Positions 1 to 64,000 of a stretch of 64,000 nt of DNA are shown piece after piece. The position numbers and the translations under genes are program-made. The DNA is from Pseudomonas lopnurensis. GTDB taxonomy: Bacteria; Pseudomonadota; Gammaproteobacteria; Pseudomonadales; Pseudomonadaceae. Under the pieces are notes generated by a model. The model had not been told where the DNA came from, did not search any database, and was given only the letters and a program-made list of their open reading frames with translations. The stretch is taken from NCBI RefSeq assembly GCF_015070855.1, contig NZ_JADDIX010000072.1, positions 1,879 to 65,878 on the forward strand. The letters are read 5' to 3'. Position 1 is the first letter of the stretch; each line of letters begins with the position of its first letter.

Positions 1-283
1 CGGCGACGGTCTCGCCGAACTGGGCGATCAGCGCTTCCTTCGGGATGCCGGTGTCCTCGATGACGTCATGCAGCATCGCGGCCATCAGGCTCTGATGGTC
101 CATGTGCATGTCGGCGAGGATGTTGGCGACCGCCAGGGGGTGGGTGACGTAGGCTTCACCGCTGCGCCGGCGCTGGCCGTCATGGGCCTGCTCGGCATAG
201 AAATAGGCACGGCGGACCAGATTGACCTGGTCGGGGCCGAGGTAGGTCGACAGGCGATCCGCAAGAGCGTCTATGGCTGGCAA
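1..283 (-). CDS. spoT: SpoT, bifunctional (p)ppGpp synthetase/hydrolase, N-terminal part
   Basis: The first 94 codons of SpoT; the gene runs off the left edge of the window. SpoT makes and breaks down the alarmone (p)ppGpp in the cytoplasm during carbon, fatty-acid and iron starvation. The visible part belongs to the N-terminal HD hydrolase domain: RRSGEAYVTHPLAVA and MLHDVIEDT carry the metal-binding His and His-Asp pair. The start is a TTG (CAA at 281-283 on the plus strand) placed 7 nt after a good AAGGAG ribosome binding site; no ATG lies in frame near it, and the protein then begins MPAIDALADRLSTYLG, as in other pseudomonads. It follows rpoZ in the same direction, the usual rpoZ-spoT order. 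Confidence 0.95.
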   Translation of the reverse strand, partial: MPAIDALADRLSTYLGPDQVNLVRRAYFYAEQAHDGQRRRSGEAYVTHPLAVANILADMHMDHQSLMAAMLHDVIEDTGIPKEALIAQFGETVA

Positions 284-343
284 GGCGGTACTCCTTGCCG
301 GCTGGCTTCGATGTTCGCGGTTCGACTTCGACCTGGCATTTAC

Positions 344-607
344 TTAGATGGCCTCGTTCGGCTCTTCCTCGTACTGGGTGAAGAGCGGTTCGTCATCGAC
401 GATCTCGTCCTGGGCGATGACATCGTAGTCGACCAGGCCGGAGGCGATTTCACGCAGGGCGACGACCGTCGGCTTGTCGTTTTCCCAGGCCACTTTCGGC
501 TCCTTGCCGCCGGTAGCCAGCTGGCGCGAGCGCTTGGTGGCGAGCATGACCAGCTCGAAGCGGTTATCGACGTTGTCCAGGCAGTCTTCAACGGTAACGC
601 GGGCCAT
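344..607 (-). CDS. rpoZ: RNA polymerase omega subunit
   Basis: Omega subunit, 87 residues, a chaperone-like small subunit that binds beta' and helps the polymerase assemble and respond to ppGpp. The sequence [20 protein letters not shown] and the [12 protein letters not shown] segment are diagnostic. A longer reading from an ATG at 625 exists, but the ATG at 607 has a GAGGA site 6 nt upstream and matches the family's start. The acidic tail ([10 protein letters not shown]) is typical of Pseudomonas omega. It lies between gmk and spoT, all on the minus strand, and may be cotranscribed with spoT, which starts 60 nt downstream. Confidence 0.96.
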
Positions 608-674
608 GGTGTTCCTCGTGATCAATAGCGGTGGAGCATGCCCGGATGGGCGAGCGGACTGGGTATTGTAAAGC

Positions 675-723
675 AGCTACAAGCTACAAGCTACAAGCTA
701 CAAGCTACAAGCTACAAGCTACA
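675..723. repeat. Seven tandem copies of a 7-bp unit AGCTACA
   Basis: A perfect run of seven AGCTACA units followed by a partial AGCA, in the rpoZ-gmk intergenic region. Related but degenerate pieces (AGCTTGCAGCTT, AAGCTGCAAG) occur elsewhere in the window near 820, 3690, 3883 and 52450, each next to a two-hairpin element or gene end. It is a simple-sequence repeat whose copy number could vary by replication slippage. No coding function is visible. Confidence 0.9.
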
Positions 724-728
724 AGCAG

Positions 729-796
729 GTAGGGTGGGCTTCAGCTCACCGGATCCAGGCCATGAATGCCAGCGAGGTGGGCTGAAGCCCGCCCTA
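729..796. repeat. Two-hairpin REP-like element, variant C
   Basis: Starts GTAGGGTGGGCTTCAGC and ends GCTGAAGCCCGCCCTAC, so the outer ends are inverted repeats of one another with an unrelated centre of about 33 bp. The same architecture (GTAGG...CCTAC ends, about 70 bp) recurs near 3724, 37983, 52365 and 60826 with different hairpin sequences. It lies downstream of gmk, before rpoZ, where it could act as a transcript 3'-end structure. Confidence 0.75.
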
Positions 797-855
797 CGGG
801 GACTACGCTCCCAGGCTTTTACTTGCAGCTTGTGGCTTGAAGCTTGCGGCGGCTT

Positions 856-2408
<1,553 letters not shown>

Positions 2409-2510
2409 CGGGGATACCTCTCGATGCGGGTTGCGAAAGGCGGAGGATTGTAAAGGAAAAGGGCTCCGGCTGCAGGCTGCCCTGCCGGCCCCTTTTCCGT
2501 GCGGGGCCTC

Positions 2511-2516
2511 TATAAT
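2511..2516 (+). promoter_or_regulatory. Candidate -10 box for rph
   Basis: TATAAT lies 36 bp upstream of the rph ATG, an ideal -10 hexamer in a GC-rich background. No convincing -35 hexamer is visible 16-18 bp upstream, so the assignment rests on the -10 alone. Confidence 0.35.
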
Positions 2517-2551
2517 GCCGGTCAACTTTCTTTCCAAGCAGGACGTTCCCC

Positions 2552-3274
2552 ATGAAACGACCCAGTGGCCGTGCCGCCGACCAGCTGCGCCCGATCCTGA
2601 TCACCCGCAACTACACCAAGCATGCCGAAGGATCGGTGCTGGTCGAGTTCGGCGATACCAAGGTGATCTGCACCGCCAGCATCGAGACCGGTGTGCCGCG
2701 CTTTCTCAAGGGGCAGGGCCAAGGCTGGCTGACCGCCGAATACGGCATGCTGCCGCGCGCCACCGGCGAGCGGAACCAGCGCGAGGCGGCCCGCGGCAAG
2801 CAGGGCGGGCGCACACTGGAAATCCAGCGGTTGATCGGCCGTTCGCTGCGTGCGGCGCTGGACATGAGCAAGCTCGGCGAGAACACCCTGTTCATCGACT
2901 GCGACGTGATCCAGGCCGACGGTGGCACCCGCACGGCATCCATCACCGGCGCCATGGTTGCGCTGGTCGATGCGCTGAAGCTGCTGAAGAAGCGCGGCGG
3001 CCTCAAGGCCGGCGATCCCCTCAAGCAGATGGTCGCGGCGGTTTCCGTCGGCATGTACCAGGGCGAGCCGGTGCTGGATCTGGATTACCTGGAGGATTCG
3101 GCCGCCGAGACCGACCTCAATGTCGTGATGACCGATGCCGGTGGCTTCATCGAGGTGCAGGGCACTGCCGAAGGCGCACCCTTCCATCCCGACGAACTCA
3201 ACGCCATGCTGGCCCTGGCGCACGATGGCGTGCGCCAGCTGTTCGAGCTGCAGCGTGCGGCGCTGGCCGACTGA
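2552..3274 (+). CDS. rph: Ribonuclease PH
   Basis: Phosphorolytic 3'-5' exoribonuclease that trims tRNA precursors, using phosphate and releasing nucleoside diphosphates; works as a ring hexamer in the cytoplasm. 240 residues, full length. The start [14 protein letters not shown], the RNA-binding [18 protein letters not shown] segment and the phosphate-site RQAAR-like stretch [20 protein letters not shown] are clear. Unlike the well-known E. coli K-12 allele, the frame is intact. An AGGA site sits 9 nt before the ATG. It is followed by a small membrane protein gene 11 nt downstream. Confidence 0.97.
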
Positions 3275-3285
3275 GTGGGGCAAGC

Positions 3286-3654
3286 ATGACTGATCGGGAG
3301 CTCGTTCCGCTGCCCGGCCGCGAGGCACGCCAGTGGGCCATGTTCTGCCACTATTCGGCGTTCTTCTGGTTTCTCGCGCCGATGATCGGCAACGTCATCG
3401 GCCCGCTGATCGTCTGGCAGCTGAAGAAGGACCTGGACCCCTTCGTCGATCAGCAGGGCAAGGAGGCGCTGAATTTCCAGATCACCTTCAGCATCCTGTT
3501 GATGATCTGCGGCGTGCTCGCCTGGATTCTCATCGGCTTTCCGCTGATGGCGCTGATCAGCGTGGTGGCGCTGGTGCTGGTGGTGATCGCCGGCATCCGC
3601 GCCAACGAAGGCAAGCCCTACCGCTATCCGTTCTGCTGGCGGCTCGTCAAATAG
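3286..3654 (+). CDS. DUF4870-family small membrane protein
   Basis: 122 residues. After a short cytoplasmic start (MTDRELVPLPGREARQWAMFCHYSAFF) there are about three hydrophobic segments, with the LxPxIVWQLKKDxxPFVDxQGKEALNFQ core that defines DUF4870 proteins. It starts 11 nt after rph, so it is probably cotranscribed. P. aeruginosa has a homologous gene at the same place between rph and crc. Function is unknown; the family is generally described as integral membrane proteins. Confidence 0.85.
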   Translation: MTDRELVPLPGREARQWAMFCHYSAFFWFLAPMIGNVIGPLIVWQLKKDLDPFVDQQGKEALNFQITFSILLMICGVLAWILIGFPLMALISVVALVLVVIAGIRANEGKPYRYPFCWRLVK

Positions 3655-3723
3655 GGAAATCGAGCTTCGAGCCGCAAGCCATAAGCTGCAAGAAAAAGCT
3701 TGGCGGCTGATTCGCTTGCAGCT

Positions 3724-3884
3724 GTAGGTCGGGTCATGCTTCATCGACCCGACGAGCGGAGTCCGCGGTGGATGTAAAAAAGCGACATCCACCCTACGCT
3801 AGCTGTAGGTCGGGTCACGCTTCATCGACCCGACGAGCGGAGTCCAGGGTGGATGTAAAAAACGACATCCACCCTACGCTAGCT
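3724..3884. repeat. Two tandem copies of an 81-bp two-hairpin element, variant B
   Basis: Copies at 3724-3804 and 3805-3884 differ at only a few positions. Each contains one hairpin from GTCGGGTC/GACCCGAC and a second from GTGGATGT/ACATCCAC, bounded by GTAGG and CCTAC, followed by GCTAGCT as spacer. They sit between the convergent DUF4870 gene and crc, just past the crc stop, so may form transcript ends for both. Confidence 0.85.
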
Positions 3885-3890
3885 TGCAGC

Positions 3891-4670
3891 TTAAACGCTC
3901 AGCGTCCAGTCGTAATCCACGATCAGCGGCGCATGTTGCGAGAAGCGCGGCTGGCGCGGCAGGCGGGCGCCGCGCACGAAGCGGCGCAGGCCGGAGGTGA
4001 GGATCTGATAGTCGAAGCGCCAGCCGAGGTTGAGCATCTCGGCCTGCTCGGTATCCGGCCACCAGCTGAACAGGTCCCCCTCGCGATTGATTTCGCGCAG
4101 CGCATCGACATAGCCCATGTTGCCGAAGATCTCGTCCAGCCAGGCGCGCTCCGGTGCCAGGAAGCCCGGGTCCTGCTGGCAGTCGCGCCAGTTTTTCACG
4201 TCCAGCTTCTGGTGGGCGACGTACAGCGAGCCGCAGTACACGTACTCGCGGCGCTTGCGGCGCTGCTTGTCCAGGTAATGGGCGAAATCGTCCATGAACT
4301 TGAGCTTCTGGTTCAGGTTGGCGTCGCCGCCCTGGCCGGAGGGCAGGAGCAGGCTGGCGATGCTGACCTTGTCGAAGTCGGCTTGCAGGTAGCGCCCGTA
4401 GCGGTCTGCCGTCTCGAAGCCCAGCCCGGTGATCACGGCTTTCGGCTGCAGCCTGGAGTAGAGCGCCACACCGCCCTGCTCGGGGATTTCGGCGTCGCAG
4501 GCGTAGAGGAAATAGCCGTCGAGCTGGTAGGCGGGCTCGTCGAGTTCCAAGGCGGAGGCGCGGGTATCCTGCAGGCAGATGACATCGGCATTCTGCGCTT
4601 GCAGCCAGCTGAGTAATCCTCGCTGTGCCGCAGCTTGAATGCCATTCACGTTGACGCTGATGATCCGCAT
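3891..4670 (-). CDS. crc: Catabolite repression control protein Crc
   Basis: 259 residues, the length of Pseudomonas Crc. Crc has the endonuclease/exonuclease/phosphatase fold but in this group works with Hfq to block translation of catabolic mRNAs while preferred carbon sources are present; it is antagonised by CrcZ-type small RNAs. MRIISVNVNGIQAAAQRG at the start and the DLFSWWPDTEQAEMLNLGWRFDYQ core fit Crc rather than exonuclease III, and the position divergent from pyrE is the classical crc-pyrE arrangement. An AGGGGCC stretch 6 nt upstream may serve as a weak ribosome site. Several genes here (GH13 enzymes, betT, dadA) are the kind of catabolic genes it could control, but no sites were tested. 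Confidence 0.95.
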   Translation of the reverse strand: MRIISVNVNGIQAAAQRGLLSWLQAQNADVICLQDTRASALELDEPAYQLDGYFLYACDAEIPEQGGVALYSRLQPKAVITGLGFETADRYGRYLQADFDKVSIASLLLPSGQGGDANLNQKLKFMDDFAHYLDKQRRKRREYVYCGSLYVAHQKLDVKNWRDCQQDPGFLAPERAWLDEIFGNMGYVDALREINREGDLFSWWPDTEQAEMLNLGWRFDYQILTSGLRRFVRGARLPRQPRFSQHAPLIVDYDWTLSV

Positions 4671-4755
4671 AAATGGCCCCTAAAAACACGTGCGTGTATG
4701 ATAACCCAAGCTCTTCGCAATTAGCTAAATCCGTGCCTTACCGGGAAATTTCTTC

Positions 4756-5397
4756 ATGCAGGCGTACCAGCGCGAGTTCATTCGCTTCGCCATCGAGCGC
4801 GGGGTTCTGCGCTTCGGTGAGTTCACTCTGAAATCCGGGCGTACCAGTCCGTACTTCTTCAATGCCGGCCTGTTCAACAGCGGCAGCGCCCTGGCCCAAC
4901 TGGGGCGCTTCTATGCCGCGGCCGTGGCCGAAAGCGATGTCGATTTCGACGTCATCTTCGGTCCCGCCTACAAGGGCATTCCGCTCGCCGCGGCGACCGC
5001 CATCGCGCTGGCCGAACAGCACCAGCGCGACCTGCCCTGGTGCTTCAACCGCAAGGAAGCCAAGGACCATGGCGAGGGCGGCACCCTGGTGGGGGCGCCG
5101 CTGGCCGGGCGCGTGCTGATCGTCGACGATGTGATCACCGCCGGGACCGCGATCCGCGAGGTGATGCAGATCATCCAGGCGCAGAACGCCGCGGCGGCAG
5201 GGGTGCTGATCGCGCTCGATCGCCAGGAAAGAGGGCAGGGCGAGCTGTCGGCGATCCAGGAAGTGGAACGTGATTATCGAATGCCGGTAATCAGTATTGT
5301 GTCCCTCGAACAAGTGCTGGAATATCTTGCCGATGACGTTCAGTTGAAACAGTACCTGCCCGCGGTACAGGCCTACCGCGAGCGATACGGAATCTGA
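4756..5397 (+). CDS. pyrE: Orotate phosphoribosyltransferase
   Basis: Joins orotate and PRPP to give OMP in pyrimidine synthesis. 213 residues, full length. The PRPP-binding signature [13 protein letters not shown] is at about residues 119-131, and [16 protein letters not shown] near residue 25 is the orotate/PRPP loop. It is divergent from crc, with 85 bp between the two starts that must hold both promoters. The DUF4124 gene follows 20 nt downstream and may be cotranscribed. Confidence 0.97.
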
Positions 5398-5417
5398 CCC
5401 CGGATAGGTGTTCCACC

Positions 5418-6011
5418 ATGCGCAAATCGGCAGCCATTCGAACGGTGTTCATGCTGGGTGCTTTGTTCCCGATGATGACCATGGCTGCCGAGCTGTATCG
5501 CTACGTCGATGATCGCGGCGTGGTGGTGCTCGATCGCCATGGCGTGCCCCCGCAGCACATCGCTCGCGGCTATCAGGTGCTCAACGAGCAGGGGCGCGTC
5601 ATTCGCGAGGTTCCGCCGGCGCCGACCGCCGAGGCGCTCGAACAGCTACAGGCGCAGAAGCGGCGTGCCGCCTCGGACGCCCGGTTGCTTCGGTTGTATG
5701 CCAGCGTCGAGGATGTGGAGCATGCCGAGGTGCGCAAACTCGCCGAGCTGGACAGCGTGATCGGTCTGGCGCAGGGCAACCTGCAAGCGCTGCGCAACCA
5801 GCAGGACGGTCTGCGCAAGCAGGCGGCCAATCATGAGCGGGCGGGACGCAAGGTCCCGGACAACCTGCTGGCGCAGATCGCCAACCTCGAAAAGGAACAG
5901 GCCGGTCTGCTGCGTGACGTCAAGCGCTACGAGAAGGTGCGAGCCGATGCCGAGATCAGTTTCGCCGACGATCGCCAGCGGATCGGCGAATTGCTCGGTC
6001 GAGCGCAGTAA
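5418..6011 (+). CDS. Exported DUF4124-domain protein with coiled coil
   Basis: 197 residues. A signal peptide (cleavage likely after MMTMAA, about residue 24) is followed by a short DUF4124 segment, ELYRYVDDRGVVVLDRHGVPP, then a long charged helical region rich in Glu, Gln, Leu and Arg that should form a coiled coil (about residues 65-190). Such proteins are common in pseudomonads and are periplasmic or envelope-linked; no function is established. The position after pyrE is conserved with P. aeruginosa. Confidence 0.8.
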   Translation: MRKSAAIRTVFMLGALFPMMTMAAELYRYVDDRGVVVLDRHGVPPQHIARGYQVLNEQGRVIREVPPAPTAEALEQLQAQKRRAASDARLLRLYASVEDVEHAEVRKLAELDSVIGLAQGNLQALRNQQDGLRKQAANHERAGRKVPDNLLAQIANLEKEQAGLLRDVKRYEKVRADAEISFADDRQRIGELLGRAQ

Positions 6012-6229
6012 GCCGAGTTCGATTCGCGGCTTATCCGTACACCGTTCGCCCGCCTTCCGATAATCACGACCATCCGTCGGCTGCGTTTGCAAAGGGAACC
6101 GCTTTGGTGCCAATGCATAGCTTGCTTGCTATCACGACGACGGCTCTAACTCAATAGTTTCAAGGTAGGGGTGAGTTGTCTCGGGTCAGTCTGTACCGTT
6201 GCGCAAATTTTTGGGTATGGCTGATCGTC

Positions 6230-7705
6230 ATGAGTGATAGGGACCTACGCAGTTACCAGGAGCGTCACAAGCCAAAGGGAGATTTTGCGACTCGCTCGGA
6301 ATACCTCGAGCACGAGCTGGAGATCATGGCGCCGAAACGCTGGGGGATGAACCTGCCGTTTCGCGATTACCGCTTCGAGTATGAAGACTGGGTGCCGGCG
6401 ATGGCTGCGACCATTGGCAAGATCGTCATGGTGGCGGCGGTGGTCGCCGCTTTCGCGGGGCCGATGGGGCTGTCCAACGAGTTCGTCATCGAGAACGCCC
6501 GCTACGAGATGCTGATCGCCGCGCTCCTGTTCGTGGTGCTGTTCTCCGGCTTCCTCAATCCGACGGCCAATCTCGCTGGCACGCACGGGCCGCTGATCCC
6601 GCTGATTCCGCTGATCGTCGCTTCCGGTGGCCACCCGATGGCGCTGGGGATCATGGTCGGCGTGCTCGGCTTCACCCTCGGCGTGTTCAAGGGCGGCAGC
6701 CTGCTGGCGCGTTTGACCAGTGACGGGGTGTGCGGCGGTCTGCTGCTGTATCTGGGCTTCATCGGGATCACCTCGCAGATCAAGAAACTGTTCGGCTGGG
6801 CGGACAGCTTCGACATGGGCTACATCGCCTTCGTGGTGGTGTTCGCAACCATCGTGATGTATGCCTATCTGGAACACATCCGCATGCGCTGGCTGGCGAT
6901 ACCGCTGGGCTCGGGCCTGGCGGCACTGATCGCCTTCCTGTTGGGCGCCCCGTTCGAGTTCACGACCGAGCCGGGCATTCCCAATCTGAATCCCATGTAC
7001 TGGTGGGGCGAGACCACCGGCTGGCAGATCGGCCTGCCGGATCTGCACCATTTCATCGCGGTTGCGCCGTTCGCCGTGCTGGCAGTGGCGATGTGGTCGC
7101 CGGACTTCCTCGGCCACCGGGTGTTCCAGCAGCTGAACTATCCGCCGAAGGCGAAGAAAGTGCTGATGAACATCGACGACACCATGTGCATCGCCGCCGC
7201 GCGGCAGATCGTCGGCACCTCGCTGGGCGGCGGCAACCTGGCTTCGTCCTGGGGCACGTTCATGGTGCCGGCGGCCATTGCCAAGCGGCCGATTCCGGCG
7301 GGTGCGCTGCTGACCGGCCTGCTCTGCGTGGTGGCCGCACTCTGGGGCTATCCGATGGACCTGGCGATCTGGCCGCCGGTGCTCAGCGTGGCGCTGATGG
7401 TCGGGGTGTTCCTGCCGCTGCTGGAAGCCGGCATGCAGATGACCCGCGAAGGCAAGACCTCGCAGTCGGCGGCCATCGTGATCTTCTCCTCGGCGCTGGT
7501 GAACCCGGTGTTCGGCTGGTCGCTGACCGTGCTGCTCGACAATCTCGGGCTGATCGGCGACAAGGAGCGTGGCCAGTCGTTGAGCCATCTGCATCGCTGG
7601 GTGATCCCGACGATCGTGTTCGTCGTGCTCTGCGGCGTGATGCTGGGCATCGGCATGTTCCCGGGCATCCCGGCGCTGCTCGAATCCTTCCGCATCGATC
7701 TCTGA
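6230..7705 (+). CDS. DUF3360-family multi-pass membrane protein, putative transporter
   Basis: 491 residues with about 11-12 hydrophobic segments. The N-terminal cytoplasmic stretch (MSDRDLRSYQERHKPKGD ... EYLEHELEIMAPKRW) and the NPTANLAGTHGPLIPLIPLI motif match my memory of DUF3360 proteins, which resemble uracil/sulfate-type permeases; the substrate is unknown. The start is uncertain: the ATG at 6230 gives the family-like N-terminus but has a weak ribosome site, while a TTG at 6176 follows AGGGGTGAG. A six-codon mini-ORF (6217-6237, MADRHE) overlaps the ATG in another frame. The 218-bp leader after the DUF4124 gene has no other gene. Confidence 0.72.
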   Translation: MSDRDLRSYQERHKPKGDFATRSEYLEHELEIMAPKRWGMNLPFRDYRFEYEDWVPAMAATIGKIVMVAAVVAAFAGPMGLSNEFVIENARYEMLIAALLFVVLFSGFLNPTANLAGTHGPLIPLIPLIVASGGHPMALGIMVGVLGFTLGVFKGGSLLARLTSDGVCGGLLLYLGFIGITSQIKKLFGWADSFDMGYIAFVVVFATIVMYAYLEHIRMRWLAIPLGSGLAALIAFLLGAPFEFTTEPGIPNLNPMYWWGETTGWQIGLPDLHHFIAVAPFAVLAVAMWSPDFLGHRVFQQLNYPPKAKKVLMNIDDTMCIAAARQIVGTSLGGGNLASSWGTFMVPAAIAKRPIPAGALLTGLLCVVAALWGYPMDLAIWPPVLSVALMVGVFLPLLEAGMQMTREGKTSQSAAIVIFSSALVNPVFGWSLTVLLDNLGLIGDKERGQSLSHLHRWVIPTIVFVVLCGVMLGIGMFPGIPALLESFRIDL

Positions 7706-7718
7706 TGCGGCCGGCATG

Positions 7719-7746
7719 AAAAAGGGGAGCCTCGGCTCCCCTTTTT
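7719..7746. terminator. Bidirectional rho-independent terminator
   Basis: A perfect hairpin, AAAAAGGGGAGCC / GGCTCCCCTTTTT with a 2-nt overlap-free TCG loop region, giving a T run on both strands. It lies between the convergent DUF3360 gene and argB and should end both transcripts. Confidence 0.93.
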
Positions 7747-7760
7747 CATGTGCGGCGAAT

Positions 7761-8678
<918 letters not shown>

Positions 8679-11258
8679 TCAGAACGGCAGTTTGAGGTCG
8701 GGTGCAACGCTGTGCAGCTGGGCGCGGAACACATCCTGGATGCGGCGCAGCTCGTCCTCGCTGTCGGCCTCGAAACGCAGCACCAGCACCGGCGTGGTGT
8801 TGGAAGCGCGAATCAGGCCCCAGCCCTTGGGATAGTCGACCCGCACGCCATCGAGCGTGATCAGGTTCGCCTCGCCCCACTGGGCGTCGCGTTGCAGGGC
8901 GTCAATGATGGTGAATTTGCTTTCTTCTGTCACCGTGATGTTGATTTCCGGCGTGGAGATATCGGCGGGGAAGGCGGCGAACACCTGTTCGGCATCACGC
9001 TTGTCCTGGCTGAGGATCTCCAGCAGGCGCGCGGCGCTGTAGATGCCGTCGTCGAAGCCGAACCAGCGCTCCTTGAAGAAGATGTGGCCGCTCATCTCGC
9101 CGGCCAGCAGCGCGCCGGATTCCTTCATCTTCTTCTTGATCAGCGAATGGCCGGTCTTCCACATCACCGGACGGCCGCCGTAGCCGCTGATCAGCGGGGT
9201 GAGGCGGCGGGTGCATTTGACGTCGAAGATGATGTCGGCGCCCGGATTGCGTGAAACGACATCCTTGGCGAACAGCATCAGCAGGCGGTCGGGGTAGATC
9301 ATGTTGCCGGCGTTGGTCACCACGCCGACACGGTCGCCGTCGCCGTCGAAGGCCAGGCCCAGGTCGGCGTTCTCGGCCTTCACCTTGGCGATCAGGTCGA
9401 CCAGGTTTTCCGGTTTGCCCGGGTCCGGGTGATGGTTGGGGAAGTGGCCGTCGACGTCGCAGTACAGCGGGATCACCTTGCAGCCCAGCGCCTCGATCAA
9501 CTGCGGGGCGATGACGCCGGCCACGCCGTTGCCGCAGTCGACCACCACCTTCATCGGCTTGGCCATGGCGATGTCGCCGCGGATCTGCTCGAAGTAGCGC
9601 TCGAGCACGTCGACCTGTTCGACGCTGCCGACGCCTTCGGCCAGGTCGTTGGTTTCGATGCGCCGGCGCAGCGCCTGGATCTGTTCGTTGGCCAGGGTGT
9701 CGCCGGCGATGACGATCTTGAAGCCGTTGTAGTCCGGTGGGTTGTGGCTGCCGGTGAGCATCACCCCGGACTTGCCGGCGAGGATGTTGGCCGCGTAGTA
9801 GAGCACCGGGGTCGGCACCATGCCGATGTCGCTGACAGTGCAGCCGCTGTCGAGCAGGCCCTGGATCAGGTGTTGCACCAGTTCCGGGCCGGAGAGGCGG
9901 CCGTCGCGGCCCACGGAAACGTTGGGTTCGCCCTTGGCGAGGCTTTCCGAGCCCACCGCGCGGCCGACCCAGTAGGCGGTCTCGTTGGTCAGGCTGTCGC
10001 CGACGACGCCGCGGATGTCGTAGGCGCGGAAGATGCTGGCGGGCAGGTTCGGGGCTTTGGCGCTGCTCATTGCGGTTTCTCGCTCCTTGCTGTCGAGGCC
10101 GAAAAGATCCTGGTCCTCGTCGAGAATATCGATGTCGAGAATGTCGGTGTCCGGCACGCGCGGATCGACGTACTCGCTGGATGTGGCTTGCCGGACGGCG
10201 GGCACCGTCGCAGCGGATGCGTGGGTCGGAGCCGATCCGGCGGAGCGGATGGGCAGACGGACCATGTTCCTGGCCAGCGCATCGAGCGCCGGCAGGCTCA
10301 AGGCCGGTATTTGGATGGTCTTGCCTGTGCAGAGTTCCTGCAGCAGCCGATTGATCTGCAATACGTCCTCGCGCAGCCGTCGCTGCTGGGCGCCGAGCAC
10401 CAGCTGCAGGCCGATCAGCACGCCGGCCAGCGCCAGCAGTGCGGCGGCCAGCAGCGTCAGGGGCGGGATCGTCGCGGCGCGGGCCGCGCTGCCCAGCTGG
10501 AAGCTCAGCTTCCAGTTGGGATTGCCGACGGACAGGTCCAGCGCCGCTGCCGCGCCGGCACCGGCGCCGCGCTCCATGAGCAACTGGGCCGGCGCGCCGG
10601 AGAACTGTTGGGTCAGGCGTAACTGACCGGCGTCGGCGGGCAGCCTCGGTAGTGCGGCGAGTATCCGCTCGAGTTCGACGACCAGCAGCAGCGTGCCGCG
10701 TATCGGTTGTTGCGGGTCGGCGCGCAGCGCGGTTGCGCTGTAGAGCAGCCAGCGCTCGCCCACCTTGTAGGCTTCCGCTGCCGGCGCCTGGCCGTTTTCG
10801 GCACGCTGCAGCAGGTCCAGGGCGGCGAAGTTCATCGGGCCCGGGCGATGGCTGTCGGGCGTGACCCGGCCAAGGGGATTGAGATGGGCATCGACCATGC
10901 CCGGTCGCTCGCGCAGGCTGCGCTCGGCCTCGCCGATCTGCTGCGCATCGCCGTCCAGCACGTCCGGCAGGCGCAGTTGGGCAGCGCTGGCCTGGGCATC
11001 GGCCTGCAACTGGCGCAGCGCCTGTTGCAGGGCGCTCGCCTGGCTCTGCCCCCAGGCATCGGCGAGCAGTGCCTGCTGCTGTTGTTGCGCGTTCTGCAGC
11101 CCGAACCAGAGCAGCGCCGCGGCGGCGCCCAGGCCGATCAGGCTGCTGGTCAGGCCGGCCAACAGCGGTTTCAGGCTGGCTGTGCCGCTGCGCTTGGCGC
11201 GGGTGTCGGCCGGGTTCAGTACGCCTGAATCCTTGGCGGTGCGTTTGAAGAGTGCCAT
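8679..11258 (-). CDS. algC: AlgC phosphomannomutase/phosphoglucomutase with N-terminal membrane sensor-like extension
   Basis: The open frame encodes 859 residues. The C-terminal 463 (from an ATG at 10070, itself preceded by AAGGAG 12 nt upstream) are the textbook AlgC length: phosphoserine loop TGSHNPPDYNG with Ser108 of the short form, and metal loop FDGDGDRVG. AlgC interconverts hexose 1- and 6-phosphates for alginate, LPS core/A-band and rhamnolipid. The 396-residue extension has a cytoplasmic start, one membrane segment (about residues 35-55), a periplasmic-like loop, a second segment (about 265-290) and a linker. In-frame, stop-free and well composed, it looks genuinely coded; whether both a long membrane form and a short soluble form are made is open. 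It follows dut by 39 nt. Confidence 0.92.
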   Translation of the reverse strand: MALFKRTAKDSGVLNPADTRAKRSGTASLKPLLAGLTSSLIGLGAAAALLWFGLQNAQQQQQALLADAWGQSQASALQQALRQLQADAQASAAQLRLPDVLDGDAQQIGEAERSLRERPGMVDAHLNPLGRVTPDSHRPGPMNFAALDLLQRAENGQAPAAEAYKVGERWLLYSATALRADPQQPIRGTLLLVVELERILAALPRLPADAGQLRLTQQFSGAPAQLLMERGAGAGAAAALDLSVGNPNWKLSFQLGSAARAATIPPLTLLAAALLALAGVLIGLQLVLGAQQRRLREDVLQINRLLQELCTGKTIQIPALSLPALDALARNMVRLPIRSAGSAPTHASAATVPAVRQATSSEYVDPRVPDTDILDIDILDEDQDLFGLDSKERETAMSSAKAPNLPASIFRAYDIRGVVGDSLTNETAYWVGRAVGSESLAKGEPNVSVGRDGRLSGPELVQHLIQGLLDSGCTVSDIGMVPTPVLYYAANILAGKSGVMLTGSHNPPDYNGFKIVIAGDTLANEQIQALRRRIETNDLAEGVGSVEQVDVLERYFEQIRGDIAMAKPMKVVVDCGNGVAGVIAPQLIEALGCKVIPLYCDVDGHFPNHHPDPGKPENLVDLIAKVKAENADLGLAFDGDGDRVGVVTNAGNMIYPDRLLMLFAKDVVSRNPGADIIFDVKCTRRLTPLISGYGGRPVMWKTGHSLIKKKMKESGALLAGEMSGHIFFKERWFGFDDGIYSAARLLEILSQDKRDAEQVFAAFPADISTPEINITVTEESKFTIIDALQRDAQWGEANLITLDGVRVDYPKGWGLIRASNTTPVLVLRFEADSEDELRRIQDVFRAQLHSVAPDLKLPF

Positions 11259-11297
11259 GAAGCTCCTCGAATCATCCTGAAAAGGTGGGCGGTTGGC

Positions 11298-11753
11298 TCA
11301 GTGGCTGCCGGAATGCCCGAAGCCGCCGGCGCCGCGGTCGCTGCTGTGGAAGTCGTCGACCAGTTCGAAGCGGGCCTGCACCACCGGCACCAGCACCAGC
11401 TGCGCGATGCGTTCGCCGACGGCGATGCCGAAGGCGTTCTGGCCGCGGTTCCAGCAGGACACCATCAGCTCGCCCTGGTAATCCGAATCGATCAGGCCGA
11501 CCAGGTTGCCGAGCACGATGCCGTGCTTGTGGCCCAGCCCCGAGCGCGGCAGCACCAGCGCCGCCAGGCCCGGATCGGCGATGTGGATCGCCAGGCCGGT
11601 GGGAATCAGCAGGGTCTGGCCCGGCTGCAGGACGGTGTCGCTTTGCAGCATGGCGCGCAGGTCGAGCCCGGCGGAGCCCGGGGTGGCGTATTCGGGGAGC
11701 GGGAAGTCCCGGCCGAGGCGCGGGTCGAGAATCTTCGCTTGGAGTGCGTGCAT
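11298..11753 (-). CDS. dut: dUTP diphosphatase (dUTPase)
   Basis: Hydrolyses dUTP to dUMP and pyrophosphate, keeping uracil out of DNA and supplying thymidylate synthesis; a homotrimer. 151 residues. All five dUTPase motifs are present in order: [33 protein letters not shown] and the glycine-rich [10 protein letters not shown] tail. The ATG comes one nucleotide after the coaBC stop, so the two are translationally linked, as in E. coli and Pseudomonas. Confidence 0.97.
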
Positions 11754-11754
11754 G

Positions 11755-12966
11755 TCAGGCCTGTTTTTTGTAGCGGTCGGCGATGAAGGCCACCAGCTCG
11801 CGGGCGATGTGCCCCTTGCTGGCCTGGCCGAAGCGGGTTTCGTGTTGCTGGCGGTCGATCACGCTGACGGCGTTGTCTTCGCTGTTGAAGCCGATGCTGG
11901 GGTTGGCCACGTCGTTGGCGACGATCAGGTCGAGATGCTTGTCGCGCAGCTTGCGCGTGGCGTATTCCAGCAGGTTCTCGGTTTCGGCGGCGAAGCCGAC
12001 GCAGAACGGGCGATCCGGGCGGCTGGCCAGGGTGGCGAGGATATCCGGATTGCGCACCATCTGGAGCAGCAGGCCGTCCCCGCTGTTGGGATCTTTCTTC
12101 AGTTTGTGCGGCGCGACCACTTCCGGGCGGTAGTCGGCCACTGCGGCAGCGGCGATCAGCAGGTCGCAGGGCATCGCCGCTTCGCACGCGGCGAGCATGT
12201 CGCGGGCGCTGACCACGTCGATGCGCTGCACGCGGTCGGGGGTCGGCAGGAACACCGGGCCGGTGACCAGCGTTACCCGCGCGCCGGCTTCAGCGGCGGC
12301 CTCGGCGAGGGCGAAGCCCATCTTGCCCGAACTGTGGTTGGTGATGTAGCGCACCGGGTCGATGTTTTCCTGGGTCGGCCCGGCGGTGATCAACAGGTGC
12401 AGGCCGGTCAGCAGGCCGCTGTCGAAGCAGTCGGCGGCCGCCTGCGCCAGCTCCTCGGCCTCGAGCATGCGGCCCATGCCGACGTCGCCGCAGGCCTGGC
12501 TGCCGGAACCGGGGCCGAACAGGCGGATGCCGCGCTCGAGCAGCAATGCGCGGTTGGCCTGGGTGGCCGGATCGGCCCACATCGCCTGGTTCATCGCCGG
12601 CGCCAGGGCGACCGGCGCGTTGGTCGCCAGCACCAGGGTGGTCAGCAGGTCGTTGGCGGTGCCCTGGGCCAGGCGCGCCATGAGGTCGGCGGTAGCCGGG
12701 GCGACCAGCACCAGGTCGGCCCAGCGGGCCAGTTCGATATGCCCCATGGCCGCTTCGGCGGCGGGGTCGAGCAGGTCCAGATGCACCGGATGGCCGGACA
12801 GCGCCTGCAGGGTGAGCGGGGTGATGAACTCACGCCCGCCCTGGGTCATCACCACCCGGACCTCGGCGCCGTGGTCGCGCAGGCGGCGGACCAGTTCGGC
12901 ACTCTTGTAGGCGGCGATGCCGCCGCCGACGCCCAGGACGATGCGTTTACGATACAGCCGCTGCAT
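11755..12966 (-). CDS. coaBC: Bifunctional phosphopantothenoylcysteine decarboxylase/synthetase
   Basis: Two successive steps of coenzyme A synthesis. 403 residues. The N-terminal flavin decarboxylase half has [11 protein letters not shown], the APAMNQAMW substrate motif and the catalytic-Cys segment [12 protein letters not shown]; the C-terminal CoaB synthetase half begins [22 protein letters not shown]. The frame is open to 13032, but the ATG at 12966 matches the family start. First gene of the minus-strand run to dut, algC and argB; divergent from radC with about 140 bp between. Confidence 0.97.
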
Positions 12967-13106
12967 AGGCCTGCCTTTGTTGCCTGGTAAGAATTGCCGG
13001 GGTGAGAACTGCGTCGGAACTCGCCGGCGCACCCCGAAAAAATGACGGGCTAAGATAGCACAGCGCCCACTGCGCAGAAGTGGGCCCGCTCGACAGGGAG
13101 GTTGAC

Positions 13107-13781
13107 ATGAGCATTCGTGACTGGCCGGCGGCGGAACGGCCGCGGGAGAAGCTACTCGAACAGGGCGCGGCAGCGCTTTCCGACGCCGAACTGCTGGCGA
13201 TATTTCTGCGTACCGGCGTGGCCGGCAAGAGCGCGGTGGACCTGGCCCGCCACCTGCTCGGTGATTTCGGCAGCCTGCGCGCGCTGCTGGAGGCCGATCT
13301 CGCCGAATTCGGCGCGCACCTGGGCCTCGGACCCGCCAAGTTCGCCCAGTTGCAGGCGGTGCTGGAAATGGCGCGGCGGCATCTGGCCGAACGCTTGCGC
13401 CGCGACTCGGCGCTGGAAAGCCCGCAGGCGGTGCGCGACTACCTCAAGGCGCGGCTGCGCCACGAACCGCATGAGCTGTTCGGCTGCCTGTTTCTCGATT
13501 CCAAGCATCGCGTGCTGGCCTTCGAGGTGTTGTTCCACGGCACCATCGACGGTGCCAGCGTCTACCCGCGGCAGGTGGTCAAGCGCGCGCTGGCGCAGAA
13601 CGCGGCGGCGGTGATCCTCACCCACAATCATCCCTCCGGCGTGGCCGAGCCGAGCCAGGCCGATCGCCAACTGACTCTGCGCTTGAAGGAGGCGCTGGCG
13701 TTGATCGACGTGCGGGTGCTGGATCATTTCATCGTCGGCGAGGGGGAGCCGTTGTCGATGGCCGAATATGGTTGGGTGTGA
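13107..13781 (+). CDS. radC: RadC/JAB-domain protein
   Basis: 224 residues with the JAMM-type metalloprotease-like motif [14 protein letters not shown] near residues 172-185 and upstream Glu, preceded by helix-hairpin-helix-like repeats ([31 protein letters not shown]). Despite the name, a role in DNA repair is not established for the family. The ATG at 13107 has GGGAGG upstream. In many gammaproteobacteria and in P. aeruginosa rpmB and rpmG lie shortly downstream; here the next gene is a convergent membrane protein. Confidence 0.95.
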
Positions 13782-13828
13782 GGCACTGCACTTCGCAGCG
13801 CCCCATCGCTTGAATGGTCTCCGCAGCC

Positions 13829-15169
13829 CTATGCCAACAACGGCACCAGCAGCAACGGCCCAAGCACCAGTAGCACGAAGCGCCCGTTCCAGCCGAAGGC
13901 GATGCGCCACGGCGAGAGCTGCGCCTGGCGCGCGAGCATGCGTGCCGAGGGCCCGTAGGGCGAAAGCAGCATCGCCAGCGAGAAGCCGCAGAGCAGCGCC
14001 ACCGCCGGCTGCATGACCGCCACGCCGTGCCCGGCCAGTTGCGCCAGCAGCGCGGCGCACAGGCTCAGCGAGATGATCGGCGCGACGCCGAGCAGGGCCA
14101 GACCGATGAGGGTGAACAGGCCGGCGCTGCCGAGACCGAACAGCGCCAGCGGCGTGGCGCTGAAATGCCCGGCCAGCGTGTCCACCGGCACCAGCACGGC
14201 GGTCAGACCGCCGAGCAGCGCCGAGCAGGCGAAGATGAAGGTCTCGTTGCGCATGCCGGCGAGGGTTTCGCGCACCTCCATGTAAACCGCACGGGGCCTT
14301 TCGCCCTGCCTGAGCAGGAGGCCGATCACCGCCAGCGGCACCAGCAGCATCGCCGCCTGGGTCGCCGACAGCCAGGTCAGCGCCGCCAGCAGGGCGATCA
14401 GCAGAATGCCGACCAGGCTGCCGAGCAGCAGGCCGCGCAATCCGGTTGGAGGCGACTCGTCCGTTGGCGTAGCGGACACAGCCGCGCCGTGCAGGTGCTG
14501 CAGCCGGCGGTTCTCCAGCGGCCAGCCGACCAGCAGCAGGATCGCGGCGGCGAGCAGGCCGAACGGCAGCAGCGCGCCCCAGCTCAACTCCGGCAGTTCG
14601 CGGGTGAGGATCGCCACCGCCACACTGGTCGGCGCCAGCAGAGGCACCAGGGCGAAGCCGCGCAGGGCGGTCACCATCACCCCGCGGCTGCCCTCGCGGC
14701 GCTGGGTTTCGCTGTAGCGGTGTTTCTGCAGGTGGCGATCCAGCGAGCCGCAGACCAGATTGAGCATGCCGAAGCTGAGAATCGAACTGATCGCGAAGGT
14801 GCTCAGCAGGTAGCTCGGATACAGGCTTGTGCGCGGCCCGGCGAGCAGCAGCCGGTGCAGTTCGCCGAGCTGGTGCAGGCGCCTGACCAGGCAGTGCATC
14901 AGCCCCAGCGCGCCGATGAAGGCGCCGTAGTACGCCGCCGAGGCGAGCATCCGCTGGCCTTGCTCCCAGCTGGCTTCGCCGGACGCCAGCCAGTAGCCGA
15001 GCAGGCTCAGGGTAACCAGCCCGAGCCGACGCGGATAGGGCATCAGCGAGCGCCAGTGCCAGGCGAAGAACAGGCCCAGCAGCAGCCCGCTGGCCACGCT
15101 GAGTGGCTGCAACCGGGTCACCAGGGCCAGCAGTTCGCAGAGCAATGCCAGCGGCAGCAGGGCGGTCAT
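13829..15169 (-). CDS. Multi-pass membrane protein, transporter-like, unknown
   Basis: 446 residues, very rich in Leu and Ala, with about 11-12 predicted membrane segments and few charged loops. Short signature-like stretches are GMLNLVCGSLDRHLQK, LVPLLAPTSVAVAILTRELP and LLSPYGPSARMLARQ. The pattern of two repeats with an LxPTS- or SPYGPSA-type break inside a helix resembles ion-transporter-superfamily carriers, but I cannot assign a family. It starts 4 nt after the thioesterase gene, so the two form an operon, suggesting a link to acyl-CoA or fatty-acid metabolism. Confidence 0.6.
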   Translation of the reverse strand: MTALLPLALLCELLALVTRLQPLSVASGLLLGLFFAWHWRSLMPYPRRLGLVTLSLLGYWLASGEASWEQGQRMLASAAYYGAFIGALGLMHCLVRRLHQLGELHRLLLAGPRTSLYPSYLLSTFAISSILSFGMLNLVCGSLDRHLQKHRYSETQRREGSRGVMVTALRGFALVPLLAPTSVAVAILTRELPELSWGALLPFGLLAAAILLLVGWPLENRRLQHLHGAAVSATPTDESPPTGLRGLLLGSLVGILLIALLAALTWLSATQAAMLLVPLAVIGLLLRQGERPRAVYMEVRETLAGMRNETFIFACSALLGGLTAVLVPVDTLAGHFSATPLALFGLGSAGLFTLIGLALLGVAPIISLSLCAALLAQLAGHGVAVMQPAVALLCGFSLAMLLSPYGPSARMLARQAQLSPWRIAFGWNGRFVLLVLGPLLLVPLLA

Positions 15170-15173
15170 GGTT

Positions 15174-15617
15174 TCAGGGCAGCTCGCTGCGCAGTGGACC
15201 GCGCTTGTAGACGCCCTCGCCGAAGGCGATCAGGCGCTGCTGTTCATCGAGCAGGTCGCAGCTGGCCATGAACACCTTGTGGCCGCTGGAGCGGCAGCGG
15301 GCTACCGCGCGGATGCGGCTGCCGGCCGGCGCCGGCGCGCTGAAGCTGACGTTCATCGACAGGGTGGTGGCGACGCGGCGCCGCTCCGGCTGCTCGGCCC
15401 AGGTTCCGCACAGGCCCATGGCGACGTCGAGCAGGGTCGCGCTGACCCCGCCATGCAGGCTGCTGGCATTGTTCAGGTGACGCGGCAGCAGGAGCAGTTC
15501 GACCACCGCGAGGTCGGGCGCGTAGTCGACGAGGCGGCAACCGAGGTCCTGGAAGAAGCCGGTGACGGTGGTTTCCACCTGACGCAGCGTGGCATCGGAG
15601 TAATGGGAATCGAGCAT
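15174..15617 (-). CDS. PaaI-type hotdog thioesterase
   Basis: 147 residues with the hotdog fold pattern of PaaI/DUF4442 enzymes: the helix motif LHGGVSATLLDVAMGLCG (with HGG...D) and a strand NVSFSAPAPAGSRIRAVARC. Such enzymes hydrolyse acyl- or aryl-CoA thioesters in the cytoplasm. It is the upstream member of a pair with the unknown membrane protein and is divergent from a 3-hydroxyacyl-CoA dehydrogenase gene 121 bp away, a context that favours an acyl-CoA role. The precise substrate cannot be told. Confidence 0.78.
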   Translation of the reverse strand: MLDSHYSDATLRQVETTVTGFFQDLGCRLVDYAPDLAVVELLLLPRHLNNASSLHGGVSATLLDVAMGLCGTWAEQPERRRVATTLSMNVSFSAPAPAGSRIRAVARCRSSGHKVFMASCDLLDEQQRLIAFGEGVYKRGPLRSELP

Positions 15618-15738
15618 GGCGACTGTTCGAGGCTGGCTTGCGCAGCAGCCTGGCAGCCTTTAGGCTTCCGGTCAATTGCGCGGAATATTGTTCCGCTGTG
15701 CGAAATAAAATAAGGGTCGGACGACCGAGGAGATTCGC

Positions 15739-17259
15739 ATGTTTTCCCGTATCGGCATCATCGGTGCCGGCGCCATGGGGCGTGGCATCGCTCAGCTCTT
15801 CGCCGCCGCCGGCCAGCAGGTCTGGCTGTACGACACGCGCCCCGAGGTCATCGCCCAGGCGCTCGCGTTCAACCGCGAACTGCTCGAGCGCAACGTCGCC
15901 AAGGGGCGCATGACGGCCGAACAGCTTGCCGCCACGCTCGCGCGCATGCAGCCGGCGCATACGCTGGTCGAACTGGCGGGTTGCGACCTGCTGATCGAGG
16001 CGATCGTGGAAAACCTCGAGGCCAAGCAGGCGCTGTTCGTCGAACTGGAGGGGCTGGTCGGCGAGGAGGCGGTGCTTGCCAGCAACACCTCGTCGCTCTC
16101 GGTGACGCGTATCGCTGCCGCCTGCCGGCGTCCGGAGCGGGTGGCGGGTTTTCATTTCTTCAACCCGGTGCCCCTGATGAAACTGGTGGAGGTGGTGCGC
16201 GGCGAACGCACCGCTGCGCAGGTGATCGAGCGGCTGGTACGGCTCGCCGAGCAGGCCGGGCACTTTCCGGCGATCACCCCGGATACCCCCGGCTTCCTGG
16301 TCAACCATGCCGGCCGCGCCTATGGCACCGAGGCCCTGCGCATTCTCAGCGAAGGGATCGCCAGCGCCGAGCAGATCGACCGCATCCTGCGCGACGGGCC
16401 GGGTTTTCGCATGGGGCCGTTCGAGCTGTTCGACCTGACCGGGCTGGACATCTCCCATGCGGTGATGGAGTCGGTCCATGGGCAGTTCTACCAGGACCCG
16501 CGCTACACGCCCTCCTACCTGGCGGCCCAGCGGGTCGCCGCCGGCCTGCTCGGGCGCAAGAGCGGCCAGGGCTACTACCGCTACGACAACGGCCAGCAGA
16601 TCCGCCCGGCGGAGCCGATGCGCGCGCCGGTCGTTATCGACCGGCCGTTCTGGCTGGACAGCCGCGACCCCGAACTGCGCGGCCGAATCGCCGCGCTACT
16701 GGCCGGGGCGGGGGCGCTGCTGGAGGCCGGCGCGACGCCTTCGGATCGCGCCATCTGCCTCGTCACTCCGTTGGGCGAGGATGCCAGCAACATGATTGAG
16801 CGCCTGGTGCTGCCGGCGGCGCGCTGCATCGCCCTGGACGTGTTCTGCGACCTCGACAGGCGCCGTGTGCTGATGCGCCAGCCGGCCCTCGAGCCGGCGC
16901 CGGAGGCGCAGGCGTGCCAGGCGCTGGGAGCCGATGGCGTGCCGGTGGAGGTGATCAACGACTCGCCCGGCTTCGTCAGTCAGCGGGTGATCGCCAGCAT
17001 CGTCAACCTCGGCTGCGAGATCGCGCAGAAGGGCATCGCCGACCCGCAGACACTGGACCGCGCCGTCCAGCTCGCCCTCGGTTACCCGAAAGGCCCGCTG
17101 GGCTTCGCCGAGCACTATGGCCCGGCGCGGATTCTCACCATTCTGCAGGGCCTGCAGCTGTGCTACGGCGGCGAGGCGCGTTACCGGCCCAGCCCATGGC
17201 TGCGCCGGCGCGTACAGCTGGCCTTGCCGCTGGCCACACCCGATTGCCGTAGCGCCTGA
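15739..17259 (+). CDS. 3-hydroxyacyl-CoA dehydrogenase, PaaH type
   Basis: NAD-dependent oxidation of 3-hydroxyacyl-CoA to 3-oxoacyl-CoA. 506 residues: an N-terminal Rossmann domain (IGIIGAGAMGRGIAQLFAAAG), the NTSSLSVTRIAA and FHFFNPVPLMKLVEVV catalytic region with its His, a first C-terminal domain (GPFELFDLTGLD), and a second similar C-terminal domain near residues 410-490 (NDSPGFVSQRV, GYPKGPLGFAEHYG). The double C-terminal domain is the PaaH/PaaC arrangement of phenylacetate-type beta-oxidation. No other paa genes are nearby, so the pathway is uncertain. Confidence 0.85.
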   Translation: MFSRIGIIGAGAMGRGIAQLFAAAGQQVWLYDTRPEVIAQALAFNRELLERNVAKGRMTAEQLAATLARMQPAHTLVELAGCDLLIEAIVENLEAKQALFVELEGLVGEEAVLASNTSSLSVTRIAAACRRPERVAGFHFFNPVPLMKLVEVVRGERTAAQVIERLVRLAEQAGHFPAITPDTPGFLVNHAGRAYGTEALRILSEGIASAEQIDRILRDGPGFRMGPFELFDLTGLDISHAVMESVHGQFYQDPRYTPSYLAAQRVAAGLLGRKSGQGYYRYDNGQQIRPAEPMRAPVVIDRPFWLDSRDPELRGRIAALLAGAGALLEAGATPSDRAICLVTPLGEDASNMIERLVLPAARCIALDVFCDLDRRRVLMRQPALEPAPEAQACQALGADGVPVEVINDSPGFVSQRVIASIVNLGCEIAQKGIADPQTLDRAVQLALGYPKGPLGFAEHYGPARILTILQGLQLCYGGEARYRPSPWLRRRVQLALPLATPDCRSA

Positions 17260-17423
17260 TATTGAATGCGCCGGGCGCAGACGGCAGGCCTTCAGTTTGC
17301 GGCGCAGCGGCCGCTAGCCTGTACGGCTCCCCGTGAAGGCCGGTTGCTACTAAGGCAGTAATGCGTTTCTCGCCGGGGATGGGTACAACACTCGGTCAAT
17401 CCGACAAGAACAAGAGGCCGCAC

Positions 17424-18992
17424 ATGAGCCCCGCCTTCCGCTGTCACCCCAGGGCCGTCCTGCTCCATGGGCTGCTGATCATCGGCCTGCTGCTGCTTCA
17501 CGCCTGGCTGGCTCCGTCGATGCTGGTGACAGCGCCGTTGCTGCTGGCGGCGGCGCTGTGGCCCTGGTTCGGCACCTGGCTGGCGACGAACGAGACTGCC
17601 GCCAGTGCCGACCGTGTCCCGCAGGCGTTCACCGATTTCAGCAAGAACCTCTCGCGCAATACCTGCCACAACGCCCTTTCGGCGGCGCAGGTGGCCTACA
17701 GCGCCGAGCAACTGGCCAGCCGCCTGCAGTCCCAGCTGCAGGCGGTGAGCGAGATCGCCAATGGCGCCGAGGGCATCGCCGCCACCGAACAGGAAAGCGC
17801 CGAACGGGCGCGGCAGACGCTCGAGGCGGCCGAGGCCGTGCGCCGCCGCAGCGATGCCGGCCAGGCCGAGCTGCAGCAGGCGATCGAGCGGATGCAGCAG
17901 CTGAGCGCGCAGACCCAGTCCAGCCGCACGCTGATCGACGGACTGTCGTCGCGTACCGAGGAAATCCGCCAGATCACCGACGTGATCCAGTCCATCGCCA
18001 GCCAGACCAACCTGCTCGCATTGAACGCCGCCATCGAGGCGGCGCGTGCCGGCGAGGCCGGGCGCGGCTTCGCGGTGGTCGCCGACGAGGTGCGCAACCT
18101 CGCCGCGCGCACCTCCAGCGCCACCGAGGAAGTCGGGCGCATGGTCGCCGACATCCGCCAGCAGAGCGAGGCGGTGGTGAGCCATATCCAGAACCAGGCC
18201 GACGAACTCGACGCCGCCGCCGAGCAGATCGCCAGCACCGGCGAGCAGCTCAGCGGCATCGCCGGCCTGGCCGGCAGCGTCGAGAGCCAGGTGGCGCAGA
18301 TCAGCTCGGGTACCGCCAGTAATCACGAGCGCCTCACCGGGCAGTTCGTCGCACTCGACCAGTTGCGCGCCGACGCCCTGGACAGCGAGAAGCAGACCCG
18401 CCAACTCGAGCAGGCCGCCGAGCGCCTGGTGGCGCAGGCCGAGAGCGCCAGCGAGCAACTGGCCGAGGTGCAGCTCGACGACTATCACCAGAGCATCTTC
18501 GACCTCGCCCGCGGGGGAGCGGCGGCGATCGCCGCGCGCTTCGAAGCCGATATCGAAGCGGGGCGGATCAGCCTGGACGATCTGTTCGACCGCAACTACC
18601 AGGCTCAGCCCGGGACCGATCCGCAGAAGTACCACACCCGCTTCGACCGTTACGCCGACGAGGTGCTGCCGGCGATCCAGGAGCCGCTGCTGGAGAAGCA
18701 TGCGGCCGTGGTCTATGCCATCGCCACCACGCCGGAAGGCTACGTGCCGACCCACAATCGCGCCTTCAGCCAGCCGCCGGTGGGCGACCCGCAGATCGAC
18801 CGGGTCAAGAGCCGCAGCAAACGCCTGTTCAATGATCGCACCGGCGGGCGCTGCGGCAGCCACCAGCGCAAGGTGCTGCTACAGACCTACAGCCGCGACA
18901 CCGGCGAGCTGATGCACGATCTGTCGGTGCCGATCATGGTGCGCGGCCGGCACTGGGGTGGCCTGCGCCTGGGTTACCGGCCGGAGGCGTAG
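17424..18992 (+). CDS. Methyl-accepting chemotaxis protein with a C-terminal sensor-like domain
   Basis: 522 residues from the ATG at 17424 (an in-frame ATG at 17361 is also possible). Two closely spaced membrane segments at the N-terminus have almost no periplasmic loop. The signalling tip motif [21 protein letters not shown] and [13 protein letters not shown] follow. Past the signalling domain, residues about 360-522 hold a separate domain ending with [38 protein letters not shown], which looks like a Cache-type ligand module. That order, signalling domain before the sensor, implies cytoplasmic sensing. The tail lacks the Zn-binding CZB motif. Ligand unknown. Confidence 0.88.
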
Positions 18993-19008
18993 TCGCGCGC
19001 ACCGTCGC

Positions 19009-19758
19009 TCAGGGGGCCACGGCCATCCACTGCTCGCTGAGGCTGCGCGCGTGGCGGTCGACCATGATCGGCGCGAAGGGGCGACCCGAAGCGGTGGTGA
19101 GGTTGTTGCTGGCGCTGTTCATGTCTTCCAGCGCCACCTTGAGAAAGTCCCAGCGGGTCTTGAGCTTGGCTAGCGCCGGATCGCGCTTGCCATCCAACGC
19201 CGCCAGTTGGGCATCGATGGCCGGCACGAGCTCACGCTCGTCCTGTCCCAGGTAGGTGTCCGGCTGTTCGCGGGCGATCTCGAACGAGCCGATATAAGCG
19301 CGGCTGAGATATTGCACGGCCAGGTACTCGACCTTCGCCGGCAGCTCGGCCTGCGCGCCGGCAGCGCCTTGCTGGGTGCGTACCTCGCTGAGGAAGTCGC
19401 GCAGCGCCTTGCTCATCTGCAACGGCCAGCCCCAGGGCATGTCGTCCTCTTCGTGGCCGAAGCCGGCGCCCTCGCGCAGCCGTTCCTGCAAGTGCCGGTG
19501 GCTTTCGCGCAGTGCCGTGGTCGGGTTGGGAACGCCCTGCAGCGCGGCGTTCAGCGCCAGAATGTCGTTTTCCAGACGCAGCAGATGGGTCTTCTGGAAG
19601 CCTTCGCCACGGTACAGCAAGAGGCTGCTGGTGGCGCGGTTGGCGTGGATCTGCAGGCTTTCCAGGGGCGTCAGCGGCTGGCCGTGGGCCGTCGAGGCCA
19701 GGCCGCAAAACAGGCCGAGGATCACAGGCAACAGCCAGAAGCGGGTATGACGATGCAT
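19009..19758 (-). CDS. Exported protein of unknown function
   Basis: 249 residues with a clear signal peptide (MHRHTRFWLLPVILGLFCGLASTAHG). The mature part is helical and acidic, with no cysteine and no domain I recognise. It starts LTPLESLQIHANRATSSLLLYRG, which is the kind of helix seen in four-helix-bundle sensor or binding domains, but this is only an impression. It is convergent with the chemoreceptor gene (16 nt between the two ends), so the two could be functionally connected or merely neighbours. Confidence 0.7.
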   Translation of the reverse strand: MHRHTRFWLLPVILGLFCGLASTAHGQPLTPLESLQIHANRATSSLLLYRGEGFQKTHLLRLENDILALNAALQGVPNPTTALRESHRHLQERLREGAGFGHEEDDMPWGWPLQMSKALRDFLSEVRTQQGAAGAQAELPAKVEYLAVQYLSRAYIGSFEIAREQPDTYLGQDERELVPAIDAQLAALDGKRDPALAKLKTRWDFLKVALEDMNSASNNLTTASGRPFAPIMVDRHARSLSEQWMAVAP

Positions 19759-19928
19759 GGTCGTGCTCCTTTGTTGTTTTTATGGAGGCGTTGCGACAGC
19801 GTTTCGAGCCTAGCGGAGCGGTGGCCGGGTGGTATCGCCCCAAGGAGTGATTTCCCCACGACAGGGCCGATTGGCGGCCAGGCTTGGCCGAAGTGCCCGC
19901 TGGATGAAAGCGAGGCGAGGGTGGGGCG

Positions 19929-21476
19929 TTAGAGCATGTGCTCCAGGCCGATGACGTCGGCCAGCCAGGCATTGAAGCGGCGCCAGAGGCCGCCCGGTTC
20001 CTTGTCCAGAACGCGCCGCTGGCCATTGTCCTCGGCGATCCAGACCATGCGTGTACCGCCGTCGCGTTGCTCCAGACGTACCTCGTAGCTGAGCGCCGGC
20101 GCCATGCCCTCCAGGGTCAGCCGGTGCACCTCGCGTGCAAGCTCCGGGCTTTCCAGCAGAATCCCCACTTCGCTGTTCCACAACACCGAGCGCGGATCGA
20201 GATTCAGCGAGCCGATGAAGACCTTCTCCTGGTCGAACACCGCGGCCTTGCTGTGCAGGCTGGATTCGGACTCGCCGAGGAAGCTGTAGGCGTCCTCCTG
20301 CTCGGGCTGGCGGCGTAACTCGAACAGGCGTACGCCCAGTTCGAGCATCTGCTGCCGGTAGGGCGCATAGCCGCCGTGGACGGCCGGCACGTCGGTGGCT
20401 TCCAGGGAGTTGGTGAGCACGCGGATGGTGACGCCGGCCTTGGCGCGGTCGGCCAGGTAGTCGACGCCGTTGCCGGTGGGTACGAAATACGCCGAGACCA
20501 GCGTCAGCTCACGGCTCACCGCCTGCATGGCCGGTGCCAGTTGCGTGGTCAGTAGCAGCGCCGGCGCCGGTGTGCCGTCGGCGAGCAGTTTTTCCGGGGC
20601 GTCCCAGAGCGCTTCGCCCGGTGCCCATACCAGTTGCTCCAGCCACTGCTGCAGCTGCGGGCGCTGTCGATAGGCGAGCAGTCGCCGATACAGCTCGCCG
20701 TTCTCCCGGCGTGCCTGCGCCAGGTAGTCGTGCAGTTGCCGCCGTGCCTCGTCCAGGCTGGCCTGTTGCGGCGCGCGCCAGAGAAAATGCTGGATGGGCA
20801 CGCTCAGTTGATTGTTCCAGTACTGGTCGAAGCTTTGCGCGAGCTGTTCGGCCACCGGGCCCGCGCCGAGCAGGTCGATATCGGTGAAGTTGAACGCCTG
20901 GTCGGCATCGAAATATTCGTCGCCCAGGTTGCGGCCGCCGACGATGGCCAGGCTGCTGTCGACCAGCATCAGCTTGTTGTGCATGCGCCGATGCTGCAGC
21001 GACAGGTGCAGCAGCCGCCCCATCGCCCGGGTGATGCCGGTGCTGCGGCCGAGATGCAGGGGGTTGAACACGCGGATCTGCACGTTCGGGTGGGCGGCCA
21101 GGGTGGCGATGCGGTAGTCCTGGCCGTCGCTGGTGGTGTCGTCCAGCAGCAGGCGCACGCGCACGCCGCGGTCGGCGGCCTGCAGCAGCTCGTCCACCAG
21201 GGCGCGGGTGGTCAGGCCGTCGTGCACGATGTAGTACTGGATATCCAGGCTGAGCTGCGCGGCGCGGATCATTTCGGCGCGGGCGGTGAAGGCCTCGGTA
21301 CTCTCCGCCAGCAGGCGGAAACCGGAGTGGCCGGCCGGTTGCGCGGCGGCGAGTTGCTGCACATGGCGGCCGAGCGGCGATTCGCCGGGTGCCACCGAGT
21401 AGGACTCGGACGGCGTCGGTCGGTTGGCGCAGCCGGCGAGCAGCAGGATCGTCAGGGTCAGCAGGTAAGCGCGCAA
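19929..21476 (-). CDS. Phospholipase D-family lipoprotein (cardiolipin-synthase-like)
   Basis: 515 residues. The lipoprotein signal LLLAGC puts the lipid-modified Cys near residue 16, so the enzyme is anchored in the envelope facing the periplasm. Two PLD active-site motifs are present: HNKLMLVDSSLAIVGGRN near residue 165 and HSKAAVFDQEKVFIGSLNLD near residue 410, as in the ClsC/YmdC group. It could make or remodel cardiolipin or related phospholipids, but the lipoprotein anchor is unusual for a cardiolipin synthase. 56 nt separate it from the flavoprotein gene upstream on the same strand. Confidence 0.86.
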   Translation of the reverse strand: MRAYLLTLTILLLAGCANRPTPSESYSVAPGESPLGRHVQQLAAAQPAGHSGFRLLAESTEAFTARAEMIRAAQLSLDIQYYIVHDGLTTRALVDELLQAADRGVRVRLLLDDTTSDGQDYRIATLAAHPNVQIRVFNPLHLGRSTGITRAMGRLLHLSLQHRRMHNKLMLVDSSLAIVGGRNLGDEYFDADQAFNFTDIDLLGAGPVAEQLAQSFDQYWNNQLSVPIQHFLWRAPQQASLDEARRQLHDYLAQARRENGELYRRLLAYRQRPQLQQWLEQLVWAPGEALWDAPEKLLADGTPAPALLLTTQLAPAMQAVSRELTLVSAYFVPTGNGVDYLADRAKAGVTIRVLTNSLEATDVPAVHGGYAPYRQQMLELGVRLFELRRQPEQEDAYSFLGESESSLHSKAAVFDQEKVFIGSLNLDPRSVLWNSEVGILLESPELAREVHRLTLEGMAPALSYEVRLEQRDGGTRMVWIAEDNGQRRVLDKEPGGLWRRFNAWLADVIGLEHML

Positions 21477-21532
21477 GCTCCCTCCGGAACGCGTCCATTA
21501 TCCAGGCTTGGACGTTGCGCTGCGCCGGGAAT

Positions 21533-22867
21533 TCAGAAACGGTCCTTGAGTCGGTACCAGAGCATGCCCAGCGCCAGCAGCGGCGAGCGCAACGCGCGGC
21601 CGCCGGGGAAGGTCGCATGCGGGACCTTGGCGAACAGCTCGAAGCGGCCGCCGTGCTGCCCGGCGATGGCCTCGGCGAGCAGCCGCCCGGCCAGGTGGGT
21701 GGCGTTCAGACCGTGGCCGGAATAGGCCTGGGCGTAGAACACGTTGGGCTGCTCCGGCAGCCGGCCGATCTGCGGCAGGCGGTTGGCGCCGATGCCGATC
21801 ATGCCGCCCCACTGGTAGTCGATGCCGATGCCGACCAACTGCGGGAACACCTCGAGCATCTTCGGCTGCATGTAGGCGGCGATGTCCTTGGGGTCGCGCC
21901 CCGAATAGTGGCAGGCGCCGCCGAACAACAGCCGGCCGTCGGCCGAGAGGCGGAAATAGTCGAGCGCCACACGCTGGTCGCAGACCGCCATGTTGTGCGG
22001 CAGCAGCTCCTGGCACAGCGGCTCGGGCAGGCGCTCGGTGGCGATGATGTAGCTGCCCGCCGGCAGCACCTTGCCGGCCAGCTTCGGCTGCAGGCCGTTC
22101 AGGTAGGCGTTGCAGGCCAGCACCAGATTGTCGGCACGGACCACGCCGTGCGCGGTGTGCGCCCGCACCTGCGGCCCGTAGTCGATGCGTCCGACGGCGG
22201 ACTGCTCGTACAGCCGAACGCCCAGCGCCTGTGCGGCGGCCGCCTCGCCGAGCGCCAGGTTGAGCGGGTGCAGGTGGCCCGAACCCATGTCCACCAGGCC
22301 GCCGAGGTAGCGCTGCGAGCCGACCACCGAGCCGATGTTCGGCCGCGAGACGCGCTGCAGCGGGTGCGGGTAGCCCAGGCGCAGCAGGTCGGAATATTCC
22401 TCGTCGAAGCCCTTCAGGTGGCGCGGCTTGGTCGCCAGGTCGCAATAGCCCCAGGTCAGGTCGCAGTCGATGGCATGCCGCTCGATGCGCTGGCGGACGA
22501 TGTCGACGGCCTCGAAGCCCATGCGCTTGAGTGCGTCGACCCCGTCCTCGCCGAGGATCGACGCGAACTGCTCGACATCGTGGCCGACGCCGCGGATCAG
22601 TTGCCCGCCGTTGCGCCCGCTGGCGCCCCAGCCGATCCGCCGGGCCTCCAGCAGGACCACCGAGAGGCCGCGCTCGGCGAGTTCGATGGCGGTGTTCAGC
22701 CCGGAAAAGCCGCCGCCAATGACGCAGACGTCGGCTTGCTGTTCGCCCTGCAGTGGCGCGAATTCGAGCTCGCGGTTGGCGCTGGCGGCATAGTAGGAAG
22801 GGACATGAACGCCGTCGTTCGGCGCGGATGTACTGCTGTTCATCGAAGAGTCATTGGTTCTTTGCAT
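21533..22867 (-). CDS. FAD-dependent oxidoreductase, gamma-glutamylputrescine-oxidase-like (PuuB/PauB)
   Basis: 444 residues. The FAD Rossmann motif VCVIGGGFSGLNTAIELAERG begins near residue 47, followed by GWGASGRNGGQLIRGVGHD and, at the C-terminus, the DAO-fold segment GMIGIGANRLPQIGRL. It resembles PuuB and the Pseudomonas PauB paralogues that oxidise gamma-glutamyl-polyamines. P. aeruginosa carries a pauB gene at this place next to dadR, and the polyamine regulator pauR lies 3 kb away here. The start could be the ATG at 22867 or at 22843; neither has a strong ribosome site. Confidence 0.82.
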   Translation of the reverse strand: MQRTNDSSMNSSTSAPNDGVHVPSYYAASANRELEFAPLQGEQQADVCVIGGGFSGLNTAIELAERGLSVVLLEARRIGWGASGRNGGQLIRGVGHDVEQFASILGEDGVDALKRMGFEAVDIVRQRIERHAIDCDLTWGYCDLATKPRHLKGFDEEYSDLLRLGYPHPLQRVSRPNIGSVVGSQRYLGGLVDMGSGHLHPLNLALGEAAAAQALGVRLYEQSAVGRIDYGPQVRAHTAHGVVRADNLVLACNAYLNGLQPKLAGKVLPAGSYIIATERLPEPLCQELLPHNMAVCDQRVALDYFRLSADGRLLFGGACHYSGRDPKDIAAYMQPKMLEVFPQLVGIGIDYQWGGMIGIGANRLPQIGRLPEQPNVFYAQAYSGHGLNATHLAGRLLAEAIAGQHGGRFELFAKVPHATFPGGRALRSPLLALGMLWYRLKDRF

Positions 22868-22969
22868 GGGCCTAGGGTAGACCGAAGCGGCCGTGCCGGG
22901 CAAAGCACGGCCTGACCGATGGCGCCGCATTCCGGCTCCCAGGGGCTGCATGGCTCGGCCAGAAGCGCT

Positions 22970-23458
22970 CTACTCCGGTACCGGCAGGTCCAGCGACTCC
23001 TTGATTTCCTCCATCACGATATAGCTCTTCGATTCGCGTACGTGCGGCAGCTTGAGCAGGATGTCGCCGAGCAGTTTGCGGTAGGAGGCCATCTCCGAGA
23101 TGCGCGCCTTGACCAGGTAGTCGAAATCGCCGGACACCAGGTGGCATTCGAGCACATGCGGCAGCTTGAGCACGTCGCGGCGGAACTCCTCGAAGATGTC
23201 GCCGGACTTGTACGCCAGGCTGATCTCGACGAAGACCAGCAGCCCGGCCTTGAGGTGCTGCGGATTCAGGCGGGCCGAGTAGCCCATGATGATGCCCTCG
23301 CGCTCCAACCGGCGGACGCGCTCGGTACAGGGGGTGGTGGACAGCCCGACGCGCTCGCCCAGTTCGGTGAATGGCAAGCGCCCTTCGGCCTGCAGGATGC
23401 GCAGGATCTGGCGGTCGATCTTGTCCAGTTCGCGGCGAGTCTGATGCTTGGTCCTCAC
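22970..23458 (-). CDS. dadR: Lrp/AsnC-family regulator DadR
   Basis: 162 residues, the length of DadR. N-terminal helix-turn-helix (RELDKIDRQILRILQAEG, LGERVGLSTTPCTERVRRLE), then the RAM ligand domain. It activates dadA expression in response to L-alanine in pseudomonads. No ATG is available at the right place; a GTG at 23458 (CAC on the plus strand) follows GGAGGG at a good distance and gives MRTKHQTRREL, as in other DadR proteins. Divergent from dadA over a 150-bp AT-rich region. Confidence 0.93.
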   Translation of the reverse strand: MRTKHQTRRELDKIDRQILRILQAEGRLPFTELGERVGLSTTPCTERVRRLEREGIIMGYSARLNPQHLKAGLLVFVEISLAYKSGDIFEEFRRDVLKLPHVLECHLVSGDFDYLVKARISEMASYRKLLGDILLKLPHVRESKSYIVMEEIKESLDLPVPE

Positions 23459-23608
23459 GGGGAAATACCCTCCATAAAAAGCGTAACGAGCGTGAATAAA
23501 TGGCAAATATAGCTTTTTATATGGTGAATATCCCTGGCAAAGCCTTTTTATACTCCTCATTAACAGTGATTCGCGAAAGCCCGGTCGAAACGGGCGGGAG
23601 GGCATGTC
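23459..23608 (+). promoter_or_regulatory. dadR-dadA divergent control region
   Basis: 150 bp between the two starts, much richer in A and T than its surroundings (for example AAATATAGCTTTTTATATGG near 23505-23524 and CTTTTTATACTCC near 23543). Lrp-type proteins favour such sequence, and DadR is known to bind this region in P. aeruginosa. I could not define individual sites. CGGGAGGGC just before the dadA ATG is its ribosome site. Confidence 0.6.
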
Positions 23609-24907
23609 ATGCGTGTACTGGTACTGGGTAGCGGCGTGGTGGGTACGGCCAGCGCCTACTATCTGGCGCGGGCCGGGTTTGACGTGGTGGTGGTCGACCG
23701 TCAGCCGGCCGTGGCCATGGAGACCAGCTTCGCCAACGCCGGCCAGGTTTCGCCCGGCTACGCCTCGCCGTGGGCCGCGCCGGGGGTGCCGTTGAAGGCG
23801 ATCAAGTGGTTGCTGCAGCGCCACGCGCCGCTGGCGATCAAGCTCACCGGGGACGTCGACCAGTACCTGTGGATGGCGCAGATGCTGCGCAATTGCACCG
23901 CGGCGCGCTATGCGGTGAACAAGGAGCGCATGGTGCGGCTGTCCGAATACAGCCGCGACTGCCTCGACGAGCTGCGCTTGGAGACCGGCATCGCCTATGA
24001 AGGTCGCCAGCTCGGCACCACCCAGCTGTTCCGCACCCAGGCGCAGCTTGATGCCGCGGCCAAGGACATCGCGGTGCTGGAGCGTTCCGGCGTGCCCTAC
24101 CAATTGCTCGATCGCGCCGGCATCGCCCGTGCCGAGCCGGCGCTGGCCCAGGTGGCGGACAAGCTGACCGGCGCCCTGCGCCTGCCCAACGACCAGACCG
24201 GCGATTGCCAGATGTTCACCAGCCGTCTGGCCGAGATGGCCCGCGAGCTGGGCGTCGAGTTCCGCTTCGAACGGAACATCCAGCGCCTCGACTACGCCGG
24301 CGACCGGCTCGCCGGCGTATGGATCGACGGCCAGCTGGAAACCGCCGACCGCTACGTGCTGGCGCTGGGCAGCTACAGCGCGCAGATGCTCGAGCCGCTG
24401 GGCATTCGTGCGCCGGTGTATCCGCTCAAGGGTTACTCGCTGACGGTGCCGATCAGCGATCCGGCGATGGCGCCGCAGTCGACCGTGCTCGACGAGACCT
24501 ACAAGGTGGCCATCACCCGTTTCGATCAGCGCATCCGCGTCGGCGGCATGGCGGAAATCGCCGGGCACGATCTGTCGCTCGATCCACGTCGCCGGGCGAC
24601 CCTGGAGATGGTCGTCGGCGATCTCTTCCCGCTGGGCGGCGATCCGGCCGAAGCGGTATTCTGGACCGGCCTGCGACCGGCCACGCCGGACGGCACACCG
24701 ATCGTCGGCGCAACCCCTTATCGCAACCTGTTCCTCAATACCGGCCATGGCACGCTCGGCTGGACCATGGCCTGCGGCTCCGGCCGGGTACTCGCCGATC
24801 TGCTGGCCTCCAAGCGGCCGCAGATCAGCACCGAGGGGCTGGACATCTTCCGTTACGGCAAGCACAAGGAGATCCGCAAGCATGCCCATCCGGCGCCTGC
24901 ACACTGA
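23609..24907 (+). CDS. dadA: D-amino acid dehydrogenase
   Basis: Oxidises D-alanine and other D-amino acids to 2-oxo acids plus ammonia, passing electrons to the membrane quinone pool. 432 residues. The FAD site [21 protein letters not shown] is at the N-terminus; [22 protein letters not shown] and the C-terminal [33 protein letters not shown] are DadA hallmarks. The last 26 bases overlap the start of the RidA gene. A dadX racemase normally belongs to this operon in pseudomonads but is absent here. Confidence 0.97.
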
Positions 24908-25256
24908 AACCCGCTACAGCGAGGCGGTCATCCACAACGGCGCGGTGTATCTCTCCGGGCAACTGGCCGACGATCTCGACGGCGATATCCGCCAGCAGAC
25001 CCGCGAGACGCTGGCGAGCATCGAGCGCCTGCTGGCGGAGACCGGCACCGACAAGTCACGGCTGCTCTCGGCGACCATCCACCTCAAGGACATCGCCGGC
25101 GACTACGCCGGGATGAACGAGGTCTGGGATGCCTGGGTCGCCCCGGGCACCGCGCCGGCGCGCACCACGGTGCAGGCGCTGATGTATGCGCCGCAGGTAC
25201 GCGTGGAGATCACCGTGGTCGCCGCCATGCCCGATCTGGCCGGGCCGGTGCTCTAG
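24882..25256 (+). CDS. RidA-family enamine/imine deaminase-like protein
   Basis: 124 residues. Fits the YjgF/RidA trimeric fold with [37 protein letters not shown] and PARTTVQ, including the Arg in ARTTVQ that binds carboxylates in active members. It overlaps dadA and is preceded by AAGGAG 10 nt before its ATG, so it is coupled to it. A role in clearing the imine product of D-amino acid oxidation is a reasonable inference. P. aeruginosa has the same gene between dadA and dadX. Confidence 0.88.
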
Positions 25257-25273
25257 GCGCTGCGCGTATCCTT

Positions 25274-25349
25274 GTAGGAGCGGGCCATGCCCGCGAACAA
25301 GGCCCACACAAAGGCGGGGCTGCCTTTCGCGGGCATGGCCCGCTCCTAC
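25274..25349. repeat. REP pair (BIME) of the GTAGGAGCGGGC type
   Basis: Two oppositely oriented REP halves: GTAGGAGCGGGCCATGCCCG on the left and CGGGCATGGCCCGCTCCTAC on the right, separated by about 30 bp. This is the common Pseudomonas REP sequence. It lies directly after the RidA gene, in the position that dadX has in P. aeruginosa. Confidence 0.93.
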
Positions 25350-25521
25350 GAAAGCTCCCACCCCTCGCAGAACCGTTTTTCCTGTGCCTGTAAGGCCTTC
25401 CGCGCAGGAGGCGCTGTCCATCCGCAGCGCCCGGTATATCGCCTCGCCGTGTTGTAAATTCTGAACGCCGTTGCCATGATAAGCGCCCTCATCGCATCGC
25501 TCTTGAAAGGGGGCTCCCGTA

Positions 25522-26070
25522 TTGGACGTCGGCGTTCGACTGCAAACCATCCGCAAGCTCAAGGGCTTGTCCCAGCGTGAACTGGCCAAGCGCGCAGGCG
25601 TTACCAACAGCACCATTTCGATGATCGAGAAGAACAGCGTCAGCCCGTCGATCAGCTCGCTGAAGAAGGTGCTGGGCGGCATCCCGATGTCGCTGGTGGA
25701 GTTCTTCTCGCCGGATTTCGAGCAGGACGGCGACACCCAGGTGGTCTACAAGGCCGGCGAACTGATCGATATCTCCGACGGCGCGGTGAGCATGAAGCTG
25801 GTGGGCAAGGCGCATCCGAGCCGGGCCATCGCCTTTCTCGACGAGACCTATCCGCCGGGCACCGACACCGGCGAGGAAATGCTCGCGCACCAGGGCGAGG
25901 AGGCCGGCATGCTGGTGGCGGGGCGCCTGGAACTGACCGTGAGCGGGCAGATCTACGTGCTGGAAACCGGCGACAGCTACTACTTCGAAAGCAGCAAGCC
26001 GCACCGTTTCCGCAATCCGTTCGACGCGCCGGCCAGGCTGATCAGCGCGACGACGCCAGCGAATTTCTGA
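25522..26070 (+). CDS. pauR: XRE-cupin transcriptional regulator, PauR/PuuR-like
   Basis: 182 residues: N-terminal helix-turn-helix (LKGLSQRELAKRAGVTNSTISMIEKN) and a C-terminal cupin domain that would bind a small ligand. In P. aeruginosa PauR represses polyamine-catabolism genes and is relieved by putrescine or cadaverine; the gene there lies in the same order after dadAX. The start is a TTG at 25522 behind AAAGGGGG, giving MDVGVRLQTIRKL. No operator sites were identified in this window; the PuuB-like gene at 21533 is a possible target. Confidence 0.85.
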   Translation: MDVGVRLQTIRKLKGLSQRELAKRAGVTNSTISMIEKNSVSPSISSLKKVLGGIPMSLVEFFSPDFEQDGDTQVVYKAGELIDISDGAVSMKLVGKAHPSRAIAFLDETYPPGTDTGEEMLAHQGEEAGMLVAGRLELTVSGQIYVLETGDSYYFESSKPHRFRNPFDAPARLISATTPANF

Positions 26071-26378
26071 ACGGCGAACGGCCCGGGACTAGCGAGATGG
26101 CGTTCGTGCCGGTACCTGGGCTTCGCTACGCTCAACGCCAGCCTACCCGGTGCGTCTGATCACCCAGGCCCGGGAATGGGGGGCGGAGTGTTCCTGCATG
26201 GGGTGTACGGCAGCTCGACTGGCCAAGCAAAGGCTTGCACGCGCTGGAATGCGACACAGGGTCGCTGCTGGCGCTTGCGTCCAAGCCGGTTGTTTCGGCG
26301 AGCAAGGCTTGCCGCTATACTACCGCCCGCCTGCGTAACCGTGGCCGCGGGCGTGTCTAGCCACAATGAGGGTGTAAG
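26071..26378. other. Intergenic stretch without a gene
   Basis: 308 bp between pauR and the cytochrome gene. I found no supported coding region, tRNA or clear hairpin terminator. A TATACT near 26317 may be the -10 box of the cytochrome gene; a GTG start with GTGTAAG ahead of it closes the region. Confidence 0.5.
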
Positions 26379-26804
26379 GTGAACCTGATTAAGAAGATCC
26401 TGGTAGCACAGACTGCCGTAGTGGCCCTGTGGGCAATGAGCGCTCAGGCTGCGACCGACGAAGCCATCGCCGAGCGCCTGAAGCCGGTGGGTGAGGTATG
26501 CATTCAGGGTGAAGAGTGCGCAGCAGCGGGTGCCGGCGCTGCCGCTGCCGCTGGAGGCGCCGCTCGCAGCGGCGACGAGGTCTATGGCAAGTTCTGTACT
26601 GCCTGCCATGGTTCCGGCCTGCTGAATTCGCCGAAGACCGGCGATTCCGCTGCCTGGTCCGCTCGTGCCGACGCCGCCGGCGGTCTGGACGGCCTGCTCA
26701 AGCATGCCATCAGCGGCATCAACGCCATGCCGCCGAAGGGCACCTGTGCGGACTGCTCGGATGACGAGCTGAAGGCTGCGATCCAGCACATGTCCGGTCT
26801 CTGA
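26379..26804 (+). CDS. Cytochrome c5-family protein
   Basis: 141 residues. Signal peptide (MNLIKKILVAQTAVVALWAMSAQA), then an Ala/Gly-rich linker, one haem-binding motif CTACH near residues 72-76, the axial-Met segment NAMPPKG, and the CADC pair that gives the extra disulfide of cytochrome c5. A periplasmic electron carrier, likely membrane-associated, that can feed terminal oxidases. The start is GTG at 26379. The position after pauR matches the cytochrome c5 gene in P. aeruginosa. Confidence 0.92.
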   Translation: MNLIKKILVAQTAVVALWAMSAQAATDEAIAERLKPVGEVCIQGEECAAAGAGAAAAAGGAARSGDEVYGKFCTACHGSGLLNSPKTGDSAAWSARADAAGGLDGLLKHAISGINAMPPKGTCADCSDDELKAAIQHMSGL

Positions 26805-26826
26805 TCGAACGTCTGGCATCACCTGC

Positions 26827-26848
26827 AAAGCCGCCTTCGGGCGGCTTT
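26827..26848 (+). terminator. Rho-independent terminator after the cytochrome c5 gene
   Basis: Hairpin AAAGCCGCC-TTCG-GGCGGCTTT, 23 bp after the stop codon, ending in a short T run. The stable TTCG loop is typical. Confidence 0.85.
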
Positions 26849-26946
26849 GTCGTATCTGCAGGGAGCAAAGCGGCGGCGCGCCGAGTCGAATGCTGCGAAT
26901 TCCGTTTCCACGCGCCGCGTGGTCATCGCAGTCACGAGAGGTCGTC

Positions 26947-28057
<1,111 letters not shown>

Positions 28058-28302
28058 TCAAGCGGACCCCAGGGACAGGCCGCCCTCGAGCGCGGCAAGC
28101 GACTGCGTCCTGGGGCCGGGCTCGCGCGCCTCGTCACCGGTGCCATCCGCTCGCTGCCGCTCGCGCGCAGCCTGGAAAGCCGCGCATTCTCGCTCAAATC
28201 GCGCGCCGCGTGCAAAACCGGCGGTTGCGGCGGCCACGGCGGTCGACGGGCGGTGGGCCTGCGATGGCCCGGCAGACCATCGCGCAGCTCTTGCATCGGC
28301 GC

Positions 28303-29922
28303 TTAGCCGAACAGATGCTGCTTGCGACGCAACCAGCGATAGCCGTAGCCGGCCAGGCGCAGGCGCAACGGATGGCCCTGGGGTTGCTCATAGTCGCTGT
28401 CGGCGAGCACGTCGAGCATGTCCTGCAGGTCCTCGTCGGCGATCTCCAGGGTCACCTCGTCGGGCGACAGGTTGGCCAGCATCAGCACGGTGGAGCCATC
28501 GTCGTGGCGGACGGCGAATACCGAGGGCTGGTCGACCCGCACGGGGCGGTGCCGGCCCTGGCCGATTTCCCTCAGGCCGATACGGGTTCGGATCATGTTG
28601 CCGGTCCGGGCCAGCAGCGAATCGCCGCGCAGCGTCTGTGCATAGACGTTGAGCCGTTCGTGGCTGAACGGCCCTTCATCGATCAGGGGCGCGACCAACA
28701 GGCCGGCCTCGGCGCAGGAAAAGCCGGCGTTGGGCTCGTTGGACCATTGCATCGGCGTGCGCACCGCCAGGCGCTCGGGGCGCGCCAGGTCGTCGCCCAT
28801 GCCGATCTCCTCGCCGTAGCGGATGATCGGCGTGCCGGGCAGGGAGAACAGCAGGGCATGGGCCATGGCCAGGCGCCGCTCATCGCCGTCGAGCATCGGC
28901 GCCAGGCGCCGGCGGATGCCGCGGTCGTAGGCGCGCATGTCCGGATCGGGAGCGAAGGCCTGCATCACCTCTTCGCGCTCCTGTTCGGTGAGCCGTTCCA
29001 GGTCCAGTTCGTCGTGGTTGCGCAGCCAGATGGCGTATTGCGAGCGCTCGGGTGGCTCCGGCTGGCGGCTCAGGGCGTCCATCAGCGGCTGCGCGTCGTT
29101 GCGTGCGAGGGCGAGGAAGAAATGGTTGTTGGCCCAGAAATTCAGCAGCAGGGTCAGCCGGTCGCCCTCGCCGAAGTAGTCGCGGTACTGCTCCGGCTCG
29201 ACGTCCACCTCGCCCAGCAGCACGGTTTCCGGCCGGCGCAGGGTGACGAAGTCGCGCATGTGCTCCAGCAGCCAGTAGCCCTCGGCGCTGTCGCCGTTGC
29301 CGGCCTGTTCGACCAGGTGCGAGGCGGCATCGACGCGAAAGCCGGAAACCCCGAGCCGCAGCCAGAACGCCATGATCCGTTCGATTTCCTCCACCACGCG
29401 CGGGTTGGCCAGGTTGAGGTCCGGCTCGTGGCTGTAGAACAGGTGCCGGTAGTACTGGCCGGCCTTGTCGTCCCAGGTCCAGACGCTGTCCTCGATGGTG
29501 GGGAAGATCGACTCGATGCTGTCGTCCGGTTCGTCCGCCCACAGGTAGTAGTCGCGGTACGGCGAATGGCGATCGCTGCGTGCCTGCTGGAACCAGCGGT
29601 GCTCGCGCGAGGTGTGCTGCACCACCAGCTCGACGATCACGTGCAGGCCGAGTTCCTCGGCCTTCTCCAGCAGGCTGACCACGTCGGCCAGGTCGCCGAA
29701 GCGCGGGTCGACCTGCAGGTGGTCGCTGACGTCGTAGCCGGCATCGAGGAACGGTGAACGATAGAAGGGCATCAGCCACACCGCCGTGGCGCCGAGACCG
29801 CGCACGTAGTCGAGGCGTTCGGCGACGCCGAGCAGGTCGCCGCAGCCGTCGGCGTTGCTGTCGCGAAACAGCGAGGGGTCGATCTGATAGATCACTGCAT
29901 TGCGATACCAGAGTGGGCGCAT
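28303..29922 (-). CDS. GH13 enzyme, trehalose-synthase-like
   Basis: 539 residues. (beta/alpha)8 glycoside hydrolase family 13: the nucleophile Asp in GFRVDAASHL, the acid/base Glu in LLGEVD and the third Asp in LRNHDELDLE are all present, as are VVQHTSREHRWF and PGTPIIRYGEEIGMGDD. The pattern RNHDEL...RGIRRRLAPML and RTPMQWS follows trehalose synthase (maltose to trehalose isomerisation) more than ordinary alpha-amylases, so TreS-type activity is the best guess. No maltokinase domain is attached. It starts 2 nt after the stop of the next GH13 gene, so both are cotranscribed. Confidence 0.75.
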   Translation of the reverse strand: MRPLWYRNAVIYQIDPSLFRDSNADGCGDLLGVAERLDYVRGLGATAVWLMPFYRSPFLDAGYDVSDHLQVDPRFGDLADVVSLLEKAEELGLHVIVELVVQHTSREHRWFQQARSDRHSPYRDYYLWADEPDDSIESIFPTIEDSVWTWDDKAGQYYRHLFYSHEPDLNLANPRVVEEIERIMAFWLRLGVSGFRVDAASHLVEQAGNGDSAEGYWLLEHMRDFVTLRRPETVLLGEVDVEPEQYRDYFGEGDRLTLLLNFWANNHFFLALARNDAQPLMDALSRQPEPPERSQYAIWLRNHDELDLERLTEQEREEVMQAFAPDPDMRAYDRGIRRRLAPMLDGDERRLAMAHALLFSLPGTPIIRYGEEIGMGDDLARPERLAVRTPMQWSNEPNAGFSCAEAGLLVAPLIDEGPFSHERLNVYAQTLRGDSLLARTGNMIRTRIGLREIGQGRHRPVRVDQPSVFAVRHDDGSTVLMLANLSPDEVTLEIADEDLQDMLDVLADSDYEQPQGHPLRLRLAGYGYRWLRRKQHLFG

Positions 29923-29924
29923 CT

Positions 29925-31457
29925 TCAGTTTTCCTTCGGACAGAGGAGCACGGCCTGGCCGGGAGCCAGTTCACCGGAGTAGGGCCGGTCTTCGCCCTGG
30001 CCGTCACTGGCGACCTGGACCTGCCAGGCGCCGTTGAGCGGGCAGGCGTGGGCCTGGTCGACGAAATTGATGCAGACGATGCGCACGTCGTCGCCCAGCT
30101 CGCGGCGATAGGCGAGCACTTGCGGATGCGACGGCAGCTCTTCCCAGCGGCCGTGGCGCAGGGCGGGGCTGGCCTTGCGCGCGGCGATCAGCCGGCGATA
30201 GAGGGCGAAGGTGGAGCCGACGGCCCGATACTGGCGTTCGGCGGCCCGCTCGTCGGCGTCGGGCGCGAACGGCAGCCATGGCGTGTCGCCCCAGCCATGC
30301 GGCGGTTCGGCGAGCCAGGGCAGCGGTGCGCGGCAGCCGTCACGGCCGCCGGGATCGACCTGGTCGTCCGGGGTGATCACGGCGTCCTCCAGGCCCAGTT
30401 CTTCGCCCTGGTAGAGGAACGGCGTGCCGCGCAGGGTCATCAGCAGGACGGCGGCGGCATGGGCGCTGCGCAGCGAGCCCTGATAGCGGCTGCGCTGGCG
30501 GCGGTTGTCATGGTTGGACAGCACCCAGGTCGGCCAGGCACCGGCCGGCTCCAGCAACTGCTCGACGTCGCGGATGCAGGTGCGGAACATCACCGGGTCC
30601 CAAGGCGCGTCCAGCGGGGTGAAGTTGAACGACATGTGCAGCTCGTCGCCGGCGCCGTAGTACTGCAGGATGCGTTCGGTGGAACGGATGTTCACCTCGC
30701 CCACCAGCACACGGTTGCCGGGGTAGCTGTCGACGAGCTTGCGGATGCCGCGCAGCACTTCGTGGCTGTAGGGCTGGTCGTTGAAGTCGGCCAGCGGCTC
30801 GCCGGCCAGGCAGCGTTGGTCGTCGGCAAAGCTCGGGTCCTTGCCGGTGCAGTGGATGACGTCGATGCGAAAGCCGTCGACGCCGCGCTCGAGCCAGAAG
30901 CGCAGCACGCCGTGCATCGCCTCGATCACCTCCGGGTTGCGCCAGTTCAGGTCCGGTTGCTGCGGCAGGAACAGGTGCAGGTAGTACTGCTGGGTGTGCT
31001 CGTCCCAGGTCCAGGCACTGCCGGCGTTGAGCTGGGCGCGCCAGTTGTTCGGCTGGTCGCGCCAGATGTACCAGTCGCGCTTGGGATTGTCCCGCGCGCT
31101 GCGCGACTCGATGAACCAGGGGTGCTGGTCCGACGTATGGTTGGGCACGAAGTCCAGCAGCACGCGGATGCAGCGGGCGTGGGCCTCGGCGATCAGCCGG
31201 TCGATGTCGGCCAGCGAGCCGAACAGCGGATCGATGTCGCAGTAGTCGCTGATGTCGTAGCCGGCGTCGATCATCGGCGAGCGGAACACCGGCGACAGCC
31301 ACAGCGCATCGACGCCCAACTGCTGGAGATGATCGAGGTGGCGCAGCACGCCTTCGAGGTCGCCGACGCCGTCGCCATTGCTGTCGGCGAACGAGCGTGG
31401 GTAGATCTGGTAGACGGTGGCACCTTTCCACCATGGCAGTTGGGTTGGTTCGCTCAT
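29925..31457 (-). CDS. GH13 alpha-glucosidase
   Basis: 510 residues from the ATG at 31457, which follows GGGAG. Family-13 catalytic residues are in GVDGFRIDVIH (nucleophile Asp), LVGEVN (Glu) and LSNHDNRR (Asp). YPRSFADSNGDGVGDLEG is the oligo-1,6-/alpha-glucosidase type opening, and LRGTPFLYQGEELGLED follows. No signal peptide is visible, so it should act on imported maltose, maltodextrins or sucrose-type sugars in the cytoplasm. Paired with the trehalose-synthase-like gene; together they could turn maltodextrins into glucose and trehalose. Confidence 0.85.
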   Translation of the reverse strand: MSEPTQLPWWKGATVYQIYPRSFADSNGDGVGDLEGVLRHLDHLQQLGVDALWLSPVFRSPMIDAGYDISDYCDIDPLFGSLADIDRLIAEAHARCIRVLLDFVPNHTSDQHPWFIESRSARDNPKRDWYIWRDQPNNWRAQLNAGSAWTWDEHTQQYYLHLFLPQQPDLNWRNPEVIEAMHGVLRFWLERGVDGFRIDVIHCTGKDPSFADDQRCLAGEPLADFNDQPYSHEVLRGIRKLVDSYPGNRVLVGEVNIRSTERILQYYGAGDELHMSFNFTPLDAPWDPVMFRTCIRDVEQLLEPAGAWPTWVLSNHDNRRQRSRYQGSLRSAHAAAVLLMTLRGTPFLYQGEELGLEDAVITPDDQVDPGGRDGCRAPLPWLAEPPHGWGDTPWLPFAPDADERAAERQYRAVGSTFALYRRLIAARKASPALRHGRWEELPSHPQVLAYRRELGDDVRIVCINFVDQAHACPLNGAWQVQVASDGQGEDRPYSGELAPGQAVLLCPKEN

Positions 31458-31751
31458 GCTCGGCTCCCGGTCGGTTCTGGCTGGTCGTGGGCGACACCCC
31501 GTGCAGTTTACGACTGACGCGAGGCGTTCGGGTTCGCCGTTTTCGCTCACTCTGCGCCAACCCTCTGCGAGAAGCGCTCCGCCAGCGAAACGTCCGGATG
31601 CGTAGACAGAAAATGGGCTTCATGCGATCGCTCTGCCATCCGACCCGTATCAATCCGGCCGGCGGTGCATGCGTCAGACTGAACACGGGCGGCGATACTC
31701 CGCCTAAGCTAAGGCCTACTGCCTTTTCACTCACCCCTTCCGGAGAACGCC

Positions 31752-32765
31752 ATGCTGCGTATTGCCATCAATGGGTACGGCCGTATCGGCCGTACCGTCC
31801 TGCGCGCGCTGTTCGAACGTGGGCTGGACAACCAGATCCACATCGAAGCCATCAACGACCTCAGCGAGACCGCCACCATGGCGCACCTGACCCGCTTCGA
31901 TTCGACCTTCGGTCGTTTCCATGGCCAGGTCGACGTGCACGACGACATCCTGCAGATCCGTGGGCAGTCGATCCGCCTGCTCTGCGAGCGCGACGCCAGC
32001 AAGTTGCCGTGGAAGGAGCTGGGCGTGGACGTGGTGCTGGAGTGCTCGGGCAAGTTCAAGAAGCGCGAACTGGCCGAGCAGCATCTGCAGGCCGGCGCCG
32101 CGCGGGTATTCGCTTCGCATCCGCTGGACGGGGCCGACCTGACCGTGGTCTACGGCGTCAATCATGAGCTGCTCGGCAGTCAGCGGGTGATCTCCAATGC
32201 TTCCTGCACCACCAATTGCCTGGCGCCGCTGGCCAAGGTGCTGCATCAGGCGGTCGGCATCCGCCAGGGGCTGCTCAATACCGTGCACTCTTATACCAAC
32301 GACCAGAGCCTGCTGGACAAGGCGCACAAGGATCTCTATCGCGCTCGCGCGGCGGCACTGTCGATGATCCCCTCGACCACTGGCGCGGCCAAGGCCATCG
32401 GTCTGGTGCTGCCAGAGCTGGCCGGGCGTCTGGACGGGCTGTCGGTGCGCGTGCCGACGCCGAACGTTTCGCTGGTGGACCTGACCTTCACCGCCGAGCG
32501 GCCGCCGGCCAGCGTCGAGGCGCTCAACCAGATGCTCCGCGAAGGCGCGCGGCAGATGCCGACCGGCGTCATGGAGTGCAACGAACTGCCGCTGGTCTCC
32601 AGCGATTTCAATGGCTATCCGATCTCCTGCGTCGCCGATCTCAACCATACCCGCGTGCAGGGCGATCTGGTCAAGGTGCTGGCCTGGTACGACAACGAGT
32701 GGGCCTTCTCCCACCGCATGCTCGACGTACTGCTGAGCTGGGATGCACTGCACTCGGCCGGATGA
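31752..32765 (+). CDS. Type I glyceraldehyde-3-phosphate dehydrogenase
   Basis: 337 residues. NAD-binding INGYGRIGRTVLRALFERG at the N-terminus, catalytic Cys in SNASCTTNCLAPLAKVLH near residue 155, catalytic His in TVHSYTNDQSLLDKAHKDL and the anion site IPSTTGAAKAIG. The HSYTNDQ segment favours GAPDH over erythrose-4-phosphate dehydrogenase, though the two are close. It is divergent from the GH13 pair over 294 bp and overlaps the next gene by ATGA. Pseudomonads often have several gap genes; which one this is cannot be told here. Confidence 0.86.
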   Translation: MLRIAINGYGRIGRTVLRALFERGLDNQIHIEAINDLSETATMAHLTRFDSTFGRFHGQVDVHDDILQIRGQSIRLLCERDASKLPWKELGVDVVLECSGKFKKRELAEQHLQAGAARVFASHPLDGADLTVVYGVNHELLGSQRVISNASCTTNCLAPLAKVLHQAVGIRQGLLNTVHSYTNDQSLLDKAHKDLYRARAAALSMIPSTTGAAKAIGLVLPELAGRLDGLSVRVPTPNVSLVDLTFTAERPPASVEALNQMLREGARQMPTGVMECNELPLVSSDFNGYPISCVADLNHTRVQGDLVKVLAWYDNEWAFSHRMLDVLLSWDALHSAG

Positions 32766-33382
32766 GCGCGACCGCCGGGCCCGGCGCGGACACGGGACTA
32801 TGGGGGCTGAGCCTCGCGCAGTTTCGCGAGGGCATTGCCAACCGCGCGACGCCGGGCTGCGGCGCGGCGGCCGCGGTGGCCGCGGATTTCGGCCTGGCGC
32901 TGGTGGTCAAGGCGTTGCGGGTCAGCGCGGACCGCGAAGGCAACGGCGAGCGCACCGAGCTGCTGCGTGATGCCCGAGCATTGCTGGGGCGGCCGGGTGC
33001 CTTTGCCGACGACGACGTGCAGGCCTTCAGTGGGTACCTGCAGGCCGGTCGCGATGGACCGGAGCAACTGCAGGCCGCCTCGCGCCAGGCCTGTGCCGTG
33101 CCGCTGGCCACTGCGCATGCCTGCGTCGAGGCGCTGATGATCGCCGAGCGCGCCTGGCCGCAGGTGCTGCCGATGCTGCGCTGCGATGTGCAGGCTGGCG
33201 TGCTGCTGATCGGCGCCGCCGCCGCGGCGGTGCTGCTCAATGTCGACGCCGATCTCGGCGGGCTGGATGATCCTGCCGCCCGTGCCGAGGTGCGCGCGGC
33301 GCGCCAGCGCTTGCAGGGCCAGGTTGACCGGCGGCTCGCCCGGTTGGCGGAGCTGGCGCAAGGCGCGGCTCGGCATTGCTGA
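32762..33382 (+). CDS. Formimidotetrahydrofolate cyclodeaminase-like protein
   Basis: 206 residues, mostly helical, matching the cyclodeaminase (FTCD C-terminal) family: LSLAQFREGIANRATPGCGAAAAVAADFG near the start corresponds to the TPGGGS region, with Cys-Gly-Ala replacing the usual Gly-Gly-Ser. The family releases ammonia from 5-formimino-THF. No formiminotransferase or histidine-degradation gene is nearby. Its ATG overlaps the gap stop by 4 nt (ATGA), so it is translationally coupled to a glycolytic gene, which is odd for a folate enzyme. Confidence 0.7.
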   Translation: MSATAGPGADTGLWGLSLAQFREGIANRATPGCGAAAAVAADFGLALVVKALRVSADREGNGERTELLRDARALLGRPGAFADDDVQAFSGYLQAGRDGPEQLQAASRQACAVPLATAHACVEALMIAERAWPQVLPMLRCDVQAGVLLIGAAAAAVLLNVDADLGGLDDPAARAEVRAARQRLQGQVDRRLARLAELAQGAARHC

Positions 33383-33463
33383 AAACCTTCGTTCGGTCGC
33401 GAGAGCCCTGTCCGTGCCGCCTGGCGCACGGTACGCCTGAGCTGAATCGGTGATTGCGTTCAT

Positions 33464-33480
33464 TGAGACGAAAAGTCTCG
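33464..33480. promoter_or_regulatory. Candidate operator 1, TGAGAC-N5-GTCTCG
   Basis: Inverted repeat with 5-nt centre, 24 bp upstream of a TATACT -10 box at 33504-33509. The same half-site is repeated at 33532. IclR-family operators often have this form (TGAAAC-N5-GTTTCA type), and an IclR gene ends the cluster at 36477. Confidence 0.6.
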
Positions 33481-33531
33481 ATTTGTGGTTGACGCGGGCC
33501 GTCTATACTTTCTACTCTTCGGAAACGATAG

Positions 33532-33548
33532 TGAGACTACAGGTCTCA
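33532..33548. promoter_or_regulatory. Candidate operator 2, perfect TGAGAC-N5-GTCTCA
   Basis: Perfect 6+6 palindrome, 68 bp centre to centre from operator 1 and about 22 bp past the -10 box, ahead of the Fe-alcohol dehydrogenase start. The two copies flank the promoter, a geometry that suits repression by a regulator binding both. Confidence 0.65.
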
Positions 33549-33598
33549 AAATAAGAAAGCTGCCGTGCCACAGGCAGCCTTACTCGGAGAGTGCTCCC

Positions 33599-34765
33599 AT
33601 GAGTCATCGCATCGTTCTGCCGCGCCTGATGGAAGTCGGCGCCGGCGCCAGCCAGCAACTCGCCCGCGTGCTGAAGGAATTGGGTTGCAGCCGCCCGCTG
33701 ATCGTCACCGACCGCATGATGGTCGAACTGGGCTACGTCGCCCGCATTGCCGGACAACTGGAGGAGGCCGGCATCGCCAGCCAGTGCTTCGCCGATACCC
33801 TGCCCGAACCCACCGCCGCGTCGATTCATGCCGGCGTCGAGATGGTCCGCGAGGGCGACTTCGACTCCATCGTCGCCCTCGGCGGCGGCAGTCCGATCGA
33901 CTCGGCCAAGGCCATCGGCATCCTCGGCAAGTTCGGCGGCGAGATGCGCGACTACCGCTTCCCGCGCGACGTCAGCGAGGCCGGCCTGCCGCTGGTCGCC
34001 ATCCCCACCACGGCCGGCACCGGCTCGGAGGCGACCCGCTTCACCATCATCACCGACGAGACCAGCGACGAGAAAATGCTCTGCGCCGGCCTCGGCTTCA
34101 TGCCCATCGCCGCGCTGATCGACTACGAGCTGACCCTGTCGCTGCCAGCGCGCGTCACCGCCGACACCGGCATCGACGCCCTGACCCATGCCATCGAGGC
34201 CTATGTCAGCCGCAAGGCCAGCCTCTACAGCGACGCCCAGGCGCTGGAGGCCATGCGCCTGCTCGGGCCCAACCTGCGCAAAGCGTTCCACGAGCCGGGC
34301 AACCGCGCGGCACGCGAGGCGATGATGCTCGGCTCGAACCTGGCCGGCATCGCCTTCTCCAACGCCTCGGTGGCGCTGGTGCACGGCATGAGCCGGCCGA
34401 TCGGCGCCTTCTTCCATGTGCCGCACGGCCTGTCCAACGCCATGCTGCTGCCGGCGATCACCGCATTCTCCATTCCCGCCGCGGCCGAGCGCTACGCCGA
34501 CTGCGCCCGGGCCATGGGCGTCGCCGCCGAAGGCGACAGTGTCGAGGCAGCGAACGACAAGCTGCTGACCGAGCTGCGCGCCTTGAACACGGAGCTCAAG
34601 GTACCGAGCCCCGCGCAGTTCGGCATTGAACGCGCGCGCTTCTTCGAGCTGCGCGAAACCATGGCCCGTCAGGCCCTGGCCTCGGGCTCGCCGGGCAACA
34701 ACCCGCGCGTGCCCACGGAAGCGGAAATCATCGACCTCTACGAAACCGTCTGGAACCAGGAGTGA
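33599..34765 (+). CDS. Iron-containing alcohol dehydrogenase
   Basis: 388 residues. NAD site LGGGSPIDSAKA near residues 96-107; metal ligands are in DTGIDALTHAIEA (Asp, His) and VHGMSRPIGAFFHVPHGLSN (two His). A GGAGAG site precedes the ATG at 33599. It is 4 nt upstream of the semialdehyde dehydrogenase gene, so the two act in sequence. The likeliest reading is oxidation of a hydroxyacid or alcohol, for instance 3-hydroxypropionate, to a semialdehyde, but other alcohols are possible. Confidence 0.9.
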   Translation: MSHRIVLPRLMEVGAGASQQLARVLKELGCSRPLIVTDRMMVELGYVARIAGQLEEAGIASQCFADTLPEPTAASIHAGVEMVREGDFDSIVALGGGSPIDSAKAIGILGKFGGEMRDYRFPRDVSEAGLPLVAIPTTAGTGSEATRFTIITDETSDEKMLCAGLGFMPIAALIDYELTLSLPARVTADTGIDALTHAIEAYVSRKASLYSDAQALEAMRLLGPNLRKAFHEPGNRAAREAMMLGSNLAGIAFSNASVALVHGMSRPIGAFFHVPHGLSNAMLLPAITAFSIPAAAERYADCARAMGVAAEGDSVEAANDKLLTELRALNTELKVPSPAQFGIERARFFELRETMARQALASGSPGNNPRVPTEAEIIDLYETVWNQE

Positions 34766-34769
34766 CCCC

Positions 34770-36272
<1,503 letters not shown>

Positions 36273-36305
36273 GTCCCGGCGTTCCCACCGGACCGACCTC
36301 GTTCC

Positions 36306-36385
36306 GTAGGGTGGGCTTCAGCCCACCAAGGGGCGCCCACCCCATGGCTTGGCGGCTGTGCTGTGAGGGTGGGCTTCAGCCCACC
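36306..36385. repeat. Two copies of an 18-bp palindrome GGTGGGCTTCAGCCCACC
   Basis: Perfect copies at 36310-36327 and 36368-36385 in direct orientation with 40 bp between. The first is preceded by GTAGG. Same hairpin type as the element at 729. Lies between mmsA and the IclR gene, where it could end the mmsA transcript. Confidence 0.8.
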
Positions 36386-36476
36386 AGTGCGGCAGCGGTC
36401 CAGCCGGTCTCATGCCGCCAGCGATACACTGTGACTTTCCGCAAGCCGCTCTTATCCATCAACGACAAGGCAGACG

Positions 36477-37265
36477 ATGCGCAGCACTCCTCGCGAAAAG
36501 GGCTCCTCCATCACCCGCGTGCTGGAAATCATCGAGGCGGTGGCCGCGGCGAAGGAGCCGCTCAGCCCGACCGCCCTGGCCGAGCGCCTGGACATTCCCA
36601 AGGCCAGCGCACACCGGCTGGTGCAGACGCTGGAAAAGGAGGGCTTCCTGCAGTTCGGCTTGCGCGGCGGTCTGCTGCCCGGCGAGCGGCTGCACGCCAC
36701 GGCGCTGAACATCCTGCGCAGCAGCCGACACAAGGCCCTGCGCCAGGCGATCCTGCGCCAGCTGTCCGAGGCCATCGGCGAAACCTGTGGTCTGGCGATT
36801 CCGGACGGGCTGGACATGCTCTATTTCGACCGGGTGCAGACCAACTGGCCGCTGCAGATCAATCTGGCCATCGGCAGCCATACGCCGCTCTGGTGCACGG
36901 CCAGCGGCAAGCTCTACCTTGCCTCGCTGCCTCCGGAACAGCTGGAGCGGGTGCTGCCGCGCCTGTCGATCCAGCGTCTGGCGCGCAATACCCTGACTGA
37001 CCTCGGCGCGCTGCGCGACGACCTCGCGCGGGTACGCGAAGAGGCGCTGGGCACCGACACGGAAGAATTCATCGACGGCATGGTCGCCTGTGCGGTGCCG
37101 GTGCGCGACGCGCGCGGAGAACTGCTGGCCTGCCTGTTCAGCCATGCGCCGGTGATCCGCTGCTCGATGGCGCAGTTGCTCGAATTCGTGCCGCAGATGC
37201 GCGCGGCGGCCAGGGAGCTGGAGGCGGTGCTCGGCAGCGCGGCGCCGCTGGACGGGCCACGCTGA
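36477..37265 (+). CDS. IclR-family transcriptional regulator
   Basis: 262 residues. N-terminal winged helix (LSPTALAERLDIPKASAHRLVQTLEKEGFL) and C-terminal IclR effector domain ending near RCSMAQLLEFVPQMRAAARELE. IclR proteins bind palindromic operators and small carboxylates. It is on the same strand 204 bp after mmsA and is the natural candidate to bind the TGAGAC palindromes at 33464 and 33532. Whether it represses or activates cannot be told from sequence. Confidence 0.9.
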   Translation: MRSTPREKGSSITRVLEIIEAVAAAKEPLSPTALAERLDIPKASAHRLVQTLEKEGFLQFGLRGGLLPGERLHATALNILRSSRHKALRQAILRQLSEAIGETCGLAIPDGLDMLYFDRVQTNWPLQINLAIGSHTPLWCTASGKLYLASLPPEQLERVLPRLSIQRLARNTLTDLGALRDDLARVREEALGTDTEEFIDGMVACAVPVRDARGELLACLFSHAPVIRCSMAQLLEFVPQMRAAARELEAVLGSAAPLDGPR

Positions 37266-37278
37266 GAGCAGCTCTGGG

Positions 37279-37896
37279 TCAGATCACGTAGAACAGAATC
37301 GCGATGAAATGCAGCAGGCTGCCGGCCATCACGAACAGGTGCCAGATGCCGTGCCAGTGACGGAAGCGGTCGTCGAAGACGAAGAACAGGATGCCAACCG
37401 TATAACAGATGCCGCCGGCCAGCAGCCAGGCGAAGCCGGCGCCACCCAATGCAGCCAGTAGTGGCTTGACCGCCACCAGCACGATCCAGCCCATCACCGC
37501 ATAGATCACCAGTGACAGCACGCGTGCTTCCGAGCGCGGCTTGATCTCCTGCAGCATGCCGATCACCGCCAGGCTCCAGACGATGCCGAACAGCGTCCAG
37601 CCCCAGGCGCCGTTCAGCGTCACCAGGCAGAACGGCGTGTAGCTGCCGGCGATCAACAGGTAGATCGACAGATGATCGAGCTTGCGCATGACCAACTTGG
37701 TTCGCCCGCGCAGGCTGTGATAGAGCGTGGAGATGCTGTAGAGCAGGATCAGGCTGAGGCCGTAGATCGCCACGCTGACGATCTTCAGCACCGCGCCGTC
37801 GAGCGCGGCGAGCACCAGCAGCCAGATGGCGCCCAGGCACGCCAGCACGGCACCGACCAGGTGCGTCCAGGCATTGAAGCGTTCGCCGTGATACAT
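37279..37896 (-). CDS. trhA: Hemolysin III/TrhA-family membrane protein
   Basis: 205 residues with about seven membrane segments. Family features: HLVGAVLACLGAIWL, STLYHSLRG with the conserved Ser and His, LDHLSIYLLIAGSYTPF with Asp and His, and the C-terminal WHGIWHLFVMAGSLLHF with two His, which together bind a metal in the PAQR/HlyIII superfamily. The E. coli relative affects membrane energetics; a lytic role is doubtful. The ATG at 37896 follows GGGAGG. It is convergent with the IclR gene, 13 nt apart. Confidence 0.88.
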   Translation of the reverse strand: MYHGERFNAWTHLVGAVLACLGAIWLLVLAALDGAVLKIVSVAIYGLSLILLYSISTLYHSLRGRTKLVMRKLDHLSIYLLIAGSYTPFCLVTLNGAWGWTLFGIVWSLAVIGMLQEIKPRSEARVLSLVIYAVMGWIVLVAVKPLLAALGGAGFAWLLAGGICYTVGILFFVFDDRFRHWHGIWHLFVMAGSLLHFIAILFYVI

Positions 37897-37982
37897 CGAG
37901 TCCCTCCCGAACATGCGATCAGTCAAGCATGCCGCGCTTGGGCTGCGGGATACAAACAGACCGCTGATTGAAGGTTTCAGGC

Positions 37983-38051
37983 GTAGGGCGGGTTGCAACC
38001 CGCCGAGTGGGGCAGGCATCTCGCACGCCTGGCGGGTTTCACCCGCCCTAC
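37983..38051. repeat. Two-hairpin REP-like element, variant A, copy 1
   Basis: GTAGGGCGGGTTGCAACCCG at the left and GGCGGGTTTCACCCGCCCTAC at the right form two hairpins and matching outer ends. Near-identical copies are at 52365-52432 and 60826-60895. It lies between the trhA start and the rep stop. Confidence 0.88.
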
Positions 38052-38075
38052 GTTTCCCCCAGCCTCCAGCTGCCT

Positions 38076-40085
<2,010 letters not shown>

Positions 40086-40294
40086 GTCGTTCAGGTCGTT
40101 CGAAGCGGGGGCGGGAGTTTAACAGGCTGGTCGCCTTTGCCGGTCGGCCATCGATCAAGAAACCGCCGATCGTCGCCTGTGGGCCCGTTAGTCTTGTCGG
40201 CGCGTTGCAGGATGCGATTATCCACGCGCATAGGGATATGTTGAACCATGGGGGCGTAACACACGCCTCGAACATATCGAGTTCCGGAGGCTGT

Positions 40295-41950
40295 TTGCCA
40301 GCGCCCGTCCAATCCATGCCGCTGTTGCTGCTGGCCGAACGGCCCGAATGGGCCGGGCGGCTGCGTGCCTGCCTGCAGGCCTCGCACAGCGCACAGCCAT
40401 TGATCGTCGAGCCGGACTGGGAAACGGCCAGCGCGCATCTCGAAGGCCCCTGCCTGCTGCTGGCCACACCCGGGCGCCGGCCACCTCCCGGGCGCTGTCC
40501 CTGGCCGCTGATCCTGCTGCTGGACGAGGAGCCCCGGGAACCCCCGGAAGGCGCGGTCGACTGGCTGGTGGCCGACCAGCTCAGCCCCGAGGTGCTGCGC
40601 CGCTGCCTGCGCTATCTGCGCGAGCGCTGCAACCTGCAGGGCACCCTGCAGCGCCTCGCCGAGCAGGACCCGCATACCGGCATCGCCAACCGCCAGGGCT
40701 TCCAGGCGCTGCTGCTCAATGCGCTGGCCGAGCACCAGGGCCATGGGCTGGTACTCGGCTATCTGGATATGGACAATTTCCGCCACGTCAACGACGCGCT
40801 CGGCCACCAGGCCGGCGATCGCCTGATCCTGCAGGTGGTGGCGCGGCTCAAGGCACAGCTGGAGGCCCGCGACCTGCTGGCGCGCCTGGGCGGCGACGAG
40901 TTCGCCCTGCTGCTGGATACCCGCGGCGACCCCCGCCGTGCCGAATCGGTCGCCGATCTCGTCGTCGAGGCCCTGGCCGAGCCCTACTGGATCGATGGCG
41001 AAAGCCTGATGCTCGGCTGCAGCCTCGGCCTGGCGCGTGCCAGCGCCGGCATCGGTGCCGATCCGCTGCTGTGGAACGCCCAGATCGCCATGCGCCAGGC
41101 CAAGGCTGGCCAGGGTTGTACCTGGCATGTCTACGACGAGCGGAGCAACCGCAGTGCGCGCAGCCTGGCCGATCAGGAGGGCGAGCTGCGCCGGGCGCTG
41201 CGCCGCGGCGAGCTGGAGCTGCACTACCAGCCACGGTTGTGCCTGGCGAGCGGCCGCATCGTCGGGTTCGAGGCGCTGGTGCGCTGGGTGCATCCCGAGC
41301 GCGGCCTGCTGGGCCCGGATGCGTTCATCCCCATGGCCGAAGAGAGCGGGCTGATCGTGCCGCTGGGCTACTGGGTGATCGCCCGCGCGCTGCGCGACCT
41401 GCACTGCCTGCATGCGCACGGTGCGGATGCGCTGCACATGGCGGTCAACCTGTCGTTCCGCCAGTTCCAGGACAGCCAGTTGCTGCCGACCCTCAACCGG
41501 CTGATCGACGAATGCGCCATCGACCCGCACTGGCTGGAGTTCGAGCTTACCGAAACCGCGGTGATGCGCCGCAGCGAGCAGGTCCAGCAGACCATGCAGG
41601 CCCTCGGCCGGCTCGGCGTGCGTTTCTCGCTGGACGACTTCGGGACGGGCTTTTCCTCGTTCGTGCATCTTTCCACCCTGCCGATCACCCTGCTGAAGAT
41701 CGACAAGAGCTTCGTCGCCGACATGGTCATGCGCCCCGAGAAACTGCAACTGGTGCAGGCGATGGTCGGCCTGGTGCACAACCTGAATCTGGAGGTGGTC
41801 GCCGAAGGGGTGGAAACCGCCGAGCAGCTCGACCTGCTGCGGCGCTTCGGCGTCCAGCAGGTGCAGGGCTACCTGGTCAGCCGGCCGCTGCCGCTGGCCG
41901 AGCTGATGGCGTTCATGCAGGTCGAGCAGCGCGCGGGACAGGCGCACTGA
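40295..41950 (+). CDS. GGDEF-EAL protein, cyclic-di-GMP phosphodiesterase, ProE-like
   Basis: About 551 residues: a degenerate receiver-like N-terminus (to about 110), a GGDEF domain with intact RLGGDEFALLL, and an EAL domain with FEALVRW, NLSFRQFQ, ELTETAV, DDFGTGFSSF, KIDKSFV and AEGVET, so phosphodiesterase activity is expected. P. aeruginosa ProE occupies the same position next to rep. The start is uncertain: TTG at 40295 has GGAGG 4 nt before it; the ATG at 40316 has no site; and the upstream frame to 40238 has poor codon use. Divergent from rep. Confidence 0.85.
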   Translation: MPAPVQSMPLLLLAERPEWAGRLRACLQASHSAQPLIVEPDWETASAHLEGPCLLLATPGRRPPPGRCPWPLILLLDEEPREPPEGAVDWLVADQLSPEVLRRCLRYLRERCNLQGTLQRLAEQDPHTGIANRQGFQALLLNALAEHQGHGLVLGYLDMDNFRHVNDALGHQAGDRLILQVVARLKAQLEARDLLARLGGDEFALLLDTRGDPRRAESVADLVVEALAEPYWIDGESLMLGCSLGLARASAGIGADPLLWNAQIAMRQAKAGQGCTWHVYDERSNRSARSLADQEGELRRALRRGELELHYQPRLCLASGRIVGFEALVRWVHPERGLLGPDAFIPMAEESGLIVPLGYWVIARALRDLHCLHAHGADALHMAVNLSFRQFQDSQLLPTLNRLIDECAIDPHWLEFELTETAVMRRSEQVQQTMQALGRLGVRFSLDDFGTGFSSFVHLSTLPITLLKIDKSFVADMVMRPEKLQLVQAMVGLVHNLNLEVVAEGVETAEQLDLLRRFGVQQVQGYLVSRPLPLAELMAFMQVEQRAGQAH

Positions 41951-41986
41951 CCGGTCCGCCGCGTTCGCGGCAGACCGGTCGACGGT

Positions 41987-43963
41987 TCAGCGGACCATGT
42001 GCAGGAAGTGCATGTGCTTTTCATACTGGCCGAGGATGTCGCTGATCACGTCCTCGCGGCTCCAGCCCATCACGTCGTAGTCCTGGCCGCCTTCCTTGAG
42101 ATGCACCTCGGCGCGGAAGTACTTGCGCTCCTCGCGCTCGTCATCCTCGCTGCTGGCGGCGACGAAGCTGGGCATCGCATAGGCCCGCGGGCGAACCTCG
42201 TAGATGAAGTCCGGTTCGCCCTCGTGGACGATCTCGAAGCGCACACGGCGGTCCTCGCCTTCGTTGATCTCGACGGTGTAACCCTGCTTGCGCATTTCCT
42301 CGGCGATGGCCTCGCAGGCCGGATGCACCACTTCGGCGATGAAACGCACCACATGGGCGCGGCGCGGGAACAGCATCAGCGTCCGCAGGCGCCGCTGCCA
42401 GCCGCCCTCGCTGCGCGGTGCGCTGGGTGAAGTGCTCAGTGCCTGGTAGCGCAAACCCTGCTTGGTCGCGTCCAGACGCAGCGCCTTGAGCAAGCCCCAC
42501 ATCGAGCAGAGCAGGGCAATGGTGAAGGGCAGGGCGCTGGCGATCGTCGCCGTCTGCAGCGCGGTCAGGCCGTCGGCCAGCAGCAGCGCGATGGCGACAC
42601 CGCCCATCGATGCCGCCCAGAAGATCCGCTGCCATACCGGCGTGCCCTGTTGGCCGCCGGAGGCGAGCATGTCCACCACCAGCGCACCGGAGTCGGCCGA
42701 GGTGACGAAGAACACCACCACCATGACGATGGCGACCAGCGATATCAGCGCCGAGAAGGGGAAATGCTCGAGGAAGGCGAACAGTGCCAGCGAGCTGTCG
42801 CGCTCGATGGCTTCGCCGAGGCTGCTGACGTGCTCCCAGAGGATCATGTGGATCGCGGTATCGCCGAATACGGTCATCCACAGCAGGGTGAACGCGGTCG
42901 GCACCAGCAGCACGCCGGTGACGAACTCGCGAATCGTCCGTCCGCGGGAAATCCGCGCGATGAACAGCCCGACGAAGGGCGACCAGGCCAGCCACCAGCC
43001 CCAGTAGAACAGGGTCCAGCCGCCGATCCAGTCGTTCGGCTCGTAGGCGTAGAGGTTGAAGGTCTTGTTGACGATGTCCGACAGGTAGCTGCCGGTGTTC
43101 TGTACGAAGGTCTGCAGGATGAACACCGTCGGCCCGGCAACCAGCACCAGCAGCAGCAGCAGCGCCGCCAGCGTCAGGTTCAGCTCCGAAAGCCGGCGTA
43201 CGCCCTTGTCCAGGCCGGTGACGACCGAAACCGTGGCCAGCAGGGTGGTGGCGATGATCAGCCCGATCTGCACCGGCACCGAGATCGGCAAGCCGTAGAG
43301 GTGGTTCAGGCCGGTATTGATCTGGGTGACGCCCAGGCCTAGCGAGGTCGCCACGCCCAGCACCGTGCCGATGATGGCGAAGATGTCCACGGCATGCCCG
43401 ATCGGCCCGTAGATGCGTTCGCCGATCAACGGGTAGAGCGCCGAGCGCAGGGTCAGCGGCAGGCCGTGGCGGTAGGCGAAATAGGCCAGGATCATCGCCA
43501 CGATGGCGTAGATCGACCAGGCATGCAGGCCCCAGTGGAAGAAGGTGATCTTCATCGCCTCGCGCGCGGCGAGCGTGGTGCCGCCTTCACCGGTCGGTGG
43601 CGAGAGGAAGTGCATCACCGGCTCGGCAACGCCGAAGAACATCAGGCCGATGCCCATGCCGGCGGAAAACAGCATGGCGAACCAGGTCAGCGCACTGTAA
43701 TCCGGCACGCTGTGGTCCGGGCCGAGCTTGATGTCGCCGTAGCGACTGAAGGCCAGCAGCACCACCATCAGCAGGATGATCGCGACGGCGAGGATGTAGA
43801 ACCAGCTGACATTGGTGATGATCCAGGCCTGTGCGTCATCGAACAGCGTCTGCGCATGGCTCTGGAAGACGATGCTGTAGATCACGAGCGCCAAGATGAT
43901 CAGGGCCGAGCCGTAGAAGACCGGGGCGTTGAGAGTTGAAATGGAAGACTGTTTTGCCTCCAT
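41987..43963 (-). CDS. betT: BCCT-family choline transporter
   Basis: 658 residues with 12 membrane segments and the BCCT signature GWWLAWSPFVGLFIARISRGRTIREF. After the last segment, a cytoplasmic tail of about 150 residues (RRAHVVRFIAEVVHPACEAI ... GQYEKHMHFLHMVR) is that of BetT proteins, where it tunes activity to osmotic strength. Imports choline for glycine betaine synthesis or catabolism. AAGGAG lies 7 nt before the ATG at 43963. No bet dehydrogenase genes are in the window. Confidence 0.92.
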   Translation of the reverse strand: MEAKQSSISTLNAPVFYGSALIILALVIYSIVFQSHAQTLFDDAQAWIITNVSWFYILAVAIILLMVVLLAFSRYGDIKLGPDHSVPDYSALTWFAMLFSAGMGIGLMFFGVAEPVMHFLSPPTGEGGTTLAAREAMKITFFHWGLHAWSIYAIVAMILAYFAYRHGLPLTLRSALYPLIGERIYGPIGHAVDIFAIIGTVLGVATSLGLGVTQINTGLNHLYGLPISVPVQIGLIIATTLLATVSVVTGLDKGVRRLSELNLTLAALLLLLVLVAGPTVFILQTFVQNTGSYLSDIVNKTFNLYAYEPNDWIGGWTLFYWGWWLAWSPFVGLFIARISRGRTIREFVTGVLLVPTAFTLLWMTVFGDTAIHMILWEHVSSLGEAIERDSSLALFAFLEHFPFSALISLVAIVMVVVFFVTSADSGALVVDMLASGGQQGTPVWQRIFWAASMGGVAIALLLADGLTALQTATIASALPFTIALLCSMWGLLKALRLDATKQGLRYQALSTSPSAPRSEGGWQRRLRTLMLFPRRAHVVRFIAEVVHPACEAIAEEMRKQGYTVEINEGEDRRVRFEIVHEGEPDFIYEVRPRAYAMPSFVAASSEDDEREERKYFRAEVHLKEGGQDYDVMGWSREDVISDILGQYEKHMHFLHMVR

Positions 43964-44327
43964 GCTGCGCTCCTTGAGTGTGTGGCTGGGGAGTGGCCGC
44001 CTGTGGCGAAAGGACAGCAATCTAACACAGACTTGGCGCCGGCTCGCCGAGCGGCCGGCCTTGCAGCGCTCGGTACGTGGCGCGAACTGCGCCTGCGGAC
44101 ATGCCGAATGCTGCGGCGGCGGCAGCGGGCGGAGGGGCTCAGGCCTGGCTAGTGGACTGTCTTGGACGTTCGTTTATCCACGCATTGCCGCAGCTCGGGA
44201 GACGCGCAAGAGCCTTTCGAGCGTAGGAGCCTGGAGGACGCCTGGTCCTTGCTGGCGATCCCGATCACCCTTGCCGATGATCGCCAGCACGCTGGCGCCT
44301 ACAACCTAATCCCAGTGAGTTAGCCAA
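43964..44327. other. Intergenic region with a REP-like inverted pair
   Basis: 364 bp between the betT start and the comM stop, both on the minus strand, with no supported gene. At 44223-44302 it holds GTAGGAGCC ... GGCGCCTAC as outer ends, with CTGGCGATC/GATCGCCAG as an inner inverted repeat, the same general layout as the other two-hairpin elements. The rest is GC-rich with no recognisable signal apart from the betT ribosome site. Confidence 0.55.
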
Positions 44328-45830
<1,503 letters not shown>

Positions 45831-45864
45831 TCGATCACTCCTTTGATCGTTGCCGCGGTCCGGT

Positions 45865-46128
45865 CTATTCGGACGCGGGCGCTGCGAGTTTCTCTTCCAG
45901 TTCGGTGACCTTGGCCTCGAGCGCCTCCAGACGGGCGCGCGTGCGGGCGAGCACGACCATCTGGCTGTCGAACTCTTCGCGGCTGACCACATCGAGTTTG
46001 CTCAGCGCACTTTGCACCACGGCCTTGAGCCGGGCTTCGAATTCGCCGTGCGGCAGTGGCGTCTCGCCATTGAACAAACGTGAGGCCTGGGAACCGATGG
46101 CATCGAGAAAAGCTTTGGGTGGCAACAT
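45865..46128 (-). CDS. ubiK: UbiK/YqiC accessory factor for ubiquinone synthesis
   Basis: 87 residues. Short BMFP-type protein: amphipathic N-terminus (MLPPKAFLDAIGSQASRLF), then LKAVVQSALSKLDVVSREEFD and a C-terminal coiled coil (RTRARLEALEAKVTELEEKL). UbiK helps the ubiquinone complex with UbiJ. The ATG at 46128 gives the family start; a longer frame exists upstream. It is the first gene ahead of comM and divergent from glnK over 399 bp. Confidence 0.88.
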   Translation of the reverse strand: MLPPKAFLDAIGSQASRLFNGETPLPHGEFEARLKAVVQSALSKLDVVSREEFDSQMVVLARTRARLEALEAKVTELEEKLAAPASE

Positions 46129-46224
46129 TGAAAACACCTGCTGTTGAACGGCGCGCAGTGTAGCACGCCGTTTTTTCACGCTTGCCGCGGGAGGCGCGCA
46201 CAAAGTTTGAGCAGCTGTGGATGT

Positions 46225-46251
46225 GCAATCGCACTATTTTGGTGCGATTGC
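46225..46251. promoter_or_regulatory. NtrC-type activator site
   Basis: GCACTATTTTGGTGC at 46231-46245 is nearly the textbook NtrC site (as at glnA in enteric bacteria), here extended into a 10+10 bp palindrome, GCAATCGCAC ... GTGCGATTGC. It lies about 110 bp upstream of the expected start of transcription at the sigma-54 promoter, a normal enhancer distance. Confidence 0.8.
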
Positions 46252-46260
46252 GCGTCTTAA

Positions 46261-46866
<606 letters not shown>

Positions 46867-46903
46867 GCAAGACCTCCGAACCCCACGCCCCAGGAGTAAA
46901 ACC

Positions 46904-48220
46904 ATGACTCTGCGAAGATTCGCAGGGCTAGGAGCCCTTTTGTCTCTGTTGAGCCCTGGCTTGGCCATGGCGCAGGAGGCAACGCTGGATTCAGGCGATA
47001 CGGCATGGATGCTTACGGCCACTGCGCTGGTGCTGTTCATGACGATCCCTGGGCTGGCCTTGTTCTACGGCGGCATGGTCCGCTCGAAGAACATCCTCTC
47101 GGTGATGATGCAGTGCTTCGCCGTCACTGGCCTGATGAGCATCCTCTGGATGGTCTACGGCTACAGCCTGGCTTTCGACACCACCGGCATGGAAGCGGGA
47201 GTCACCAACTTCAATTCCTTCGTCGGTGGCCTGGATCGCGCCTTCCTCAGCGGCCTGACCCCGGACAGCCTGATCGGTGCTTTCCCTGAAAGCGTCTTCA
47301 TTACCTTCCAGATGACCTTCGCCATCATCACCCCGGCCCTCATCGTCGGCGCCTTCGCCGAACGCATGAAGTTCTCGGCGATGCTGGTGTTTCTCGGCGT
47401 CTGGTTCACCCTGGTCTACGCACCGATCGCCCATATGGTCTGGAGCGGCGATGGCGGCCTGATGTGGGACTGGGGCGTACTCGACTTCGCGGGCGGCACC
47501 GTGGTGCACATCAACGCCGGTATCGCCGGCCTGGTGGCCTGCCTGGTGCTGGGCAAGCGCAAGGGTTACCCCACCACGCCGATGGCGCCGCACAGCCTGG
47601 GCCTGACCCTGATCGGCGCGGCGATGCTGTGGGTCGGCTGGTTCGGCTTCAACGCCGGCTCCGCGGCGGCCGCCGACAGCACCGCCGGCATGGCCATGCT
47701 GGTCACGCAGATCGCCACCGCGGCGGCTGCGCTGGGCTGGATGTTCGCCGAGTGGATCGCCCACGGCAAACCCAGTGCGCTGGGCATCGCCTCCGGGGTG
47801 GTCGCCGGTCTGGTCGCCATCACGCCGGCCGCCGGCACCGTCGGCCCGATGGGCGGGCTGGTCATCGGCCTGGCTTCCGGGGTGGTCTGCTTCTTCTGCG
47901 CCACCAGCCTGAAACGCAAGCTCGGCTACGACGATTCGCTGGACGTCTTCGGTGTGCACGGTGTCGGCGGCATCGTCGGCGCGCTGCTCACCGGCGCGTT
48001 CGCGGCGCCGGTGCTGGGCGGCTTCGGCGAAGTGGAGAACATCGCGCTGCAGCTGTGGATCCAGTTCAAGGGCGTGCTCTTCACAGTGATCTACACCGCC
48101 ATCGTCACCTTCGTGATCCTCAAGGTGATCGATCTGGTGATGGGGCTGCGCGTCACCGAGGAGCAGGAGACCGTCGGCCTCGACCTCAGCCTGCACAACG
48201 AGCGTGGCTACAACCTGTAA
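46904..48220 (+). CDS. amtB: Ammonium transporter AmtB1
   Basis: 438 residues. Signal-like N-terminal segment ending MAQEAT, then 11 membrane segments. The twin pore histidines are in GGTVVHINAG and FGVHGVGG, and the vestibule Phe/Trp stretch IAHMVWSGDGG is present. Conducts ammonium into the cell under nitrogen limitation and is regulated by GlnK insertion. CAGGAG lies 8 nt before the ATG. It is followed by a second amtB 112 bp downstream. Confidence 0.95.
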   Translation: MTLRRFAGLGALLSLLSPGLAMAQEATLDSGDTAWMLTATALVLFMTIPGLALFYGGMVRSKNILSVMMQCFAVTGLMSILWMVYGYSLAFDTTGMEAGVTNFNSFVGGLDRAFLSGLTPDSLIGAFPESVFITFQMTFAIITPALIVGAFAERMKFSAMLVFLGVWFTLVYAPIAHMVWSGDGGLMWDWGVLDFAGGTVVHINAGIAGLVACLVLGKRKGYPTTPMAPHSLGLTLIGAAMLWVGWFGFNAGSAAAADSTAGMAMLVTQIATAAAALGWMFAEWIAHGKPSALGIASGVVAGLVAITPAAGTVGPMGGLVIGLASGVVCFFCATSLKRKLGYDDSLDVFGVHGVGGIVGALLTGAFAAPVLGGFGEVENIALQLWIQFKGVLFTVIYTAIVTFVILKVIDLVMGLRVTEEQETVGLDLSLHNERGYNL

Positions 48221-48332
48221 CCCATTTCAGGGCGATCCCGGAGCCAACCCGGGGTCAGGGCAGGCCTTCGGCACGGTACGCGACGGCCTGCAGACCGAAC
48301 AGCGCAAAAAGCGCGACAGCAAGAGGTGACAC

Positions 48333-49580
48333 ATGGACAACATAGATCTGGCGGCATTGCGGTACGGCTTCGATACCTTCTATTTCCTGATATGCGGCGC
48401 CCTGGTGATGTGGATGGCTGCGGGTTTCTGCATGCTTGAAGCAGGACTCGTGCGCAGCAAGAACACCACTGAAATCCTGGCCAAGAACATTTCCCTGTTC
48501 GCCGTCGCTTCGGTGATGTACCTGCTGATCGGCTACTACATCATGTATTCCTCCGATGGCCCGGTATTCCCCAGCCTGGGCTTCCTGATCGGTGACGAGA
48601 ACCTCGCCAGCGCAGTGACCGGCGAAGAAGACGCGCCCTATTATTCGGGACGGGCGGACTTCTTCTTCCAGATCGTCTTCGCCGGTGCCTGCATGTCGAT
48701 CGTCTCCGGTGCGGTGGCCGAGCGCATGAAGCTGTGGCCCTTCCTGGTCTTCGCCGTGGTCATGACCGGCTTCATCTATCCGATCCAGGGCGCCTGGAGC
48801 TGGGGCGGTGGCTGGTTGGACGGCATCGGCTACTCCGACTATGCCGGCTCGGGCATCGTGCACATGGCGGGTGCCGCTGCGGCGCTGGCCGGTGTGATCC
48901 TGCTCGGCGCACGCAAGGGCAAATACGGCCCGAACGGGCAGATCAATGCCATCCCTGGCGCCAACCTGCCGCTGGCGACCCTGGGTACCTTCATCCTGTG
49001 GATGGGCTGGTTCGGCTTCAACGGCGGTTCGGAGCTGAAAATCTCCGACATCGATTCGGCCAACAACGTCGCCCAGGTATTCGTCAACACCAACATGGCA
49101 GCCGCCGGCGGACTGATCGCGGCGATGATCGTATCGCGTCTGCTGTTCGGCAAGACCGACCTGACCATGATGATCAACGGTGCTCTGGCCGGTCTGGTGG
49201 CCATCACCGCCGATCCGCTGTCGCCGAGCGGCCTGGCCGCCACTCTGATCGGCGCCGTCGGCGGCGTGCTGGTGGTGTTCAGCATTCTCGGCCTGGACAA
49301 GCTCAAGCTCGACGACCCGGTCGGAGCCATCTCCGTGCACGGCGTGGTCGGCATCTGGGGCGTGCTGGCGGTACCGCTGAACAACGCCGAAGCCAGCTTC
49401 GGGGCGCAGATCATCGGTGTTCTGGGTATCTTCGCCTGGGTCTTCGTGGCCAGCCTGATCGTCTGGGGCATCATCAAGGCGGTGATGGGCCTGCGGGTGA
49501 GCGAAGAAGAGGAATACGAAGGTGTGGACCTCTCCCAGTGCGGCATGGAAGCCTACCCGGAGTTCATGAACAAGAAGTGA
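48333..49580 (+). CDS. Second ammonium transporter, AmtB2
   Basis: 415 residues. Clearly an Amt protein: GFCMLEAGLVRSKN, pore histidines in GSGIVHMAG and AISVHGVVG, and the pocket residues in QGAWSWGGG. It differs much from AmtB1: no cleavable signal, an insert near residues 70-100 and a Cys-containing tail (CGMEAYPEF). It is therefore not a recent tandem duplicate. P. aeruginosa has only one amtB at this position, so the second is a mark of this lineage. No separate sigma-54 site was found in the 112-bp gap. Confidence 0.93.
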   Translation: MDNIDLAALRYGFDTFYFLICGALVMWMAAGFCMLEAGLVRSKNTTEILAKNISLFAVASVMYLLIGYYIMYSSDGPVFPSLGFLIGDENLASAVTGEEDAPYYSGRADFFFQIVFAGACMSIVSGAVAERMKLWPFLVFAVVMTGFIYPIQGAWSWGGGWLDGIGYSDYAGSGIVHMAGAAAALAGVILLGARKGKYGPNGQINAIPGANLPLATLGTFILWMGWFGFNGGSELKISDIDSANNVAQVFVNTNMAAAGGLIAAMIVSRLLFGKTDLTMMINGALAGLVAITADPLSPSGLAATLIGAVGGVLVVFSILGLDKLKLDDPVGAISVHGVVGIWGVLAVPLNNAEASFGAQIIGVLGIFAWVFVASLIVWGIIKAVMGLRVSEEEEYEGVDLSQCGMEAYPEFMNKK

Positions 49581-49596
49581 TTCGCGGTTGAATGAC

Positions 49597-49626
49597 AAGG
49601 GCGCCTTTTGGCGCCCTTTGTTTTTT
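49597..49626 (+). terminator. Rho-independent terminator after amtB2
   Basis: AAGGGCGCC-TTTT-GGCGCCCTT followed by TGTTTTTT, beginning 17 bp past the amtB2 stop. It should end the glnK-amtB1-amtB2 transcript. Confidence 0.94.
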
Positions 49627-49679
49627 CTGGCGCCGCGCTAGAATGCGCGCGACGAGCCGTCGAGCACGGGTTTTCGAAC

Positions 49680-50105
49680 ATGTGGCAACAGACTCTGATC
49701 ACCCTGCGGCCGCGTCCGCGCGGTTTTCACCTGATCACCGACGAACTGCTGGCGGCGCTGCCGGAACTGCGGCAATGCCAGGTCGGTCTGTTACATCTGT
49801 GGCTGCGGCACACCTCGGCATCGCTGACCGTCAACGAGAATGCCGATGCCGCGGTACGCCGGGATTTCGAGCGTTTCTTCGACCGCCTGGCACCCCAGGG
49901 CGAACGCGGCTACGAGCACGATTACGAAGGACCTGACGATCTACCCGCGCACTTCAAGGCCAGCCTGCTCGGCTGTCAGCTGAGCCTGCCGGTCAGCGAG
50001 GGGCGCCTGGCGCTGGGTACCTGGCAAGGCATCTATCTCGGCGAACACCGCGACCAGGGTGGTTCGCGGCAGATAGTGGCAACGCTGCACGGAACGGCAA
50101 GTTGA
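49680..50105 (+). CDS. yjbQ: YjbQ/UPF0047-family protein
   Basis: 141 residues. Conserved core: [30 protein letters not shown] and the metal-site tail [13 protein letters not shown] with three His around a cleft. E. coli YjbQ has weak thiamine-phosphate-synthase-like activity in genetic tests; its true role is unknown. The ATG at 49680 gives the family start. Same order (amtB, yjbQ, sutA) as P. aeruginosa. Confidence 0.92.
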
Positions 50106-50182
50106 ATTTTTTTTGGCGGTGACGGTCATTCCGCATCGCTGGGCTATAACTTACTACCGCTTTGGCAAGCCATGAGGTGAAC

Positions 50183-50512
50183 ATGAGCGAAGAAGAACTA
50201 GAACAAGACGATCTGGACGTAAGCGACGAGGAGGAGGGGGAAGAACTGAGCGCTGCCGACGACGCCGACGACAGCCTCGACGACGAGGGCACCGACAGCG
50301 AACGTGCCACGCCGACGAAGAAGGCCAAGGCGAAGACCGCCGAGCCTGACGAACTGCCGAGCCTGGAGGCGAAGCAGAAGGAGCGCGATGCGCTGGCGCG
50401 GGCCATGGAAGAGTTCCTGGCGCGTGGCGGTCGGGTGCAGGAGGTCGAGCCCAACGTGGTCGCCGACCCGCCGAAGAAGCCTGATAGCAAGTACGGAAGC
50501 CGCCCTATCTGA
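50183..50512 (+). CDS. sutA: SutA, slow-growth RNA-polymerase-binding factor
   Basis: 109 residues. Very acidic N-terminus (MSEEELEQDDLDVSDEEEGEEL), then a basic linker, and the conserved C-terminal KQKERDALARAMEEFLARGG and VEPNVVADPPKKPDSKYGSRPI. In P. aeruginosa SutA binds RNA polymerase in late stationary phase and biofilms and raises expression of housekeeping and ribosomal genes. MSEEELEQD and the SKYGSRPI end are diagnostic. Immediately followed by a strong terminator. Confidence 0.93.
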   Translation: MSEEELEQDDLDVSDEEEGEELSAADDADDSLDDEGTDSERATPTKKAKAKTAEPDELPSLEAKQKERDALARAMEEFLARGGRVQEVEPNVVADPPKKPDSKYGSRPI

Positions 50513-50526
50513 GCCCGGATGAATAC

Positions 50527-50556
50527 GAAGAAGCCCGCCATCGCGCGGGCTTCTTC
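50527..50556 (+). terminator. Rho-independent terminator after sutA
   Basis: GAAGAAGCCCGC / GCGGGCTTCTTC with a 6-nt loop, 14 bp past the sutA stop, followed by CGTTT. Confidence 0.9.
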
Positions 50557-50572
50557 GTTTCAACGGTACGGT

Positions 50573-50625
50573 TAGGGTCTGTTGACGTTTCAGCGCGGCC
50601 GCGAACGAAACGTCAACAGACCCTA
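50573..50625. repeat. Perfect 19-bp inverted repeat with 15-bp loop
   Basis: TAGGGTCTGTTGACGTTTC at 50573-50591 and its exact reverse complement at 50607-50625. The arms are unlike the other elements of the window and too long and lacking a T run for a normal terminator. The region 50557-50750 between sutA's terminator and the HAD gene holds nothing else I recognise. Confidence 0.85.
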
Positions 50626-50750
50626 GGATGGAGCCGCGCCGCTGCGGTGCATGGGGCTTGTAGGGCGCGCTTAGCGCAACGCCGGGGCATGATGCATGCG
50701 GTGCGCGTGGCGCACCTGCGGTGGGTTGTGGCGACGCTTGCTCGATAGCC

Positions 50751-51452
50751 CTAGCCGTTGCGCCAGCCCTGCAGCAGCGTGGGCAGGTCCGCCAGGCTGC
50801 GGATCTCGCCGTCCGGATGGTAAGCGTGCTGCCAGGCGATGCCGCCTGGGTTGAACCAGACCGCGCGCAGGCCGGCCTGCTGCGCGCCGGCGATATCGTC
50901 CAGCGCATGGTCGCCGACGTGCACGGCCTGGCCCGCTTCGGCCTCGCCGAGGCGCAGCGCCTGCTGGAACGGGTGCGGGTCGGGCTTGCCGATACCCAGT
51001 TCTTCGGCGCAGAGCGTGAACTGGAAGTAGTCGGCCAGGCCCAGGCGGCGCACGTCGGCGTTGCCGTTGGTGATCACGCCGAGGGTGTAGTGGTTGGCGA
51101 GAAATTCCAGGGTCGGCTGCACATCGGGATAGATCTGTACCCCGTGCCGCGCGTCGAGAAATACCTGGAAGCCGCGTTCGGCCAGTTCCTCCGCTTCATC
51201 GGCGGGGTAGCCGGCATCGCTCAGCGCATGGCGCAGGATGCGTCGGCGCAATTCGCTGATGCGGTGCTTGAGCGGAGGTTCGCGCTCGACCAGCATGCGC
51301 CGGATCGCACCCAGCGCCTCGATGGGGAAGTCGCCCAGCCGCGGGGCGTTGTGGCCCAGCCAGTCGCGCAGGGCGGTTTCGGCGCTGTGGATCGCCGGGC
51401 TGGCTTCCCAGAAGGTGTCGTCGAGGTCGAAGGTGATCAGGCGGATGTTCAT
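50751..51452 (-). CDS. HAD-family phosphatase (YigB-like)
   Basis: 233 residues. HAD motifs: [10 protein letters not shown] (nucleophile Asp); II, GVITNGN; III, Lys in [24 protein letters not shown]. Subfamily IA with a helical cap. The E. coli neighbour YigB removes phosphate from a riboflavin precursor and the same function is possible. Its ATG overlaps the xerC stop by 4 nt (ATGA), so it is the last gene of the lptM-lysA-dapF-DUF484-xerC operon. Confidence 0.87.
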
Positions 51453-52348
51453 GTGTCGGTGTCCTGCTTGCGCTTGGCGCGCGGGTGCGCCTGGTCGTAG
51501 ACCTTGGCCAGGTGCTGGAAATCCAGGTGGGTGTAGATCTGCGTGGTGCCGATGTCGGCGTGGCCGAGCAGTTCCTGCACCGAGCGCAGGTCCTGCGAGG
51601 ACTCCAGCAGGTGGCTGGCGAAGCTGTGGCGCAGCATGTGCGGATGCAGGTGCTGGCCGAGCTCGCGCACGCCGGCCTGGCGCACCCGCAGTTGCACGGC
51701 GCGGGCGCCGAGGCGACGGCCCTGCTGGCCGATGAAGACCGAGCCGTCGGCCGGATGGGCCAGTGCTCGTAGCGGCAGCCATGCCTGTAGCGCTTCGCGT
51801 GCCTTGCGCCCGACCGGCAGTTCGCGGACCTTGTTGCCCTTGCCGAGCACCCGCACCAGGCCGGCGGCCAGGTCGAGCTGGTCGAGGTTCAGCCCGACCA
51901 GCTCGGACAGGCGCAGCCCCGAGGAATAGAACAGCTCCAGCATCGCCTGGTCGCGGTGGGCGATGAAGTCGTCTTCCACGCCGCCATCGAGCAGTTGCAT
52001 GGCGCGATCGGTATCCAGCAGGCGCGGCAGGCGTCGTTCACCCTTCGGCGCCGACAGGCCCGTCGCCGGATCGTGCTGGCAGAGGCCTTCCTGATTGAGA
52101 TAGCGATAGAGCCCGCGCACCGAGGACAGCAGGCGCGCCAGGCTGCGGCTGGACTGGCCCTTGCGGTGCAGCTCGGCGATCAGCTGGCGCAGGTGATGGG
52201 CCTTCAGCCCTGACCACTGCCGCAGCGCTTGCCGCTCGCAATAATCGGCCACCTTGAGCAGATCGCGCCGATAGCCATCCAGCGTGTGCGGCGAAACCTG
52301 CCGCTCGCTGCGCAGATGCTGGAAATAGGCGTCGAGATCGGTGTGCAT
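51449..52348 (-). CDS. xerC: Tyrosine recombinase XerC
   Basis: 299 residues. Site-specific recombinase that with XerD resolves chromosome dimers at dif. N-terminal SAM-like domain ([26 protein letters not shown]), catalytic residues Arg in [12 protein letters not shown], Lys in [11 protein letters not shown], His-x-x-Arg in [11 protein letters not shown], His in [11 protein letters not shown] and the nucleophile Tyr in IYTHL. The same dapF-DUF484-xerC-HAD order is seen in E. coli and Pseudomonas (there called sss). Confidence 0.96.
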
Positions 52349-52364
52349 CGGGCTTCCTTAAAGC

Positions 52365-52432
52365 GTAGGGCGGGTGCAACCCGCCGAACGGAGCTGGCGT
52401 CCCGCATGCCCGGCGGGTTTCACCCGCCCTAC
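52365..52432. repeat. Two-hairpin REP-like element, variant A, copy 2
   Basis: GTAGGGCGGGTGCAACCCGCC to GGCGGGTTTCACCCGCCCTAC. Inserted between the DUF484 gene and xerC inside the operon, without breaking either. A degenerate AGCTTGCAGCTTGCAGC run follows at about 52449-52470. Confidence 0.88.
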
Positions 52433-52479
52433 GAATCTGTCCGTTCTTGCAGCTTGCAGCTTGCAGCTTATAGCTGCTT

Positions 52480-53175
52480 CTAGCGTACCGACCGCAGCGA
52501 CGTGGCGAAGCGCGGCAGTACGCGGGTGAGCACTTCGGCGATATAGCCGAGAAACAGCGTGCCCAGCGAACTCTTGTAGTGCTGCGGGTCCGGACTGCCG
52601 ATCGCCAGTACGCCCAGTTGCTGGTTGAGCGTGACCACCGCGGCCGAGCCGACGCTGCCGCTGTCCTCGGCGCCGAACAGGAAGCTCAGTTCGTGCGGGC
52701 GCAGTACGCCGCAGATAGTCTTGCCGCCGTCCAGCAGTCCGCCGATGCACTGCTGCGCCTCGCCGGAGCTGACGCAGCGGCCCACCGGCAGCGAGGCGTC
52801 GCTGAACAGGATCAGGCTGACGTAGGGCACCTGGAATTCGTGGCGCAGGCTGTCTTCCACGGCGCTGACCACTTCCTCCAGGCTGCCGGCGTCGAGCAGG
52901 TCGAGCACCAGCCGGCGGGTCTTGTCGAACAGCCGGTCGTTGTCGCGGGCGACGTCCATCAACTGCGACAGGCGATGGCGCATCTCGATGTTGCGCTCGC
53001 GCAGCAGCTTGACCTGACGCTCCACCAGCGACACCGCGCTGCCGGGCTGGTGGGGGATGCGCAGTTCGGGAATCAGCTCGTCGTGGTCGACGAAGAATTC
53101 CGGGTGGGCACGCAGGTAGGCGGCGACGGCTTCGGCGTCGGGCAGCGGCTCGTTGCCCTGGGTCTGGTCGGTCAT
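52480..53175 (-). CDS. DUF484-family (GAF-like) protein
   Basis: 231 residues. Conserved DUF484 start ([24 protein letters not shown]), a coiled-coil region with [16 protein letters not shown] and a C-terminal GAF-like fold. Located between dapF and xerC, as in other gammaproteobacteria (yigA place). Function unknown; its ATG overlaps the dapF stop by 4 nt, so it is translationally coupled. Confidence 0.9.
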
Positions 53176-54002
53176 AGGCGAACCTGTCCTTCAAAAACGC
53201 GAACGGCGGGGCCGGTCATCATAACCGGCTGCCCCGGGCCTGCCCATTCGATGGACAGACGGCCGCCGGGCAGCTCGATCTGCAGCGGCGAATCCATCCA
53301 GCCCTGGCCGATGGCGGCGACCGCCGCGGCGCAGGCGCCGGTGCCGCAGGCCTGGGTTTCCCCGGCGCCACGCTCCCAGACGCGCAGGCGCGCATGCTGG
53401 CGGTCGATGACTTGCAGGAAGCCCGCGTTGACCCGCTGCGGGAAGCGTGGATGGTGTTCGATCTTCGGCCCCAGTTCATGCACCGGTGCGTGGTCGACAT
53501 TGTCGACGCGCAGCACCGCATGGGGATTGCCCATGGATACGGCGGCGATTTCGAGGTTCTGGCCATCGACCTGCAGCGGATAGCTGAGCGCCTCGCGTTC
53601 GGCCTGGAACGGAATATCGGCCGGAACCAGCCGTGGCGGGCCCATGTCGACGCGGATCTGACCATCGGGACGGATATCCAGCTCGATGATGCCACCCTTG
53701 GTTTCGACGCGAATCCGGCGTTTGACGGTCAGGCGCTTGTCCACCACGAAGCGGGCGAAGCAGCGTGCGCCATTGCCGCACTGCTCCACTTCCGAACCGT
53801 CGGAATTGAAGATGCGGTAGCGGAAATCCACGTCCGGATTCTGCGGCGGCTCGACGAGCAGCAATTGGTCGAAGCCGATCCCGGTGTGGCGATCGCCCCA
53901 TTGCTTGGCGTGCTTGGGCTGGATGTGCGCATGCTGGCTGACCAGGTCGATGACCATGAAGTCGTTGCCCAGGCCGTGCATCTTGGTAAAGCGCAGAAGC
54001 AT
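53172..54002 (-). CDS. dapF: Diaminopimelate epimerase
   Basis: 276 residues. Interconverts LL- and meso-diaminopimelate for lysine and peptidoglycan. The two catalytic cysteines are in EQCGNGARC and [27 protein letters not shown] is the family start. The frame is open to 54092, but the ATG at 54002 is the family start. It lies 10 nt after lysA, which uses its product. Confidence 0.97.
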
Positions 54003-54012
54003 GGTCTCGGTC

Positions 54013-55260
54013 TCAACTGGGCAGCAGGCTTTCGCCGGCATAAAGCTCTTGCACGCTTTCACGGCGGCGCACCTCGAAGGCCTGCTCGCCATCCACCAGC
54101 ACCTCCGCAGCGCGGCCGCGGCTGTTGTAGTTGGAACTCATGACGAAACCGTAGGCACCGGCCGAGCACACGGCCAGCAGATCGCCTTCGGCCAGCGCCA
54201 GCTCGCGATCCTTGGCGAGGAAGTCGCCGGTCTCGCAGATCGGCCCGACGATGTCGTAACGGCGCGTATCGCCTTCATGGGGCTGCACGGCGACCACGTT
54301 CATCCAGGCCTGGTACAGCGCCGGACGGATCAGGTCGTTCATCGCCGCGTCGACGATGGCGAAATCCTTGTGCGCGGTGTGCTTGAGGTATTCCACGCGG
54401 GTCAGCAGCACGCCGGCGTTGGCGACGATGGAGCGGCCCGGCTCGAATACCAGCGCCAGTCCGCGGCCCTCGATGCGCTGGCGCACGGCCTGGATGTAGT
54501 CGCCGGCCAGCGGCGGCTGTTCGTCGCGGTAGCGCACGCCCAGGCCACCGCCCAGGTCCAGGTGGCGGATGCGGATGTCGCGCTCGGCGAGTCGGTCGAT
54601 CAGCGCCAGCAGGCGGTCGAGGGCATCGAGGAACGGCGGCAGGCTGGTCAGCTGCGAACCGATGTGGCAGTCGACGCCGACCACGTCCAGGTTCGGCAGC
54701 TCGGCGGCGCGGGCGTAGACCGCCTCGGCCTGGTCGATGTCGATGCCGAACTTGTTTTCCTTGAGCCCGGTGGAGATGTACGGATGGGTGCCGGCGTCCA
54801 CGTCCGGGTTGACCCGCAGCGACACCGGTGCCTGCAGGCCCAGCTCGGCGGCGACCTGCTGCAGGCGTTCCAGCTCGTCGGTGGATTCGACGTTGAAGCA
54901 GTGCACGCCGACTTCCAGCGCGCGGCGCATGTCGTCGCGGGTCTTGCCGACGCCGGAGAAGACGATGCGCTCCGGCTGGCCACCGGCGGCCAGCACGCGC
55001 TCCAGTTCACCGCGCGAAACGATGTCGAAGCCGGCACCGAGGCGCGCCAGGACGTTCAGCACGCCTAGGTTGGAGTTGGCTTTGACGGCGAAGCAGACCA
55101 GGTGTGGCATGCCCTGCAGCGCATCGGCGTAGGCCCGGTACTGGGCTTCGATGTGGGCACGCGAATAGACGTAGGTCGGAGTGCCGAAGCGCTGCGCTAG
55201 CGCGGACAGCGCCACGCCCTCCGCGAAGAGTTGACCGTCGCGGTACGAGAAGGCTTCCAT
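54013..55260 (-). CDS. lysA: Diaminopimelate decarboxylase
   Basis: 415 residues. PLP enzyme of the alanine-racemase-like fold group that makes lysine from meso-diaminopimelate. The PLP Lys is in [14 protein letters not shown] near residue 61; [16 protein letters not shown] and [11 protein letters not shown] form the phosphate and substrate sites, and [17 protein letters not shown] the C-terminal active-site Tyr. Adjacent dapF supplies its substrate; lptM starts the operon 12 nt upstream. Confidence 0.97.
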
Positions 55261-55272
55261 GAATTGCCTCCT

Positions 55273-55413
55273 TTAGAGTTCGAAACGGTCTTTGGAACGT
55301 TCTTTGACGGTTTTCTCGTCATCCGGCAGGTACAGCGGACCTTTCTGGCCGCAGCCGCTGAGCGCGGCGGCGAAGACGGCGAGGGCGACGAAGGGAAGCA
55401 GCAGACGCTTCAT
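55273..55413 (-). CDS. lptM: Small lipoprotein LptM (YifL family)
   Basis: 46 residues: [30 protein letters not shown]. The lipobox LSGC and the following GQKGPLYLP are the LptM/YifL signature. In E. coli LptM helps the LptD-LptE outer-membrane LPS translocon to mature. The ATG at 55413 is chosen over a longer frame. It heads the lysA-dapF operon and is divergent from cyaY. Confidence 0.9.
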
Positions 55414-55605
55414 GGGGGCTGGAATCCTTGAAAAATCTAATCGCCGGAGTATACCCAGCACCTGGCGGATTGCCTATGCGAGCTGCGCGCGGCGTGGGTG
55501 CCGCGACCGGCGGCGGCTCGCTAGAGCAAGGGGTGGCCTGCTAAGCTCGCCGCCTTTCGACGCGGCGCGCTGCCGCGCATCCCCCTATAGCCGAGGAATA
55601 GCCGC

Positions 55606-55938
55606 ATGAGCCTGAGCGAAGCCCGTTATCACGATCTGGTCGACGGCGTGCAGGAAGCAGTCGAAGACGTGTTCGATGACAGCAGCCTGGATGTCGATCT
55701 GGAAAATAGCGGTGGGGTGCTGACGGTGCGCTTCGACAATGGCAGCCAGCTGATCCTCAGCCGCCAACCGGCCTTGCGCCAGCTGTGGGTCGCCGCGCGC
55801 TCCGGCGGTTTCCATTTCGACTATGACCAAAACAGCCAGTTGTGGCTGTGCGATGCCAGTGGCGAACGGCTCGGTGAGCTGCTCATGCGCGTGACCCAGG
55901 AGCAGGGCGGCGAAGCGCTGGAGTTCGACGAACTCTGA
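55606..55938 (+). CDS. cyaY: Iron-sulfur cluster assembly protein CyaY (frataxin)
   Basis: 110 residues. Bacterial frataxin with an acidic first helix (SLSEARYHDLVDGVQEAVEDVFDD) that binds iron and modulates the Isc cysteine desulfurase, and the sheet segment LILSRQPALRQLWVAARSGGFHF. Divergent from lptM; same gene order as P. aeruginosa. Confidence 0.95.
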   Translation: MSLSEARYHDLVDGVQEAVEDVFDDSSLDVDLENSGGVLTVRFDNGSQLILSRQPALRQLWVAARSGGFHFDYDQNSQLWLCDASGERLGELLMRVTQEQGGEALEFDEL

Positions 55939-56028
55939 TCCGGCCGGCCCGCAGCGCCCGCATTTGCTGGCCTGCGGGCAGGGGCCTTGCTTATTCGGGC
56001 TGCTGTGATAGTGTCTCTGGCAGGTCAA

Positions 56029-56056
56029 CAAAACCCCGCCTTCGGGCGGGGTTTTG
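56029..56056 (+). terminator. Rho-independent terminator after cyaY
   Basis: CAAAACCCCGCC-TTCG-GGCGGGGTTTTG followed by CTTTTTT, 90 bp past the cyaY stop and before rnk. Confidence 0.94.
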
Positions 56057-56098
56057 CTTTTTTCGCCATTCGATTTCCGCAGGAGCGAGCCAGAACCC

Positions 56099-56503
56099 AT
56101 GACCAGTGCACCGCCGATCATCCTCACCCAACTCGATCTGCAGCGGCTTGAGCGGCTGCTCGACAGCCTGGACGACTATGGTCCGGCCGCCGAAGCGCTC
56201 GAGCAGGAATTGTCGCGGGCGCAGGTGGTGGAACGCAGCGAAATGCCCGCCGGCGTCGTGACCATGAACTCGCGCGTGCACTGCCGCGACGAAGGCAGCG
56301 GCAAGGATTACCACTTGACGTTGGTCTATCCGCACGACGCCGGCAAGGACGGCACCGTGTCCGTGCTGGCACCGGTGGGTACCGCGCTGCTGGGCATGAG
56401 CGTTGGCCAGCACATCGACTGGCCGACGCCAGGCGGCAAGATGATCAAGCTCACCTTGCTCGCGATCGAATATCAGCCCGAAGCGGCGGGCGATCCGTTC
56501 TGA
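56099..56503 (+). CDS. rnk: Nucleoside diphosphate kinase regulator Rnk
   Basis: 134 residues with an N-terminal short coiled coil (LDLQRLERLLDSLDDY) and a GreA/GreB C-terminal-like fold (LVYPHDAGKDGTVSVLAPVGTALLG, GQHIDWPTPGG). Rnk binds RNA polymerase and influences nucleotide pools and, in P. aeruginosa, alginate. The ATG at 56099 gives the family start. It marks the left border of the accessory module; cyaA is its usual near neighbour. Confidence 0.93.
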   Translation: MTSAPPIILTQLDLQRLERLLDSLDDYGPAAEALEQELSRAQVVERSEMPAGVVTMNSRVHCRDEGSGKDYHLTLVYPHDAGKDGTVSVLAPVGTALLGMSVGQHIDWPTPGGKMIKLTLLAIEYQPEAAGDPF

Positions 56504-56600
56504 GCGCTGCGCTTCAGCTCCCACCCGTTCCATCGCCCGGCAGGGCTTGCTGCCGGGCTCCAGTGTCGCGAAGCGCTTTTCCAGCCGAGCTTGCCGTTGT

Positions 56601-57731
56601 TCAGAGCGTGTCGAGAAAGCTGCGCAGTGCCTTCAGTTCGTCCCGGCTCAGTTCCAGCGGCTTGAAGCGCGCCGAGGTGGTCGGGAACAGCGGATCGTCC
56701 TGCTGCGCGGCGGAGGGTTTCGGCCGGGGCATGCCAACGTTGTAGAAGTTGAGCAGGCCCAGCAGGTCGGGAAACAGCCCGTTATGGATCCACGGCCCGG
56801 TCCGGCCCACCAGCCGTAGCGACGGCGTGCGGAAGCGACCGACGTCCTCTGCCTTGCCGGTCACCTCGTAGCGACCCAGGTCCTCGTACTTGCGCCCGTA
56901 GTAGGTCATGCCGGCATTGTGAAACTGGTCGTCGCTCAGGGTCGGACCGAAATGGCAGTTCATGCAGCGCGCCCGGGTACGGAACAGATGCAGGCCATGC
57001 AACTGTTCGTCGTTCAGCGCATCGTGGCGCCCGCGCAGGAAGCGCTCGAAGCGCGTATTACGGGCGAAACGCACCAGCGTGCGCTGGTAGCTGGCCAGGG
57101 CCTGGCGCAGCATGCGCTCATCGATCGCATCCGCGCCGAACACCTCGGCGAAGCGCGGGCGGTAGCCGGCGTCGGCATTCAACCGTCGCAACAGTTCGTC
57201 CCGGTCGAAGGCCATTTCCAGCGGGTCCTCCACGGGGAACAGCGCCTGGTCCTCAAGGCTGGTGGCGCGGCCGTCCCAGAACGGTTGGCGGGTGAAGCCA
57301 CTCATCATCAGGCTCGGCGAATTGCGCCGCCCGGCCTGGCGATCATGGCCGAAGGACACCTTGCGCCCGTCGGCGAAGGCCAGGTCCGGCTCGTGGCAGG
57401 AGGCGCAGGCGATCTGCCCCGAGCGCGACAGGGCCGGATCGAAGAACAGCCGTTCGCCCAAGGCCGCCTTGGCCTCGCTGAAGGGGTTTTCCTCCGGCGA
57501 CGGCGCACGCTCGGGCAACGGTCCCAGCTCCTGCCAGGCGACGTCCTCGTCCACGTGTGGCGCAGGCCACTGGTCTGGCGGCTGAGTGTAGATCTGGCGC
57601 AGGCAGGCATAGTCGACTTCTCCGGGACGTGCGGCCGTCAGATGCTGGTGACAGCCGTCGGCCTGGACTGTCGTCAGCCAGGGCATGGAGAGCGAGCTGA
57701 TGAGCAGGAGCCTTGTCAGGGAATTGACCAT
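56601..57731 (-). CDS. Di-haem cytochrome c peroxidase-family protein
   Basis: 376 residues. Signal peptide (to about residue 24), then two c-type haem motifs, CASCH near residue 109 and CMNCH near residue 257, as in bacterial cytochrome c peroxidases, MauG and MbnH. The ALGERLFFDPALSRSG and FRTPSLRLVGRTGPWIHNG segments are family hallmarks. It would act in the periplasm, either removing peroxide or oxidising a partner protein or peptide. Its ATG overlaps the stop of the TonB receptor gene by one base (TGATG), so its translation is tied to the receptor. That pairing, under an ECF sigma/FecR system, is unusual. Confidence 0.9.
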   Translation of the reverse strand: MVNSLTRLLLISSLSMPWLTTVQADGCHQHLTAARPGEVDYACLRQIYTQPPDQWPAPHVDEDVAWQELGPLPERAPSPEENPFSEAKAALGERLFFDPALSRSGQIACASCHEPDLAFADGRKVSFGHDRQAGRRNSPSLMMSGFTRQPFWDGRATSLEDQALFPVEDPLEMAFDRDELLRRLNADAGYRPRFAEVFGADAIDERMLRQALASYQRTLVRFARNTRFERFLRGRHDALNDEQLHGLHLFRTRARCMNCHFGPTLSDDQFHNAGMTYYGRKYEDLGRYEVTGKAEDVGRFRTPSLRLVGRTGPWIHNGLFPDLLGLLNFYNVGMPRPKPSAAQQDDPLFPTTSARFKPLELSRDELKALRSFLDTL

Positions 57732-60565
57732 CAGAAGCGGTAGCCGACTTCGAGCCAGTACTGACGTCCGACCTCGTAGGTAGGGACTGCATTGGCGTTG
57801 ACGGTGGTGCTATCGGCGACCAGCACCTTGTCCAGTACGTTGAACACGTCGACATTGACGAACACCGCTTGGTTTCGGGCTGTTGGCAGTTCCCAGCCCA
57901 GGCGGAGGTCCCAGGTCAGCGCCGCATCGTAGTCAAGCTCTTCCCATACGTCGATCAGGTTGCCCTGATAGTCGACATCGCGTCCGGTGTTGCCGACTTT
58001 ACTGAAGCCTGCTCGGTAGCGCAGGAAGTTGCTCAAGCTCAGATTCCATTGAGGAATCTCGGTAATAGTCGTCAGGCGCGCTGTCCACGGTCGGTTGTAG
58101 TTGTCGGCCGGACGATCAGCGTAGCGAATGAATTTGCCTTCGTACTGGATGTAGTTGTTCTCGACGTATTCGTCATATTCGTCGATGTAGCTCGGAGAGG
58201 ACGATTTGCTATCCGTCCAGTCCAGGGCCAATTGCCCGTTGGTGCGTGTGCCAAACCAAATGAACTCTCGCAGCGGCGTAACAGTCAGCGTGAGGACGTG
58301 GGTCTCGCTCTCGCCGGCATTGGTGTAGGTGGTGTAGTTGTTGGAGAGCGTCGGGTCGGTGGACGGCTGGTCGATGGCATTGCCCGTGACCCGGACGATC
58401 TGGTCGTGTCCCTTGCGGTTGACATATTTCAGGCCGAACTCCAGGCCGCTGAACCGTTGGGTGATGCCCAACATCCACTCATCGTCATAGGGAATGTCGA
58501 GCTGGTCGAATTTCACCAGATTGGCCGCATTGGCTATGGCGGTCCATGGCATGTCGAGGCTGCTGCGGGTATCGGTAAAGCGCAGGCGGTTACGTCCATC
58601 CTGTAGTTGCCAACTGCTGATATTGCGACCGTAGTAACGGTTGACCCCAGCGGTGAGCAGGGTGCTGCGATCCGCGAAGAGGTCGTATTCTGCGGCAAGG
58701 CGCGGTGCTACGGTGGTCTTGTCCATATAGTTGTCGCTGTCCACTCGAATACCAGGGCGCAGGTTCAGCCTGCCGATACTGATGTCGTCTTGCAGATAGG
58801 CTGCCCATTGCATGGTGGTAAAGTCGAAGTCGCCGGTGCTGTAGCGAGTGCGGCTACTCATGTACTGCCCGGGCCAGCCGGCCAGCGTGGGGCTGAGTGA
58901 GCAGGCAATATTGTCGGTTACACCGGCGCTGTTGGTGCAGGTGCTGGTCGTTTTCGGGAGGACATAGGTATTGCTTTCGGTCAGGCGCTCGTAGCGTACA
59001 TATTGTTCGGAAATTTCCAGGCCGGTTTGCCATTGGTGGTGCGTGCCTAGCAGTTCGAATGCTTGCCAGTCGACGTTCAGTTTGTATTGCCAAGTGTTCT
59101 GCAACTGCTCGATGTCACCGTAGCCGCCTTCGAGGCTGTTGGCGGTGGCCGTGTTACCGACACCCCAATCTTTCTCTGCGGATTTGCGCCAGGTGAACCA
59201 GTCGTCGTATGCCGAGTCCCGTGACAATTCCAGGCGGCTCCAGGCCAGGTTCTGTTCGATTCGGGTCAGATCGCCGTTCCAGAGTGCTTTCAGATTGACC
59301 TGGGTACCGCCGGACTGGGTTTCAAATTCCGAATTCGCGACATTGCCGCGAAAATAAGTGCTCTCTTCCGGCGCATAAGTGACGCTGGATTCCAGTTCCA
59401 GGCGTTCGCTGGCTTGCCAGAAGGCTTTGAGGAAGTAGTTGTCGATACGACGTTCCTGGTCTCTGCTCTGCTGTCCCATGGTGGCAACGTTATTGGCGGA
59501 GTAGAAGCTTGTCGGGATGGTCGAGCGTTTCTGGCTGAAGTTGGCCAGCAGGCCGAAGTTGTCGGTCAGATGGCCTTCCAGGGTTCCACGCATAATGATT
59601 TTGTCGAACTCGGGCTGCTCGTCGTGATTGGCTGAGTTCTCGAAGGCGTCCTGTTGGCGCTCGTCGATGTGGTACTTGGTCCACGAGGCGCGAGTGGTTT
59701 GTGCGGAAATCTTGCCATGGAAATCCTGGGTCGGCTTGCGGGTCTTGGCTTCGATAACTCCGCCATTGAAGCGACCATAGACGGCGGGAACATTGCTGTC
59801 GTAGACCTCGATCTCTTGCAGCAGGTCGGTGTCCAGCGCCAGGCCCTGACTGCGGCCGGGCACATCGGCAGCCAGATTGGGATTGCTCTGGGCGGGATCG
59901 ATGTCGTTGTTCATGCTGATGCCATCGACCAGAAAGGCGTTCTGGTAGAACTTCGCGCCGTTGATGCTGATATTGGCTGGGCCGATCTCGCCGGGCGTCT
60001 TGCTGCTCTGCTGGTTGTTGTCGAACTGCACGTTGGGATGAATCTTCAGCAGGCTGGTGATATCGCCGTTGCCGGCCGGCAGGCTTTCGATGGTGCGGCG
60101 GTCGAGGGTGGTTTCGCCTTGCTTGCGCTCGCGATCGGCCAGCACCAGCACGTCGTCGAACTGCAGCGGGTGCTGGGTGCGTTCTTCAGTGTTCGCAGCC
60201 GCTGGCGCGGCCTCCAGGGTGAGCGTGCCGCCGCGTTGCCGGTGCCAGGTGAGGCCGGTGCCGGCGAGCAGGCGCTGCAGGGCCTGTTCCAGCGTCAGGT
60301 CGCCCTGCACGGCGCCGGCCTGCTTGTCCCTGAGCAACTGGCCGCTGACGCTGACCTGGACGCCGGCCTGCTGGCCGAAGGCGATCAGCCCGGCGGCCAG
60401 CGGTTGCGCGGCGATGTCGAAGGTGCGGGTCTGTTGCTGGCCGCTGCTGACTTCGGCCGCCGCGGCCAGGCCGGGGTTGGCCAGGAACAATGCCGCGGCG
60501 ATGGCGCCGAGCAGTGGGCTGGAACGAAACGGGGTGCGGGCTGGCCCGGCTGGACGGTGGGTCAC
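57731..60565 (-). CDS. TonB-dependent receptor with STN signalling domain (FecA/FpvA type)
   Basis: 944 residues. Signal peptide (to about 37), STN domain (about 48-118; RTFDIAAQPLAAGLIAFGQQAGVQ), a TonB-box-like DDVLVLAD at 137-144, plug (about 155-300) and 22-strand barrel ending in the aromatic GYRF outer-membrane signal. STN receptors transduce ligand binding to a FecR protein. Codons up to about residue 168 are GC-rich like the neighbours; from there to near the end they carry many A/T third bases (sampled lines about 50-55% GC against about 70%). The barrel has a Cys pair in a long loop (STCTNSAG, IACSLS). Ligand unknown. Confidence 0.93.
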   Translation of the reverse strand: MTHRPAGPARTPFRSSPLLGAIAAALFLANPGLAAAAEVSSGQQQTRTFDIAAQPLAAGLIAFGQQAGVQVSVSGQLLRDKQAGAVQGDLTLEQALQRLLAGTGLTWHRQRGGTLTLEAAPAAANTEERTQHPLQFDDVLVLADRERKQGETTLDRRTIESLPAGNGDITSLLKIHPNVQFDNNQQSSKTPGEIGPANISINGAKFYQNAFLVDGISMNNDIDPAQSNPNLAADVPGRSQGLALDTDLLQEIEVYDSNVPAVYGRFNGGVIEAKTRKPTQDFHGKISAQTTRASWTKYHIDERQQDAFENSANHDEQPEFDKIIMRGTLEGHLTDNFGLLANFSQKRSTIPTSFYSANNVATMGQQSRDQERRIDNYFLKAFWQASERLELESSVTYAPEESTYFRGNVANSEFETQSGGTQVNLKALWNGDLTRIEQNLAWSRLELSRDSAYDDWFTWRKSAEKDWGVGNTATANSLEGGYGDIEQLQNTWQYKLNVDWQAFELLGTHHQWQTGLEISEQYVRYERLTESNTYVLPKTTSTCTNSAGVTDNIACSLSPTLAGWPGQYMSSRTRYSTGDFDFTTMQWAAYLQDDISIGRLNLRPGIRVDSDNYMDKTTVAPRLAAEYDLFADRSTLLTAGVNRYYGRNISSWQLQDGRNRLRFTDTRSSLDMPWTAIANAANLVKFDQLDIPYDDEWMLGITQRFSGLEFGLKYVNRKGHDQIVRVTGNAIDQPSTDPTLSNNYTTYTNAGESETHVLTLTVTPLREFIWFGTRTNGQLALDWTDSKSSSPSYIDEYDEYVENNYIQYEGKFIRYADRPADNYNRPWTARLTTITEIPQWNLSLSNFLRYRAGFSKVGNTGRDVDYQGNLIDVWEELDYDAALTWDLRLGWELPTARNQAVFVNVDVFNVLDKVLVADSTTVNANAVPTYEVGRQYWLEVGYRF

Positions 60566-60900
60566 TGATAAATCCCTCTACTGCATGCTTCGATGAGAAC
60601 GATTCCCGATTGCAGGCAAGAAGACGGATGACCTTTCAGAATTTTCAGAAAATCGCGAATTTTTCAGGCCATGTCTGACGTACCCCTGTCGGAGCGTGCG
60701 AGACGCCGACCTCCAGGTTGCTAATATTCAGCGTGCAAAAGCTTCGCGGGCACGGCCCGCTCCTACGGACGTTCAGAACGCCTGTGCGCTTCGGACATGG
60801 TCTTTTAGCGGCGGATCACCAGGACGTAGGGCGGGTTGCAACCCGCCGAACGGGGTTGGCATCGCGCACGTTCCGGCGGGTTTCACCCGCCCTGCGATGC
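60566..60900. promoter_or_regulatory. Receptor upstream region with repeats
   Basis: 335 bp between fecR's stop and the receptor start, read on the minus strand. Near 60636-60665 it has CTGAAAAATTC, CTGAAAATTC and CTGAAAGG in close succession, then CCGTC, which resembles iron-starvation sigma promoters (AAAAT ... CGTC) but with short spacing, so only a candidate. GATGAGAACGATTCCCGAT near 60592-60610 looks weakly Fur-like. A half REP (TTCGCGGGCACGGCCCGCTC) lies at about 60743-60766. No gene was found. Confidence 0.4.
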
Positions 60901-60926
60901 CTAGCGGCGGATCACCAGCAGGTAGG
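60806..60926. repeat. Variant A two-hairpin element flanked by a duplication of the fecR 3' end
   Basis: The element proper is 60826-60895, with CCTGC in place of the usual CCTAC at the right end. A 25-bp sequence beginning TAGCGGCGGATCACCAG occurs at 60806-60830 and again at 60902-60926 with two mismatches. The second copy is the end of fecR (LLVIRR and stop); the first is a duplicate of those codons and stop beyond the element. FecR stays intact. Confidence 0.85.
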
Positions 60927-61890
60927 GCGACCAGCTTTCCACGTGGCCGCCGTGCGGTTGCACCAGCGCCTCCAGCGCGGCTTGCGGATCCTGCAGGGCA
61001 TAGAGGCCGGTGACGCGCTCGTCGGCCAGTGCCGGGTCCTGCAGCAGGATCCAGCCGGGATAGTGCGGCCGCAGCTGTTCCAGCAACTCGCCGATCGGCT
61101 GGTCTTCGGCGATCAGTTCGCCACGGCGCCAGGCGGCCACGCGCGCGGGTGGAACGCGGTCGCGCACGCACCGTCCGTCGCGGCCGTCCAGGCGCAGGCG
61201 TTCGCCGCCCTTGAGCAGGGTGTCGCGCCGCGGGTCCTTTACCCGCACCGAGCCGTGTTCGACGGCGACGCTCAGCGCCGGCCCCCGCAGCGCCACGGAG
61301 AATGCGGTGCCGGTGACTTCGACGCGGCTGTCGCCGGCCTGCACGATGAAGGGCCGTGAAGCGTCCGGGGTGACCTCGAAAAAGGCCTCGCCCTGCAGCA
61401 GCTCCAGATGCCGATGGTCGGTGTCGAAGCGCGGCCGGATGCTGCTGCCGCCCAACAGCCAGACCCGGCTGCCGTCTTCCAGCACCCACTGTCGGGGCGC
61501 GCCCTTGTCGTTATCGAGTTCGCCGTGCCCGTGCCAGGGCAGCAGCACCATGAGCAGCGCCAGGCAGGCGGCCAGCGCGCTGCCGATCAGGACGGCCCTG
61601 CGCCGGCGCGCGCCGGGCCAGCGCCCCTGACTGGTGACCGGCAACTGACCGCTGAGGCGCCAGACCCGCTCGGCCCGCCGCCAGGCCCGGGCATGGCCGG
61701 GAGAGGCCTGCTGCCAGGCGCGGCAGGCGGCGCGCAGCTCTTCGTCGTCGGGCGACTCCTGCAGCCAGAGCAGCCACTCCATGGCGCTGTTCCAGTGCGG
61801 GTCCTGGGGTGGAATGTCCTTCATCACGGTGCTCGCTGAATTCGTATGCCGGTCGTCCGCCGTGGAGGATGCTTGCGGGACGAGGTGCAT
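60901..61890 (-). CDS. FecR-family anti-sigma/sigma regulator
   Basis: 329 residues. N-terminal DUF4880-like segment (AMEWLLWLQESPDDEELRAACRAWQQ), one membrane segment near residues 97-117, then the periplasmic FecR domain (WVLEDGSRVWLLGGSSIRPRFD, GEAFFEVTPDASRPFIVQAGDSRVEVTGTAFSV). It relays the receptor's signal to the sigma factor. The ATG at 61890 overlaps the sigma stop (TGATG); an alternative ATG at 61824 gives a more typical N-terminus. Order sigma-fecR-receptor is that of fecIRA systems. Confidence 0.92.
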   Translation of the reverse strand: MHLVPQASSTADDRHTNSASTVMKDIPPQDPHWNSAMEWLLWLQESPDDEELRAACRAWQQASPGHARAWRRAERVWRLSGQLPVTSQGRWPGARRRRAVLIGSALAACLALLMVLLPWHGHGELDNDKGAPRQWVLEDGSRVWLLGGSSIRPRFDTDHRHLELLQGEAFFEVTPDASRPFIVQAGDSRVEVTGTAFSVALRGPALSVAVEHGSVRVKDPRRDTLLKGGERLRLDGRDGRCVRDRVPPARVAAWRRGELIAEDQPIGELLEQLRPHYPGWILLQDPALADERVTGLYALQDPQAALEALVQPHGGHVESWSPYLLVIRR

Positions 61891-62396
61891 CAGTATGACT
61901 CATCGTCCAGACAGGCCGCGCAATGGCCGAGCGCGGTTCGCACCAGCTGGTGCGCGAGGCCGACGGAGATGCCGAGGTGCGCGGCGATCTGCTGCAGGGT
62001 ATAGCCGCCCAGCCGGTGCATCTCGAAGGCGATGCGGGTGCGTTCCGGCAGCCGCGCCAGCGCCTCGGCGATCAGGCGCAGTTCGTCCTGCTGGCACAAT
62101 TGCTGTTCGGGGGAGGGCGTGCTCGCCGGCAGCTCGGCGAGCAGGTCGTTGGCGTCGTCCTGGCGCTGGTTGCTGCCGGCGCGCCGGGTCAGGTCCAACG
62201 CCAGGTTGCGCACGATACGGTAGAGATAGGCCAGCGGCTGGGCGAGATTGCTGCGCTCGGCCTGGCTGAAGCGCAACCAGGCCTCCTGGACGACTTCCTC
62301 GGCCTCGGCGCGGCAACCGGTGATCGGCGCCGCGTAATCCACGAGTGCCTTGCGATGGGTCACGAACAGATCGGTTCTGTTGCCTGGCTCGTTCAC
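61890..62396 (-). CDS. ECF RNA polymerase sigma factor (FecI group)
   Basis: 168 residues. Region 2 (LVDYAAPITGCRAEAEEVVQEAWLRF, LAYLYRIVRNLALDLTRR) and region 4 (LPERTRIAFEMHRLGGYTLQQIAAHLGISVGLAHQLVRTAL) of an extracytoplasmic-function sigma factor. It would be released by FecR when the receptor is loaded and then transcribe the receptor-peroxidase pair. A Fur-like site lies about 60-90 bp upstream, so it is probably iron-controlled. Confidence 0.93.
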   Translation of the reverse strand: MNEPGNRTDLFVTHRKALVDYAAPITGCRAEAEEVVQEAWLRFSQAERSNLAQPLAYLYRIVRNLALDLTRRAGSNQRQDDANDLLAELPASTPSPEQQLCQQDELRLIAEALARLPERTRIAFEMHRLGGYTLQQIAAHLGISVGLAHQLVRTALGHCAACLDDESY

Positions 62397-62453
62397 GATG
62401 GATGCTCTGGTTGGGGCGCAGGCCCGGTGGCGGGGCGATCCTAGCGTGAAGGC

Positions 62454-62483
62454 AAATTGTTATCAAACGCTAATTATTCTCAT
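62454..62483 (-). promoter_or_regulatory. Fur-box-like sequence ahead of the ECF sigma gene
   Basis: On the minus strand it reads GAGAATAATTAGCGTTTGA, matching about 11 of 19 positions of the GATAATGATAATCATTATC consensus, followed by an AT-rich ATAACAATTT. It is a lone AT-rich patch in GC-rich DNA and touches the cyaA stop codon. Confidence 0.5.
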
Positions 62484-64000
62484 CCATTCCTGAGCGCCAG
62501 GTTGAGCGCCGCTTCCAGCCTCGACTTGTAGCGCAGGTGCTGCACGGTCTGGCTGCGCCCCGTGCCGTGCAGGCCGGTGAGGTCGAGATCGGTGATGTAG
62601 CAGGGGTAGCGCTCGCCATTGCGCCGGCGTGCGAGGATGTGGCGCGCCACCGTGGCGAACAGCTCGGCACCGTACTCCAGACCGGAGAATTCCTGGTGGT
62701 TGCAGTACAGCGTGACCTGCGAGCGGCCCTGGTCGCCGGGTTCGATGATGGCCTGTACGTCGTAAAAGGGGTCGCTGACCGCGCCTTGCGGAGTGGGCCG
62801 TCGCTCCAGTTGCATGGCTCCGGCCGGGGTGTGGACGATGCGGTAGAGGTGGATGTCCAGCGTGCACGGCGCCAGGTCATCGGCCAGCGGCCACTGGGCG
62901 TTGCGCCGGTAGGCCAGTGATTGCAGGAAGCGCAGCAGCGGCATCAGCAGGCTCTGCTCGTCGCGATAGGGCAGTTGCTGGCGCCAGAGTGCGTTGCATT
63001 CGTCGAGCACGCTGAGTTCGGCGGTTTCGCCGACGATACGGTAGAACACCTGCAGGCAATCCGGACGTCCGAGCGGCAGGATCAGCGCCAGGTCGTCGCC
63101 GGCCAGCGCCTGCCGGTCGAGCCGGATCGGGCTGAATGCGTGGTGCGCCTCGCCCAAGTGCTCGAGCAGGGCCGGCCGGTCGCCGAGGCTGGCCAGGCTC
63201 GTTTCGCCGGCGATGCGTTGCAGCAGGTGGAACTGCTGGCGGATCTGCAACAGGTAGCGACCGTGATCGGCGGTGGCGAAGTTGCGACGGGCATCGTCGA
63301 AGATTTCCCGGACCCGCCGGGTGATGGCCTGGCCGCGGTTGCGCGCGAAACAGAATGCCTGCAGGTCCGGCCAGCCGGCATCGTCGGTCAGACCGGCGAA
63401 GTGCTCGCGCAGGCATTGGGGGAGTGCCTGCGGGCCTTCGAAGCGGGTCACCAGCAGCTCGTTCCAGCTGTTCAGCATGACCTGGTCGATGCTCAGCACC
63501 AGGTTCTCCGGCGTCGCGTTCTGGCCGAATTGCTCGCTGTTCACCGAATCGTTCTGGGGGATCGTGGGATCGACGCCGACATTGACCAGCAGCAGCACCC
63601 GGCTGGGCTGGCTGGCTGCCAGTAGCGCCTCTTCGCCGACCTGGGGCAGGGGCAGCGGTAGTGCACGGCGCAGGTCGTTGAACAGCGCAAACAGTTCCGC
63701 CTCGCTCAGGCCGCTGTCGCCGGGGAACAGCGACAGGTGGGTGCCGGTGTCGACCACGCCGTTGCGGTGGCACCAGGCAAGCAGCGCCACCAGCTCGCGG
63801 GAGCGCTTGAGCGGCGCGAAGTCCGGCCATTGCTGGGGCGTGAGGCTGCCCTGGTAGAGCGACCAGTGCACGTCGCCGGCGTCATCGTAGCCGTGCACCA
63901 GGGTCAGGCTGTCCTCGGCCATGTCCGGCGATATGCCGAGGTTGACCGTCTCGACCTTGCCGGCCTTGCGCTCGATGGCGGCGTACAGCCGGCGGCCGAG
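62480..64000 (-). CDS. cyaA: Class I adenylate cyclase, C-terminal part
   Basis: 506 codons of the C-terminal part; the gene continues beyond the right edge, as the frame is open to 64000 with LGRRLYAAIERKAGKVE before the internal Met at 63922. Class I cyclases make cAMP for Vfr/CRP; this part is the regulatory C-terminal half. The match includes LLVNVGVDPT, DQVMLNSWNELLVTRFEG and RYRSRLEAALNLA-like QHLRYKSRLEAALNLALRNG. In P. aeruginosa cyaA follows close after rnk; here the ECF/receptor module separates them. Confidence 0.92.
   Translation of the reverse strand, partial: LGRRLYAAIERKAGKVETVNLGISPDMAEDSLTLVHGYDDAGDVHWSLYQGSLTPQQWPDFAPLKRSRELVALLAWCHRNGVVDTGTHLSLFPGDSGLSEAELFALFNDLRRALPLPLPQVGEEALLAASQPSRVLLLVNVGVDPTIPQNDSVNSEQFGQNATPENLVLSIDQVMLNSWNELLVTRFEGPQALPQCLREHFAGLTDDAGWPDLQAFCFARNRGQAITRRVREIFDDARRNFATADHGRYLLQIRQQFHLLQRIAGETSLASLGDRPALLEHLGEAHHAFSPIRLDRQALAGDDLALILPLGRPDCLQVFYRIVGETAELSVLDECNALWRQQLPYRDEQSLLMPLLRFLQSLAYRRNAQWPLADDLAPCTLDIHLYRIVHTPAGAMQLERRPTPQGAVSDPFYDVQAIIEPGDQGRSQVTLYCNHQEFSGLEYGAELFATVARHILARRRNGERYPCYITDLDLTGLHGTGRSQTVQHLRYKSRLEAALNLALRNG

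Follow-up and report, generated by a model that had tools for sequence, protein, structure and literature searches.

The operon described here most probably encodes a FusA-family import system, in which a di-haem enzyme occupies the gene position that a protease holds in related operons. It was found in the window, as we call the whole 64,000-nucleotide stretch of Pseudomonas lopnurensis DNA that was analyzed. Four genes on the minus strand (62396-56601) form one operon for an ECF sigma factor, a FecR, an STN-type TonB-dependent receptor and a di-haem enzyme of the CCP/MauG family. We give an even chance to the reading that this is an iron-responsive, ligand-inducible importer of the FusA kind, in which the MauG-like di-haem enzyme replaces FusC and would unload the iron by oxidation. 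Cargo and chemistry are what we infer, and oxidative unloading is the best, if unproved, reading. In Fus systems the partner of the receptor is the protease FusC, and to our knowledge the processing step known for FusA-type import of iron proteins is proteolysis. The four genes are as follows.

61890..62396, minus strand: ECF sigma factor, FecI-like; GTG start, 168 aa; Pfam Sigma70_r2 and Sigma70_r4_2 (E 2.9e-13).
60901..61890, minus strand: FecR-type regulator; 329 aa; Pfam FecR (E 1e-20) and DUF4880.
57731..60565, minus strand: FusA-family TonB-dependent receptor; GTG start, 944 aa; Pfam STN (N-terminal signalling) and Plug.
56601..57731, minus strand: di-haem CCP/MauG-superfamily enzyme; 376 aa; Pfam CCP_MauG (E 9.5e-50).

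A first-pass annotation had described sigma factor, FecR and STN receptor in fecIRA order together with a di-haem CCP-family gene, and Pfam recovered all four at the positions claimed. Likewise present was the coupling it had reported, the enzyme ATG overlapping the receptor stop codon (TGATG). The N terminus of the enzyme is signal-like. The operon is flanked by rnk (56054-56503, plus strand), with lysA past it, on one side and by cyaA (from 62480, minus strand) on the other, and its description as an accessory module between these two genes was borne out. The genes for FecR and receptor are 335 nt apart, with a repeat element inside this gap. Here, two 28-nt direct repeats (window 60806-60929; 93% alike, 96 nt apart) flank a REP-like hairpin. 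One repeat overlaps the end of fecR, the hairpin lies within the gap, and the arrangement looks like a repeat-element insertion.

Among solved structures, the receptor matched best the ferredoxin receptor FusA (4zgv; E 4e-109, residues 138-943), followed by 6ofr (E 1.3e-90), which we take to be E. coli YddB. The operon has the FusA/YddB-family receptor of the Fus and other protease-associated import systems and, at the same time, the clustered ECF sigma factor, FecR and STN-bearing receptor of FecIRA systems. The FusA match, the STN domain and the adjoining sigma-FecR pair together indicate a FusA-family receptor with its own cell-surface signalling pair. HasR, FpvA, FecA and other receptors matched by their N-terminal parts only. 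A ferric-citrate receptor was ruled out, because the FecA model is confined to residues 17-130; a close match to a known ferric-siderophore or citrate receptor, which the first-pass annotation had named as an outcome that would speak against it, was thus not what we found. Methanobactin operons contain MbnI, MbnR, MbnT, MbnP and MbnH, and this copper-related neighbourhood had been proposed as the nearest parallel. Because the receptor matches FusA and MbnP is missing, this neighbourhood is ruled out as the closest parallel, and the family of Fus and protease-associated import systems takes its place. An annotated MbnP (from L192) had no relative among the open reading frames of either the di-haem loci or the part of the window from position 50000 onwards, in agreement with the earlier remark on its absence. 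The earlier interpretation therefore stands for the FecIRA-type operon with its coupled di-haem enzyme and falls for methanobactin.

Receptor and enzyme are found together far beyond this genome. Using a cutoff of E ≤ 1e-60, 22 enzyme homologues were found in 398 genomes of the family (7 of 19 genera), with a sporadic distribution inside the genus (7 of 56 genomes). All 22 directly adjoin a FusA-like receptor gene, a distant one (about 27-30% identical) at L179-L181. Another peroxidase of ordinary type in the same six genomes was used as control, and 0 of its 6 loci showed a receptor, sigma or FecR match in the 1.5-kb flanks. Pairing by chance, which would have counted against the earlier proposal, was ruled out by this difference. 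P. helleri and P. citronellolis are genomes with the same operon. Receptor stop and enzyme start overlap in 14 of the 24 rows measured. As L062/L172 and L065/L169 are duplicate pairs, these rows stand for 22 distinct loci, of which 14 show the overlap (L042 is outside the count; starts were assigned mechanically). The search for genes conserved with the pair, also proposed earlier, gave no MbnP relative, and among the gene clusters listed no further gene recurs only with the di-haem enzyme.

We are aware of the fact that the receptor-peroxidase pairing is already known from one survey (PMC6793856, 2019). Its available text reports multiple cases without FusC, in which FusA homologues adjoin cytochrome c peroxidase genes, and names an Achromobacter cluster as an example. 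No experiment on the pair appears in this text, or in titles and abstracts of the later literature searched. To this the present analysis adds the module swap, the haem ligand, the exchange of receptor barrels and the occurrence of the enzyme subfamily beside other TonB receptors of Bacteroidota.

The module swap became visible from the genes that follow related receptors. Receptor matches (E ≤ 1e-60) were found in at least 49 places in at least 45 of the 398 family genomes, both lower bounds, as the search scored two candidates per genome. With L045 and L181, the latter found via its enzyme, these 49 matches make up 51 FusA-like loci. The gene after the receptor encodes an M16 protease in 25 of them, a di-haem enzyme in 22, a rhodanese in 3 and a ChaN-like protein in 1; at L166 the protease comes after an ABC gene. 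Protease and di-haem enzyme occurred together in none of the 51 stretches fetched. The slot between cyaA and rnk harbors 5 di-haem operons, all from the genus of the window, and 9 M16 operons, all from one other genus. The window operon has no M16 protease of the FusC/PqqL type known from Fus systems, and the best M16 match genome-wide, to residues 33-382 of the L043 protease, reached 26%. A gene for an SbmA-type ABC transporter, which presumably resembles YddA, was found at 24 of 25 M16 loci versus 0 of 34 di-haem loci, two of which (L167, L081) extend no further than 130 nt from the enzyme gene. Its SbmA/BacA-type membrane domain was recognized by Pfam on L155 and L166, while the only ABC match among the di-haem loci was of 42 bits and on the opposite strand (L173). 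Absence of the transporter gene from di-haem loci is as expected if peptides are not made; protease and transporter merely travelling together would equally produce this contrast.

In a receptor tree of 66 rows, 24 M16 receptors formed one clade and 21 di-haem receptors its sister clade. Other di-haem receptors, joined by a single M16 receptor (L166), branched off more deeply, some of them on long branches. The partner label changed 5 times on this tree compared to a mean of 23.8 after shuffling. The tree was built without FusA and YddB themselves, several of its deep branches are long, and it leans towards relatives of the window receptor, as the class-level receptor search contributed only four loci from 368 other genomes. 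Three of these four (L183-L185) have the enzyme, L182 is without it.

The less frequent partners were inspected as well. FusA-like receptors followed by a lipoprotein and a rhodanese were found at L044:6158-7752, L045:10226-11820 and L164:9051-10570. These rhodaneses are 3-mercaptopyruvate sulfurtransferase-like with a signal-like start, and a sulfur-based handling of iron-sulfur cargo is possible. At L164:6136-9030 an in-frame stop (G188:C45) interrupts the receptor frame of the rhodanese-type operon, apparently a broken copy. The fourth kind of partner, at L165:5647-6630, is a ChaN/Tiki-family haem-binding lipoprotein (PF04187) behind a FusA-like receptor. A lipoprotein of about 1050 aa with glycine-rich start adjoins FusA-like receptors at L066:4322-7462 and also at L095, L118, L182 and L185. 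Its sole Pfam match is weak and carboxypeptidase-regulatory-like, and it could be a surface protein for cargo capture. In P. helleri (L061:11130-13705) the genes directly behind the enzyme encode a substrate-binding protein of ABC type and a fused permease. The assignment of this transporter to iron (FbpA/FbpB) was not upheld for this one locus; the nearest NCBIfam models, all below cut-off, were those of 2-aminoethylphosphonate, sulfate and molybdate transporters.

The di-haem enzyme carries two CxxCH motifs (His113, His260) and the complete peroxidase/MauG active-site set Trp152, Gln162 and Glu172. In an alignment of 105 rows, two of them duplicates, both motifs, Trp152 and Glu172 were kept throughout, Gln162 and Tyr330 in 104 rows each, and the peroxidase-loop His129 in 77, the window enzyme included. 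A conserved N-terminal segment (Tyr48 in 94, Trp55 in 95, Pro56 in 97 of the 105 rows) marks the enzyme as a member of a separate subfamily. By residue counting along the alignment to MauG chain 3sjl, Tyr330 corresponds to the haem ligand Tyr294 of MauG, and the second haem site looks MauG/MbnH-like, with ligation read from the sequence alignment. Annotated MauG and annotated MbnH also have Tyr at this place, and both lack the loop His. The second, ordinary-type peroxidase of the same genome has Met here, as have three from related genomes (4 of 4 compared). The Met expected in bacterial cytochrome c peroxidases as distal ligand of the high-potential haem is therefore Tyr330 in the window enzyme, according to the alignment.

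Assignment to either known enzyme was not obtained. The MauG model TIGR03791 scored 199.2 bits (cut-off 443.85) and the MbnH model TIGR04039 197 bits (cut-off 362.85). In the di-haem tree annotated MbnH was 2.88 changes per site away on a long, unsure branch, and neither MauG nor MbnH was placed with support. The alignment to 6e1c, which we take to be MbnH, runs through the C terminus (E 1.3e-64). An identification of 6e1c as BthA was ruled out by a spacing of 85 residues versus 92 in the BthA paper. According to the available text of PMC6405878, ligation is Met-His in peroxidases and Tyr-His in MauG, yet BthA reduces H2O2 with Tyr-His ligation. Since BthA turns over H2O2 in this way, Tyr330 favours but does not prove protein oxidation.

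A comparison of loci in the cyaA-rnk slot revealed which parts of the operon vary. For the five di-haem loci the mean identity was 54% for the receptor, 70% for fecR, 79% for cyaA, 81% for the enzyme, 88% for the sigma factor, 93% for rnk and 96% for lysA. For the receptors of L040 and L042 the likeness is 90-100% over residues 1-200, falls to 62-68% over residues 201-350 and is mostly 28-50% further on; the DNA of these loci is 91% identical up to about that point and 88% again starting 110 nt into the enzyme gene. Between window and L038, DNA identity was 87% for sigma and fecR, 78% for the first approximately 400 codons of the receptor and, starting 120 nt into the enzyme gene, 90%. Hence, the receptor barrel is swapped between species, while enzyme and STN part stay alike. 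For 7 of the 9 M16 slot loci we calculated mean identities of 64% for the receptor, 62% for fecR, 76% for sigma, 78% for the protease and 85% for the ABC transporter. Here fecR varies like the receptor because L155 has a different sigma-fecR pair, so that signalling genes are sometimes exchanged too. In both slot sets the presumed unloading enzyme is the steady part and the receptor barrel the variable one.

Three candidate regulatory sites were found in the operon.

62469..62487, minus strand: putative Fur box upstream of the sigma gene; 12 of 19 to consensus, weak.
60621..60651, minus strand: putative promoter of receptor and enzyme genes, sigma-dependent; CTGAAAAT-N14-CGTC.
60595..60613, minus strand: Fur-box-like site upstream of the receptor gene; 11 of 19, weak.

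Genome-wide, the longer promoter search pattern had a single occurrence, compared to none in the reversed control. The motif CTGRAAAT-N14-CGTY, a putative promoter presumably similar to FecI-type promoters, lies close to the start of the receptor gene in 16 of 25 M16 loci, 10 of 34 di-haem loci and none of the 3 rhodanese loci. Fur-like sites upstream of sigma reached 13-15 of 19 in 5 of 12 loci (lowest of the 12, 11), those upstream of the receptor at most 14 of 19 in relatives (lowest of 13 regions, 9). Of 5000 random 165-nt pieces of the window, 1.4% reached 12 of 19 and none 13 or more, a lenient control, as these pieces are mostly coding and GC-rich.

To look beyond the family, the best 80 of at least 583 enzyme relatives from a scan of named genomes were analyzed, and 56 of these 80 had a match to a TonB-receptor system within 6.5 kb on either strand. 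Among the same best 80, a FusA-like receptor was near the enzyme in 14 of 16 Pseudomonadota; for the 47 Bacteroidota the TBDR-DUF4876 type was near 28 and the SusC/SusD type near 14; the 17 from other phyla showed no match to the TonB-receptor queries, where a tally of none stands for no match to our own receptor-system queries. At L130, tallied as none, a divergent 780-aa protein with carboxypeptidase-regulatory-like start lies 0.5 kb away and may be another TonB receptor type. Members of the subfamily 42-53% identical were found in Helicobacter (L072, L099) and Planctomycetota (L073, L087, L090) with nothing nearby matching the TonB-receptor queries; these may have a different role. The receptor-enzyme pair is carried by a Shinella megaplasmid, and on a Novosphingobium plasmid the enzyme lies close to a set of sigma, FecR and receptor genes. 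Iron depletion strongly induces DUF4876-TonB loci in Porphyromonas gingivalis and Bacteroides thetaiotaomicron, with values of 20.8-214.5 fold and up to 128 fold (PMC10434189); the available text of that paper makes no mention of a di-haem enzyme at these loci.

For oxidative unloading we propose the following course. Low iron would relieve Fur repression of sigma-fecR, assuming that Fur binds the weak sites seen. Binding of cargo would be signalled from the STN domain of the receptor via FecR to the sigma factor, as in FecIRA, and the sigma factor would transcribe receptor and enzyme from the promoter-like motif. By analogy to FusA, the receptor would carry an iron-bearing protein into the periplasm. 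There, the H2O2-charged enzyme with its Tyr-type second haem would oxidise the cargo or its cofactor, freeing the iron with no peptides produced. Since the barrel is exchanged while enzyme and STN part remain constant, the enzyme may act on a chemical feature common to several cargoes. The match of almost the entire receptor to FusA as best solved relative, the partner tally, the shared cyaA-rnk slot, the ABC contrast, the receptor tree, Tyr330, the mosaic receptors, the Fur-like boxes and the promoter motif common to M16 operons argue for this reading. Against it stand the presence of His129, the weakness of the Fur boxes, the lack of the promoter motif at 24 of 34 di-haem loci and at all 3 rhodanese loci, the signalling genes exchanged too in the M16 slot (L155), the H2O2 turnover of BthA with Tyr-His ligation (PMC6405878) and the doubt expressed in PMC6793856, as far as its text is available, that ferredoxin is the general cargo.

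Periplasmic unloading of iron would drive Fenton chemistry, and the importer might bring its own peroxidase as a local peroxide scavenger. His129 and the complete Trp152, Gln162 and Glu172 set agree with this, as does the reported rise of Pseudomonas plecoglossicida fusA in response to H2O2 as well as to an iron chelator (PMC8981516, available text). However, the enzyme occupies the position of the cargo-processing gene of relatives, M16-type operons do without it, the genome has another peroxidase and the second haem shows the MauG-type Tyr position instead of Met, so we consider scavenging unlikely. We also find it improbable that the enzyme, similar to MbnH, oxidises residues of the receptor or a partner protein and thereby creates a metal- or ligand-binding site. 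The alignment to 6e1c through the C terminus, the Tyr ligand position and the matches to MauG and MbnH models, although below cut-off, would fit such a modification, but the di-haem loci contain no MbnP relative, no other gene among the clusters listed recurs only with the enzyme, and the sister M16-type operons are entirely without it.

Alternatively, the cargo might be a small redox-active iron chelate or haem-type compound, whose ligand the enzyme breaks or oxidises to free the iron. Siderophores are well known to be processed once taken up, and a ChaN-like protein of a haem-binding family partners one receptor (L165). The receptor is nevertheless of FusA type, and its sister clade goes with a protease, making protein cargo likelier and a small chelate a rather doubtful candidate. 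Finally, the available text of PMC6793856 suggests for FusA-linked cytochrome c peroxidases that the imported protein is reduced and drops its iron cofactor. Enzymes of the di-haem superfamily, on the contrary, oxidise partner proteins using H2O2 (PMC6405878, available text); the present data favour oxidation, and we regard reduction as very improbable.

Beyond oxidative unloading in the window operon, there might be a second class of TonB-dependent importers of iron cargo, associated with an oxidase and not with a protease. This wider proposal is tentative, and we rate its chances below even. One MauG-like subfamily would provide the unloading enzyme for at least three classes of receptor, namely the FusA type of Pseudomonadota and the TBDR-DUF4876 and SusC/SusD types of Bacteroidota. 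The barrels in front of it would be interchangeable, with protease, rhodanese or ChaN-like protein as alternative unloading factors behind related receptors. If H2O2-driven unloading by the di-haem enzyme holds true, nutrient piracy is added to the roles of MauG-like chemistry, and a function is obtained for many of the uncharacterised 'cytochrome c peroxidases' encoded next to TonB receptors. Sister operons with different unloading enzymes in the same chromosomal slot would then offer a clean comparison.

Compared to known systems, the enzyme resembles MauG in the Tyr294 position and the active-site Trp, Gln and Glu, but the operon has no mau genes, and the peroxidase His loop is present in the window enzyme and absent from the MauG compared. 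Methanobactin operons share sigma factor, regulator, TonB receptor and a di-haem enzyme with Tyr at the ligand position; they differ by MbnP, which has no relative here, while the window receptor is of FusA type and its enzyme below the MbnH cut-off. With FecIRA the operon has sigma factor, FecR and STN receptor in identical order in common, whereas its receptor is FusA-like and an enzyme gene is coupled to it. The likeness to Fus and protease-associated import (FusA-FusC, YddB-PqqL) lies in the receptor family and the operon position of the processing gene. In contrast to Fus, the window operon contains a di-haem enzyme instead of M16 protease and SbmA-type ABC transporter, and it possesses its own sigma-FecR pair together with an STN domain.
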